Part shown: one piece after another, positions 1 to 64,000 of the stretch | How positions within the stretch are numbered: the stretch's first letter is position 1 | How the letters are laid out: each line of letters starts with the position of its first letter | Assembly (NCBI GenBank): GCA_029964075.1 | Contig: CM057129.1 | Coordinates: 22,497,430-22,561,429, forward strand | Direction: 5' to 3' | Length of the DNA stretch: 64,000 nt | Source: Patiria pectinifera | Lineage: Eukaryota; Echinodermata; Asteroidea; Valvatida; Asterinidae | Notes under the pieces: model-generated | Told to the model about the DNA's origin: nothing | Seen by the model: only the letters and a program-made list of their open reading frames with translations | Database searches by the model: none | Program-made: the position numbers and the translations under genes

Positions 1-637
1 CACAAAAATGTTTCTTTCTTTTTTTAAAAGGCCATACCACAAATCTTTACCATTGCTTTGTGTCTTTTGTGCGGTCAAGGATGTGTAAGCTTGTCTTTTA
101 GACACCGATAGGTTTTGTATTCTAGCTTGAATAGGAAGCTGTATTGCAAGTGAATATTTGGATGTCTGAGACACATAGTCCATCAGCCTCGGTCCAAAAT
201 GTTGGCCACCGGTATCAAATGAGGGGAATAATCGTCATAGCGATTTTTGGCAAGGTATATACCTCGAGAGTTGGAAAATATGTGATAGCATTGCAGCGGT
301 GGCAGCTTTTTGGGTGTTATCACCCTGTTTTTCAAAATGTCCATCAAAATGCTTGTTACCACTGTAGGGGCGGTATACCTTATGCATGCGCACTATAACC
401 ATTTATGCCCCGATTTGATACTGACTAAACACCAGGCTGATGGCCTAACATTGGGTTTTGCATGAAAGTTGCCAAAGTTTCAAATCTTGGCTGAAAGAGC
501 ATTTCCCTTTCACATCTTTAGTTCTACTTTGCACCTGATTAACTACTGCATTTGAATATTATTTGAAGAACAGCACCACGGAGAGAAAATATATGCTCTT
601 TCATAACTGTATAATCTCACTCCAAATTTACCCACAG

Positions 638-3576
638 ATGAACAACTGAAGAAAATTGAATGTCGCAGGGTGCGCCCTCAGTGTGGGAATTTGAAGGAGT
701 ATATTTTGAGTCTGCGAGATCCCCCGCAGGCCCCGCTCAAGGGAGCTTCCGTTAACCTGTGCCGTGCATTCGCAGCAGCTTACGAGAGTGCCCATTACGG
801 ACACAAGGTAAAGTCTGGCAGTCCTCCCGCATCCTTCAAAATATCCTGTAGGAAGTTTTGAAAGATTTTGAAGGATTGAAGAAGATTTAGCATGTTCATG
901 TTCAAACTTTCCTTCATGTTTTCTTCTGTTTTGATGTTAAGCTTCTCTGGGTATTCAAGAAAGATTATGTTAAAATAATGAGACAAAATTAAGAAACGAT
1001 TTCTCTTCCTGAAAGGGCTCATGCAATGTAATTTTTTTAATGCGATCCTTGAAAATGCACCTTTTGCAAAAATGCAAAAGTGTAATGTCATTTTAGGCAG
1101 AAACCTCAATGTAACAACCAGTTTCAGCACTACATGTTGCCAGAATTTTGGATATTTCGCCATCATAAATCTTCTTTTCTTTAGTGATTCGTTGTTGTGT
1201 CAGTACATGGCAGTATTAACCAATGAGCAAACTTTTCTCACAAATGTGATGCGATCAAGCTAAATGAGTTGTTTGTCGGGAAATTTTTATTTGGAGATAC
1301 AGGCCAAAATAGGGCCGCTTCATCACATCACTTCATCACATCTCTTGGTGTTCCGACTTCCATAATTTTTAAACTTAAGATAGTACCAGCATGCGGTTTT
1401 CACAGCAGTAATGCTGAGATTGTGATCTTTTCAAATCTGTAATAAAAATTTAGTCATCACAAATGTTTTCAATGAACCCTAAAATGAACAGTGTCTTCCT
1501 GAAATGACATCATTGCAGCAGCGCCCTCGGTTGTCTGAAAAAGCATGGACAAAGTTTCAAAGAAGTGAACTTTTCAATAAAATTAACCAAAAAGGGATGT
1601 CAGATAGTTCTCATACATTTAAGAGGTTTGGAAAGTTGCATAAAATATGTTCCTACGAAATATTCACTTCATGGACCCTTTTATTAAAAAAAGGAATCAA
1701 AAAAAGGAATCAAGATAGCATACAATGTCATTATGTGCAAATTTGATACAGTAACTTTAACTTTCTGAAACACTGTAAACCTGTCTTTTTAAAATCAAAC
1801 ACGGTAGCACATTTTCGCTTTTCCCAATCCAAAATAAAAGTAAAATTATTGACGAGAAAAAGTTGTCAGCCATTGTTTTTCTATTTCTTTGCTTTGATAA
1901 GATGAACTTCTTCAGTATTGAAATGGTTGATATCTTTTTCTTCCCCTTACCTTTCACAGCCTTTTGGCGAGACAGAGTACAACAATTTCATGACGTTATT
2001 GCACGAGCTGTTATCTTGGTGAGTGTGTGTTGCTTGCATTCCTCCTCATCTTGTTTACTTTTTTTTAGGAGGTCCCTTTCTAGTGCTATAGTTCACATTT
2101 TTTTTTTTGCTCTGAAGTGTGGTCGGATATTAGGCAGAAAAAAAATCTATAGAAAAAAATTACAGTTGCATCCCTATCCGCTCTGTTCACAAGTACCCCC
2201 TCACCGGCAAAGAAAGTACAGTTGGGGGTGACCGACCGACGCCATCTTGCCTGACTGCAATATTTTGCCGCAGAGTGCGGTTACTGCGTGTGTAGTACAA
2301 ATCCCCTGGTGTACCTGCGTCACACACAAGGAACGGTGTGCGTCAACCAGCTAAACGTCCCGCCCATGGGACGTCGTTGCTATGTAAAAGGGCGCCCTCT
2401 TTTGTTGGTGCACGGAGCCCATAGATGGCTAAATTGAAAGAGACAAAGTGCGTGTTGTCTCTTGTTTTCTTTATTGCAATGAGTTTATAAGAGTTGATAT
2501 CACTGACAAAAAAACATAAATAAGCCATCTTTGGTGCAAGGGCGTCAATCGCTTCTCAAAGGTTGGGGGGGGGGGAGACATACCTTGATCAGAACTAGTG
2601 TGAGCGTGAAGCCCTAAGGTGTGGGGTTCAGGGCCCGCTGAAATATTGGATTCTAGACACTCTGTGGTGCGATCTGAGGCAATTTCTGACCACTATAACC
2701 AATTTGTTTTGAGCATAAAATCATCATTTAAACATCATTTTTGAGTCATAGAATCAAATGTAGGCTACACTTTATTCGGGGAGAACACGAAGTGGAGAGG
2801 ACAAATTATATGATATCCCCCCCACTTTAAAAAGTGGGGTGGGGGGGGGGGTTGGAGAGTCATACATGTCCCCCCCACCTATCAACGCCCACACTATGGT
2901 AAGACGCTGTTGACTTCATTATATCTGCACCTTATAATCTGGTTCATGCATAGCTTAAGCGTGTGAAGACATCAGCGCACGAACCAGCCCGTGAACCAGA
3001 ACAAAGACAGGTGATGTCAGCCTTCGGTACTCTATATTTGTGGTACTGAACTGCAAACATTTTAGCACTTTGCAAATGATGATGGTTTTTGTTTTTTTGT
3101 TTTTCAGCATTCGACACAAAGGTATGAAGAGTAAGAAATCCAGCCAATCCTCTAGCTCCCAGCATAAACAGCATACCTCAGCCAGCCAGCGCTCTCACAT
3201 TAATAGATCCGCGGGCAGTCAGAAAGCAAGGAGCCCAACCAAACCAATCAGCAAAGGCGAGCCCAGACTGATCGACCAATCAGCAGCCAGTACCAGCCAG
3301 ACAGAGTGGCACGCCGAAAACAATCCCCTGAGAGGGATCACGGTGGGTCATGTGACCAAGAGGAACCAATCAAGAGCAGTCACAAGATCGGAGGAGACCG
3401 TGGAATTGCTGGAGAGGAAGAGAACGTCGCGAGGCTCGGACGTGGGCAGCGACACCGAGAGGGGTTCGCGGATAACCAGAACCTCAAATTCCTCGTCAAG
3501 TCGGAGCGACGAGATGCAGCCGCTCATGGCCAGCAGACTCGTGCGACAGGATTCGGTGTCGGAAGACGTACTGTGA
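638..3576 (+). CDS. C1orf43/NICE-3-like protein, 3' part (gene cut by left edge)
   Basis: Three coding exons, 638-807, 1960-2018 and 3108-3576 (stop TGA), all with GT-AG sites and matching phase. The first needs one base from an exon to the left of, or unrecognised at, the window start. The first two exons encode a segment with YILSLRD, PLKGA, AAAYESAHYGHK and FGETEYNNFMTLLHELL. It lines up block by block with human C1orf43 (YLLDLRN, PFKGV, LLDGYETARYG, FGQNEYLRYQEALSEL). C1orf43 is a single-pass membrane protein reported as a regulator of phagocytosis; its N-terminal membrane anchor would lie upstream of this window. The last exon gives a hydrophilic, Ser/Arg-rich tail of about 155 residues, longer than the human tail, with no recognisable domain and ending SEDVL. 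Seen: exons and phase. Known: family alignment from memory. Inferred: orthology. The alternative is another protein with the same fold. Confidence 0.68.
808..1959 (+). other. Intron of the C1orf43-like gene
   Basis: AT-rich intron between GTAAAG and a TTTCACAG acceptor. It includes, at about 1470-1685, one copy of a dispersed repeat (starts near GAACAGTGTCTTCCT) that recurs at about 14130-14405 in intron 1 of the SWEET gene. No coding signal seen. Confidence 0.7.
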
Positions 3577-4217
3577 TAACTTCCAAACAAACATTTGCCC
3601 CTGGTCATCCCATCTTTATTGAGATAACAAGCCTCAATCAATGGCCAAGGCTGAACAAGGCAAATCCAGTAGTGTCGCTGGGGCAGGGGGTGGGTGACAG
3701 TTGTCAACTCCCCCCCCATTTATTATTTGTTTTGTCGAGAAAATTAATCAGATGGTGTCTAGCCCCCAGCCGCCCCCCCCCCCAATTGGATGTTATATTT
3801 GAGACCAGTTTCAAAGTTAGCTTTGTGTGGATTTTACATCACATTTATTAAACAAAAAAATTCCAAATACTCCAGTATTCTACCTTTTTTATACACGACC
3901 TTTTTTTAACAATGAATTTTATTTTCTTTTGAATAAGCATCAGTACTTTAAATACAACCTGTACATAACATAAATATTAATATATTACATTAGGACATTT
4001 TAGATGGCAGATAATGGCGTTTGCCTACATGTGTGTCATTGTGACAAATAGTCCTCAGTTTTGTGATAACTGGACTATAATTTGAAGTGTGGTGTCAAAC
4101 CGAATGTACATTTTACCTCAGGAAGAATGAAAAAATTTGATGTTTGTTTTTCAAAACCCATCATGACTGACTGTGACCGTTGTTGGTGCATACCTGATGT
4201 GGATATCCCACAGAATC

Positions 4218-4595
4218 AGTATACAAATAATGAATGTTTGTGAGTGCAATGGTAAGAATAATTTCATTCGATGACGGATGGAATGTTCCGGCCAAGTGGA
4301 ATAGAAAATTCCATCTGTCACCAAATGAAATTACCAAATGAAAGTCTTCTTTCCAATTGCACGAATGTTAAACATTCATTATTTGTTTTGTATAATATCT
4401 GAATAAATCCTCGTCATCTGATTGGTCAGAGTCGCCAATAGTGTGACCATGCATTGGAAGTTCTACTTACCGTGGAATAGAACTTCTATTTTGGGGGTGC
4501 GGCGGTCCATGGTTTGGGATGAATAATTCAGCGACATGTGATCAACGACCAACCAATCAGATGATGTGGATTTATTCAGGCGGCGTATAATATTT
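4218..4595. repeat. Fold-back repeat pair with CCAAT-containing arms
   Basis: Two inverted pairs overlap here. ACAAATAATGAATGTTT at about 4220 faces AAACATTCATTATTTGT near 4370. The stretch 4390-4428 (TGAATAAATCC, CATCTGATTGGTC) faces 4548-4595 (GACCAACCAATCAGATGATG, GGATTTATTCA). This fits a small non-autonomous DNA element or two abutting ones. No target duplication was resolved. Confidence 0.5.
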
Positions 4596-5836
4596 CTTAA
4601 ATACTTTTGGCTAAGATTTGTAAATAAAAATTGACAGTGTCCCGTAAGTGCAACGGTAGTACAGTCATTACGAACTGACTGTGATACAATCACCAGGTCC
4701 ACATTTCACGAAGCTGCTAAGCGGAAAAGCGGAGAGCCAGTCACAAGTAATATACATCCAGTGTTGTTTTGGCTGGTAACCCGTTTTTGCTAAGCAGTAT
4801 TTTTTATGCTTAGCAAATTTGCTTGTGGTTAGCAGCTCCTGTGAAATTTGGTCTGGAATGATCGCATAGAAAAGTTGTTTTGTACATACATGTATTAGGC
4901 CAAATAAAAAAAAGAACATGTTTAGAGTCCTGCCTTTTTTTTAAAAAAGGGAGGAGGCCCTTTTATTTTTCCTTCCAAAATGGACGCCCGACCCGGCTAT
5001 TTTTAAAGATGGCCACAAGGCTTTATATTGGCTAGATACAACAGACAAAGAGGCCAAAATGATGTCACTGTTTAAAATTTATCATTTTGGGGGTTAAAGA
5101 AAAAAGGAGGGGGCCTCCAAAAGGGAAGCAGGCAGGGACGCTTGACCTTTTAAAAAATTTTATTTGGCCTTAAGAACATTGAGAATTGACGCTGTTTTTT
5201 TTCTTCCACATTTCATGTGTCAGGTACTTCAACAGTGAACCAAAGAAAATTCTGTCGTACACTAATCATCTTGAGTTTGTTTTGACATGATCAACGACTT
5301 CCACTGTTATCAGCAATAGTTTAACCACGTATGAATGATGGACAACATTTTTTCCCCCTTCAAATTGACCATATATTGATTTCAGAGAAAACTAAAGTTT
5401 TAATTCTAAAACGACATTGTGACTAGCATTTCTCTTTAAGCTAATTGCAAATTGTGACTAGCATAGGTAACGAAACATGCCTTGAATAAACCTTAGCATT
5501 CCCAAGTAATTCAGCATTTTTACAAATCAGTTCAAGTACTACCATTGGAATCTTCATTTTGAGTTGTAGTACCATTGACCATACATTGATTTCAGAGAAA
5601 ACGTGGTAATTTACTAAAAACAAAAGTTTTAATTCTACGACATTGTGACTAGCATTTCTCTTTTAAGCTATTTCAAATTGTGACTAGCATAGGTAACGAA
5701 ACATGCCTTGAATGTAACTTTTCCAAGTAATTCCGCTTTTTTTACAAATCAGTTCAAGTACTACCATTGGAATCTTCATTTTGAGTTGTAATACGGTTTA
5801 ATTTATTCCACAGATGTGACTATCTCTACCATACAG

Positions 5837-6340
5837 TGTTGTCGTACTCAGTAGTCGTACTTGAGTACAACTCAAGCACTTTTTTAGAATACTCGTACAC
5901 GTGCCCGAATATCAAAATACTCGTACTCGAATATAAACAAACTCGGACTCGAATTCACGGTACTCGTACTCGAGAAGCGAAGTTCTTGTACTTGATTATT
6001 AGGACTTTGAGTAATTTAGTTTTGAAATTAAAAACATTCTGATTATATTTATGCAGTGTGGCAAAATTGCCTTTCAAGAAGTCTTCTTTAAAAGAAGTCC
6101 ATAACATTCATGTTGCAGAACTGGTGGCTTCAGTTTCCACTTGTTACTTGAGATTATAATTGTTTTCACTTGGGTACTCCATAAAGTACTCGTACCCAGA
6201 GGTCCAGGTACTGGAACAAGGCTTCACAGAACTAGTACTCGAGGGTCAAAGTACTGGGACTCGGGTACGTGTACTCGTTCTCAATGGTCAAAGTACTCGG
6301 ATGCAAGTGGTACTTGATAGCTTGGCAGTGCTTTGTACTC
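5837..6340. repeat. GTACTCG-rich degenerate repeat
   Basis: Dense repetition of CGTACTCG and its variants in two blocks (5837-5970 and 6170-6340), separated by unique-looking sequence. It starts near CAGTGTTGTCGTACTC, which resembles the end of a hAT-type element built from short subterminal repeats, like the GAGTC element at 53882-54822. I could not find the matching right end, so this may be a truncated copy. Confidence 0.45.
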
Positions 6341-6344
6341 GGTT

Positions 6345-6584
6345 CGCTCGTACCCCCCTCCCTGCAAACAGGACGCTGGTAAGGGCTGACGTCATTTGAG
6401 CTCTCATTGGATAGATTTGCGTGACCTGTGACGTAGAACGCGTCACACAAACTAGCTTCCGGTGCCCATCATGCGTAGCGCGCGCTAGCTGCATGCGAAG
6501 GTCAATCTGTACTTCCTTCACAAGATTCTGTGAAGCTCATCAGCCCTTACCAGTGCCCTGTTTGCAGGGCGGGGGTACGAGCAA
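6345..6584. repeat. Inverted repeat with about 43-bp arms
   Basis: Left arm 6345-6387 and right arm 6541-6584 are near-perfect reverse complements, sharing GCTCGTACCCCC, CCTGCAAACAGG and CTGGTAAGGGCTG. The spacer of about 150 bp carries several CpG-rich words (CGTAGCGCGCGC). Likely a fold-back MITE. Confidence 0.6.
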
Positions 6585-6884
6585 ATGTACTCGGATAATG
6601 TTCTTTCACAGGATGCTATTGTGGCACATCCTGGCTGACTGGAGTACCGAGTCAATGAACAGGGGTTTACTTTTAAAGAACAGCACCTTGAGGAAGTGTT
6701 TATTTTTGTAGTCAATGACTGATTTACAAACCCTTTACATGTCAAGATAATTGTTTCAATGACCAGGGCTTCTGAATGAACACTTTCAAATGAAACTTAG
6801 GGCAAAAAAAAGACATGTTTCTTTGAGTTGCCTTGTTACTTACCCCCGTTTCTAATAAGTAATTTTATACCACTACAGTCATCA

Positions 6885-7125
6885 TCATCCTTCGGCTGCG
6901 GAGCAGTCGACTACAAGCTTCTTCCATTTACTGCGATCTTGGGCAAGTGTTGCGATTTGGTCTGGTCGCAGCATGCCATCACTATCTCCAAGCAAGCGTT
7001 GAATATAAGTCAGGTATGATGTGCGTTGTCTTCCTGGTTTCCTTCTCCCCTGGGTAGGTGTATAAAGGGCATACACTTTTGCAGGCTCATCGTCTGGCAT
7101 GCGGAGTATGTGCCCAAGGAACTTG
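6885..7125 (-). pseudogene. LINE (non-LTR retrotransposon) reverse transcriptase C-terminal remnant
   Basis: On the minus strand an open frame reads KFLGHILRMPDDEPAKV, then RRKPGRQRTSYLTY, then IATLAQDRSKWKKLV, and stops at 6885. The series GHILRMP, a GRP-like basic stretch and LAQDRSxWK is the standard C-terminal tail of many LINE reverse transcriptases (CR1, RTE and relatives). The sequence after the stop is a short ATGATGATG run, as at many LINE 3' ends. Only this end is present, so it is a 5'-truncated dead insertion. Confidence 0.65.
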
Positions 7126-7421
7126 AGCTACCACTACAGTAAAGACCACTAATATTTTCAGGTGATTTTAACCCAACAACGAACTGCCATGAAATTACAT
7201 TTCTTTCATCTTATCCATTCTAATGTACATATATACATGTAAAGTGCCGTTTTAATGTACTCGCATGATTTTTGTAATAAAATGTCAACTTCCTTATGTG
7301 ATGTGTACTACCCAATTTGGGTAGCTGCTTGAGGTATTTTCACTTATCTTTCTTTTTGAAGCTAAAGTTTGGCATGGAACGATGGATCTATGGGAGTAGA
7401 AACAATGGCACTGAGTGTTAG

Positions 7422-10400
7422 TTATCCATTTGGGACATGCTGCTTTTGTTGTGGTATTTCACGTGAATCATCACTTTCGTCGTCGTCATCATCATCAGCA
7501 TCAACCTCATCATCATCAGTATCCTCATTTTCGCTGTTGTCACTGCTACGATCCCTGTACCTAAAACAACACACAAAAAACCGGCAAGTTAAACTTGCGC
7601 GATCCCCCTGGCATGCTGGTAGTATTCATACAGTCAGTTAGTAAGCACACTTTGCAGTGTACCCAACCAAAATCAATAATGACCTCATTTGACCCCTAGA
7701 TGACCTTTGACCTCAAATGTCTCAAGTCATGTGAAGTCCCCCTACCCAAAGATGATTGTCACCAAGTGTGGTTGAGATTGAAGTATGACTTTTCATATGA
7801 CAGCAGTTTTCAGTTTACCTAACCAAAAACAACAATGACCTCATTTGACCCCTAGATGACCTTTGACCTCAAATGTCTCAAGGCATCTGAAGTCCCCCTA
7901 CCCAAAGATGATTGTTACCAAGTTTGGTTGAGATTGAAGACTTTTCATATGACAGCACTAAACAGTTAACCTAACCAAAAAAATGGACCACGCGGACACA
8001 GAAGGAATACACAAGATCCCTCTTTCTTGGCTTAAAAGCCAGGGGGATACAAAGCAAAATCAGTACCTTTTTCCCTGCTGCATCAAAATTAAAGTTGCTC
8101 TTTCTGTGCTCTGCAGTAAATTAGATTTTTCCCCATTCAAGATTTTCAATCTGTGTGCAACCCTTTTATTTTTGAGATCCACCTGAATTATTGTTGGGTT
8201 GCCTATAATTTGAAATTTGTGAAGTGAGTTAATGTGGATGGATTTTTTTTCATTTGATTTCTCATTTAAAAGTGAGTAACTTTTGAGAAAGAAATTAATG
8301 TTGCACCCTGACGCTACTGTTTTCATATATTATCTCAATGAAGGTCACAGTCATGGCCAAAATTTTGAAAATACCTGAATCTGGGATTGAGAAACATTTC
8401 CAATTTTGTTAGAAAATACTTTGAAATGCACTCAACTCTGCATAAACTTTGTACACAACCAAAGAAGTGAGTGGTGTCTGGATACTGGATTTTTCCAACT
8501 TTTGTATTGCTAACAAAATAACTGTTATAGGGGGGGAAACTTGAAGTAGCTTTGCTACTCCGAAACTTTTCATTAATCACAAAGCTTTTTCAGAGAATGG
8601 TAGACAAATCCTGCCTCCAGCAGAGTAAGACCCAAAAAACCAAAAGGATTTCTGGTTAGAAGTAGTCCTTGTGGGTAGTACTTTGAGGGACAATGTTTTG
8701 TGATACAACTGGATATAGCAGATTTAGTTTTAATCCGTTAATCAAAATATCTTCATAGTGTTAGCATACCTGCCTGGAGAGTCCGGCTTGTATGCGCCCA
8801 TCTGTATGTGCAGCCTCTCTGACAATCTCTCGGCAGCCTGCGCAGCTTGTAAAGCCTAATTTACAAAAATAACAGAATGATCAAAACAAATGAGGGATGG
8901 CATTTTAAACAGATTTGGGATTTCGTTGGTTGCTGTGTGCAGTGCTTTCGTCGAGTCCATATCGCAAGTCTGGTCAAAAGTAAGCCCCAAGTCCATCCAC
9001 AAGACCAGTCACAAGGAAGAGGTGATGAACGATGACAAAAGGATGCTTTAGTCACAGTTCATTTGAAAATCTTGTCACTTGACTTAAGACTTGACTTTTG
9101 AAAGACTTGTTTGTATCCCAGTCATTCACAAGTCAGATCACATCAAACAATGACAAAGGAATGTCTTTGTCACATGCTCACCTGAATAGCTTGCAACTTG
9201 ACCAGAGACTGGAAGGCCTATGATGGACTTAGGATGACTTGTGACTGACTTAATTACAAATCTGACTTGTGATGGTCTGTGAGTTACTAAATGCGACAAA
9301 CTCTTTCCTGGTGAAGTCCTCAAAAATGGGAGAAATTTCAGACTGGAATTCAGTAATTGGGGAAATTTCCATCAAGACGACGTAAGGTACTGAGGTTCAC
9401 AGTTTTATACCTGCACTTTGCTCCTCTGTTTCTCCAACAGCTCAGCCGCTTCTTTGACATCCATGTACTGCGTCCCAGGATGTTTGAGTGGTGGGATGGC
9501 AACAGCCGACATTTCCGGAGGCCTGTCCTGCACCCCACGCATCGGCGTGCTACCACTGGAGGGTGGGGTGGGCAGCGGACGCTCTAGACCCTCGGGTATT
9601 CTGTCTGAGTGGAGCGTCCTGAAAGGCTGAAACGGCGCCTTTTCTGTCTTCAGGAATGCATTTGGGGGAGATTCAGGCACGCCCTGTGGGGCACCGATGT
9701 CCATTTTCTCCAAGAGATCCGCGGCGTCATTCACCATGGCCTCATGTTTTGCGATGAGCTCTCGGAGCCTGTCTGCCAGGAGTTGGACCTTTTGACCTTT
9801 ATCCGGTAGCATGCTTAGCCTTTTCCTGATTGGTCAATAAGACAGAGAATTTACTAAACAAGATTAGTAACGTGATACCTCACACAAACTGTTCCCTGAC
9901 ACTGTCGAGAATGATTTGGTTAAAGCTTGCCAATAAGCCTGAGACGTAATGACGTCACACTTTGTTTACATGTGCGCTTTCCTATGTTGTAGACGGTCCC
10001 CACTTTATCTGGCGTCCCGACTTTGCTCCCATAGGAATTACGTCATTACGTCTCGGGTCCATAATTGGCTCAGAGTACTTTGAATAACACTCCGACACAA
10101 GGACAATAGAAAGAGTGTAACTTCCCTTTGCCATAAAAAAGAAAGAAGAGTAACATGCGAATAAAGACACTCCAATAATTAATTTAAGGCAGTGGATATT
10201 TGGCCAGCATTGGTTTTCTTTTAACGTCATTTTCATGGATGCTTTCTCTGATTGGCTCGTATATAAACAATTACGTCATATTGGCTGTGCCAGCTTTCTT
10301 TAAGTAAACGCCAGTTTGCCGGAGGAATCAAAGACAACCTCGGGCAACCTAACGTTTACTCTAAGAAAAACCGGCACCGGCTAAATATCCACTTCCGAGT

Positions 10401-10522
10401 GATGATTGATTTGGTGTTTGTGCTCACTTATTGACGAGCAGTTTCTCTTGTCTTGCCAGCAAATCCATCAGCTCTGCTTTGGTCTTAGTCTCAAGGTTTC
10501 CCATATCCCCCGGGCGATCCAT
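7422..10522 (-). CDS. POLR2M: DNA-directed RNA polymerase II subunit GRINL1A-like (Gdown1)
   Basis: Complete gene of four coding exons on the minus strand: 10522-10428, 9825-9411, 8855-8770 and 7560-7422 (stop TAA 7424-7422). Phases join exactly to give 244 residues. The ATG at 10522 is preceded by an in-frame TGA two codons upstream, which fixes the start. Residues 8-32 (GNLETKTKAELMDLLARQEK) and 37-48 (LPDKGQKVQ) match the N-terminal helix and LPDKGKK motif of human POLR2M. Residues 160-215 (YMDVKEAAELL, AAQAAERLSERLHIQM, GAYKPDSPGRYRD) match its C-terminal block. The tail is very acidic, as in the human protein. Family knowledge: this subunit binds Pol II, competes with TFIIF and makes the polymerase Mediator-dependent. 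At 244 residues it is shorter than the human 368, the low-complexity middle being reduced. Confidence 0.87.
7677..7975 (+). repeat. Two tandem copies of a 156-bp TGACCTTTGACCTCAAATG repeat
   Basis: The units start at about 7681 and 7837 and share TGACCTCATTTGACCCCTAG, ATGACCTTTGACCTCAAATG and a CCAAGTxTGGTTGAGATTGAAG tail. They lie in POLR2M-like intron 3 (7561-8769), just upstream of exon 4 on that strand. The TGACCT words look like nuclear-receptor half-sites, but the repetition is explained by tandem duplication. Confidence 0.75.
8292..8585. repeat. Degenerate GTTGCAACCTGACGC family MITE copy
   Basis: Shares ATGTTGCA-CCTGACGCTACT, the CTCAATGAAGGTCA block and GGATTGAGAAACATTTCCAATTTT with the better copies at about 12945-13095 and 58106-58289. 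It sits in POLR2M-like intron 3. Confidence 0.5.
9000..9310. repeat. CTTGTGA fold-back family, copy A
   Basis: Contains the family core twice (about 9022 and 9146: AACAATGACAAAGGAATGTC and a diverged form), with flanking TGACTTG/CAAGTCA words. It lies in POLR2M-like intron 2 (8856-9410). See the related copies at 22430, 37850 and 40203. Confidence 0.6.
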
Positions 10523-10964
10523 GGCTCAGTCAGACTCAAAGCCACTCTAAAGATTGAAGCACTAAAAACAAACAAGGGCCGGGTAAATGTTTTAATTACA
10601 ACTTTGAGAAGAAATACCAGTGAGGGTTTAAATGGCAGGGGCAAAATTGCCAACAGTTATATGAACCATGGATTTTCACACTGGCTTCTTTCTGGTTCTA
10701 AAATAGGTTATCAGTTATTAACTAGCACATTATTAATTATATTAAGATGATCAAAGTAAAAAAAACTGCGCCCTTTTTTCCCCACCACTGTCCACTAGAA
10801 CAAGTAAACTAGCACTTTGCCCTGGCAAACTTAAAAATAAAACTGCACCCCAAATTGTACAGAAAGATAAATTTGAACAGGTTCAACCATGTCAATGTCA
10901 ATAAAAAATGTCCTTGCTCTATGGTTTGACCACGTGACGAAAGGCCTCGACCTACATAAAAAAT

Positions 10965-11534
10965 AGGTAGTGTATATTTTGCCGGAGGTAACGCCGGCAA
11001 ACTAACGTTTACTAAAGGTTTGCCGGCGGCAATCCATATCAACAGAGGGCGCTGTACTCTTTAAGATAGGGCTGAATTATAACATGTATTAAATTCCCAC
11101 CAAAGTTGTGTAGCACAGTTGGTGCAGTGGTTAAGCAGTAGCTCTAATGAGTGGGATGTCCCGAGTTCGAATCCTGACCCCTGCCACAATTTTAAGGTGT
11201 TTTTTTTTCTATCCCCAAATAAATAAGAATATTCTTCTTTTATTATTTTAATATGTCTCAAACATTTTATTGCAGAGTATTACTTTTTCTTTTTCAGATT
11301 TGTGGCTCTGGAGGATTTTTTTTAAAGGGAAATAAAGTCCGAAATTATAAAATGGTCTGATTCCCATCTTGTTAATACAAAAATACAACGATAATATTGG
11401 CATGGAGCCAGACTAAAATTTGTCACCGGAAAATGGTAAAGTACAAAAAAACAGTAACTGCGCATGTTCAGTGCATATCCGGCAAACTAACGTTTACTGA
11501 AGGTTTGCCGTCTCCGGCAAAATATCCACTGCCT
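10965..11534. mobile_element. AGGYAGTG-TIR non-autonomous DNA transposon, intact copy
   Basis: Terminal inverted repeats AGGTAGTGTATATTTTGCCG (left) and the reverse complement of AGGCAGTGGATATTTTGCCG (right). Both are followed by a second inverted block with AACGTTTACT and TTTGCCGG. It is flanked by AAAAAAT on both sides (10958-10964, 11535-11541), a 7- to 8-bp target duplication. It carries an internal tRNA-like SINE segment (11107-11340). The other copy, 29236-30888, also has an A/T-rich 8-bp duplication. This fits the hAT type; there is no coding capacity. Confidence 0.75.
11107..11340 (+). repeat. tRNA-derived SINE segment inside the TIR element
   Basis: A tRNA-like head with an A-box-like GTGCAGTGGTTAAGC and B-box GAGTTCGAATCCTG is followed by a body ending GCTCTGGAGGATTTTTTTTA and AAATAAAGTCCGAAATTAT. 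Separate copies are at 12377-12617 (minus, standing alone) and 30505-30745 (minus, inside the second TIR element). It therefore seems to be an independent SINE captured by the DNA element. The tRNA-like fold is too diverged to call a functional tRNA gene. Confidence 0.65.
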
Positions 11535-12010
11535 AAAAAATATACAAAATCTGGCTATAAACAAAATTAAGGCCATGGCATATACCATACCATGGCATAG
11601 GGTCGCTTAGCCCCCCCCCCCCCCCCAAAAAAAAAGTTGTTATAACCTGATATTTTTGATAACTACTTTAAGTTGTAGTAGGCCAACCAATATAGATCTG
11701 AATATGATTGAAGCTATAAATTAATAAATCACCAGGACATATAAAAGCATGATAGATCAAGGAACAGGGAAAAGTCAGGATGAAATCTCCAAACCACACA
11801 TGCTGCAGAGCGCAGTCAAACCATCCATGGACATGATGGAGGCTGCCATCTTTTCTGATTAAAAAGCTCAAACTATGGAGGGCGCTAGACTCATTTCATA
11901 ATCATAACAGCTCGGAAAAAATGCAAGCCGGTGTGCGCGTGCCCGCTTGAGTCGCAATTTTTAACTTGTATTATTCACTGCAGCTAGGCCTAAGCCTTAG
12001 GAGAAGAAAA

Positions 12011-15000
12011 ATGGATTGGGTGCTTTTACTGTCCAGACTTTGTATCGGTGTTACGATTGCAAGCAATGGAGGAGGAATGTAAGTAAAGACAATCAAGAGG
12101 AGGACTAGCCCAGGTTGGACGAAGTCTTCATTGCAATAACGTAGGGAGGAAAGGGAGTCCACCAGGGCTAGAGGAGGACATGCAACATAACGTGTATTGA
12201 TAATGATAGTACTTAGTAGGCCATGGTAGGCCTAGGCCTACATGCCTGGGAACTTGCAGGCAGGGGGCGATATTTGTTATTACACAACTATCTGGGGTTC
12301 GTTTGTGCGCTTTCCTATGGAGCATGGTTTTTATAACCAGGCTTGTGTGGAGGCTACTATTTTTCAACTTTATGCGGATTTCGGACTTTATTTTCCTTTT
12401 TAAAAAAATCCTCCAGAGCCTCGGATCAGAAAAGAAAAAGAAAATTGCTGCTTTACAAGTAGTATCTGACTGAAAAATAACGTTTCTATTCTAAGATAAA
12501 ACTTGAAAATTTTTTTAAAAAGAGCAAAACCTGAAGATTGCACAGCAGGGAATCGAACTCGAGACTTCCGATCATTAGCCAGCATGGCTAACCACTAGGC
12601 CACGGCGGGGCTCGACCAACCCTTGCAATTCATAAATTATATTCTTTCATACACGTGGAGAGAGTATACGCGCGCGCGTAGGTACAAGGTTACAGGATTG
12701 TAGGGCGCCGCTATGTGGCGCTCTACAATCCTATAACCTTGATTCAAGTCGCCTGAAAAATGGTCACCCTGTACTATTGTGTAAATAAAAATTTTGCAGG
12801 CGGGCGAGGGGGGGGGGGGATTGTTCATTATTCATCTCAATCCCAGATTCACGTCTTCGACACTTTTGCAATGATTGACATTCATTGAGATAATGAAAAA
12901 AAGTGGCGTCAGGATGCAACATTCTTCCCATACTGATGGAAAGAATGTTGAAACCTGACGCTACTTCAGTGGTTGTGTATTGGAAATGTTTCTCAGTCCC
13001 AGATTCATGTCTTATCATCATTTTTGCAACGACTGACCTTCATTTAGAAGAATATATACGAAGAAAAAAGCAGCGTCAGGTTGCAACATTCTTTCCCTGA
13101 ATTCAACCTAACTTTATATTAACAAGCTGTACTTTGTCAGAACATGGAGGTAGAATAAGTGTTTTCAATGAAAATTGTTGGATTTGTAACCCAGAAAAAT
13201 GGAACAAAGGAATTGGACCTAGGATCTCTAGAAAGCGCGAGGAAAGTTAAGTTGGCAAAGAGACAGAGATTAAAGAGCTATCACTGGAATGCATTTATTT
13301 CTCCTGAACGACAATTAAAAACAAACTAAACCAAAAATAAAATTATGAGACTCGAAGAACAACCGATTTTGTACCTGACACTTGACCAACCTTGATGTTC
13401 TCCTAACCAAACAAATGTAAATGACCTTTGACTTTCCCTAAAGATAAAAACTGCTATAAACCAAAAAAACTCAGTATAATGATCACAACTGAAACTAAGT
13501 AAATGAAGCAAAAATAGACTAAAAAATCTAAAATGACACGAACCAATAGACAAAAAAAACAACTCAATCACTTCAAGCCATAAACCAACCAAAAACCATA
13601 AACCAGATAAAAAATAAAGAAACCAACAACTAAACCTAGAACGAAGATTTAAAATTAAAACCAACAATAAAAACCTAAGATTTAAAACCAACTAAAATTA
13701 AAACCAATACAGCATCAAAAGAAGGTCATAAATCGAAAACAACAGCTTAAACAACCGAATCCAGCAGCAGACCAAACTTTCAGGGTAGAAAAGCCATAGA
13801 TTTTCAAGGGAATCTGCAGAGCAAAACTAAATGATGCTGCCCTGCCTTCTACCAGTCAGCAAAATGAGGCATGGACCACATGGTCTCACAGATAAGGGGG
13901 TCTCTGTTCTGGACAGGATGTTTACTCTATCCAGGGGGCGTACACTACTATCCTCCTACAGCACTGCTATTATTTTACTGTGTCATAAACTTCTACTTAA
14001 TTAACTTACGAGGGCTACAACACAAACTAAGTGTATGCAAGTCAGGGGGAGGGACTCCTATGTTGAAAACCAAAAGCTAATGCAAGTCAACTATGTGGCC
14101 CTGCCACAGATTCACCAATTGAACAGAAAACGCCTAAACTGAACAGTGTCTTCCTGGTTCTGGTAGGATACTACTCAACGCCCTTAAAAGGAGCAAAACG
14201 AGTAGGGAATCCTAAATTGACATCACAGCAACAGCGCCCTCAGTTGTCCGGAAAAGCATGAACATTTTTTAAATTTGTTTAAAGAAGTGCACTTTTCAAT
14301 ACAATCAACCGAAAAAGAGTGTCAAATAACTTTTCATACATTTCAGAGGAGTAGAAAGTTGCATAAAATGTGTTTCCTTGAAAAATTCATCTTGTGGACC
14401 TTTTAGTCTGAATGGATGATCAGGTTTGTTTAATTCTCGTACGTGTTTTCTTTTTTTAACAGACCAGTTTTTGTTGATATCGTCCGTAAGGGAACTACTC
14501 ATTCTGTGCCTTTTCTGCCTTTTTTGGCTGGCTTTGTCAGGTAAGACTCTTAGCCCCACAAATTGCATCTATTACTGACCCAGCACAGTCAATGTTGAGC
14601 TGTCGCGGCACGCAGTGTTCTCCAACCTGTAAATATAACCTGGTGCCCCGCCAAGCTTTCTGAGGCACCCGCCAAGCTTCAAAATCTGCCGCCAAGCTTA
14701 AAAAGTTCCCTGCCATGCTTAAAAAAAAAGGAAAAAATAATAAAAAAAGACAAACAAGTGGGACTACCCTTACCCTCCAGGGTATATTTGGCCAGAAACT
14801 CTGCCAAAAGCAGTAACATGCAACACTTGTCAAACTGACAAGCCTGCCCATTGTAGCAATCAATCAGGTCAAAAGTCTCAAGGCCAAACTGCCTCAGAGT
14901 CCCTGGTCACTGATGTGTTAAAAAAGATGATGCTGAGCCAGTATTGTACTTAATTGTTGGTGTTACTGTGTTAGAAATGGCTTAAAAGCTGTTTTCCATA

Positions 15001-18000
15001 CATAAATTACATGTTCATCTGCAAATAGTGCCCCCTAGCATAAAGAAATGTATGACTGCAAATAGCGTCCCTAACATAATTATAGCGCCCCCCCCCCCCT
15101 CCGCTTTTTGATGGCGCACCGATCTTTAATTTTCAAAGTTGGAGAACACCACACGTGTACGTAGAATGCCCAGCTTCACAGTTCAAAATGTGTTTCAGCA
15201 ACCATAGTAAGTTTGATGCGTGACCAGTCTGACAATTTGGGACTCTCAATACTGTATATGAAAGTCCCAAAAGTTAAGATAGTCAAAAAAAAGTTAAGAC
15301 AGTCAAAAAAATGCAACACAAGAAAATAGACTGGCCCATGAAACAACCAGTCCAACATCACTTTAGTACTGCATCAATCAACTGAGTCAAAATGTGGTAC
15401 CTAATCTCTGTTTCTACACATTCTCCATAGTCATGCCACCAGACTATTGAAGGGTCAATCTTTTCAAAAAGTTGGACATGTACCAAACAGTCTTGTATTA
15501 GGCTTCAAATTGAAATCAACTTAGCTTCACTCTCAGGTGCAAAATGTTGAAGAAAAGTCTCCTATGAAAATGAAATTTGGAGATTTGGACTATTAGAACG
15601 ATGCCTGCTAGCTATAGATTACAAATGATTTAATTTGAATTCGGTAGTTCTAGGCAGATACAACCTTGTACGTTGTGTAGCTGTAATTTTTCTTAAGCGA
15701 CCATTTTACAAAAATGACCAACCTCTTTATTTCATGTTTGCTTTTTCCATTCTTTTTCTCAGTAACACAGCCTGCCTGGCCTATGCAATGCTAAGGGCTG
15801 ACAGTGTTCTACAGATAGTCAGCAGTGTTGGAATGACAATGAGTACTATTTATGTCACTTTATTTCTCTTCTTCAGTAGCAAAAAGGTACCGTTTATTCT
15901 TCACACTGTCAATTTTATCCTACCGTCAGTTGAACATTTGAAAAGTAGATATTCTTTTCTTAAATAAGGCCCCAAAAAAGTCTTCGGTTTCTGGTATGGA
16001 GCTCGCCCTAAAAGTGGTGCGGCGACGCAACTTTTTTTTTTTTTTTTTACTCTTTTTTTCTTTAAATGTCGGCTGATGACTGCAAATGGGGCCCGACTAA
16101 ATTTAGTGCAAAATATATGGTATCCCAGAGAGGCCACATAAAGCCTATACTTGATCATAACCCCATCTAAAAACATGTTAAAATTGTGCAACAGCAGGAT
16201 TCCAGTCAAATCAGTGAGTTTGGTGGTTTTGAGACATCATCTTACATTGAAAAAAACTTTTAATTTTGCCGATGCATGCAGACCAGAAACCGGAGCCTTT
16301 TTTTGGGGGGGCCTAATCAGGAGTTTATGAATTGTGTGAAAGATGTGAGGTGTATCCATCCAGACCAGTGGCATTAAATATATACATTTATTCTCAAGCA
16401 ATCTTGAATCCTCTATCCTGATTGGTCGATCCATGGCAACAACAGTGTGATATTGTCAACAGTGTGCTATTCTAAGATGCACTCATTTTCCTGCCGCGTG
16501 CAATTCTAATGGGATGACTGTAAAAGCCCAATTTATAAGCTTTCTTTTAGTACAAGAATCATTCAAATCACTCGTGTACTTTAGAAGTTACGGAATTTCA
16601 AACATAAACACCGTTTTAAAGGTCTGTCCACGGATCACAAAAAAGTGTAAGTTCTTTCAGCAAAACGAAAACAATTCACACACATCCCTATGTGATTTGT
16701 TTTCGTTTTGCTGAAGGACACTTACCCTCTTGTGATCCGTGGACAGAACTTTAAAACGGTGGTTGTGTTTAAAATTCCGTAACTTGAACAGTGCATAAGT
16801 GATTTCGCTTTTTTTGACTCACCCTGTACATCAAAGTTTGGCATAATCTGCATGTACATCCTTGTTAAAAACAACCCTGACATTTTATCATTTTATATCA
16901 ATTGGTTCTGCGTCAGAAATTTATGCAAATCCTTCTGGGATAGTTTAAATTAGTTTTGGTAAGTATGCTGATGATTAACTAGAATATTGTATCCACATTA
17001 TTGAGAGCTAAAGAATTATGCAGCTCACACCTGGTTTTATACTTTTCATCAAGGCTGGTCTTTTTTTCTCGCTATCCCCCCCCCTTTTTTTAATAAGAAT
17101 GCCACCTTTCAGCAGCTTTTGAATGTTCTCTGATATCATCTACTTCTATAAATGCTGCTTACTAGGACAGATAATCTTAATTTGTATTCATTCAGTATGG
17201 TTTATAAAGACTCCAATACAGAATTTTGAAAAGTTATAATGATTTAGATTACAATGATATATTTATGTACTCCTTAAAAAATCTACAAATATAGAACATA
17301 CTTTCAAAATTCATTTCTTTTTTCCTCCTTTTCATTAGAGTACTACCTTTCGGCAGCTGATGTTGTCTGGTGTCGGTATCCTCTCTGTATATGTCTACCT
17401 GACTCGCATCATTCGTGAGCCCTCTGCTGTCGAGATTCAACTAGGCTTGCTGATAGGTTTCCTTATAACAGGCATGAACATGGCCCCAATCGCAGATATT
17501 GTAAGTAAAACCGGCCATATGCGTTTGTACCTTCCAAGGTCCCAAGCTATGGAACTCCCTCCAGCGGCCCTTGCATAATACCAAATCTGATATCGTATTC
17601 AAAAAACCTTCAAGCAATTCCTTTTAAAATAAATACGCCTAAGCCTTGTTCGCACATTATCTTGTCATATTTCAATGTATACGCTCCAATAAATTTGTGA
17701 TTATTTCATTCTAATATACTTTTCGACATGTACGTATTCTTTCTTTTCACTTTATAATGGAATCGATTTTCTCTTGTTTAGTTCAACTTTGAGTCTTTTT
17801 CACTATTAACGTTTAGCTACTGATCAGAGGTGTTCTTCTTGAGTATGCAAATGATTTTGTTCTATCATCATTTTTACCTACACATTATTGTAATTTATTT
17901 CCATTTATTCCGGTTTTTGCCTTCCATCCCCATTGTCTTGTTTCTTTCATGTTTGTTGTGTTTATAATCCATTTGTATGTATAATCATGCTAATTATCGG

Positions 18001-21000
18001 GGTCCATACCCACAAGCTAAGCTTCTTATGGATTCCGCATCTCTATTAATTGTATTTATTATCTGCCTATCACCTTGTACTCATGTAAATTATGAGATGA
18101 AACTAGACATATGTTTGTGGACAAACATAGGGCTGTTTCGGCATCATGTTACAGACTGATAGGTAATGCAGGTGTAGTAAAAAGAAAATGCAAATGTAGA
18201 TTTATAGGCTGTAGAAAATGCAGCTTTAATGTGAGTGAGATGTCATGTCAAGACGTCATCATGACGTCAGTTGGATTTATGTATACGACATGGCGGCTTA
18301 GGTTCATACCAAGCTACAACCAAATTGGATAGTATTGTGCTGCAGACAGACCATATAATAGAATAATGGCCATTTAATGTTACGTAAAACTCCAATTGTA
18401 GCAGGTCTTCATTCAAGGTTTCTCCTCAGTTATAAATTGTAAAGAGTTTCCTTGTAGTGATTTATTTTATTCATTACCCCTCGAAGCCGGCGATGCGGGC
18501 TTAGTTCGAATTAATGTGCTCAATTATAAGTGTATAGGGGTGTTTACAAAATAAAGGAAACTGAGAGCAATCTAAGATGGCATTGGCGGAAGTCAACAAA
18601 AGGCGAAATGCCAAAGATCAGTATTTAAAACCAATGCAATCACATGTGTCTGAAGCATGCATTGGAAGGGGATCATTTGGCAGTAAAACTTTAAATACTA
18701 GTACCATTATTTACCTACCCGCTAAGTTTCATGACAGTCAGACCTTTCCTTATATGTATTTTGATAAATCGCATTTTTATGACGTCATAATGATGTCAGA
18801 TATTTTTTTTCAAAATTTTGTGCAAATACCTTTTACCTAACACACCAAATACACAAAGAATTTTGAATTTTGCATGTTACGTTCATGAGATATGGCTAAA
18901 AGGTCAAAAACTTCAAATATTCATATAAAATCTCCGGATGACGTCATCATGGCGTCACCTAATTTTTTTTTACCTATAACACATCCCGGTCTAGCCACAT
19001 ACCAAGTTTCAACCCAATCAGACTTACAGTTCTGTAGATATAGGACTTCATAATATGCACGTAAATTTTCAAAAATCAATAAAAAAATATAGGTGATGAC
19101 GTCGTGATGACGTCATCATGACGTCATAGTCTAGGCATAATTTTTGTATGAGGGTCTTCCTTGGCTGTAACATTGATGACGATTCCAGATCGCCAAGTTA
19201 TAGAAATGGTGGCTTGAAAACGTGTACAAAGTCAATGGGCTAACACGTGTACAAAGTTAACGGGCTAAAAAAAATCCCACTGCAGAAAAATTCACCTTTA
19301 AATTTGTAATTTGCCTTTGGAACTGAAACATTTTTATGAAATATTACTTGATATTCTGACCCTTAGCAATATGTTCAATCGAATGACAGCGCAAAAAAAT
19401 ACGATTTCTCTTTCCTTCTCACAGTAGTTCTCGGCTGAAGTTCAGAACTACTCAGTAAGGTATCAGTGTTGTATAGGAAAAGACTTGTGGAAAATCCCAC
19501 TGCAGAAAACTGCACCTTTAAATACATAACATAGGGCATTTTCGGCATTATGATTTTTTTATTATACGTCCCTGACTATGCGCATGCATAAACATAAAAT
19601 CTGTCAAAGTTAGCCGAAAATCGGCTAAAACGGTCACTGTGATGTGGACAGGATTTGACCTCGGCAACACGTGCTCTGCAGGCTGACTGACATATGATGT
19701 ATGTGTGTTACGTACGTGTATGTACATATGGACGTTTTGTGCATGTTTTAGAGCAGAGGTTTTGTCAACCTGAAGTTTTAAGCATGCCCAGGACATGTCC
19801 GAGTTCGCTTATTGCCATGAAGCTTTGAAATGTTTTAGACCTACCCTTCAATCGACAATTAAAGTAAAAACTAACATAAAAACTGCCATGGTTGATTTTT
19901 CAGGAATTTTCAAATGAAAAAGGGTCTTTTTATTATAACTTCTGGTCTGATGACGTCATTCGCCTAAAACTTCGCACACGTCTTAAGTGGGTCAAGGTCA
20001 TCATAAACACCAATATTTAGGCGATTCCGACAAACTTCGCCACAGACATCTATTCAAAATACATTTTTACAAATTTTCAACCTGTCGCTAGAGGGCGCTC
20101 AAAGATTGCATGACGTCATTGGTAGATGATTTGAAGAATACTTTTAGCCAAAAGACTAACACCATTGAAAGCAAGTTCATATCTATTACCATTTTCAAAT
20201 AATAAGCCACTTCCGTTTTTCGCCTTTTTCGACCGGAAGCAAGGGTCACGTGATTTCACGCACTCTGAATGAAATAAAGACAACCTACTCTACCACTTGC
20301 TGTTAACAGAATGCTGCGGACGCGTACGGTTGATTTCTTATGCATTTTTAAATATTAAAAGTGTCACAATTTAATTGCCTATAAATACACACCGGATGAC
20401 GTCATCATGCCGTCATCATTACACAATGTTGTTTGAATTAGGGTCTTTGCTTGGACAAAGATTAGTGCAAATGAATTACTAGCAAAGAGTCAAAAATGCC
20501 CTTTGAAAATCGACATTTTTTTTTTTATTTCTGTGTACAAAGTCTATGGGAAAAATTAAAATATTCAAAATTCTATAATAAATTAGTCGATGACGTCACC
20601 ATGACGTCAATGTTCGGCACACAACTTCAGATGCTGGTCTAAGTGTGTGCCAAGTATAAAGTCAATCGGATTGATTTTTAGTGCCCAAAGTGCCTTCCAC
20701 TGTGAAGTGAAAATGTGTACAAATGCTATGGGGGATGGCTGAAAAAGAAGAAAAAGAAGAAAAAAAAAAAAAACTTTAACGAAAACAAAGGCTGTTTCGG
20801 CAAAAGTGCCGAAACAGCCAATAAATTCAAGTTCATTTCATATCATACCTACTAGCTTAGCAACTGCCTGGGTTGTTTAACTTGTTTATTGCAGTGCCGT
20901 GGTCCAACGGTTCCCCACACCAATGCAATGGTATGTGGGTTCAAATCCTGAAAGGAAGCATGGTACTTGTGTTCTTGGGCAAGACACTTTACTACAATTG

Positions 21001-23816
21001 CTTCTCTCAAACCAAGGGGAATAAATGGGTACCTGTGAGGGTATTGGTCTCATGGCCTGATGAACAGGGTTAAAAATTGCGAAGCGCTTTGACCTCTTTG
21101 GCATAAAGCACTATAATAAGCACCACCTTATTATTATAATCATGTAGGTCTCTTTTCCCTTGTCTTCATGCTCTCTTTTAAAGACACGTGAGGATATTTG
21201 TAATTATTCGGAAATGGACCTATTGATCTGATTAGAAAAACCGTGCTCAAAGTGAAGATAGGTCTGGTACCAAATACCCTGTGAAATTATTCTGCCTGAA
21301 ATGGTATTATTGAGAAGAAAACTGAAGGTGGTTTTAATAAGAGTGTAAAACATACAATAGCCTCTGAGCAAAACCTTCCAAAGGTGGTCGAGTGCTAAGA
21401 CATCTGCACTAGAAAGCAGGAGGTCGTGGGTTGGAGTCCCACCCGAGTGATTTTTTCCAACTTTCACTCGGGAGGTAACACACTGAGTATACAGTGTTTA
21501 AACGTCAGTGAAGGGCAAAACCTAATTTGGTTTATATCACCCCGACACAAAATTCCATCTTATAATACTTCCAAAGGTTGTTATTCACCCTACTTGAGAT
21601 TTTGTGCAATGCACGAAAAGTAAATGAACCTACTTACTATTATTATTATTATTAATCATTTCTGGTAATGAAAACAAGGATTCCACAAAAGCGCCCTAGG
21701 CACTGTAGCTCGCAAGCCTGAAGTAACCTGTGGAGAGAAGACAATGAGAAAAGTAACATATTTAGAGGTGGGAGGAAAAACCCAGAAGAATATTCTGGGG
21801 AAAACCCACGGGATCAGGCGGGGACTGAAAACCCAATCCACATATTGGCCCAGGTGGGATTCGAACCCAGGTCATAGTGGTGGAAGGCAAGGAAAGTACC
21901 CCTACGCCAACCTGACTCCCCTGTCTTTTACACCTTTACAAAATGAAACAAAACAAACCAAAAACCTTTACAGACTTAGCCAGTAACTATAACAGGTAGC
22001 ATTGAATCGAACACAAGTCAGGTCTTGGTAAAAAAACAAAACAAGGCACTTCTTTTTCTGTGAGTGAAAAGAAAACATAATCCCGATGATCCTAGTATTA
22101 ATCTTTTACCTTGACTACAGTTTTGTGTGACATGTTTTTATTTGTTTGTTTCTTTATTTGTTTTATTATTTTTGTTTGCCAGGGTAACATCCTCAAGAAG
22201 CAATCCAGTGATGGTCTGTCATTGTCCATGGCCCTAGCCATCTTTGTCACCTCGGTCCTCTGGGTGCTGTATGGAATCGCCGTGGACGACTTAGTGCTTT
22301 CAGTGAGTAAATTATATTAACATACGTTAGAAAATTCAATCCAAGGTTGTAGAATTGGGGGAGAAGGTTCATAAATACCAATATTTATCCTCAGTTGCTG
22401 TGAAGTTTGCACAGAAGCTAGTGTTGTAGACGAGTCAATTACAAGCCTGATCACAAGTTAATCGAAAGGCATCACACGTTACATGGTTGAGCAATAACAA
22501 AGGAATGTCTTTGATACAGAGCATTTGAATAGCTTGTGACTTAGATTGGATGACTTGTGTATTACCTGTGATTGACTTGTGATTGACTTGTGATTGACTT
22601 GTGATGGACTTGTGATTGACTTGTGATGGACTTGTGATTGACTTGTGATGGAGTTGTGATACACTTGTGATAGACTTGTGAAAGACTTTTTAGGACTTGC
22701 GAAGGACCTGGCTCCAACACGTTTTACGTTTTTGTGTCAAAATATGTTCCCTTTTCTTCTACCCGACTGTTTTGAGTGAATTCCCCTGTGAGGGAAAAAT
22801 ATGAAAATCACTTAAAACCCCTAAAACCAACCAAATAAAAGTGCACATTGTTTTGTTTTGGTAAACTCTGAGAAAGGCACAGTAACTTTACCTGACTGAA
22901 AAATAAAAGAAGCATCAACTATCGTACTGGACTCAAATTACCACCTAAATGCAATCGCCTTCTGTGAAACTCAAATGAGAATTATGAATGATGTCCCTAA
23001 TTTTTTGTTTGGGGGGGGGATCTTTAGCCTTAATAGCAACTGATGCCCCATATGCCCAGTGTATCAATTTCAAGCTAGAGTGGAATTTCAGGCACATTTG
23101 TTCCAAGAGTTTGTAACATAATCCTCATAATATTGGCAGTGCATATCTTCTCATTAAATTACGGAAAGCTGTTCACCAGCTGTCATTCATCGGTTTTCAC
23201 AAACAGCAGTGAGCAATTATCTTTATTAGCATTAAAAATACGAGGCAATTGGCATTAGAAAATATGAGGCAATTTTCAAACTCTTGCTATAACCATTTCA
23301 CGGATTACTAAACAAAAGTGTGTTTTTGCTCTACAAAAGTTACAAATGCAGCGTTCTTTGCTATACACTATTTATTTTTTACAAACAAATTGCTTCTTAA
23401 AAATTGTCTTTCTGATATAAAGAACAAGGAATGTCTTCTGGTGTGATATTGCTAAGAAATGAAGCTTTTCCTTGGAGAAACTTATGTTAGAATCAAACAC
23501 CAGACTCTCTAGTTTTTTTTATTAACAAAAATGACAGACACAATTTTGTTTGTTTATTTATTGCCGTTTTAGCTTGAAGTCTCATCAGTAATTTCACTGC
23601 TATTTTAAGGGCCCTGTACTCATAATGAAAAGAAAAAGAAATGTGGTTTAAAAAAATAGGGAACATAGGAGTACAATATATAATTTATGGTTGTACACTT
23701 GTGGTTTTTTTTTTCTCTTCTAGCTGCCCAGCATATCGGGTGTTCTGTCCGGCTCAGTCCAGTTCTACCTGTTGTGGAGTTACCCAGCAAAGGGCAAGGC
23801 CGTCAAGTCAGAGTAG
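12011..23816 (+). CDS. SLC50A1: SWEET sugar transporter (SLC50A1 family)
   Basis: Complete gene of six coding exons: 12011-12078, 14463-14540, 15763-15886, 17339-17500, 22183-22302 and 23724-23816 (stop TAG). Every junction is GT-AG and in phase, giving 214 residues, the usual length for animal SWEETs (human 221). SWEETs are bidirectional sugar uniporters of the plasma or Golgi membrane with seven helices, in two three-helix repeats joined by a linker helix. Seen here: TM1 with the family proline (GGGIPVF, residues 20-26), the KGTTHSVPFLPFL loop (31-43), TM3 (QIVSSVGMTMSTIYVTLF), TM5 ending NMAPIADI (137-144), the SSDGLSLSMAL loop and TM6 (VLWVLYG), and TM7 (185-204) followed by a short basic tail. 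The asparagines usual in TM3 and TM7 of the pocket read as serines (see findings). The start ATG is the first in its exon and continues straight into TM1. Confidence 0.94.
12377..12617 (-). repeat. tRNA-derived SINE, free-standing copy
   Basis: On the minus strand it begins GCCCCGCCGTGGCCTAGTGG (A box) and has B box GAGTTCGATTCCCTG. It ends with the body shared with 11107-11340 (GGAGGATTTTTTTAAAAAGG, AATAAAGTCCGAAAT). It lies in SWEET intron 1 (12079-14462). The tRNA-like part could be mistaken for a tRNA gene, but the long shared 3' body argues for a SINE. Confidence 0.7.
12765..13095. repeat. GTTGCAACCTGACGC family MITE, two adjacent copies
   Basis: Two copies lie back to back: about 12765-12930 and 12945-13095. 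Each end carries GGCGTCAGGxTGCAACATTC or its reverse complement. The interior has CAGATTCATGTCTTATCATC and CAACGACTGACCTTCATT, as in the copy at 58106-58289. In SWEET intron 1. Confidence 0.6.
13300..13760. repeat. A/C-rich low-complexity tract
   Basis: Roughly 450 bp with a strong A plus C bias on this strand, built of AAACCAA, AAACCAT and TAAAACCAAC words. Long minus-strand open frames here are composition artefacts. In SWEET intron 1. Confidence 0.65.
15968..16313. mobile_element. TAA-flanked MITE, copy 1
   Basis: A 346-bp element starting GGCC and ending GGCC with inverted ends (AAGTCTTCGGTTTCTGG at the left, CCAGAAACCGGAGCC at the right). It is flanked directly by TAA at 15965-15967 and 16314-16316. 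The interior matches copy 2 (39795-40166) over its length: GTGCGGCGACGC, ATGTCGGCTGATGACT, AGAGGCCACATAAAGC, TTAAAATTGTGCA. TAA duplications point to the PIF/Harbinger group. Located in SWEET intron 3. Confidence 0.85.
16585..16785. repeat. Fold-back element with about 90-bp arms
   Basis: Left arm 16585-16674 and right arm 16697-16785 are imperfect reverse complements. Shared blocks are AAGTTACGGAATTT, ACCGTTTTAAAG, TCTGTCCACGGATCACAA and TTTCAGCAAAACGAAAACAA. The loop is about 22 bp. It could form a long hairpin in the SWEET pre-mRNA (intron 3). Confidence 0.8.
18130..20819. mobile_element. 2.7-kb non-coding element rich in TGACGTCA palindromes
   Basis: Bounded on the left by GGCTGTTTCGGCA (18130-18142) and on the right by its reverse complement (20807-20819). 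The right copy is part of a perfect 13-bp hairpin with a 4-base loop (20790-20819). In between, TGACGTCA occurs at least ten times (for example 18262, 18780, 18939, 19108, 19119, 19951, 20111, 20397, 20591, 20602). Phrases recur such as GTGTACAAAG, ATCCCACTGCAGAAAA and ACCAAGTTTCAACCCAATC. No open frame of note and no clear target duplication. It fills most of SWEET intron 4 (17501-22182). Calling it one mobile element is inference from the inverted ends. Confidence 0.5.
20886..21137 (+). repeat. tRNA-derived SINE (TTGGGCAAGACACTT type)
   Basis: Head GTGCCGTGGTCCAACGG with B box TGGGTTCAAATCCTG, a body with TTCTTGGGCAAGACACTTTA, AATGGGTACCTGTGAGGG and GGTCTCATGGCCTGATGAAC, and a TTATTATTATAAT tail. 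The body words are widespread in animal SINEs. A second copy is at about 53036-53275, and a minus-strand fragment is near 35930-35965. In SWEET intron 4. Confidence 0.8.
21378..21655 (+). repeat. tRNA-derived SINE, second family, with ATT tail
   Basis: tRNA-like head GGTGGTCGAGTGCTAAGAC (A box) and GTGGGTTGGAGTCCC (B box). The body contains CTCGGGAGGTAACACACTGA, and the 3' tail is TATTATTATTATTATTAA. The tail abuts the tail of the oppositely oriented SINE at 21656-21925, so two SINEs sit tail to tail. Confidence 0.7.
21656..21925 (-). repeat. tRNA-derived SINE (AGAATATTCTGGGG type), copy 1
   Basis: On the minus strand the head reads GGAGTCAGGTTGGCGTAGGG with a perfect B box GGTTCGAATCC. The body includes the reverse complement of CCAGAAGAATATTCTGGGGA, and the 3' end runs into a TAATAAT tail. 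Copies 2 (33671-33950) and 3 (60927-61192) have the same order and orientation. In SWEET intron 4. Confidence 0.8.
22430..22690. repeat. CTTGTGA fold-back family, copy B
   Basis: Short left arm with TCACAAG words, core GCAATAACAAAGGAATGTCT at about 22492, then a right arm of ten or more GACTTGTGATTG units (22550-22680). In SWEET intron 5 (22303-23723). Confidence 0.7.
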
Positions 23817-23956
23817 ACATGAAACTCCCTGGCAGGGACAACTTGATTCAACCTCAGACCATTATGATTTTAGCAATTGAAAATTGGAGTTTCTTTCCAG
23901 AATGTGATGCAGTGGAATAAGTCAAACCTCAGGGGAATTGGCTCAAGTTTTGAGTA

Positions 23957-24139
23957 AAGCCCGGTTCATACTCGGCGCGAAAGCGAAAGCGAACGCGAAT
24001 TTGTGACGTCGTGTCAAGTATTCGCGCTGGGAATTCGTAAAAGTTGAGCACATTTTAACTCGGGCGAATTTCGCAGCGAACGTTTCATGACGTCAAATTC
24101 GCTTCGCATTGGCATTTGCGTGGAGTATGAACCGGGCTT
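23957..24139. mobile_element. MITE with AAGCCCGGTTCATACT ends
   Basis: Perfect 16-bp terminal inverted repeats (23957-23972 and 24124-24139). The interior is rich in GCGAA/TTCGC words, so the whole 183 bp can fold back. The outermost bases can be read as a TAA/TGA duplication, compatible with Harbinger-type TNA targets but not proof. It lies 140 bp after the SWEET stop codon, so probably inside the SWEET 3' UTR. Confidence 0.75.
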
Positions 24140-25324
24140 GAAGCAGAGTTTGGAGTTATCCAATGGATTTTCTATTCAACAACAACGGACGGGTATAAAC
24201 AGGTTTTGAGTTATCAAGTTTTTACTGTAGTGAATTTCAGCAGAAGTGAAAAATTTGCACTTTTATGAAAACTTCGTTCACAGTACAACAGCTGTTTCTA
24301 AATTAATTTGTTTGCTTTATTGTATGCATAAATTGTCCTTAACTGTACAATAGCCGTCAAAACTGACTTTGGGCGGCCAAAAGAGGGCGGGATTGTAAAA
24401 GATAACAAAATGGCGTTTATCGTATTTCAGAAACAGACTCTTCATGTAATCTTGTACACATGATGATCAGAAGCAGATATGAAATGAGATTTTTCTCAAG
24501 CATGATTCTGTTTTACTGTTCGTGGAAGACTTTGCAAAATATCTCAAGTGTCCACATTTTATTTTAAATATTTGAGAGCAGGAGACATAAAACTGGCAGG
24601 AATTAGCAACATGGAAAGCCATCAAGCAGTATTCATGCCATTTATTAAAAAAAATGGTACCATCAAAAGTCATTCTCAAAAATTGTGGAGATAATGTGCC
24701 TTTGTCTAGATCTGCAAATAGAGACCTTGATACTGCACTGCCTTATTTACCATCAGTATTATCAACCTATCTTGACACCGGTCACAATTAATTTTATAGA
24801 TGTACAGTACTTGTGCCTTGTGGAATCACCATGCAAATTGATCTTTGCTATGCAAAGATTAATCATGACATGATCTTTCAGATGATGGTTTTCAGTACTG
24901 TTTTGTTTTATAATGCCAATATTTCTTCTTCTTTTTTACCATGGGAGTACTCGAGAGTTATGCAAAAACGCTTTAATATGAAGCAGAAAACTCGACCTAT
25001 GAAAAATGCGAAACTTTTTCGCAGGTTGGATTGTGCAGTATTATAAGGGCCGCTGAAACTGTGTGTGGTAATGGGTTCCCGTGTAGATAAAACTATTAGA
25101 ATATGCCGGTTCCAATGCGCACATACATACTGGAAGTCAGAGTGATGAACTGTGGAGCAATACATTAGCATTCTGGCAAATCAATACATGGATGCTTATA
25201 AAGTTATGAAGCTTGGGCCAGTAATTTGCATAAATTTACATAATTAGGAAACGGTTTTCCATCCATGTATGAATGTTTACAGCAGGGGGTCTACCCATGT
25301 TCTCCACTACCGATGTTCCCCACT

Positions 25325-25400
25325 ACCGATGTTCCCCGAAATCCTTAGGGTTAGGGTTTGGGGTAGGGCTATAGGGTATGGGATTTCGGGGATCATCGGT
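25325..25400. repeat. Inverted repeat with two TTAGGG units in its loop
   Basis: The arm at 25325-25344 (ACCGATGTTCCCCGAAATCC) faces 25381-25400 with one or two mismatches. The loop begins TTAGGGTTAGGG (25345-25356) followed by GGG-rich variants. It is preceded by a duplicated CACTACCGATGTTCCCC. Two telomere-type units inside a hairpin are more likely part of the repeat than a telomere relic. Confidence 0.6.
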
Positions 25401-26156
25401 ATTGGGGAACATAGGTATGCATCCTACAGCTGTGTAAATCAACTCGTTTTCTGTGATTATTCACATACAGTTCAACAACATTGTACCTCCTTGACATGTT
25501 CAATTTATGGTTGCAAAACCAGTGAGTAGACTAACTGCGGGATCTTAAACTCCGCCAATCATAAAATGTAAACCAAACACGATAATTCGGTCTGTGGGAT
25601 TAATTTGTGTCGATGGTGTAAACTTCTTTCTTTCATTGATGAAGATTAATTTTAGATCTGACTGCTTTATGAGAAAATGTGGAAGACTAATTTATTGTCA
25701 GGAAAGATAATATAGAAATTTTGTTTTTTATTCATGGGGTTTGAATGGACATTTTATGTGATTAATTATATTTTTTGATAACTAACTTGAAAAAAAAATT
25801 GGTACTTTTGTCAGGTTTTTAATAAACAGATATATTTGTATTGATATTTGGATAAATTTGGAAATTGTAATTTTGACTGTATTGGACATTTGATTTCTTT
25901 GTTACTTTAATCATTTTATGTATTCTTATATTAGTCGATTACCCATGTACTCAGATGATATCAACCAAAAAATGTTGCATTTTTGTAAATTTTGATACAG
26001 TATATGGAATTTTTTTCTTTAATTTCAGCAGGGTTTAAAGATTTTAATGTTCCTTTCTAAAATTTTAGTATGAAACAATGCATTTTAGTTATTTAGGATT
26101 TACAGCAAAGTAAATATTAAGACCTGATTTTAATTAAGAAACGTCACCCCTCTTAA

Positions 26157-26700
26157 AGGGAATATACAACATTTGCAAACATCGAAAAAACAAAATACCA
26201 ATTTTTTTACGAAATAGCTTACTAGGATGTTGGTAAATGACGGTCTAAAGCATCTTGTAAAATAATGGTACCTGGTGTGGAGTCATTTTCAAGAAAAGTG
26301 GTATTTTATTGTAAATTTCCAACGGTGGTCAAAACCCAGGAAACCAAACATTTTATTTTCTAAAAATTGGTATGGCCTGACGCCTAGCAAGTTTCACTTC
26401 AGAGAGCTAAACAGAGAAAATTTTCAACTTTGAAATTTTACCATTTTTTTACCATTTTTTCAAATTTTTTTTTTTGTTTTACATGTCATTTTGAGGGTGT
26501 GCAGGCAGTGCAGGCCAGCTAACCTTGGTACAGTTTTTTTACATTTTTAAATTTTAATAATCTTCTCTAATCAAGGAAGGAGACTTCTTGAACATTTCTT
26601 TTCTTTTTTTTTTTTTTTTTTTTTTTTTTTTCTTTTTTTGCAAAACAAAAATAAGTTCATTACTGAAAATTACGGCAAAAGCCAATGATGTACATTCCCT
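26157..26700. mobile_element. TTAA-flanked MITE, copy 1
   Basis: A 544-bp element with ends AGGGAATATACAACATTTGC and the reverse complement of AGGGAATGTACATCATTGGC, flanked by TTAA at 26153-26156 and 26701-26704. The interior includes a long T run (about 26598-26632). Copies 2 (41409-41926) and 3 (59876-60163) share the ends, the TTAA targets and interior blocks (CGAAATA, GGTACCTGGTGTG). TTAA duplication is typical of piggyBac and Kolobok transposons; no transposase is present. Confidence 0.88.
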
Positions 26701-27820
26701 TTAAATGATATTGATGCATATTTATAATAAAGCTGTGCAAATTTAGCAGTAACTGTACTGAATTGAGTGTTAAAAATATCAGAATTTGTGATACAATTCC
26801 TTGCACTTAAATTTCACGTAAATTTTACTATTATGCTCAAATTGTAAAATTGCACTTGACTAGTTTACGCAATTATAAATGAAGAATATTTTAAAAGGCT
26901 GTAAATAAATGTTATTAAGCAGGCCAAAAAAGTGTACCAGTATTTTGTAGTTGCAATGCATATGATGATATATGGAATTCAGAATGTAAATTTGCTGTTT
27001 TTGAAAGTGATCATGAATGCCCCACATTTACACACTATGATGCCTTAAGATTATGTTTTACATGTTCGATTTCCTTTGAAACTGAGCATTTTCCACCTAT
27101 ATGTACTGTATGCAATAAAACGTGTGAATCTAAATTAAGCTCAACCACTAGCTACCCCATTGCTTTTGATGATTTGCATTATTATTTTATTGTTTTGTTG
27201 TCTTCTTCACTCAAAGTTCCTTTACGAGCACAAAAGAAACAAAGAGCGCCGCCTTGTGACGCTCAGGAGCAAGGTCGCAATGTTTTGTTTTCTCTGGCAA
27301 TTAAAGATTACGACCTGTAGGACAATTTTCTGTTCACTTTTACCAGAGGTGTGCCCGCCATTTTTTTTTTAAAAGTAAACTCCCCCTTCCCAAAACCACC
27401 CCTTTACGGTTGTCCATCCCTGGGCCCAGGTGACACTGGTCTAAATGTCCCCCCCCCCCCCCATCTATGCGAAATAGACCCACAAGGTTTTTTTTTCCGA
27501 ATAAAATCGCCCGAGTTGGAAGCCATAAGTCACAAATACTTGATTTACATAAAATATTCCTACAATCAATCCCAATTATAGGCCGCAATGACCTCTTATT
27601 CAAAATTAACTGGGGGCACAAAATATTTATGAGCTCGTAATTTACAGCGTTTTGGCGTACCCTGGACCCGGTTTTATTATGTTATGGCTATGCCTGTGGC
27701 CTGGACCGTAAACATTATCTGCCGCCCTCTGTTGACAAAATCATGTTCAACTACATGTCTGACTTGGGCAACAAGAATGGACTTTTCTATTGGCAGATTT
27801 TCTGGGATACTCCCCCAAGT

Positions 27821-27904
27821 GACCAATCAGCATAATCTTAATATAGTTTTATGCAAAGAAATGCAGAAGGCAGATCCAAAATGGCAGCCCACATGAACAA
27901 GTGA
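27821..27904 (+). promoter_or_regulatory. SMG5 promoter/5' leader signals
   Basis: GACCAATCAG (CCAAT box, 27821-27830) precedes ATGCAAAG (27851-27858) and AAAATGGCAGCC (27878-27889). The last resembles the YY1-type element often found just after the start site of housekeeping genes. The ATG in that word opens a seven-codon upstream frame ending TGA at 27904. No TATA box. This suits a ubiquitously expressed decay factor; the start site itself is not visible. Confidence 0.5.
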
Positions 27905-27986
27905 AGTTGAGGAGGTCGACTCTACTTGCAAAACATATCCACTTTGCTTATGTTTCTTAACTAACAACAATCAGCAGTAGCTGACA

Positions 27987-30900
27987 ATGGAGCAGGATGA
28001 ATTGAAGGTGGCAGTGAAGCCAGAAGTTGAAAAGTTACAGCAAACAAAACGGATATATCGGTAAGTTGAAAAACTTACCTCGAGAAAATATTCCCATCAT
28101 GCCCATTCCCTGCCATTCAAACGTGTACAGTCAGTGCGACGGAAAGATTTCCATATACGAAGTTCACTCAACACTCTGTGTACAAAACCTATGAGAGTGG
28201 ACTGAACAATTTTAAGTGTTTTCTAAGAAAATGCTTGTATTTTCTCACTGCTCAAATTGACTTTGATGACATGAAATTGCTATCTGGGGGCTAGCCCCAC
28301 TAGTGTGGCCGTCGGTATGCTGCGCTGAACCTCTGGCCACACACCGTGGTACCGCGGGCTACTGAGGACGAAGTTTTCATAAAATCTGCGGTCTGTTTCT
28401 TACATTCTCAGTTTCTTACTTTCTTATGGTTGTATTCTATGATGTCTCACCTATCACTTCTGGGATGCTTAGGTCTAATGATGTTCCATTTTCCGAGATA
28501 TTCTTCAATCTTTCTGGAGCCCATATCAATATGCACTCGTGAAAAGTCTGGTGGTGATGGCAGCCATTTTGAATGTGACAAGGATGACCTCAAGCTGTGA
28601 CGTCGTGTTTATGCAAATTGCTTGTCGAGCGCGCGAGTTGCAAATGCGACGGCTGTTTCCTGAACCATGCATTTATCGTCAGGGGGCCACGTGCACTGAT
28701 CTCTATTCAGGATCTACGGCACAGGAAACAGCCGTCGCATTTGCAAGCAATTTGCATTGTCACATTCAAAATGGCTGCCATCACCACCAGTATCTGGCTT
28801 GTTACTAGTCAATACAGAGGAAAATTAGTGAACTTCGCATATGGTAATCTTGCCCAGCTGACTAAGAAAAATGACACTCTAAAATGACATTCTGATATTT
28901 CTTGACACATTTGATTAGTTGGCAATGACACCTTGAATATCAGCAGGTTTAGTTTTGTAGAAAGAGGGTAGGGCTTTGATTTATGAGGGGTTAAAGACGA
29001 CGATGACAAACAGAAAATATATTAAAAAAGCATGATCGCGAACTGCAAAAAAAGGTAGAAAAGTCACATTTTCTTTGAAAGTGCTTTCAAAATTACAACT
29101 AACATGAGCTTATCTGAAGAAACAAGACGCTTTAGCCTGCAAAAGTCACTTTGGTACCGGACAGTCATCTGCAAAAGTCAGTTTTTGAACAGAACTTGTA
29201 AAAATAGAGGTGTCCTAGTCTAACTATATTTTTTTGGCAGTGTATATTTTGCCGGAGACGGCAAACCTTTAGTAAACGTTAGTTTGCCGGATATGCACTG
29301 AACATGCGCAGTTGTCGAGCGCAAAGTGAGTCCCCCGCGCAAGTTTAAACCTGCGCGCACGCAAGTTTAAACTTGCGCACGCATTCATTTCCTTGCTACA
29401 AATTGCGCACGCAAGTTTAAACTTGCGCACTGCATAGATTTTCCCGGCCACGCATACAGAGCCGCTAAACTATTTTTTTCCCCGGGTATACTGATATGTA
29501 ACATTATTTTTAAAGCAGATTTTTTCTCCGATTTAATAGCATCACTGAGCTTCGGGAGACAATGCCTTAATAACTTTTTTTGAAACATTTTATTAAATTC
29601 ATTAAATAAATCATTTGCAAATTTATTTACTTTTTAAAATAATTTCCATTTTATATGCATAGCGTTTTTAAGTTGTAAACATTTTTTAATATGAATTATT
29701 GAGCCTGCAATAAAAAAATATTTGTTAAATTAATAAATTTAATTAATTAATTAAATTAGTAATGCATTCATTAATTTTCTTTTCAAATTATGCATTTTTG
29801 AAGTGTACACAGCGCTCGAAATGTTATGCAAGTATTTCTAAAAACAATATGAATTATTGTACCGTCCAATTTATTAATTGTTAAATTAATTAGTATTTTT
29901 TTAAGAAAAAGTACTTTTTTAATTGTAGAATACATAAGCATTTAAAAAATAATGTAAATGATTACTATAATGTTAAAACTTTTTACGTTAACAGCGGGTT
30001 ACACCTAGGAAATTGTGATTTATTTACATTCAAGAATATAAATAATATACAACTTCAGTACACTTTCCAAGCAATCGCCGCTAGTGTGCTTAAGTTTATT
30101 GCTTGCCCGTTCCCCTCCCCAGCCCCGCCCCCACGTACCCTTAAACAACTTCTCTGATAAGCACTGCTAAATCTCAATGTTTCTTTTCATTGACGCTAAT
30201 TGAATTCCCCTTTTTATTTATTTCTTTATTCTTTCATATATTCCATTATTTCTCCATGTACTCGAGTTTGAAAAAAAAAATTCTTCATCAATGAAAATCC
30301 CTACCGCAAAAGAAGGTTGCGATCGCCTTTGCGCAAGTTTAAACTTGCGCACGCAAGTTTAAACTTGCGTGGGGGACTCACATTGCGCTCGACACAGTTA
30401 CTGTTTTTTTGTACTTAAACATTTTCCGGTGACAAATTTTAGTCTGGCTACATGCCAAAATTATCGTTGTTACCTCGTATTCACAAGATGGGATTCAGAC
30501 CATTTTATAATTTCGGACTTTATTTCCCTTTTAAAAAAAATCCTCCAGAGCCACAAATCTGAAAAAGAAAATGTAATACTCTGCAAAAATATGTTTGAGA
30601 CATGTTAAAATAATAAAAGAAGGATATTCTTATTTATTTGGGGATGGGAAAAAAAACCTTAAAAATGTGGTGCGGTCGGAATCGAACGCGAGTCATCCCG
30701 CTTACTAGAGCCTTTGCTTAACCAATACACCAAACGTGCTACACAACTTTTGGTGGGAATTTAATACATCTTATAATTCAGCCCTATTTTAAAGAGTACA
30801 GCGCGCTCTGTTGATATGGATTGCCGCCGGCAAACCTTTAGTAATCGTTAGTTTGCCGTCATTACCTCCGGCAAAATATCCACTATCTATTTTTTTTCAG

Positions 30901-33900
30901 CGGTGCGGTCCGTGAAAAATCACCTCAACCTGAAATGGTCCTTTCCCCCCATTTTCCAAATCCACTTGAGATTAAAGTCACCTGACCTAATAACATGCAG
31001 CAGTCATTCATGGGGCAAACGATCGGCTTGAAACAGAACAACACTGACTAAAATATGAAAAAAATTTGATGATTTCTGTGGCTTTTCTGATAGAACCGTC
31101 TTGTCACAGTGCGCATCTGAAACTGGTGTAGTAACCACATACTCGATACTCCGCACTGCATGGAAACATGTACCGGTACACGATACCGTATTAGATTCAG
31201 GCGCGCACTGTGGTTTCAAATCTTGTCACGTAAAAAGACAGCTGCAACATGATGGTTTTATCTCAGGCATGAGAATCTTCCTTTTTAAACCTGAATTCCT
31301 GTTTTTTTCTTGCCCAAATTTCTGCATTTTTATTCATTTTGAGCCTGTTTGGGGGCTGTTTGTCCTGATTTCACATCTTTTTTCCAGTTTTTGCGCAAGT
31401 TTCCTGGTTTTTTTTCATTGAAATTAATTCGCATGCCTGTCTATCTGAAAAGCCACCAAAATCATCAATTGTTTTCATATTTTAGTCAGTGTTGCATGTG
31501 TGTCACTCAGTGGTGTGGTTCCAGCTGTGCGCAAAGATCGTACACCTCTGTGTGTTTTCTGACCGGCTGTTTTTGATGAAGAGCACATAATTCATCCCGT
31601 CTTCCAAGCGGACCGCTAACAGTACAAAAAACATTGATCAATCTTACTTTGCCACTTTTTCTTTTCAGAGGTGCTCAGGATATCATCAGTAAGCTGGACG
31701 GTGTTTTAAGGCACAAGCAGCCGTATCGCAGTGTCTTTGAGTGGGATGCTGTCGAGCTGCGGATGAAGTAAGTATAAACATCATCAACTTCAGAATCTAT
31801 GAGAACATTAGGCCAATGATAGACCAACTTGGTAAACCAACACGGTTAGTCACCCAGGCTTTGCAAATTGTGTAAAATGCTAGCTCCAACAGAATTCGTT
31901 ATCACTACAAGTTGTTACTTCATCGATTTGATTGTTAAAAAAAAGGCTGAGATAAACGGAGAGATAAATCACACTTCACCCACATCATGGGGAAAAAAAT
32001 CAACATCTTTTTTTAGGACATAATTATTTTGCCCTTGGACTCGGGAGTTTTGATTTTTCTCCATTGAGAAAAGTGATTTAAGTTGGAATTTACTTTTGTG
32101 AGTAACAGCGGTTTGTATTGAAATAATGGAAGGATAATTACTTGTAGGACGCGTATAGAGTTAAGTTCCTAAGTGGCCTTCTTGAGGCAAACGCTTGGCA
32201 GCAAAACTGTACACTGAATCACTCCTATCATGAGATCAAAAAATGTTTGCGATCGGTGCATTTCTGAAACTCAACCTGAACTGGCCAAAATGTCCAGTTG
32301 AGAATGTTTGACTTGATCGTCCTCTCTGATAGACTGAAGGACCTGTGTGAGCGCCTGATGTTTCTGCAGCCGGTAGACTACGGACGCAAGGCAGAGGAAC
32401 TCCTATGGAGAAAGGTCTACTATGATGTCATCAGCGTTGTCAGGAAAAACAAGAAGGTGACATTGGTCTTTTTCTTTACAGACAACCAGTCCTGATGAAC
32501 CATTCTGGTTTTGGTCGTAAGCCACATCCACTTTTGGTGTCTGTACATTTCTCATTTTTCACAAAGCTTGTGACCAAGTCTGACCAAGCTACTGTGGTCA
32601 CCTGATGAAAAACTCATGATCTTATTGGTCAGTGTACACTGTTTGATTGACAGGTTGGAAAGGACTATTTGTTTAAGGGCATGGCATAACTTTCATGGTA
32701 GAACTTTCATTTTACAGCTCAGCACTATATTGTCAGACTGTGAGATTATTAAATTATTTTACGCAGAGATGTCTGTAACAAGAGAGTGTACAGGTATTGA
32801 ATCAGAACCTGCCTAGTCAGGGACTTAAATTCATGAGACCCAAAGACCAAGCTAAGGTTCAGTAAATCCCTACGTTACAACCCAACTTTGCAGTTTGTGT
32901 CAACCAGAACCCTGCCAGATACATCACAGTGAAACAGGTGCAAAAGTCTGTTGGGCCTAGCTTGCTGCATTGAGCCATCAACACCAGTGCCTAAACTGCC
33001 TCTTCAGAATCAGCTAGTCCTGTTGAACAATGCCACTGTTGTATCCTGTTGCAGTCACCAACCGTGGACTCTGAGCCAGTTTGGCCTTAGGAATTTTGAC
33101 CGTTGTTGCATTTTGTTACATTGGGCAGGCCTCTCACTTTAAAAGCACTGCAAGTTGTTGCACTGGGCAGCATATCAAACCAAAATACCCTAAGGGTTAA
33201 GAAGGTCCCGATGAACAACAAAATACCATCGGTGTTGATTTATTGGGTCTGGGGTGCACAGTGGATCACCCCAACCCATGGACTTATAGCCTTTTCTCTC
33301 CACGTCCCCCTCAGCATGTGCGCCCCGGTTCCTCCCTGGAGTGTGCCTACCACACACACCTGTTGGCAGCTACAGGCTTCTACCATCACCTGTTGCTACG
33401 TCTCCAGCAGCAGTACAAGCTGAGTCTGTGCGGCATCGTGGACTTTGTGGATGCTGGGGACCACTGGACAACTAGAGGTTGGGAAAAGCTTCTTTTTTCC
33501 CCCATGAGATGTGAAAGTTAGGTTACAGACCCTTTTCACCTGGAAGCCATCTTGAGAGGTAGTTTTGGTTATTTTAATCCAGTAATGATGAATTCACAAG
33601 AGGTCAACTCGTGTTAGTCATGCATGTCCTTGCAGAACAAATGTAAACACCTCAAAGATGGCTGCATTGTATTTCTATTATTATCATATTTCTGGTAATG
33701 AAACCAAGGATTCTTCAAAAGCAGCCAAGGCACTGAAGCTCGTAAACCTGAAGAAACGTGTAGAGAAGACAGTGAGAAGAAATTACAGTTTTAGAGGTCG
33801 GAGGAAAACCCAGAAGAATATTCTGGGGAAAACCCACAGAATCAGGTAGGGACTGAAAACCCAATCCTCATGTGAACCAGGGCAGGAATCAAACCCGGGT

Positions 33901-36900
33901 CACAGCGGTGGAAGGCGAGGAAAGAAACCACTGCCCCAACCTGGGTCACGCCTTGCAAAGGATCTACACAAGAACTTCTAGGTTTGGGTTCACGCAAAAT
34001 TCATCATTGTGTCATCATTGTATTCAGTTACATATTTTCAGTTTGATTATTTATAATCCACTTTACTGAAAATGTAGGCGTCCTTTCTGAAGGCATGCAA
34101 GAGCACAGGCTTAAAAGTCTCAAGTTAAAAAAAAACCTAAACAACATATAACTCTTTCACAAGGAGGTGGGACAAACCCAAGGATGGAAGTGAAAAAAAC
34201 GGAAGGTATTATGTTTGCTTGTTTCAGGTCCATTGCCGCCTCCTGGCAGCAAGCGAGCCAAGGCCAGAGATTGGGCGGAGAAGGCCTGCCATCGATGCCT
34301 GATTTATCTGGGCGATCTCGGTGAGCTTACAACATCCAGAACTTCTTGTCTTTTGTAAAATCTTTGTGAATACCTCAAACATTATACTACATTGTTGTAA
34401 TCCTGTTTGTTGTGTACTCCAAAGAGTTAACACTGGGTTTTGTCTTTCACCATTGTAAATGTATGAGCACTGTGTACTAAGTGTTGTCAAAGAGCTTGTG
34501 AAATTAAAAGTCTCAAGCTTGCTCAGTCGGGACTTGAACCCACGACCTTCTAGTTACTTATGCAGACGTCTTTTACTGATTGATCACCGAGCATGCCAGG
34601 GTTGGCTTCATGACTTGAATCCAAGAGAGCGGCAGATACTGCATCAGTGATTTACAATGCAATTAGCATCAAATAAATGTGAATTTAAATAAAATGATTT
34701 GGGCGTTATGGAATTGACTTTTTATGTGGGTATGTAGACCCCAACAAAAATGTTAATCTAAATTAACATCTCCCCAAGCAAAGTCTGTCATATTTATTTT
34801 TATTTTGCTTAACCGTTGGATTGAAAATTATAATTATTACCTGAGACCCTAATTAATCCATCACTCTCTGCACTCTAAATTACTCCAGCACTGTATGGAT
34901 TTCTTTATTCATCAGGGAATAAATACAATATATTACAATGTAGTACAATGTAGTACAGGTGTTATTGGGTTATGAATTTTACATTTTTCTTAACGATTTG
35001 TTACTTTGTAGCCCGTTACAGACAGGATTTTGACGGGTTTCGCAGTCGTCTCCAAGCTGAGCGGTTTTACCATCAGGCATTGTTATTGAATCCTGCCATG
35101 GGGATGCCTCATAACCAGTTGGGTACGCTGGCTGGGAACCGACACCAGGGGCTGGACTGTGCTTATCATTACCTCAGATGGTTAGTAAAACAAATACAAA
35201 AATAGTTTGAGGAGAAGTAATTAATGCGAAATTAGTCATTACTTGGTATTTGCTGATTTGACTACCTCCAAAATTCAGCCAATGGACCAGTCGTTTGTTG
35301 CATTGCTTGCCATAATAAACCATGTTGCATTTGTTTTATCACACCTCCTGCATGTTTTGCTCCATAATAGAAATTTGATGAAATTTCTGTGGAAAATCCC
35401 ATTTACAAACCATGTGTAAGAGGAGATTTTAAGGTTTGCATGGTGGAAAGATACTAAAACAAGATAAGGTTGCGGTAGCACCGTGTGTATAAATCTCTTT
35501 TGTGAGTGTGTGTGGTTCTGAAAAGAACCGGAGGGACTCAACGTTTCTGCCCTTCGTCAGGAGAATGATTCACATGGTGCTACCGCAAACTTATCTTGTC
35601 TTAGTAAACTGTGTAATTATTCATCTGTTGTGACGGTTTCAGTGTGGTACCATGAGCAACCTGACTTGCGGTCACAACTGTTGCACAGTTAGGAGTCTAG
35701 AAGCTAGTCTTGGGATACTGCCATCCAGTTGGGCCATAGCACGTACTTTTGTACGTGCAGGGTACCCACTTTTACTTCACAGATGCGCTGGAACATAGAC
35801 CAATAAAAGAAGTGCTTTTGCCTTTGCTTTTGCCTGGCTATAAAATCTGCATGGACAGTAGACAGTGCTTCATGACCACGCACAAGAGCTACGTGTGTGT
35901 TACACAATGGTACATGCACTGGTTGGTGTGCAAATGTTGTAGTAAAGTGGCTTGCCCAAGAACACAAGCACATACTGTAATACTGTAACAAAATGCTACT
36001 GTTCTTTGTTTTTGAATTGACAGCTGGCTGTCAGAGATTCCCTTTGACGGAGCCATCGCCAACCTGGAGAAGACCCTTGAGCAGAACACAAAGCGCTATG
36101 AGGAGCTCCCCCGCCAGGCCAACCGTGACCTCCCTCCTGACCTGCAAAGGTCAGGGGTCAATACATTCACCCTGAAACCTAGTAGTACAGACCAGTAAAA
36201 GAAAACTGCCATAGGCTCCAATGATAAATTGCCTCACTTCGAAATATCAGGATAAATACGTGTAACTCTCCAAGGTGTTCAAGACTCACATCAAATCAAA
36301 GCTTGATTTACCGTCTTCCATATTCTGTTCAATTTATTGGGAGTTAAGTGATTAATTTTGGGTGATTTTGCTGTCCAAACATAATCACCCATGAATGGTA
36401 GTCCTGGAGCCATTTTGAAAAATGACCCCTACACTCTGTTGCAATACAGAGTGACTTTCAGGTCCAAGTTCATCCCAAATTTTCCAGATATAGAACCTAC
36501 AAGTGCAAGGGCCACTAAGTTCCCTTTTAATAAAGATTACTGAGGGCATAAAAAACGTGACCTTATGGTTGTTTTATAGGCAGAGAAAATTTGCTCTGAT
36601 GCTGTTCATACCGATCTGTAAAGACCCGACCGTGCTGATTTGACCAGTCACAGCCGCGGGTGCGCAGCCAATCGTCTGACAAAAACCTAACATACTTGCA
36701 CTTATTCATTCATAATGCATTATCTAGCACATGCAGTGTGACACTTTAGACAGTGTGTGTGTGGTTGCCCATGAGTGCAATGGTGGAGCTGAATCATTTG
36801 TTCTATTAGCATTGGGGCTTTTAATTATCGTGATATTTTTTCTTGGCAGGCCGAGGGACCTGAAGCATTTCCTGATCAAGTTCCTCTACCTCCAGGAGCT

Positions 36901-39900
36901 GCTGCAGCCCGGCGCCTGGCCCTCCCAGGAACAGCTTGCCAGCCTCTGCCAGAACGTCGTCCACGACTTCAGCCTGTGCATGTACCACACCCTGACCCAG
37001 CGGGGCGCCCCCCGACCCAGGGGGGCTAACCCCTTACCCAGGGGGGCTGACACCCCCAGGGAGTCCACCACCATGTCTGACGATATGGTCTTCAAGCTGT
37101 TCAGCATGACCATGATGACAATTTACAAACTGAAGAAAACAGGTAGGAAAATAACAAAATATGAATTCGGTTCTGATCCCCATTTCATGGCACTGCAAAG
37201 CACACAGTTTCTTTGCAAACAGAGCCACAAACCCTTTCTTGGAGTTGATACAACACTAACATCAAAAGCAGAGAGTGCTTCAAGATATAGTCCATCATTT
37301 GTAATTTGTGCATTTTGTTCGCTTGAAGCAACAAAAGTGCTCAAAATCTAAAGAAGAGTACTGAACAACTAACCTGATGAAGTTTTAGCTCAGCTTCAGC
37401 TGTATATTCCAAGAAAAACAGCATTCTAGGATCTCAATTTCAAATCAAAAGTTGCTGAATCATGTTTTGAATTGGGCCTGAATTCAGCGTCTGATACACG
37501 TTCTCACTGAGCCGATTGCAGCTACGCGATGTCGCGCACTGATCCAACGAATTATAGCAGCCAAAACGTACTACTAACGGAAATTTCCGACGGTGCGTCT
37601 TAAGAAACACCGTTGGAAAGGCCTTCTTTCGTTGATTACTTCAAAATGACAGCTTGCCAGAAAGAATAATTTCACAGGGAGTTTAGTCCCCTTACTATCT
37701 TTCAACCAAGTATGTTTTCCAATAATAATTACGCCAGTTACTTTTCGGATAGCTGCAAATGATGGACTATAGCTTTAAACTAGAGATGCAACACTAGAAA
37801 TCACCGTGCACGCACAAGCATTAGCATACATCTGTACCATAAAATATGCTGGACTAGTGATTGACTTGTGATTTGACGTGTTGTTGGCTTGTGATTGACT
37901 TTTGATTGACTTGTCATTTGTCTATAAATAATGAATGAAAAATTGACTTGTGACTGACTTGATTTATGATTGACTGACTTGTGATTGACGTGTGACTGTA
38001 TTTTGATGGACTTGTGATTGACTTGTGATTGACTTTTAATTTTTCTTCTGATTGACTTGTGATGGACATGCAATAGACTTGCAATTGGATTACGGTTGAC
38101 TTGTGATTGACTAGCCATTTGTCTTGTGATTAATTGTGATCCACTTACTTATGATTGACCAGCCATTTGTCTTGTGATTAATTGTGATCCACTTATGATT
38201 GACCAGCCATTTGTTTTGTGATTAATTGTGATCCACTTACTTATGATTGACCAGCCATTTGTCTTGTGATTAATTGTGATCCACTTATGATTGACCAGCC
38301 ATTTGTCTTGTGATTAATTGTGATCCACTTATGATTGACCAGCCATTTGTTTTGTGATTAATTGTGATCCACTTACTTATGATTGACCAGCCATTTGTCT
38401 TGTGATTAATTGTGATCCACTTATGATTGACCAGCCATTTGTTTTGTGATTAATTGTGATCCACTTACTTATGATTGACCAGCCATTTGTCTTGTGATTA
38501 ATTGTGATCCACTTATGATTGACCAGCCATTTGTCTTGTGATTTACTTGTAATCAACTTGTGATTGACTTATGATCGACTTATTTTGTCTTGTGATGAGT
38601 TGATAACAACACTGCATCCTCCCACAGATCGTAAGTGGGTCTCGGCCGCTATCGCCTTCATGCTGGCCATGTTCACTCATCTCCTGACGCACGTCAACGA
38701 GCGACTGCAGAGCGCCCTCTACGAGGCCCAGCACCCGAGACAAATCGGTGATGACGAGGATGACAGCTCAGGTGAGGGAAACCAGTGATGAGCGGGAACC
38801 TGTGAAGAGGGATTTTGCCAAAGCGCAATCTATCTCTGTCAAGTCATTAAACAACAGACCACGTCAAAAACTTGAAAAATGAAGAAATTCACTTACTGTG
38901 AAATTTGAGGTAACAATTTTGCTCTAGCAAGATACTAGAGGCGAAAAATCAAAGTGCGCCGCGTTAGGGGCCACGCCACGTTAGGGGACATCAGCAATAG
39001 TTTTGTTAAGCAATTCATTTCTGTGCTTAGCAAACTTCTGTACGAAGCAGCTCCAGTGAATAGAACACTTATCATCATACCTGTCTTTCTATCTTCCTGT
39101 CCCCAATCCAGATGAGAGCAGTAGTCAGACAGATGAGTCGGGTAATGAGCAACGTAGCCTGGCTGGTACCCTGACTCCAACCCATAGTCAAGAGGTCGAG
39201 AGCTCAGGGACCTGCAGCGATGGCACAGTCAAGCATCCCCCACACAAGGTCAGTTTGGAGCAAGTTTGAACGAGAAGTATAGCTAACCGTAGTTACAACT
39301 GTCTTCACTCGAACCAACACTACAGTAGTTAACTATAGGGGCTATAGTAATACTAGTCTAGTAAAATACACTATATTAAAATTTAATCCAAGAATCATCC
39401 AAATTGATTTCTAATATGTACAAGTCACGGCTCTCTTTTTTTGATACAAATATTGTCTGTTGCAGGACAAGCGTCGTAAACCCTTGAATAGGCTCCGACG
39501 CAGACGGCGCCCTCTACAAGAGGGCCGGCCCGAGAGCGAGGATTCAGACCTGAGCGAGGGCGCCCTGAGCGCCAGCGGAGGGTCGGACTTCAGCTCGTCG
39601 GACGGGGAGGGGTCAAGCGAGGGCGGGCTTCTGGCTCTGTCCGACAGTGACTACCTCATGGACAGCCAGGATCAAGAGGAGGAACAGACCCCAGGTCAGG
39701 GTTGTAATCAGGTCAATTACTAGTCAATCAAGTTAATCAAGTCCAGTTAAGTCAATTACTGGTCAATCACAAGATAATCACAAGCTTAAGATAAGGCCAA
39801 AAAGAAAAAAGTCTCCGGTTTCTGGTATGGAGCTTGCCCAAAAAGTGGTGCGGCGACGCGTTTTTTTTGTTTTTTTTTACCTGATTTTTTTGCTTCAAAT

Positions 39901-42900
39901 GTCGGCTGATGACTACAAATTGTGCCCGACTAAACTTAATGCAAATATATGGGAGTCCAGAGAGGCCACATAAAGCTTATTCTCGACCATAACCCAATCT
40001 AAAAACACGTTAAAATTGTGCAGCAGCAGGATTCCAGTCAAACCAGTGAGTTTTGCGGTTTTGAGACATCATCTTTCATTAAAAAAAAAACTTTTTCATT
40101 TTGCCGACGCGCATGGCTACGGCGACGCGCGCGCATACCAGAAACCGGAGACTTTTTTTTTTGGCCTAAAAGACAGTTTTATTGTTTTCTAGTGTTGTTG
40201 AGATACTTGTAATGGATCACAAGTCCAGTCACAAGTTAATCACAAGTCCAGTCACAAGTCCAATCACAAGTCCAGTCACAAGTTAATCACAAGTCCAGTC
40301 ACAAGTTAATCACAAGTCCAGTCACAAGCAAATCACAAGTCCAGTCACAAGTTAATCACACGTCCAGTCACTAGTAAATCGCAAGTCCAGTCACAAGTCC
40401 AATCACAAGTCCAGTCACAAGTCCAATCACAAGTCTAGTCACAAAGTAAATCACAAGTCCAGTCACAAGTAAATCACAAGTCAGTTCACAAGTAACAGGA
40501 ATGAACAATAACAAGGATAACATTGCAATCAAAGCAATTGGAAGTCGATTGTTTTCTAGTCTTGTAGTCCTTGTGATGGATGGTTGATCAAAGGTACATC
40601 ACAAGCCCGGCCACAAGAAAATTACAAGTCAATTCACAAGTCCAGTCACAAGTTACACGGGACGAACAATAACAAAAGAATGCCTTTGTCACAGCTCATT
40701 TGGATGTCTTGTGAATTGAGATGGGACTGGATGACTTGTGATTTACTTGTGAATATTTGTGATCTATCACAAATTCCTCAACTACAACACTTGTTTTCTT
40801 ACCGCAGAGAAAGACAAAGAGAAGAAAGGGGACACCGAAAAGGCATCGAGTGAGAAGGAGCCTCCGACCCAAGCAGACAAAGGTAGAAGCTAACACAGCA
40901 CTGGAAATGTTGTAAATGTTAGAACCAAGTTTCACAACCAACCGGTTCTTTCAGAACCACACTTTTTCTCAAAAGCAAGGTTTCAAATCTTATCAAATCT
41001 GCCTGCTTGCAATGGCCAAGTTCGCGCAAGGACTATAGTTGACCAGTGGTTAACTAACGTTTGCCCGAACTCTGTCTAGTCGACGGTGGTTGACTACGCT
41101 AGTCGACTATTTGGAACCAGCCTACTGGGGTTGGTTGCTTCGCTGGTAACCAATAGCCGCGCGCATTCATAACGCTAGCAGAGAGCCAGAATCCAGAAGT
41201 TTTGCGATGACATTTTGACCAGCGTTTGACTAGAGACGTTCGCACGTTGCTATTAGTGCGCAGGCGTAAGGTACGTCACAAATCAACCACTAGTCGACTA
41301 ATGGTCCTTGCCCGAACTTGGCCCCTGATGAGGCTTAACCACACATTTGAAGTGTTATCCATACTCCACAGAAAATTACCTCAAAGGAATATGAAGTGTG
41401 GGTGTTAAAGGGAAGATACAACATTTGCAAACGTCAAAAAACGAAAGGATCAAATTATCACGAAATACCTTACTGGATTGTTAGGGAATGACAGTCTAAA
41501 TCATCCTGTAAAGTCATGGCTCCTGGTGTGCTGACATTTGCAAGAAAAATTGTATTTTTCCAAAGCTGGTCGGCCGACCAGCGTTGGAGAAAACTGGCTT
41601 TTTTCAAAAACTGCTCCTAATTTTTTTTTTTTTTAGTTATTCCGCATTTTCTTTGCAATTGATTACACACCTGTGAAGGGGTACAAACCTGATAGACTGA
41701 TTCTCTGACCTTACAATTCCCCAAAGTCTATAAATTGCTCCGTTTCATCTTAAGTGGGGTCAAGGAACCAGACTACAAGAACATGATAGGTTTTCTTGGT
41801 TTTTCCAGCACATACAAGCCCAAAACGTGAAACAAGTCAGTTTAACGATATTTGCTATAACATACTAATCCTCCAAATCCATTTAATTCTGAAAATTGCT
41901 GCAAAAGCAAATGTTGTACATTCCCTTTAAATCTATGGGCAAAAGTGGTTTTGCAAAACTTGAAGGGTTGTGAAGTGCAAAAGACAAGGGAGGGTATCAA
42001 ATAGGGCCTTGTGATGGGTGACTGTCATAAAAAGAAAACCACTCTTCAATCCAAAACTTTGACGACTCTTCTATTTTTCTAGTCAAGGAGTGGTCGACAA
42101 CGAGCCCAGTCTCCCTAGCCCAGAACCTGCGAGACATGTCCTCCCGTCTCCTGGCCCCCAGCCCGACGGGGTTCCTCAAGCGAAGCATCCGCCTGGCGCC
42201 AAGCTTTGATGCCTACGTCAAGGAGAGGCCAGAGTCTGTCAAGGATGCGGGGTCAGGAGGAGGGGAATCGGCGGGGGATGCTGTCAAGACGGAGGAGAAA
42301 ACAGGTGATGAGAAAAGCACAGTGTGGACCACTTCTTCGTAGCATTATAATTTGGGAGATGTTTTCGGTGCCCATTGGACAGGGGTAATAATGATGCAGT
42401 ACATGATAGGTGGTAATGATATAAGAGATATATGCATTTCATGAGTATACATGTTATTATCCATGTCCAATAAGAACACCTTGTTGATTGGTTGGAATTC
42501 ATTGAATTTATGACGCTAGGTGTTGAGACCGCCGGCCAATCAGACGCCTCAAGAGAAGATGCAGACAGCAAGCCCTACCCGCTGGACCTTCAGATTAAGG
42601 TCCTGAATGAGGAACGACTCCTGGGCACGGTCAAGCTCATCACTGATTGGCTGAGGGGAAACAGTGATGTCATCACTACCACTGCGGAGGTAGGTCTCAC
42701 AGAATGATGGGTTCAGTCAAAGTGGAAGCCAGGGGGAGGAGGGGTTGGGTCGGGGGCAGGGGAAATGCAAGACACATCATAGAAGCTGTGTTACAACTGA
42801 TAATGTAGTAACCAACCGATAACGTATCACCAACCGATAATGTATCACAAATTGACCGATATTGTATCACTAACCGATAATGTACCAAAAATTGACTGAT

Positions 42901-45900
42901 AGTGTAGTAAAATTTGTATCCGATAATGTATCACGTGTCGACGGATAATGTAACTACAAAATAACTGTATCCGATAATGTATCACCACGGAACGGATACT
43001 GTATCAACCGATAATGTATCATAAATCAACCGATAATGTATCAGTATTGGGAAAAGGTGTACACAAATGTTTGTTTTATGTCCGATTATCCCGCCCCACG
43101 TTTTGACCAGGGAGGGGGGGGGTCTGGGCTAGTTGATCACCACCACCCCCCATTATTTTGTATTTAGAGAAAAAGGGCTTATTTTGAGGTATTTTCAAAC
43201 TTTCCAACCTGAAATGTATTAAATAGTATTGAGAAAGGGAGAAAAATACAAATAGCTTGAAAGGGGCTGGGACGTATGTAGCATGAAGAGCAACCCCAGT
43301 GTCATGTGGTCTCAGCAAGGCCCCCGCTTGTATTTCACGGCCAGGACTTTTTTTAGCTATCCCCATCCCCAAGTCCCCAGCGCAGATTTACGCTACTGTT
43401 GCAGGGCGGATCCAGGAATTTTCGCGGGAGGGTTCATCAGCAAAACAATCTGAATATGTACACAGGATTTATTTTTTTGGACACTTGGCCTCCGTAAAAT
43501 CAAAAACTTAGGAAGGGGTATCATTTTTCAATAGGGACGCTGTTCAAATTTGACAATTATTAACACTGGATTACAGAATGGTGTAAAAATATCCCTATCT
43601 AAGCTGCCTCCGTCCGTATTTTGAACAGGCGGACATTATACCAGTATTTTTTTGTTTGGGGGAGGGTCACAGCAGAGGGGTGCATTATTTTTAGGAATTT
43701 GTATGCAATTTGTTTTGGGACACAGCTGGGGACCCTCCACCCCGGATCCGCGCCTGTGTTGGCCTCAAGGAAGCGGCAGGCTCGTGGCGTTTGGACTCAA
43801 AACTGTGTGGGTTGAACAAACTTAAGTCAGTGGGTAGACAAATAACAAATGACGTCACATGCGAACGGTGCCCCGGGGCATTATTTTGTACGGTACAGTA
43901 ATATTTTGTACGGTACAGTAAAATTGTGTACCTGATTGTAGGATTTTATCAGCGTTCCCGTTGAAAATATGGCACGACACCCCCTCCCCCTCATCGACCC
44001 CTCCCCTCATCCCCCTCCCCCTCACCCCCCATCCCCCACTAAATGAGCAGTAATGTTGTGATTGTGCCCTTTCTGTAAGAAAAAAATATCAACGGGGGTC
44101 GACAAGGGACCCATGAAGCTTGATCGCATCTAGACTATCTTCGACGATTGCCGCCTAAATCCGGTAAACTTGTTACATTGTATCTTTTGTGACAGCTCAA
44201 GTTACATGATCATTTCAGATGGTAGTTTTGCTATACACATGCCTCGCCACTTGTATGTGTTCCCGGTTCATGCACAGCGCGTATTTTGAATGATGCAAAG
44301 TTATTGGGGGAGGGAATAGTCTGGGAGACCATCGCAAGTTAAATTGAACGTATGCGCGCGCCGACGTTGCCTGACGCTCATGTAAAGACGCTGCTGCTAA
44401 TAGCCACATTCTGGCACATTCTGGAAGTGGTGTGGAACCTTGCGCGCGAACCAGTACAGTACAGTACGCACATGCTGTGTCCCGTCCATTGATCTCCATA
44501 CGGGGATCAATGGTCCCGTACGTCCATGGGGCTCTCAAAAGTGGTAAAACTCGCCCTCTTGTGTCGCAGCACGGAGCCCATGTGGAGGTTAAATGTCCGG
44601 AGAAAAGAATTTGTCCACATTTCGGCGCGGATGTGCGAGTGCAGTTCCCCCCCCCCCCCTTGACATCAAAAGCTGGATACGCCACTAGCCTAGGCCCACT
44701 TGGAAGTAGAGCGTCTCCAAACCAGAGCAACTCCCTACCTCCCAAAATAAAAAAAAACCCATATTCTTAATGATAAACTTTCTCGAGTGGGGACTTATCA
44801 TAGTAAAGGCACTTATTAGACTTTAAATAATTTGCAATATTTCCACCTTTTTCCAATACTGATACATTATCGGTTGATTGTTGATACATTATCGGTTGAT
44901 ACAGTATCCGTTCCGTGGTGATACATTATCGGATACAGTTATTTTGTAGTTACATTATCCGTCGACACGTGATACATTATCGGATACAAATTTTACTACA
45001 CTATCAGTCAATTTTTGGTACATTATCGGTTAGTGATACAATATCGGTCAATTTGTGATACATTATCGGTTGGTGATACGTTATCGGTTGGTTACTACAT
45101 TATCAGTTGTAACAAGCTGTTCTATTGTCAGTTGGCGGACAAATAATTTTTTGCCCCGAACTTCACACGTGTATTTAGACACCCCCCCCCCTCCCAAAAA
45201 AAACTCATGGATGTTGTGTGTTTTTGTGTAAAATACCAAGAATTTATATCAAAGGTTTTCCTCCCACATCAAATGCTTTGCAATTCTTCAATGTTTTCTG
45301 TCCACATGTTTCTTCATTCTTACATGCTACAGTGTCATGTACATTATTTGAACCATTACTGGTTTCATGACCAGAAGTAGATAAAATATAATTTTCATGT
45401 TTTGTTTTTCACTCAGAACACTCAGATGCTTTGGTCCAAGCTAGCCTTGCTACTGAATCAGCTGCCACGAGTTGAAGATATTTGCTCCAATGGTAGGACA
45501 TGCTAGCTAGGAGTTTTTTCCGAAATTTCCGAATTGTTGGCTTCATTCTGTTTGAGAAACATCCAATCCTATCTTTATGTGACCACAGTTTCAATTAAAA
45601 AAAAAATTGGTATTGAAAGTTTTTTAATTGTTCTCAATCCAGATATGAAGCCGAAGCTGGGGACAATACTGCAATTTGGAAAAGCCCCTAAGCTCTGTTT
45701 CAGTAGTTCCAGTTCTTGCTATCTTTATGTGATAACAGTTTTGATTTAAAAAAAAAAAGAAAAAATATTTGGCATTGAAAGCTTCTAAATTGTTCTCAAT
45801 CCAGATGGGGGCAATACCGCAATTTGGAAAAGCCCCTCAGCTCTGTTCCAGTAGTTATTGATCCTTTTCCAGTTCTTGTCAGTGACCCGACAGAAACACA

Positions 45901-46316
45901 TTAGACATTGGACATATTGTATATTTTGTCTATGGAAGATTTGAGAATGCTGTTCAATGCCAGTGTAACTTCATGCTTCCAGAATACAAAACTGACCCTC
46001 CTTTTTTTCCCCAAAGGCTGTCTATCTGACTTGTTCAACTTTTTTAACACCAAATTCACAACATCAGTTTAGTTATCGTCTGTGTCTCGCTTTGACATTT
46101 GTCCCACTGTTTCACTGGTTTCCAACAGAATGGTGCAAGTCTTCAGAGGCTCTTGAGGCAATCACCGGTAGCCTGCAGGCAACCCCTGGTGCTTGGCAAC
46201 AAGTCATCCCACTGACTGAGGATGTGGCTGTGATGAGGCTGCCCTCGCTTGGTGACACCCAGAAGGTCATGGCCTTTGACCTGCACATGACCCACGACCT
46301 CACTGAGCGAGACGAG
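27987..46316 (+). CDS. SMG5: SMG5 nonsense-mediated decay factor (first 16 exons; 3' end missing)
   Basis: Exons 27987-28060, 31669-31767, 32333-32456, 33315-33477, 34228-34320, 35012-35180, 36024-36149, 36850-37142, 38628-38771, 39112-39248, 39466-39694, 40808-40882, 42083-42304, 42520-42689, 45417-45492 and 46129-46316 splice in phase to 794 residues. The ATG has an ideal context (A at -3, G at +4) and an in-frame TAG two codons upstream. Diagnostic matches to human SMG5: TKRIYR (21-26), LMFLQPVDYGRKAEELLWRK (residues 66-85), ECAYHTHL, WAEKACHRCLIYLGDL (169-184), AERFYHQAL and GMPHNQLGTLAG (TPR-like, about 199-227), SAAIAFMLAMFTHLLTHVN (386-404), an acidic/basic linker with RLRRRRRPLQ and DSDLSEGALS (about 482-507), and RLAPSF (608-613). 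SMG5 works with SMG7 to bind phosphorylated UPF1 and recruit PP2A and decay enzymes in the cytoplasm. Residues 20-380 form the 14-3-3-like/EST1 domain. The coiled coil and C-terminal PIN domain (about 230 residues in human) are not found. Confidence 0.96.
28548..28790. repeat. Fold-back element with perfect 33-bp arms
   Basis: 28548-28580 and 28758-28790 are exact reverse complements containing CATTTTGAATGTGAC. Inside them a second pair (TATGCAAATTGCTTG, GCAAATGCGACGGCTGTTTC) also faces its complement. The loop of about 60 bp holds GGGGGCCACGTGCACTG. In SMG5 intron 1. Confidence 0.8.
29236..30888. mobile_element. AGGYAGTG-TIR element, second copy (inverted, interrupted)
   Basis: Reverse-oriented homologue of 10965-11534, with the same ends (GGCAGTGTATATTTTGCCGG at the left, CTCCGGCAAAATATCCACTA at the right), the same internal SINE (30505-30745, minus) and an ATTTTTTT duplication on both sides. 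It is split by a 1082-bp insertion (29313-30394). In SMG5 intron 1. Confidence 0.8.
29313..30394. mobile_element. Nested transposon inserted in the TIR element
   Basis: Ends TGTCGAGCGCAAAGTGAGTC and the reverse complement of TGTCGAGCGCAATGTGAGTC. Both continue into tandem GCGCAAGTTTAAACTTGCGC palindromes, giving inverted repeats of roughly 70 bp. Flanked by CAGT (29309-29312, 30395-30398). The undisrupted copy at 11445-11465 gives the empty site with a single CAGT. The interior (29460-30300) is very AT-rich and non-coding. Confidence 0.85.
33671..33950 (-). repeat. tRNA-derived SINE (AGAATATTCTGGGG type), copy 2
   Basis: Matches copy 1 at 21656-21925 from its ATT-rich tail through TTCTGGTAATGAAACCAAGG, AGAATATTCTGGGGAAAACC and the tRNA-like head with AATCAAACCCGGGTCACAGC. 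In SMG5 intron 4 (33478-34227). Confidence 0.75.
34500..34620 (-). repeat. tRNA-like SINE head
   Basis: On the minus strand TGCTCGGTGATCAATCAGTA serves as A box and GTGGGTTCAAGTCCCGAC as B box. The spacing exceeds that of a normal tRNA and the acceptor arms do not pair convincingly. Treated as a SINE head, not a tRNA gene. In SMG5 intron 5. Confidence 0.5.
35460..35598. mobile_element. 139-bp hairpin MITE (TTGCGGTAGCACC ends)
   Basis: 23-bp inverted ends with one mismatch (35460-35482 and 35576-35598). An inner palindrome GGTTCTGAAAAGAACCGG lies in the middle. In SMG5 intron 6. Confidence 0.75.
37485..37775. repeat. Dispersed repeat with GACTATAGCTTTAAA end
   Basis: Contains CGGTGCGTCTTAAGAAACAC, AAAGGCCTTCTTTCGTTGAT, AGTTTAGTCCCCTTACTATC and ends AATGATGGACTATAGCTTTA. 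The same blocks in reverse order and orientation occupy 63796-64000. In SMG5 intron 8. Confidence 0.7.
37850..38590 (+). repeat. CTTGTGA minisatellite with 44/48-bp higher-order array (copy D)
   Basis: The first 250 bp are loose GACTTGTGATTGACTT repeats. From about 38104 to 38543 there are ten tandem units of 44 or 48 bp (GATTGACCAGCCATTTGTCT, then GTGATTAATTGTGATCCACT). The extra ACTT of the 48-bp form alternates with the 44-bp form in most of the array, and most long units carry T where short ones carry C (TGTTTTG versus TGTCTTG). It fills SMG5 intron 8 to within 40 bp of exon 9. Confidence 0.85.
39795..40166. mobile_element. TAA-flanked MITE, copy 2
   Basis: A 372-bp homologue of 15968-16313 with better ends: AAAGTCTCCGGTTTCTGGTA at the left and TACCAGAAACCGGAGACTTT at the right. 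GGCC is at both outer ends and TAA duplications at 39792-39794 and 40167-40169. It lies in SMG5 intron 11, at the left edge of a CTTGTGA repeat copy. Confidence 0.9.
40203..40790. repeat. CTTGTGA fold-back family, copy C
   Basis: Left arm 40203-40500 is about 13 units of AATCACAAGTCCAGTCACAA, followed by cores at 40502 and 40664 (GAACAATAACAAAAGAATGC). The right arm is in the opposite sense (GACTTGTGATTTACTTGTGA, to about 40790). Similar left-arm words at 39720-39790 lie across the TAA MITE. Ends 17 bp before SMG5 exon 12. Confidence 0.75.
41409..41926. mobile_element. TTAA-flanked MITE, copy 2
   Basis: A 518-bp element with ends AGGGAAGATACAACATTTGC and the reverse complement of AGGGAATGTACAACATTTGC, TTAA at 41405-41408 and 41927-41930. 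In SMG5 intron 12. Confidence 0.88.
42789..45114. mobile_element. 2.3-kb element with 270-bp inverted ends of CCGATAATGTATCA repeats
   Basis: Left inverted repeat 42789-43059, right 44845-45114, nearly identical over their whole length. Each consists of about 12 irregularly spaced copies of CCGATAATGTATCA with variants such as CGGATACTGTATCA. Outer ends are TGTTACAACTGATAATG. AGCTG is duplicated at 42784-42788 and 45115-45119. The interior of 1.8 kb has C-rich runs (43975-44035) and HAT-like words (GGCGGATCCAGGAATTTT, GGATACGCCACTAG) but no transposase frame. It occupies most of SMG5 intron 14. Confidence 0.88.
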
Positions 46317-47390
46317 GTGAGAACATAGAGAGTTTTTGAAATCCTGGCTTCATCTCAAGCTTTGGCTTCTTATCTAGTTTCAAAATCACATGGAAGCCTT
46401 TTGGAGGATTTTGAAGGGTTGAGGCTGACTGTCATAAAAGTGTGGGTTGATTTTGGAGGATGCATTGTGTCGAGTTTGTAGGCTGTACCCTGCTATGTTT
46501 ATGTTCAGCCATGCATAATTCCCTGCATTATGTTCAATATCATCCGCATTGCTTCTGAGTGTCATCGGCACTGCCTCAACCCATTTACAGTGATTGTTGG
46601 AGGATTTTGAAGGAATGAGGCAATGGTCACCCCTCCACTGAACAGATTCGAGAAATAATGGATGATTTTGGAGGATTGAGGTTGAATCAAATTTGTTTAC
46701 ATGGTGGCAATTGGAGGATATAGGATTGAGGATGGTTCCTAGCCAAAAGGGCCTAGGGGGTTAGTTTTATTGTCATATGGAAATACTCCAAACTTTGGCT
46801 TCATATTATATGCTTTTATGTTATGTTCCTGGACAAAATCATGACCCCATATTGAACCCAAGCCATATTGAACCCAAGCCCGCCAAGTAAGGGGCCTTAA
46901 ATCTCCTAGAGTCAAAGTTGGAAACAAAGCCAATGAGAAAATCCCCCATGAATGTGCAATTTGCTTGCATAAGATCATTTACTAGCAGTGACTAACAATG
47001 CAGTACAGCATGATCACAAAAGGTTACCACAGAGAAGACATTTTTTTTTTACAAAAAGCCGACATCTTAAAAAAAGAAGAAGAAGTCAACATTGGCATGC
47101 AAAACAAGTTTAGTCAGATATGTCGGTCCGCGCATAAGTAGTTTATCAGAGACTACTGTTTTGTATGGTATTGCATGTGAACAAGCCATGTGTGTAACTG
47201 CAGGACAATAATATGCAGGATATTGACTGTGACGTTTAATGTTTGGTGTCCCACGGACGTGCGTGCGCCACTCGCATTTGTTTATTGATAATCTGAATTG
47301 ATAACCACATCACCTTATGTTACTTCAATCAAAGTCACAATTGTAGATGAAAAAGTCAGCCATTTGGGTGAGTTTTTTTGTGGCTTCTGA

Positions 47391-49610
47391 ATGCACAAGG
47401 GTCAGCAACCTCTTGATGGACATGGCCCTGTGTCGACGAGACTGAGCCTTTGCTTCCTGTCCAACACTTGCTACATCCTGGCGAAACTGATTCACTCACT
47501 GAAACCACCGTTGAAACTTAAAGCCACATGCCAAAAACTGTTTAAGTCAACTCCACCTGTCAGCCACCCCTCTCCATATCTCTGTGCTAATGTAGTCCCT
47601 TCTTTCCTCCCCCCCTCCTCCAATTTAAAAACCAGTCCTAGGATCTCAACACAAACAAGGGCAGGATTTGGTGTCAATTAGATTAGTAGGTGGTGAAAAC
47701 TAAAGCCAAGTTCCAAAAATAGTTGACCAACAAAGAAATCCCCCCACCCATCATCAACCATGCAGTTCCCCCTCCCCATATCTCTTTCTATCAAGTCCCT
47801 CCTCCCCCTCCCCCACCTAAGTAAAAAATACAACCATTTCTATGATCCAAACAAAAGCAAGGGCAGGATTTGGTGTCAATTAGATCAGCACACCTTGAGA
47901 AAAGTATTAAAAGCCAAGTGCCACAAACTACTTTAGTCAAGCCCCACCTGTCATCAACTACCCCCAATCTCTGCCTACCTAGTCCCACCCCTGCCCCCAA
48001 GTTTAAAAACCATTCCTAGGATCCCAACAACAGCTAGGGCAGGATTTGGTGTCAATTAGATCAGCACGCGGGAAAAAAGCAAAGCCAAGTGCCACAAACT
48101 GTTTTAGTCAACCATCACCTGTCATCAACTATCCCCTATCTCTGCCTACCTAGTCCCACCCCCGCCCCAAAGTTTGAAAACCATTCCTAGGATCCCAACA
48201 CAACAATAGCTAGGGCAGGATTTGGTGTCAATTAGATCAGCACGGGAGAAAAGCAAAGCCAAGTGCCACAAACTGTTTTAGTCAACTATCACCTGTCATC
48301 AACTACCACCTATCTCTGCCTACCTAGTCCCACCCCTGCCCCAAAGTTTGAAAACCATTCCTAGGATCCCAACAACAGCTAGGGCAGGATTTGGTGTCAA
48401 TTAGATCAGCACGGGAGAAAAGCAAAGCCAAGTGCCACAAACTGCTTTAGTCAAGCCCAATCTGTCATCAACTACCCCCTATCTCTGCCTACCTAGCCTA
48501 GTCCCACCCCTGCCCCAAAGTTTGAAAACCATTCCTAGGATCCCCACAATAGCTAGGGCAGGATTTGGTGTCAATTAGATCAGCACGCGGAGAAAAGCAA
48601 AGCCAAGTGCCACAAACTGTTTTAGTCGACCATCATCTGTCACCAACTACCCCCTATCTCTGCCTACCTAGTCCCACCCCCACCCCAAAGTTTGAAAACC
48701 ATTCCTAGGATCCCAACAATAGCTAGGGCAGGATTTGGTGTCAATTAGATCAGCACGCGAAGAAAAGCAAAGCCAAGTGCCACAAACTACTTTAGTCAAC
48801 CATCACCTGTCATCAACTACCCCCAATCTCTGCCCATCTAGTCCCACCCCACCCCCAAGTTTGAAAACCATTCCTAGGATCCCAACAATAGCTAGGGCAG
48901 GATTTGGTGTCAATTGGATCAGCACGCGGAGAAAAGCAAAGCCAAGTGCCACAAACTGTTTTAGTCAACCATCACCTGTCATCAACTACCCCCAATCTCT
49001 GCCCATCTAGTCCCACCCCGCCCCCAAGTTTAAAAACCATTCCTAGGATCCCTACAAAGGCAAGGGCAGGATTTGGTGTCAATTGGATCAGCACGCGGAG
49101 AAAAGCAAAGCCAAGTGCCACAAACTGTTTTAGTCAACCATCACCTGTCATCAACTACCCCCTATCTCTGCCTACCTAGTCCCACCCCTGCCCCAAAGTT
49201 TGAAAACCATTCCTAGGATCCCAACAATAGCAAGGGCAGGATTTGGTGTCAATTAGATCAGCACGCGGAGAAAAGCAAAGCCAAGTGCCACAAACTGTTT
49301 TAGTCAACCATCACCTGTCATCAACTACCCCCTATCTCTGCCCATCTAGTCCCACCCCGCCCCCAAGTTTAAAAACCATTCCTAGGATCCCTACAAAGGC
49401 AAGGGCAGGATTTGGGTGTCAATTAGATTAGCACGCTTTGGGAACTAAAGCCACGTGCCAAAAACGGTTTCACTTTACCTCTACCTGTTATCAACCACCC
49501 CCATATCTCTACCCATCTAGTCCTGCCCCCCCCCCCTTTCCCAAGATTCCAACATAAGCAAGGGCAGGACTTGGGTGTCAATTAGATTAGCACATGCTGA
49601 AGCCGGGTCC
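47391..49610 (+). repeat. 169-bp satellite array, about 12 units
   Basis: GGGCAGGATTTGGTGTCAAT recurs near 47661, 47861, 48040, 48218, 48384, 48557, 48729, 48898, 49067, 49236, 49406 and 49564. Spacing settles at 166-173 bp in the centre and is exactly 169 between several units. Each unit also has CCAAGTGCCACAAACTGTTT, CCTGTCATCAACTACCCCC and ACCATTCCTAGGATCC. Units are most alike in the middle and diverge at both ends. Long open frames over it are by-products of the repetition. Confidence 0.92.
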
Positions 49611-50825
49611 CCTAAGATCCCCAACTTCCCCTCTTTGAAAATTGATCCGGAACAAAATAGTCGACACCTTTGGGAGTTTGCTGCCTGTTAATGTTGTCTC
49701 TCTCTAAAGAAAGTGAGGTGCCAAAAATATTGCACCCCAGGGCTAACAAACTAGGTCATTCATGGCTCGGGCGCTAAATGAGAGAAGGCTAGCCAAAGGT
49801 GCCAGGTGACAGAACTCCAGTTGGTCGTGATTAACGGGGATTAGAAGTTGTCGCCTCTTCGCCTGAAGGCGGACTGTGTTTCACTGACAGACGAGCTGAG
49901 TCGAGTGTGAAGTTTTTACACAATGATTTAACTTGCGGACTGAGAGAGAGATCATATTGCAGTTGAGTTCACCCGGAAAAAAAAAGGTCCTTTTAATTTT
50001 TTTCTCAGGTGTTAATGTGATACCAGACATGGGATTAGCCGATTAAATGGTCTTTGCGTAGATAATAAAAAACGGAAATCCCATGCAATTGGATCCAGGT
50101 GCAGTGGCAGGTGTTAATTCGAATGCTGATGTTGGGGAATTTTTTGTTTCCGCTAACGAAACCATGTGTTGTAACTTGTAACTTGGATAAAGACATCAAC
50201 TGATAGAATTTTCAGATCACTGTAAGAGGCCAAAAGAATCAGCAAGTTTTTTTGATTTGAAGACTACAACCCCAGTCACACTTGACCAGTTCAACACAAT
50301 TAATCCTTCCTACCAAAATCACCACCAAAGCCATGCACAATGGCACCCCCCCCCCCAAAAAAATACTACAGTGCAACATTTTCATGAGGACAGACAGAGC
50401 ATCCAGTCCAAAATATTGTGGAATATTTCTCACCACTGATTCTTTGGGAAATAACCCATTCTTCAATTGAGAGATTAAATATATCATGGGCTTATCTGCA
50501 AAACTCATTCTTGTCGGTCACATCCTGCGGTCACATTTGGGAATACAAGCTGATTTTGAGAAGAATTTAATGTGACTTTTCACAGGCAGTATATTCTATT
50601 TCATCGTCTGTTGTGTGTTGGACTCCATTATTTAGAAATGGTTCTGTAGTGGTGTCAGGGAACCTTAGAGGAAAATGTAGGTTTGAGGTTGGCAGGAGAC
50701 CAGTTGCCTTTGACAATGCCAATCACACGGTCCTCAAATCATGAGTAAGTTTGTCGGAATGATTTGTTCTTCTCGCACATTTTCAAAGTTCTACAAAAGT
50801 GGTATAATGTGTTTAGGGTTCAAAG

Positions 50826-51261
50826 TAGGGCTGTCCATTTTCGGGTAATTTAGTATTCGATTACTCGAAACTGCATTTGACCGAATATTCGGATATTCGA
50901 AACTGCCAGCTGCAACTGTGTGCCGTGCCGGTCAATAGTTGCACACAGAGCGCGTCAGTTCAAATTTGCATGCAGCAATCCATATTGGGCGCCGGAGTGT
51001 TTTGCACTAAGTATTTCATAACTGTAAAATGGCTTTAACCTGGTAAAAGGATAAGAACAATGAACCGCGGTCGACAAAAAAGATACAGTCAAAGAAAAAA
51101 AGTGGCCCCTGACAGTAAAACGCTGCAACTTTTTGATAAAACAAAATCACAGTTGTGTGTGTATGTGCGTAGTTGTTTTTTTTCCCCAAATATTCAAAGC
51201 TATTCGAATATTCGGATGATTATCGAATATTCAAGTTTTCAGTATATTAGGGACAGCCCTA
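50826..51261. mobile_element. hAT-type MITE with TAGGGCTGTCC ends
   Basis: Ends TAGGGCTGTCC and GGGACAGCCCTA; subterminal CGAATATTCGGATATTCG words face their complements. Flanked by GTTCAAAG (50818-50825) and GTTTAGAG (51262-51269), an 8-bp duplication with two differences. A 436-bp body, non-autonomous. Confidence 0.8.
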
Positions 51262-52330
51262 GTTTAGAGAAATCATGTATTTCATTCTGTGAAATGTGGA
51301 GCCACTAAAAGACTATAACGTTGTAGCATATGTAAGCGACAAGTTTATGTGGAGTGCTGATTTTGAGATTGTGATGAAACAACGGGACTCTTCTCGATTA
51401 GATTGTGTTGGGGTTTACCTGTCGGGGAAACTTATTAGTAGATTGAAAATGAAATGGTATTTGTGAAGGTTGTTTTTATTATACCAGCTCCAAACACCAA
51501 ACCATAGTTTTAGATGTAAACCAGAAGAAAATATGCAAACACAGAGGGTTATTGTGTCAAAATGACCAAATTTTTTTCCACAAAACTTTAGTCCGGATAT
51601 CAATGCAGATATTAGTAGGATAGGTAGATGTTAAGTTTTGTTGTTGCCCAATATTGGCCAATGCACTGTTTAAGGACAGCATGGTGCTAATTAGTCATGA
51701 AGGTTTAAATATACTGCTACTAAAAAAAGATCAATTTCACTTTGCCCACATTGTGGTTAGCATTCCAATTTGGGATCTAGCCAGACCCAACTTCAGTGAA
51801 GTGTCCAACCAACGTTTTGGCAAGATTCCAAATTGAGATGTATCCACCGCGTGCTGTAGTCAGGAAGGATTTGGGGTTTTGTGGGTTAGCTTCGTGCATG
51901 AGCCTCTGGGACAAAGTTGATTGACATTTTTAATGGAGAGGAATCTGATTTCAAAACCGCTCGCTAAAGCGTAAATTTGAAGGGCTTTAGTCTGCATATG
52001 GTCTTCCTCAATAGACTGCGAGCTAGAGAATTGTGTCTGCATTGGTTTTGGGTGCATCTGATAAAAACCACAGGGTGTTTAGCCAGGATTTGAACACTTT
52101 GTCTGTCAAATGTCCACCATACATCTTCCACTTTTCCAGTTTCTCAGAAATTGGTACATGGTAATTACAGTCAAATTTATGTCTTGGGAAAATGAGAAAG
52201 GCTCTTTCACATTATCCAAAATCTGTGCGGGCCTGTGTCAAATCCCGAGATTTCAGAAACCCTTGCTCTAGCAAGAATCCAACAAGGCTTCTACACGGGT
52301 CTCCTACAGTCCATCCTTGGTCAGGACCAG

Positions 52331-52480
52331 GCAGTGGCGTAGCCAGGAATTTTTCAGTGGGGGGGCTGGAACATTTCATGAGGGGGGCGTCATGTAGATC
52401 AATGATAATTTTTTTAGAAACTCAAAATCTCAGTGGGGGGACTGGGGCTGTCGCCCCCGGCCCCCAACTTGGGTAGAAAA
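52331..52480 (+). mobile_element. Fragment with CAGTGGCGTAGCCAGG end
   Basis: CAGTGGCGTAGCCAGGAATT followed by G-rich and CCCCCGGCCCCC text is a common end of non-autonomous DNA elements in invertebrates. The opposite end is not found, so this is a one-ended fragment. Confidence 0.4.
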
Positions 52481-53035
52481 AATCCAAAATCCACACCTCA
52501 ACGGTAGGCCTTATCAACCTGTGTAAAATTGCACCCGGTTTTGCTTGTGGTGTTTATTTCTACATGAGTGGACAAGACGATTGTGTGAAAAGGGGTAAAG
52601 CTGAGGATGCAATGGATAGTATCAGAGACATCTCCCAAGGGTTCCTTCAAGATACTTGAAGTTATCAAGATACTTGAAGTTATCTGGAACAGTGTGACAA
52701 TTTTTCCCGTTTTAACCAACTTCTTAAAATTTCTTGTCAAAATTTAAATTGTCAGTCCAGGTCACTCATGCAAACTATTAGGTTCCCCGTGGAGAGATAA
52801 TTCAAGTTTTTTATGAGGTCTCTCATTATCTCATTCAACCCTTTGTGCAACATCCACATCCACATCCAGTTTCTAATCGATGATCACTTAGATAAACCAG
52901 TCCCCCAGGTAGCGTACCACTTTCATCAACTCTCTGCAGGTTATTCTCCCAAGAGGCAGTTTTTTAGGAAGTTCCAATCAAGTTAATACAAGGTACTTTC
53001 GTCTACTATCAATCTTTAGCTTGACCCCAATTACC

Positions 53036-53275
53036 CCAGGTACATGTATGTGATTCCATGGTGGTTGTGTTCTTGGGCAAGACACCCTACATTGTACTTT
53101 GTTACCTCCTTACTACCCAGGGTGGGTAAAACTGTAGCCATGGGGTGGAGACAAGATTGCGCTGATCTTGAGCTGCTGCAGAAAACTGGTCTCATGGCCT
53201 GATTAAAGGGGTAATTATTGTGGAGCACTTCAAAACTGGTGTAAAGTGTTTCACAATTGCCACATTATTATCATT
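53036..53275 (+). repeat. tRNA-derived SINE (TTGGGCAAGACACTT type), second copy
   Basis: Body GTTCTTGGGCAAGACACC, GTCTCATGGCCTGATTAAA and GGTGTAAAGTGTTTCAC, with a TTATTATCATTTT tail, matches 20886-21137. The tRNA-like head is degraded. Confidence 0.7.
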
Positions 53276-53881
53276 TTAGGAGTAGACAGCTTTATTTAAT
53301 GTCTTTGTCACTGAATTTAAATAACAACCTATATTCGGTGACGGCAATCTGCGGAAGTGGTTTATCCGGCGTCATACACACGCACATGCACCACTGATTA
53401 CTAACGCCCATTGACTAAACATTTTCAATGCTACTCCATGTGTCGTGGGCGCGGTTTAAGTCAAAATGACGTTCACACTTACGAACCGGATTGATATGCC
53501 AAACAGCAGGTTGACTTTTTTTAATACTGAATGAGACACAAGCCCAGCTCGTCAGTCTGATGTGCTCGTCTGCCAAGTCTCGAGTGTTAATTACAGCAGA
53601 CCCTTGGGGAGCAGCCCCACGTCCTGTTGATGTTATGGGAGAAAACTGCCAGCGCAATGCGAGAGTTGTGAACACTCGTCACTTCAAAATTAAACGCGCT
53701 TATCTGGTTGGAGACCTGGGATGATCACGTTTTGAGAATCCGTCAGACTTCCTGGAAATGTGTCCCTTGTTAAAGTAGTAGACAGAGTACATGCTTTTTT
53801 TCCCTTTGGATACGACTCTTTTATATTTATAGCGTTATAACTGTTCAAGAACAAGACAAGGCAAGCCTAGTAAAGTTGTTC

Positions 53882-54822
53882 CAGAGTTGTAACGAGTCAC
53901 TGATTTTTGTGACTCGAGTCGAGTCGAGTCATTTTAAAGAAGTGACTCGAGTCGAGTCGAGTCATTAGGTCAACAAGGTCGAGTCGAGTCGAGTCGCGTC
54001 ACAGTGTGTGGTCGAGTCGAGTCGAGTCGAGTCAAGTATTTAGCTCGAGTCAATTCGAGTCACAAATATTTGAACACTACAATAAATTACAATAAAAAGC
54101 AACAAACACAAGAGAGAAAGAATACAAGGCACCAGTCTATTACGAAAATCCAAAGACATAAAGTATGCTGTATGGTACCCAACCTACAGTTTCCATTGTT
54201 AGCTCACGTCACAGATAAGAAGATGTGAAACTTCGGTCTTATAACTGGTTTGGCTTCAGGTCTAGATTTTGTTGTTCGCTGATCGCTGACAACGTCAAAA
54301 CCTAATTACATTATACAAAACTGTTTCTGATTATTTAAAGGTGGTCCCGTCCGTATCCATTTTTTGTGTGAAATCGGGACATAAATTTAGCCAGCGTTCC
54401 ACCAAGAGCTTTATAAGAAATCGCCCGAAACCAACGATGAAACCACAGATTGAGAAATGCGTTTCAAGTCTGGTTCCGGGTTTAGCATTACATGCTATAG
54501 AACCACAGACGGCCGCTGTATATGAACGTACATGTACATTATTCGCGACGTGAACAAAAACTGGCAACGCGAACGGTCATTGCAAATATTTTTCGCAAGT
54601 AAGTTTTGCTTTTATTTTTTGGACTCGAGTCTTATTAGCCTTCCTCGAGTCGAGTCGAGTCATTCTGATGAGGGACTCGAGTCGAGTCGAGTCATTTGCT
54701 CGCAGTGACTCGAGTCGAGTCGAGTCATTTACCCGTCGGGACTCGAGTCGAGTCGAGTCACCAAAAAATGTGACTTGAGTCCGACTCGAGTCGAGTCATT
54801 GACTCGAGTCATTACAACTCTG
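53882..54822. mobile_element. hAT-type element built of GAGTC repeats
   Basis: A 941-bp element with ends CAGAGTTGTAACGAGTC and the reverse complement of CAGAGTTGTAATGACTCGAG. Flanked by AGTTGTTC (53874-53881) and AGTCGTTC (54823-54830), an 8-bp duplication with one difference. Blocks of GACTCGAGTCGAGTCGAGTC fill 53912-54062 and 54624-54805. The interior (54065-54620) is unrelated and non-coding. CAGAG ends and 8-bp duplications are the hAT signature. Confidence 0.88.
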
Positions 54823-57756
54823 AGTCGTTCACAGAGCGCACAGAATTGTGTTTGATTTTTTTCAGAATGACTATTCACTGGAAGTCTTTTCATGCATCAA
54901 GTTCACACAATGGACCATTCGTTGGTGTTATGGGGTAATCCTATAGACTAATTTGATGACAGCCATTTTCTGCGATGGCGCCAGGGTCGTGGGAGTCGCG
55001 CTCAGGTAGTACGCAATAAACTCTGGGGTTCCTTCGACCAATAGAGCTACCAAATGGATGCGCGCCTCGTCTTTAAGATCGCGTGCAGCATGCACGGCCC
55101 GGACACCACCGCAAAAATGGCTTCTAATTTTGTTCAGCGAATAACAATACCACTTTTCGGCTCACAAGTAGCAGTCAGTTGGGGAGTCAGTCAGTCAGTG
55201 AGATACATGTAGATATAAAGATAACACTATGCTGACACACTGAGACCAGCAAAAAAGTGGGTATTACTTCCAACAATACGTTTTTCATCATCATCCTTTG
55301 ACTATAAGTTTTTCTCCACATGGAGCCCCTCAATTTTTTCAAACAAGGATAAGCCAGTTCAGTATCTCAATGAAGTAGTCTAGTAATAAAACGGAAGCGT
55401 CTTGTAATCACGGTGTTACGCAAACACCCGTTCTGCTTTTAATTAAAGCGCAAGCGTCATTCGACCGTCTCCTTGCACGGTCATGCACCATCAGTGAGCA
55501 TTTGATTATCCCGAATAACCTGTGACCCATATCATTGTGCGCATGCATATATATTTCAAATACAGGACTTGCTTATTATTAGGGAACAGTAGATATAAGA
55601 CAGGTATGTATAAAAAAAAAAAAATTTGCAGTGTTTAGGGTTCTGTAAATGAATGGGCTGAGGGTGTAAGCATTTCCCCCCCCTTTTTTTTTTAGAAGTG
55701 AATCTTATGTGCACACTCTATACACTCACGTATGTATTTGGTCTGATAAGGGTTGGGACCTGGCTGAAAGTTCACCTGTGTTTTTGGCATTTGGCCATGG
55801 GTTTAAGGTGTTATCTTACTGGGTCATAGTCAGGCTTGTGAACAGGTGCTATAGTTGCTTAAATCCCTCCGTTCCTCACCTCCAAAAGACCAGGCGCCAA
55901 TTTCACATACTGTGATGTGCTGATTTGCCTGTCCAAGGGTTATGCGTACCGTCTGCACTTGAGTGCAGGAGGTCTCGGCTGTAAGTCCCCATCAGAGCAA
56001 GCCCGCAAAGTTTTCTGACAACCTCTCAGATAGCCCTGAGTACACACTGCTCATGCCATTTTGTCGGTGAAGGCAAGAACCCAACAGCTTATACACAAAT
56101 CTGCAAGGACCCCAACCAAGTTCCATGTGCTGTACAGATTGTCCAGTCGGCCCCAGCTGACACGAGTTTACCTTTAATTTGGTAGATTTGAATCTGTTAT
56201 GCCATTGCCTTATCAGCAACGAGCATATCATGAGTCACATGTAGGGCTCAAACGAACCCCTAGGACCAGGCCCCAATCTGAATTTGTAATCGGCCTTAGT
56301 TGTTTGTGCATCCCCTGTTCCGTTCCTTCAGAGCACTTCTGTCCACTGTCGCTGCGTTGCTTAGATGCACTGCTGTGTCCGAACTGAACACGGTAATCAC
56401 AGATGCTGTTTGAGGTTTCAGACTTCCGTATTTTGATAAGATTTGGCTAATTTCATGGAGAGATTGGTAACCTCAATCCTTTCTTGGGAATTTATGTGAT
56501 CGTATAATAAAAAATTTGGAGGGTGGGGATGTGGTTTGAGTAAGGCTTCACGCTTGCATTTTGACTGAAATCTTCATGGTTTATTTAGGAAATCTAGCTT
56601 ATTAACAGGCAGTTTCAGATTTCTAGTCTGAGTTGCTAGGTACTCAGTGAGAGTGGATAGTGGATGCATTAACTTGAAACTCATTGCTGCTGATTGATGA
56701 GAAGTTTGTGGTGCCAGCTTTTTTTACTTTGAACCTCAAATAAGAACTGTAGATGATCAGTCGGCATGCATTTGGCAGCAGCACCGGTAACTGCTAGTTC
56801 TTCCAACTGTTCCTGTCACTGTCATGGTCAATAATCTGTCTTAGTTTTAATTGGCCATCTTCATCTGCAGGTGTTGTTGAACATACTGTGGGATGTCTGT
56901 TGATGACATGGCCTGCATTTGTACATGCAGGTGTCACCAGCAGATGGCGCTCGGTGACCACTCCTAAAAGATCCATTGCATGTGTTTGCCGGTTTCCTGT
57001 GTTTGCTGGTTTCCTGTGTTCATGGTGCAAAGTATGCACAAGTGATATGCACAAACCAGTTCCAATTAGCTTGAGGGCAAGTTGAACAGCAGCAGTGCAT
57101 TTAAGAATCTCGTCTAACTTTCTTTCTGCAAACTATTAAGGGTGTACTTGTACACAGAGTCTGGTCTTCTCAACAGAGCTTAGGAAGGGCCAATTGCATG
57201 CAACCACTGTTGCGGGCAGTGAAATTTGTGACCGGAATGCATCCAAGCATTGGGGCACAGCAGAGATGGTGCCAAGTGTCCTACAAAGTAGTACTGTTTT
57301 ATATTTTTTTTCAGTGAGGATATAGCTAGCTACCCACCGAGGTCATAGGGGTCATGTCATGGATTCAGTGTGGACAAAAGAGGGCGCTGTGTCACCTGGC
57401 GAACAATAGCTCATCGGCGATGCATGTATAGTGGTCCCCAGTCTCCTTCATTTTTTTTACTAAAATAATTACAGAAGTGCGAACCAGTCTAGAGAGGCAG
57501 GGTTTATGCGTACTGTGTGTCACAGGGGAGAGGCATTGGGAGTGAACACATACCCATGAAACAACCTCACTGTGGGAAGATGTCCTCCTAAATGGTCCTT
57601 CACACCTCTCTCTTTTTCACCACTGAGGGCGTATTTGAGCACTACATCCATTCCATAAAGGTGTTCAAATGATCAGACCAGGAATGTACATGTAGTACTC
57701 TCAATGTATCAGCTCTCCAAATATTAAACCATTGCTATGACGTCACACTATTGTTA

Positions 57757-58395
57757 AAAGTGTGGATTCGGATCTACGAATCTCTTACACTGGTCACAAA
57801 GTGTGGATTCGGAACGACAAATCTTTAGTAAAGTGTGGATTCGGAATTACGAATCCACACTTTGAACATGTCGGACAATTGTTCTCCATAATGAGCATGA
57901 ATAGGACAGTCTGCATGAAAATTTGCTTTCCGAAAATTACCAATGCATCTTCACTGTCAGATTCTCTGCCGTCACTGCAAAATCTACTTTTAGTCAGAAA
58001 GAAATCATCGTCTGAACCATCCATTTTGACGTAAGGAGCCTATACACACAAAATGACTTGGTTGTATGGGTGTGGCGATACACATGCTAAACACACCAGG
58101 AACAAATGTTGCAACCTGACGCCACTTCCGCACTTGTGTGCAAACTCTATGGAGAGTCATTTCAAGTATTTCCCAATAAAATTGGAAACATTTCTCAGTG
58201 TCAGATTCATGTCTTATCGTCATTTTTGCAACGAATGACCTTCATTGAGATGATATATGAAGGAAAAAGTGGCGTCAGGTTGCAACATTCTTTCCAATAC
58301 TTCTGTTGACGCAATGGTTTAAGTCAAAGAATACACTCGCAAGTGTGGATTCTTAATCGCGCCTCGTGAATTCTTAAATTATGAATCCACACTTT
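57757..58395. mobile_element. MITE with AAAGTGTGGATTC ends, carrying a nested MITE
   Basis: Left end AAAGTGTGGATTC (57757-57769) with two further copies at about 57799 and 57831; right end GAATCCACACTTT (58383-58395). A complete GTTGCAACCTGACGC element (58106-58289) sits inside. No clear target duplication. Confidence 0.6.
58106..58289. mobile_element. GTTGCAACCTGACGC MITE, best copy
   Basis: Inverted ends AATGTTGCAACCTGACGCCA and TGGCGTCAGGTTGCAACATT are perfect complements. The interior carries CAGATTCATGTCTTATCGTC and ACCTTCATTGAGATGATATA, as at 12945-13095 and 8292-8585. Confidence 0.8.
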
Positions 58396-59875
58396 CCCGT
58401 GTATTCTCCTTAACCTCCGCAACAGAGAGGAGTTAGCAAGTTTAAGAAAGAGTGCCCAAGTTTCTGTCACTCTTAAGAGATGCTTTAGGGGGGAAAGTGA
58501 TTACATTCAATAAGCTCTCCAGAGAAATCGGACACAGGGTTAGCAGTAATCTGTCCCTTCTGGTATTTTCCCCCAAAAAAGTCCAGATGGGCCAACCCCA
58601 TCCTGCAGTTGATTTTCTCCCTCAATTATTGGCCCAGGTTGAGGGACGGGAACAGGTAGAAAGGTCAGGAGCACTGGCTGCAATCGATAAACGGAGGAAA
58701 TATTTACAGACAGGATTAATGTTAGGCAGACAGGTTACGTTGAGGGTAGAATGTCTCCAAAAGGTCAGACGCTCTTTCAAGAGGGGGAGGTTCTCTTGGA
58801 GGAAAGAGTCTGTTAAAAAAAAGCGGGATTTGATTACTGAAATGCTTTAAACTTGTTGGAACAAATAGGAAAAGAAGGGGGTAGAGCCGGTACTGTGAAA
58901 GATCTCCAAAAGTCTGGCCGCCGTGGAAAATGAAAGTAGCAGCCTCCCTGGATGTCTGTCAACACAGATTCCCGAATCCTTTCCGGTATTCACATGTTTT
59001 CATTTCCATCCCAACCTTATCTGCCAACATGGGGTGAATCACAAATTACTGGCAAACCCGAAACAGCTGTGTTTGGCGATGCGGGTGACGCGGGTTTCAG
59101 GGGAGTCGATGCCTGTCATGCAACCCCCTCCCCTCTCACCTCCCCCCCCCCCTTCACTCTCTCTCTCTCTCTCACCCTCTACTCCATAATTCCTCCTGGT
59201 ACCGTGGGGACCGCGTATAGTGGTACAATGCTGTCACTGTTATTGATTGAGATGTTGACCAGTTTATCAGGGAGAGACAGGCACAGATGAGTCAAGACAG
59301 CTTTATAGCCGTCATTCCATGTGCTCGCCAGGCAACATAGTTCCAAAACAAGTCACCCATGCGATATTAGGCCAGGGTGATGGGGGAATTAGCTTGAAGT
59401 TAGGGATCACTTGTTAAAAACAAAAAAAAAGAAATTGGTTCCCTCATGAAAGGTCAGCTCTAAGCTAAGCTAGGATCTGACAGACTTCAAATGGAGCCAT
59501 CTGACTGAGAATCTGTTCCCGAGTCCAAAGGTCTTTTACACACTTTGGTCTTGCCTATCCACGTTGAAATCAACAGGAATCCAAAGTGATTGAAACTAGT
59601 TCCCATCAAAAACGGGCCAACAAGGCTTACCATTCATATTTACAGCAGTCTGTTCACAGATTGAGGATAGATTTTTGAAAAGTTTTACCCGAGTAGAGCG
59701 TGGTCAACCCCCTTCCCAACTACAGCTGGATTTTACCCGTGTAGATCACTGGACCCATGTAGAAGCCGTGTTGGATTCTTGCTTGTGTGAATCGGGTATC
59801 TTGGATATAGCTAGCTACGCAGGTCCAACACAGGGATTTTGGATAGTGTGCAAGGGTCTTCCATGTAAATGTTAA

Positions 59876-60163
59876 AAGGAAGATACCACATTTGCAAACA
59901 TCAAAAAAGGAAATGATCAAATTATCACGAAATACTTGTAAATTACAAGTATTCTTGTAATTACAGCATCCTGTAAAATGGTGGCTCCTGGTGTGCTGAC
60001 ATTTTCAAGAAAAACTGTATTTTGATTTGTTGTCTTGGTTTTTCCAGCATACAAGCCCAAAACGTGAAACAAGTCAGTTAAACAATATTTGCTATAACAT
60101 ACTAATCCTCCAAATCGATTTATTTCTGAAAAGTGCAGCAAAAGCAAATGTTGTACATTCCCT
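59876..60163. mobile_element. TTAA-flanked MITE, copy 3 (short form)
   Basis: A 288-bp element, ends AAGGAAGATACCACATTTGC and the reverse complement of AGGGAATGTACAACATTTGC, TTAA at 59872-59875 and 60164-60167. It lacks the central part of copies 1 and 2, so it is an internal-deletion derivative. Confidence 0.85.
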
Positions 60164-60926
60164 TTAAATCACAAGTACAAGAGTCAATTGTAAATTCTTA
60201 GTACTTGACAATATTCAGATGATGGAGATAACTCCTGGAGTTTAAACAAATCCAACGTATTTTATTGGATTCAACAGTGTCAGTTTATTTTGCATCTGAT
60301 AGGGTAGCTGTAGCTACGAAAACTTACACCATAATTTTAATTTTAGTTAGTCTTTAAAATGCTACCTTCTCTATATAACTCTTTCAGTTTATTTATAGCA
60401 TCATTTGATGCTCAAAGTATTATTTTATGCATGTATTCATAAGTTATTGAACTTTGTGCTCCTCCATTCTCTATCCATTCAATTGATTTCACTCGGTGAA
60501 AAACATTTTGAGCACAATTTGGAGTCCGGAGCCTCAGTGGAAAAATGCTCAAAAACATAACCTGAGTTTATTTGCTCAAATTACAAGATACATATCCCAG
60601 TCCTAAGGCTTAAATGTGATGTGCGGATCTCAGTCGCCCAGAAAAACAAATCTAGTCCAAGTGCAAAAACAAATTGTGCAAGTTTACATAGCTTAATTTA
60701 GAGGGTGTTTTAGTAACACAAAGTAAAGTCATCACATGTTTATAAGGAGGATGTGTCATTGGGATCATGTGTGGGTCTTAGAAAGGATTTGACCCCAACT
60801 CAAATTTCCCTGACACATGCAAACAATCCACAAAACCACAAAAAAGTGACAGTCATGATCATGTTGGGATGTACATGAAAGATTCAAATGGTAGTAAATT
60901 TACACAATTCGAAGTACATGTATTAT

Positions 60927-61192
60927 ATTATTTATTTCTAGTAATGAAACCAAGGATTCCTCAACAGCGCCCTAGGCACTGTTAGCTCGCAAGCCTGAAG
61001 AAATCTTTAGAGAGAAGACTATGAGAAGATATTACAAGTGGGAGGAAAACCCCATAAGAATATTCTGGGGGAACACTCTCAGAATCAGATAAGGACTGTA
61101 AACCTAATCCACAAGTGGACCAGGGCAGGAATCGAACCCGGGCCATGGAGGCGGAAGGCGAGGAAAGAACCACTGCGCCATCCTGACTCCCC
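60927..61192 (-). repeat. tRNA-derived SINE (AGAATATTCTGGGG type), copy 3
   Basis: Tail TTATATTATTTATTTC, body AGTAATGAAACCAAGGATTC and AAGAATATTCTGGGGG. The head contains GGAATCGAACCCGGGCCATG (B box on minus) and ends CATCCTGACTCCCC. The least decayed tRNA-like part of the three. Confidence 0.8.
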
Positions 61193-63795
61193 ATAAGCAT
61201 GTAAGCTGCGTTTCATTCGCTTATTTATGGTTGTGCCGTGAATAAGAAAACAACAGGGTTCAAGTAAATGGAGAAAAAGGCACTGGTTAAAGGTTCTCTC
61301 AAGATTGTTATTTTGGCATTAACGTAAAAGGCTCAAGATATACGCAGAGTGGATAAGACGGAGCTCATACCCTGAAGTAGTAAAGGTCATGGTCAGCTTC
61401 CAAATCCTACTCCTAGAGATTGAAACCGTGTTTAGGCCAATGTAAAAGGACACTGAGCCATGCATCATGTCACTGCCCCCCCCCCTCCCCTTTTCCCTCC
61501 CACAGGTGTACCATTGTCCAGGTTAATCAGCTAGGTTCTCCCCCTTCAGGGCATCCAGACTTCAGATCTGGGCTATCCATATGGCTATGTGCCCTCATAG
61601 AACAAGGAACAACCCCCCCCCCCCTTCTCTGCTTGCCCGGGAAATTAGCAGAGTGATAAACTAGTGGTACCCCTCGGGGCACAAGAAAATCAACTTCAGC
61701 AAGCCACTGACAAGCTATCTCCCCTCCCCTCCCCCCTTTCCCAAGGGACACGCTCTGCAGAGAGGAAACTAGCAAATGCCTTCCAGGAGGGGAATAGTAT
61801 CCAAGTGCTTGTTGATTCACTCACAGGATGAAGCAGAGGTTAGCACAAGGGGCTCTGACATCCTGATGCGCTGTCAGAGTCAATTTTCGGCTTCATTAAA
61901 TCCCCGCTACCCTAACCAAGCAGGACCACACAAAAAAAGAGAAGCTGAAAGTGTAAATATTCAACTGTTTTTAGAGACACATTATAGAGGCTTGGAGAAA
62001 AATGTGGAGCTTGTATGCTGATCAGGTGAACGACAAGCATCAGTCATCAGTCATTGAGGCACGCACACACAGGATGAAGTGGGGTGGGGGGTGGTGGGGG
62101 AGCCAGAGAGAGAGAGAAAGGTTACGGAGTGAACTTCCTGACTGTAACACCCATAACTACACGCCCCGGTGATTTCACTCAGCCAGTTATTGGGGGGGGC
62201 CAGAGGAGTCAACTGTAATTTCCGTACAATTACACAGGCTGGTTGCAGAGTGGAAGTGAGTAACTTAACCTGCTGACCTGGGCTGAACCACCAGCAAAGA
62301 GACAAACATACTGTAATGTAGATAGGGATTTTATAACAGCTGGTTAGATGATGTCTTCATGAAAAAAAAGGGCTCTTGGGAGTGGGCGGGTTACCAGACC
62401 AGATCAGATTTGTTTACAAATCAAAGTTTGTAGAACTGTAGTCATTGTTCCGTAGTCTGTAACTTAAACAAAAGTTTTAATATTTCACTGGGACGTGAAA
62501 ACAGAAAAAACAAATGCATCATTGTTCTCACGGCCTCTGAAACTAGGTCAAGTAATGTTAAGATCAACAAATGTACACAATAGGCACTGTTTTCTACAGT
62601 TGTACGTGCTAAAATTCCAGGCCAAATAAAATACAGGAGAGCGTAATGGACCCTTTGTGCCTTTCAAAATCAATCAAACATTGCACTTGTCCAATGAGAT
62701 CACACATTTTAGTCAGGTGATCAAGGTAGCTCAGTCACACTCTATCTCAAGCATAGTGAGAAATGCACACAAACCAAAGGTGGGCGGGGCTAATTATGGC
62801 CAAATTCAGAATGGTCCATTTGTGAATGGATTTTTGAGTGGTTTGTGTGCGTATTGCAAGTAACCAGTTTCATACGTTCAAACCCATATCATGATCACAG
62901 CAGAACACACGTAAATGTGCGCACTTGTGAACTCAAAATCAAGGCTGATTGAATGGCGGCAATGGCCAAAATTTTCTTTGATTTCTCAATTCCTTTCTCT
63001 TTCTCAACAGGGTAATTTGTAAACAGAGTATATGACTCGGTGACTTCATCTGCGAACTGTGTTGTATTTTGGACATATATTTGTTCATGGACATATATTT
63101 GTTCATGAAATAACAAAACAAAGGTTGCGACCTTCCCACCAAAAAAAAAAGGTCTTTCTGGGAAAAAATGACAGACATCCCGAAGTGCTGTTGTGAGAGT
63201 GACCAAGAGAAAAATACAAAGTTATTCCTGTCCATTGTGTATGCGTGAAAGACTTCCAATGATTAGCCAGTCTGACACAATTGAATATATTGGTAGTCGG
63301 GTAATTTAGGGACACCTCAATTGTTTACAATTTTTGCAAATGACTGTCAATTCCAATGTGACTTTCACAAGCAGTATTTTTTTCTTCACATTAACTCATG
63401 TTTTTTGGGGAGTTAATTTTGATAAGTACTTTTGAAGAAAATGTGACCTTTTTTGCACTCAGAGACATGCGTGTTAGAGAAGGTCTCACCATTAATATGC
63501 GAGACCGGTAGCGGGGCTGATGTTTTACCCCATAATTTATCTCATAAATAAAAAAAACTGCCCTCTTTCCACAAAACAAAGCTTGCTGATATTCAACATG
63601 GTCTCTTAGTGAACTATTTAGATGATTCCAAACACATAAAGTGACTTCTTAGTATCATCGCCAAATGTTTAGGAAAGTCCCTACACATAAAGGTGGTAAA
63701 AGTGTCTTTTTGTTCTCTTATAAGAAACGGGGTCCTAAACTACACAATTATAAATATATTGTGGTGTGCACCAGGATCAGCCGTACTTGGCTTGT

Positions 63796-64000
63796 TTTAA
63801 AGCTATAGTCCATCATTCGCAGCCATCCGAAAAAGTAACTGGCGTATTATTGTTGAAAAACATACTTGGTTGAAAGATAGTAAGTGGACTAAACTCCCTG
63901 TGAAATTAATCTTTCTGGCAAGCTATCATTTTGAAGTAATCAACGAAAGAAGGCCTTTCCAACGGTGCGTCTTAAGACGCACCGTAGGAAAATTAAATTA
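63796..64000. repeat. Dispersed repeat, inverted copy of 37485-37775, cut by window edge
   Basis: Begins TTTAAAGCTATAGTCCATCA and runs through AACATACTTGGTTGAAAGAT, AAACTCCCTGTGAAATTA and ATCAACGAAAGAAGGCCTTT. Near the edge it contains the perfect palindrome GGTGCGTCTTAAGACGCACC (63965-63984), which is broken in the other copy. It may be the turning point of a larger fold-back element. Confidence 0.7.

Follow-up and report, generated by a model that had tools for sequence, protein, structure and literature searches.

The window, as we call the whole 64,000-nucleotide stretch of Patiria pectinifera DNA analyzed here, contains at 42789-45114 an element of 2,326 bp with inverted arms of 271 bp (Table 1). 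Compared as inverted copies, the arms agree at 268 of 271 nt (3 mismatches) and enclose 1,784 nt. In each arm, CNGATANNGTA (consensus CCGATAATGTATCA) is repeated 12 times in direct orientation with GATANNGTA as the unit core, and eight of the 14 unit positions (1, 3-6 and 9-11; C.GATA..GTA) are invariant in 12/12 units. Successive units start 19, 18, 22, 18, 22, 24, 22, 29, 22, 15 and 22 bp apart (range 15-29), so that exactly 22 bp is seen in 5 of 11 gaps and, when the units are taken as six pairs, in 5 of 6. Inverted GATA/TATC half-sites (GATA-N3-TATC) were counted by eye in 8 of 12 units. Of the 25 matches to the 14-mer found across the window with up to 3 mismatches, 22 fall inside the arms; 5.2 matches were expected for the window, and 100 shuffles gave 11 at most. 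An earlier sequence-only reading had described nearly identical arms of ~270 bp, each made of ~12 spaced 14-bp words, and these counts bear it out on every point. The array-armed structure is thus genuine and striking, and it is of a known broad kind.

Table 1 Features of the array-armed element (window coordinates)
Feature	Position	Strand	Basis
Left target-site duplication AGCTG	42784..42788	.	
Left arm (271 bp) with terminal TGTTACAAC and 12 CNGATANNGTA units in direct orientation	42789..43059	+	
Left-arm unit starts	42797, 42816, 42834, 42856, 42874, 42896, 42920, 42942, 42971, 42993, 43008, 43030		
Non-coding interior, common to the 21 other complete copies read; without transposase	43060..44843	.	
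Nested MITE-like insertion CAGGGCGGATCC ... GGATCCGCGCCTG, TGTTG on both sides	43402..43756	.	by eye
Right arm (271 bp), the left arm in inverted form with 3 differences	44844..45114	-	
Right target-site duplication AGCTG	45115..45119	.	

A dispersed family with fixed ends

The genome assembly searched (613.5 Mb in 1,020 contigs) contains the window. A search with the arm gave 40 scored matches near 100% among 1,092 first-look candidates, and a 34-base end pattern at up to 3 mismatches occurred 939 times, compared to 0 times for the reversed pattern. A looser end pattern identified 731 ends genome-wide (reversed control, 2), and a CGGATAACG end variant accounted for 117 ends, some of which, among the 100 listed, sit on 2.3-kb copies. 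In viral contigs, the exact two-unit pattern was found at 0 places; a looser unit pattern was found at no fewer than 120 places (at least 120), which were taken as chance.

Twenty-two complete copies were read, namely the window copy, L013 and the 20 loci L031-L050; as they were chosen for a perfect (100%) match of one arm to the query, young copies are over-represented in this sample. The partner arm was present at 20/20 loci fetched at ~10 kb (L031-L050), and opposed arms with a direct target duplication were found in 22/22 complete copies. The duplication measured 5 bp in 16 copies, 6 bp in five and 4 bp in one. Exact TGTTACAAC...GTTGTAACA termini were shared by 20/22 copies, with L047 and L048 each carrying one change at the right end. 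From the window copy alone, a 7-bp duplication (AAGCTGT, with GTTAC ends) would have been equally possible; because the other copies share TGTTAC ends and mostly 5-bp duplications, this 7-bp reading was dropped. The centre base was G or C in 15 of the 16 five-bp target sites (p = 2e-5 at 42% GC), and a test for palindromic target sites was not significant (33/112 pairs versus a random mean of 29.4; 521 of 2,000 draws equal to or above the observed value).

With fixed inverted ends, target duplications, dispersal and no transposase in the copies read, the family belongs to the non-autonomous TIR DNA transposons, and its long inverted, repeat-built arms around a middle are, descriptively, a foldback architecture. 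It is a cut-and-paste-type DNA transposon with hundreds of dispersed ends. The sequence-only reading had proposed a transposon of foldback-like build, with repeat-built long inverted arms around a middle without transposase and a flanking 5-bp AGCTG duplication to be looked for over many insertions, and had named a lack of other copies, or copies with other boundaries and no duplication, as what would speak against it. The opposite was found (939 ends; duplications in 22/22 copies), and the proposal therefore stands, with a duplication length that is 6 or 4 bp in six of the 22 copies.

Ends matching the looser pattern were paired into size classes on contigs C1-C3, using 83 of 86 listed rows and leaving out three that overlapped. 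These 83 ends formed 31 adjacent opposed pairs of less than 6 kb, with 21 ends unpaired; 13 pairs spanned less than 0.6 kb, three ~1.35-1.45 kb, 11 between 2.2 and 2.4 kb, and four more than 2.6 kb, although a 3.7-kb pair may join the ends of different elements. Short relatives of about 0.2-0.4 kb therefore exist alongside the 2.2-2.4-kb class. One short type was sampled twice (L051 and L052, an inverted duplicate with identical flanks); it measures about 280-290 bp, the last bases not being covered, and by eye consists largely of array on both sides; strict GATANNGTA cores number 10 in one and 9 in the other, both strands taken together.

When translated in six frames, the window-copy interior matched 0 Pfam families at E<=1. 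Substitutions in its longest open stretch numbered 70, 80 and 77 at codon positions 1, 2 and 3, and the frame is broken by indels among copies; this even distribution, together with the frame-breaking indels, indicates that the interior is non-coding. For 15 of the 21 other copies, a single uninterrupted alignment (92-96%) covered the interior against that of the window copy, whereas deletions or a ~0.5-kb insertion were found in L013, L042, L043, L045, L046 and L048. The nested MITE-like insertion is also readable in L053, and thus predates the window copy.

No transposase was found in any copy read, all of which are non-autonomous. This agrees with the gene-less interior of the sequence-only reading, and the longer, transposase-encoding copies that it had suggested looking for were not found among the copies read. 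Two candidates were rejected. A 4,038-bp copy on C1 was sampled over 951 bp, which proved to be ordinary interior plus an internal duplication, with no transposase there, and a 24.4-kb end pair on C19, considered as a giant element, turned out to be a short relative present twice, in opposite orientation and between identical flanks. The C19 pair came from a pattern for variant ends, which matched 86 ends (1 when reversed) and whose other adjacent opposed pairs measured 309-579 bp and, seen as ends only, 44.7 kb (C22). Longer end pairs, likewise seen as ends only, span 9.2 kb (C4:16985960-16995122) and 4.5 kb (C8:9877463-9881964). A pattern for the inner boundary without the known interior matched at 1 place in the genome.

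Transposase-type genes were sought with Pfam profiles, giving 87 matches for rva_4 (which we take to be an integrase-like family), five for RAG1 and six for KDZ; for rve, 150 of 1,962 candidates were scored. Start positions were compared by script with 362 distinct listed end places, from a total near 1,000. None of the rva_4, RAG1, KDZ or scored rve matches lay within 10 kb of these 362 places, and none of the five RAG1 matches lay within 20 kb. The nearest match was an rva_4 gene on C20, ~10 kb away on the outer side of an arm.

Arm divergence and age

Two of the three left/right differences in the window copy, at arm positions 234 and 263, recur across the family. Right arms were compared after L037 and L042 had been left out for indels, and the side-specific state was found in 19/20 of them at each position, the exceptions being L033 (without the position-234 difference) and L013 (without the position-263 difference). 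All 22 left arms were identical, as a consequence of the sample choice. As these side-specific differences are nearly family-wide, the arms descend as a pair that differs slightly and are not homogenised as a rule, which speaks against the arm conversion offered earlier to explain their near identity; rare, local conversion at L033 and L013 would be allowed by the data.

Private changes were less frequent in right arms (16/5,959) than in the interior (229/38,169; Fisher p = 0.0007), while left arms had 0/5,962 by selection of the copies. The lower variation of right arms could partly be due to the sample choice, or to older interior variation among source lineages. With a mean pairwise interior divergence of 2.8% in this young-biased sample, the family is fairly young. 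As to the recent insertion suggested by the sequence-only reading, however, the window copy itself belongs to the more diverged of the copies read. Its arms hold a single private change, but its interior holds 21 in 1,780 bases, and only one of the 22 copies has a higher private-interior fraction.

Candidate transposases and known systems

We consider it probable that the locus is explained by a non-autonomous TIR transposon from a large, fairly young family whose arrays are bound by the DDE transposase of a partner. Such a transposase acting in trans is the most likely mover, with the arrays as its putative repeated binding sites. Target duplications of this type arise by staggered strand transfer by a DDE transposase. 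An autonomous partner would supply the enzyme, which would bind the repeated GATANNGTA units, often paired 22 bp (two helical turns) apart; once bound, it would bring both arms together, cut at the TGT/ACA ends and join them to target strands staggered by ~5 bp. As multiplied putative binding sites, the arrays may allow short, gene-less copies to compete for the enzyme. Conversely, the arrays could mainly bind host factors, e.g., GATA-type proteins, and play a role in expression or chromatin, not transposition. The GATA-N3-TATC half-sites counted by eye in 8/12 units are consistent with this, yet non-coding copies need no promoter and the arrays are nonetheless kept in both arms of the copies read and in the short relative sampled, which makes a host role rather improbable.

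If a partner transposase is indeed the mover, its superfamily has to be weighed. RAG/Transib elements are known for 5-bp, G/C-rich duplications and CAC-type termini. The duplications here, mostly 5 bp and G/C-centred, and the five RAG1-family matches in the genome are in line with a transposase of that type, but the ends are TGTTAC and not CAC, and all five RAG1 matches are more than 20 kb from the 362 listed ends; we regard it as a very improbable mover. More plausible, though still unlikely, is that the family represents a eukaryotic DDE superfamily, or a deep lineage, that is new. Its ends might then function in the manner of Tn7 or Mu ends: the dozen paired sites at each end would be loaded with a multimer or filament of transposase, insertions would be G/C-centred with 5(-6) bp, and 300-bp elements would be little beyond two binding arrays. 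Judged by its ends and by the lengths of its duplications and arms, the family comes nearest to Ginger2/TDD, for which the part of the description compared gives TGTNR ends, 4-5 bp duplications, a target preference of RTATAY, and TIRs of 260 bp (TDD-4) and 297 bp (TDD-5), and makes no mention of arrays of a 14-bp word (PMC2836005). A new non-autonomous family of this type, mobilized by a retroviral-integrase-like DDE transposase, is somewhat less likely than not. In its favour, the ends (TGTTA) fit TGTNR, the duplication is mostly 5 bp, the arms are similarly long (271 bp here), and the genome has 87 rva_4 matches. Set against this are the G/C centre in 15/16 five-bp sites, compared to AT-rich RTATAY targets, and the duplications, of which 17/22 are 4-5 bp but 5/22 are 6 bp. 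No integrase gene was found with these arms: by start positions, no rva_4 (87) or rve match (150/1,962 scored) lies within 10 kb of the 362 listed ends, which argues weakly in the same direction. Since the AT-rich target preference is not shared, the family is not assigned to a superfamily.

Kinship with Foldback or Galileo, to whose architecture the sequence-only reading had likened the element, is not supported. The parts of the foldback literature compared assign such elements to the Mutator or P superfamilies. Foldback, Tetris and Galileo share with this family long inverted arms that contain internal repeats and surround a middle domain, and the gene-less middle seen here would also suit a foldback of this kind. 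In the sections consulted, Tetris has 8-10 bp duplications and ~220-bp repeats, and the internal TIR repeats of Galileo are said to hold extra transposase-binding sites (PMC4079207), while Galileo in D. willistoni has 7-8 bp duplications (PMC4168063). In contrast, duplications here are 4-6 bp in 22/22 copies (mostly 5 bp), and the arms repeat a 14-bp word at uneven intervals of 15-29 bp. A Mutator- or P-superfamily foldback is accordingly hard to credit. IS3EU and GingerRoot, relatives with integrase-type DDE transposases that are treated alongside IS481EU, have mostly TA..TA ends and 6-bp duplications, with TG..CA ends occurring occasionally in GingerRoot, according to the portion compared (PMC10045372); the TA..TA ends and 6-bp duplication of IS3EU are not those of this family.

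A comparison with the literature on sea urchin and starfish foldbacks, made without Repbase and Dfam, gave nothing closer than Tetris. The sea urchin TU elements described by Lieberman and colleagues in 1983 are reportedly foldback elements with arms of ~15 bp repeats and an 8-bp duplication. Set beside this family by description only, they have in common foldback arms built of short repeats in an echinoderm, and differ in the 8-bp duplication. Lieberman et al. 1983 is cited as the sea urchin foldback source in the Tetris paper (PMC4079207). The foldbacks compared above belong to the Mutator and P superfamilies. The TG..CA ends and mostly 5-bp duplication of this foldback-type family suggest a further, separate origin of array-built arms, in a superfamily other than those two. 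Such an origin is consistent with the idea that gene-less elements capture transposase more readily when its binding sites are repeated. With hundreds of copies of differing lengths, the relation between unit number and copy success becomes measurable within one genome.

Family copy at L019

At L019 (2-1642), a locus elsewhere in the host genome, a copy of the 14-bp-word transposon family sits within an open frame bearing two zinc knuckles, and the interrupted host is therefore probably the gag gene of a retroelement.

Transposase-like genes

Profile searches of the genome with two candidate transposase families returned numerous rva_4 matches on contig C7 of the assembly that holds the window, together with four of the five RAG1-family matches. 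The top RAG1 match covers 82-624 of 653 and has one stop.

Other repeats in the window

Besides the 14-bp-word arms, the TGACTTGTGAT arrays form a second system of short-word arrays, with opposed orientations at 38 kb and 40 kb. The inverted repeat pair, which lies close to palindromic blocks (e.g., CGCAAGTTTAAACTTGCG), is probably a further dispersed element.

Further features of the window
Feature	Position	Strand
Inverted repeat pair, 90%	10958-11544 + 29225-30895	
11/22-bp-unit array (TGACTTGTGAT)	22551-22707	
Histone 3' UTR stem-loop, 40.5 bits	35489-35534	-
11/22-bp-unit array (TGACTTGTGAT)	37858-38581	
11/22-bp-unit array (TGACTTGTGAT)	40216-40653	
169-bp tandem repeat, ~10 copies, 91% matches	47832-49523
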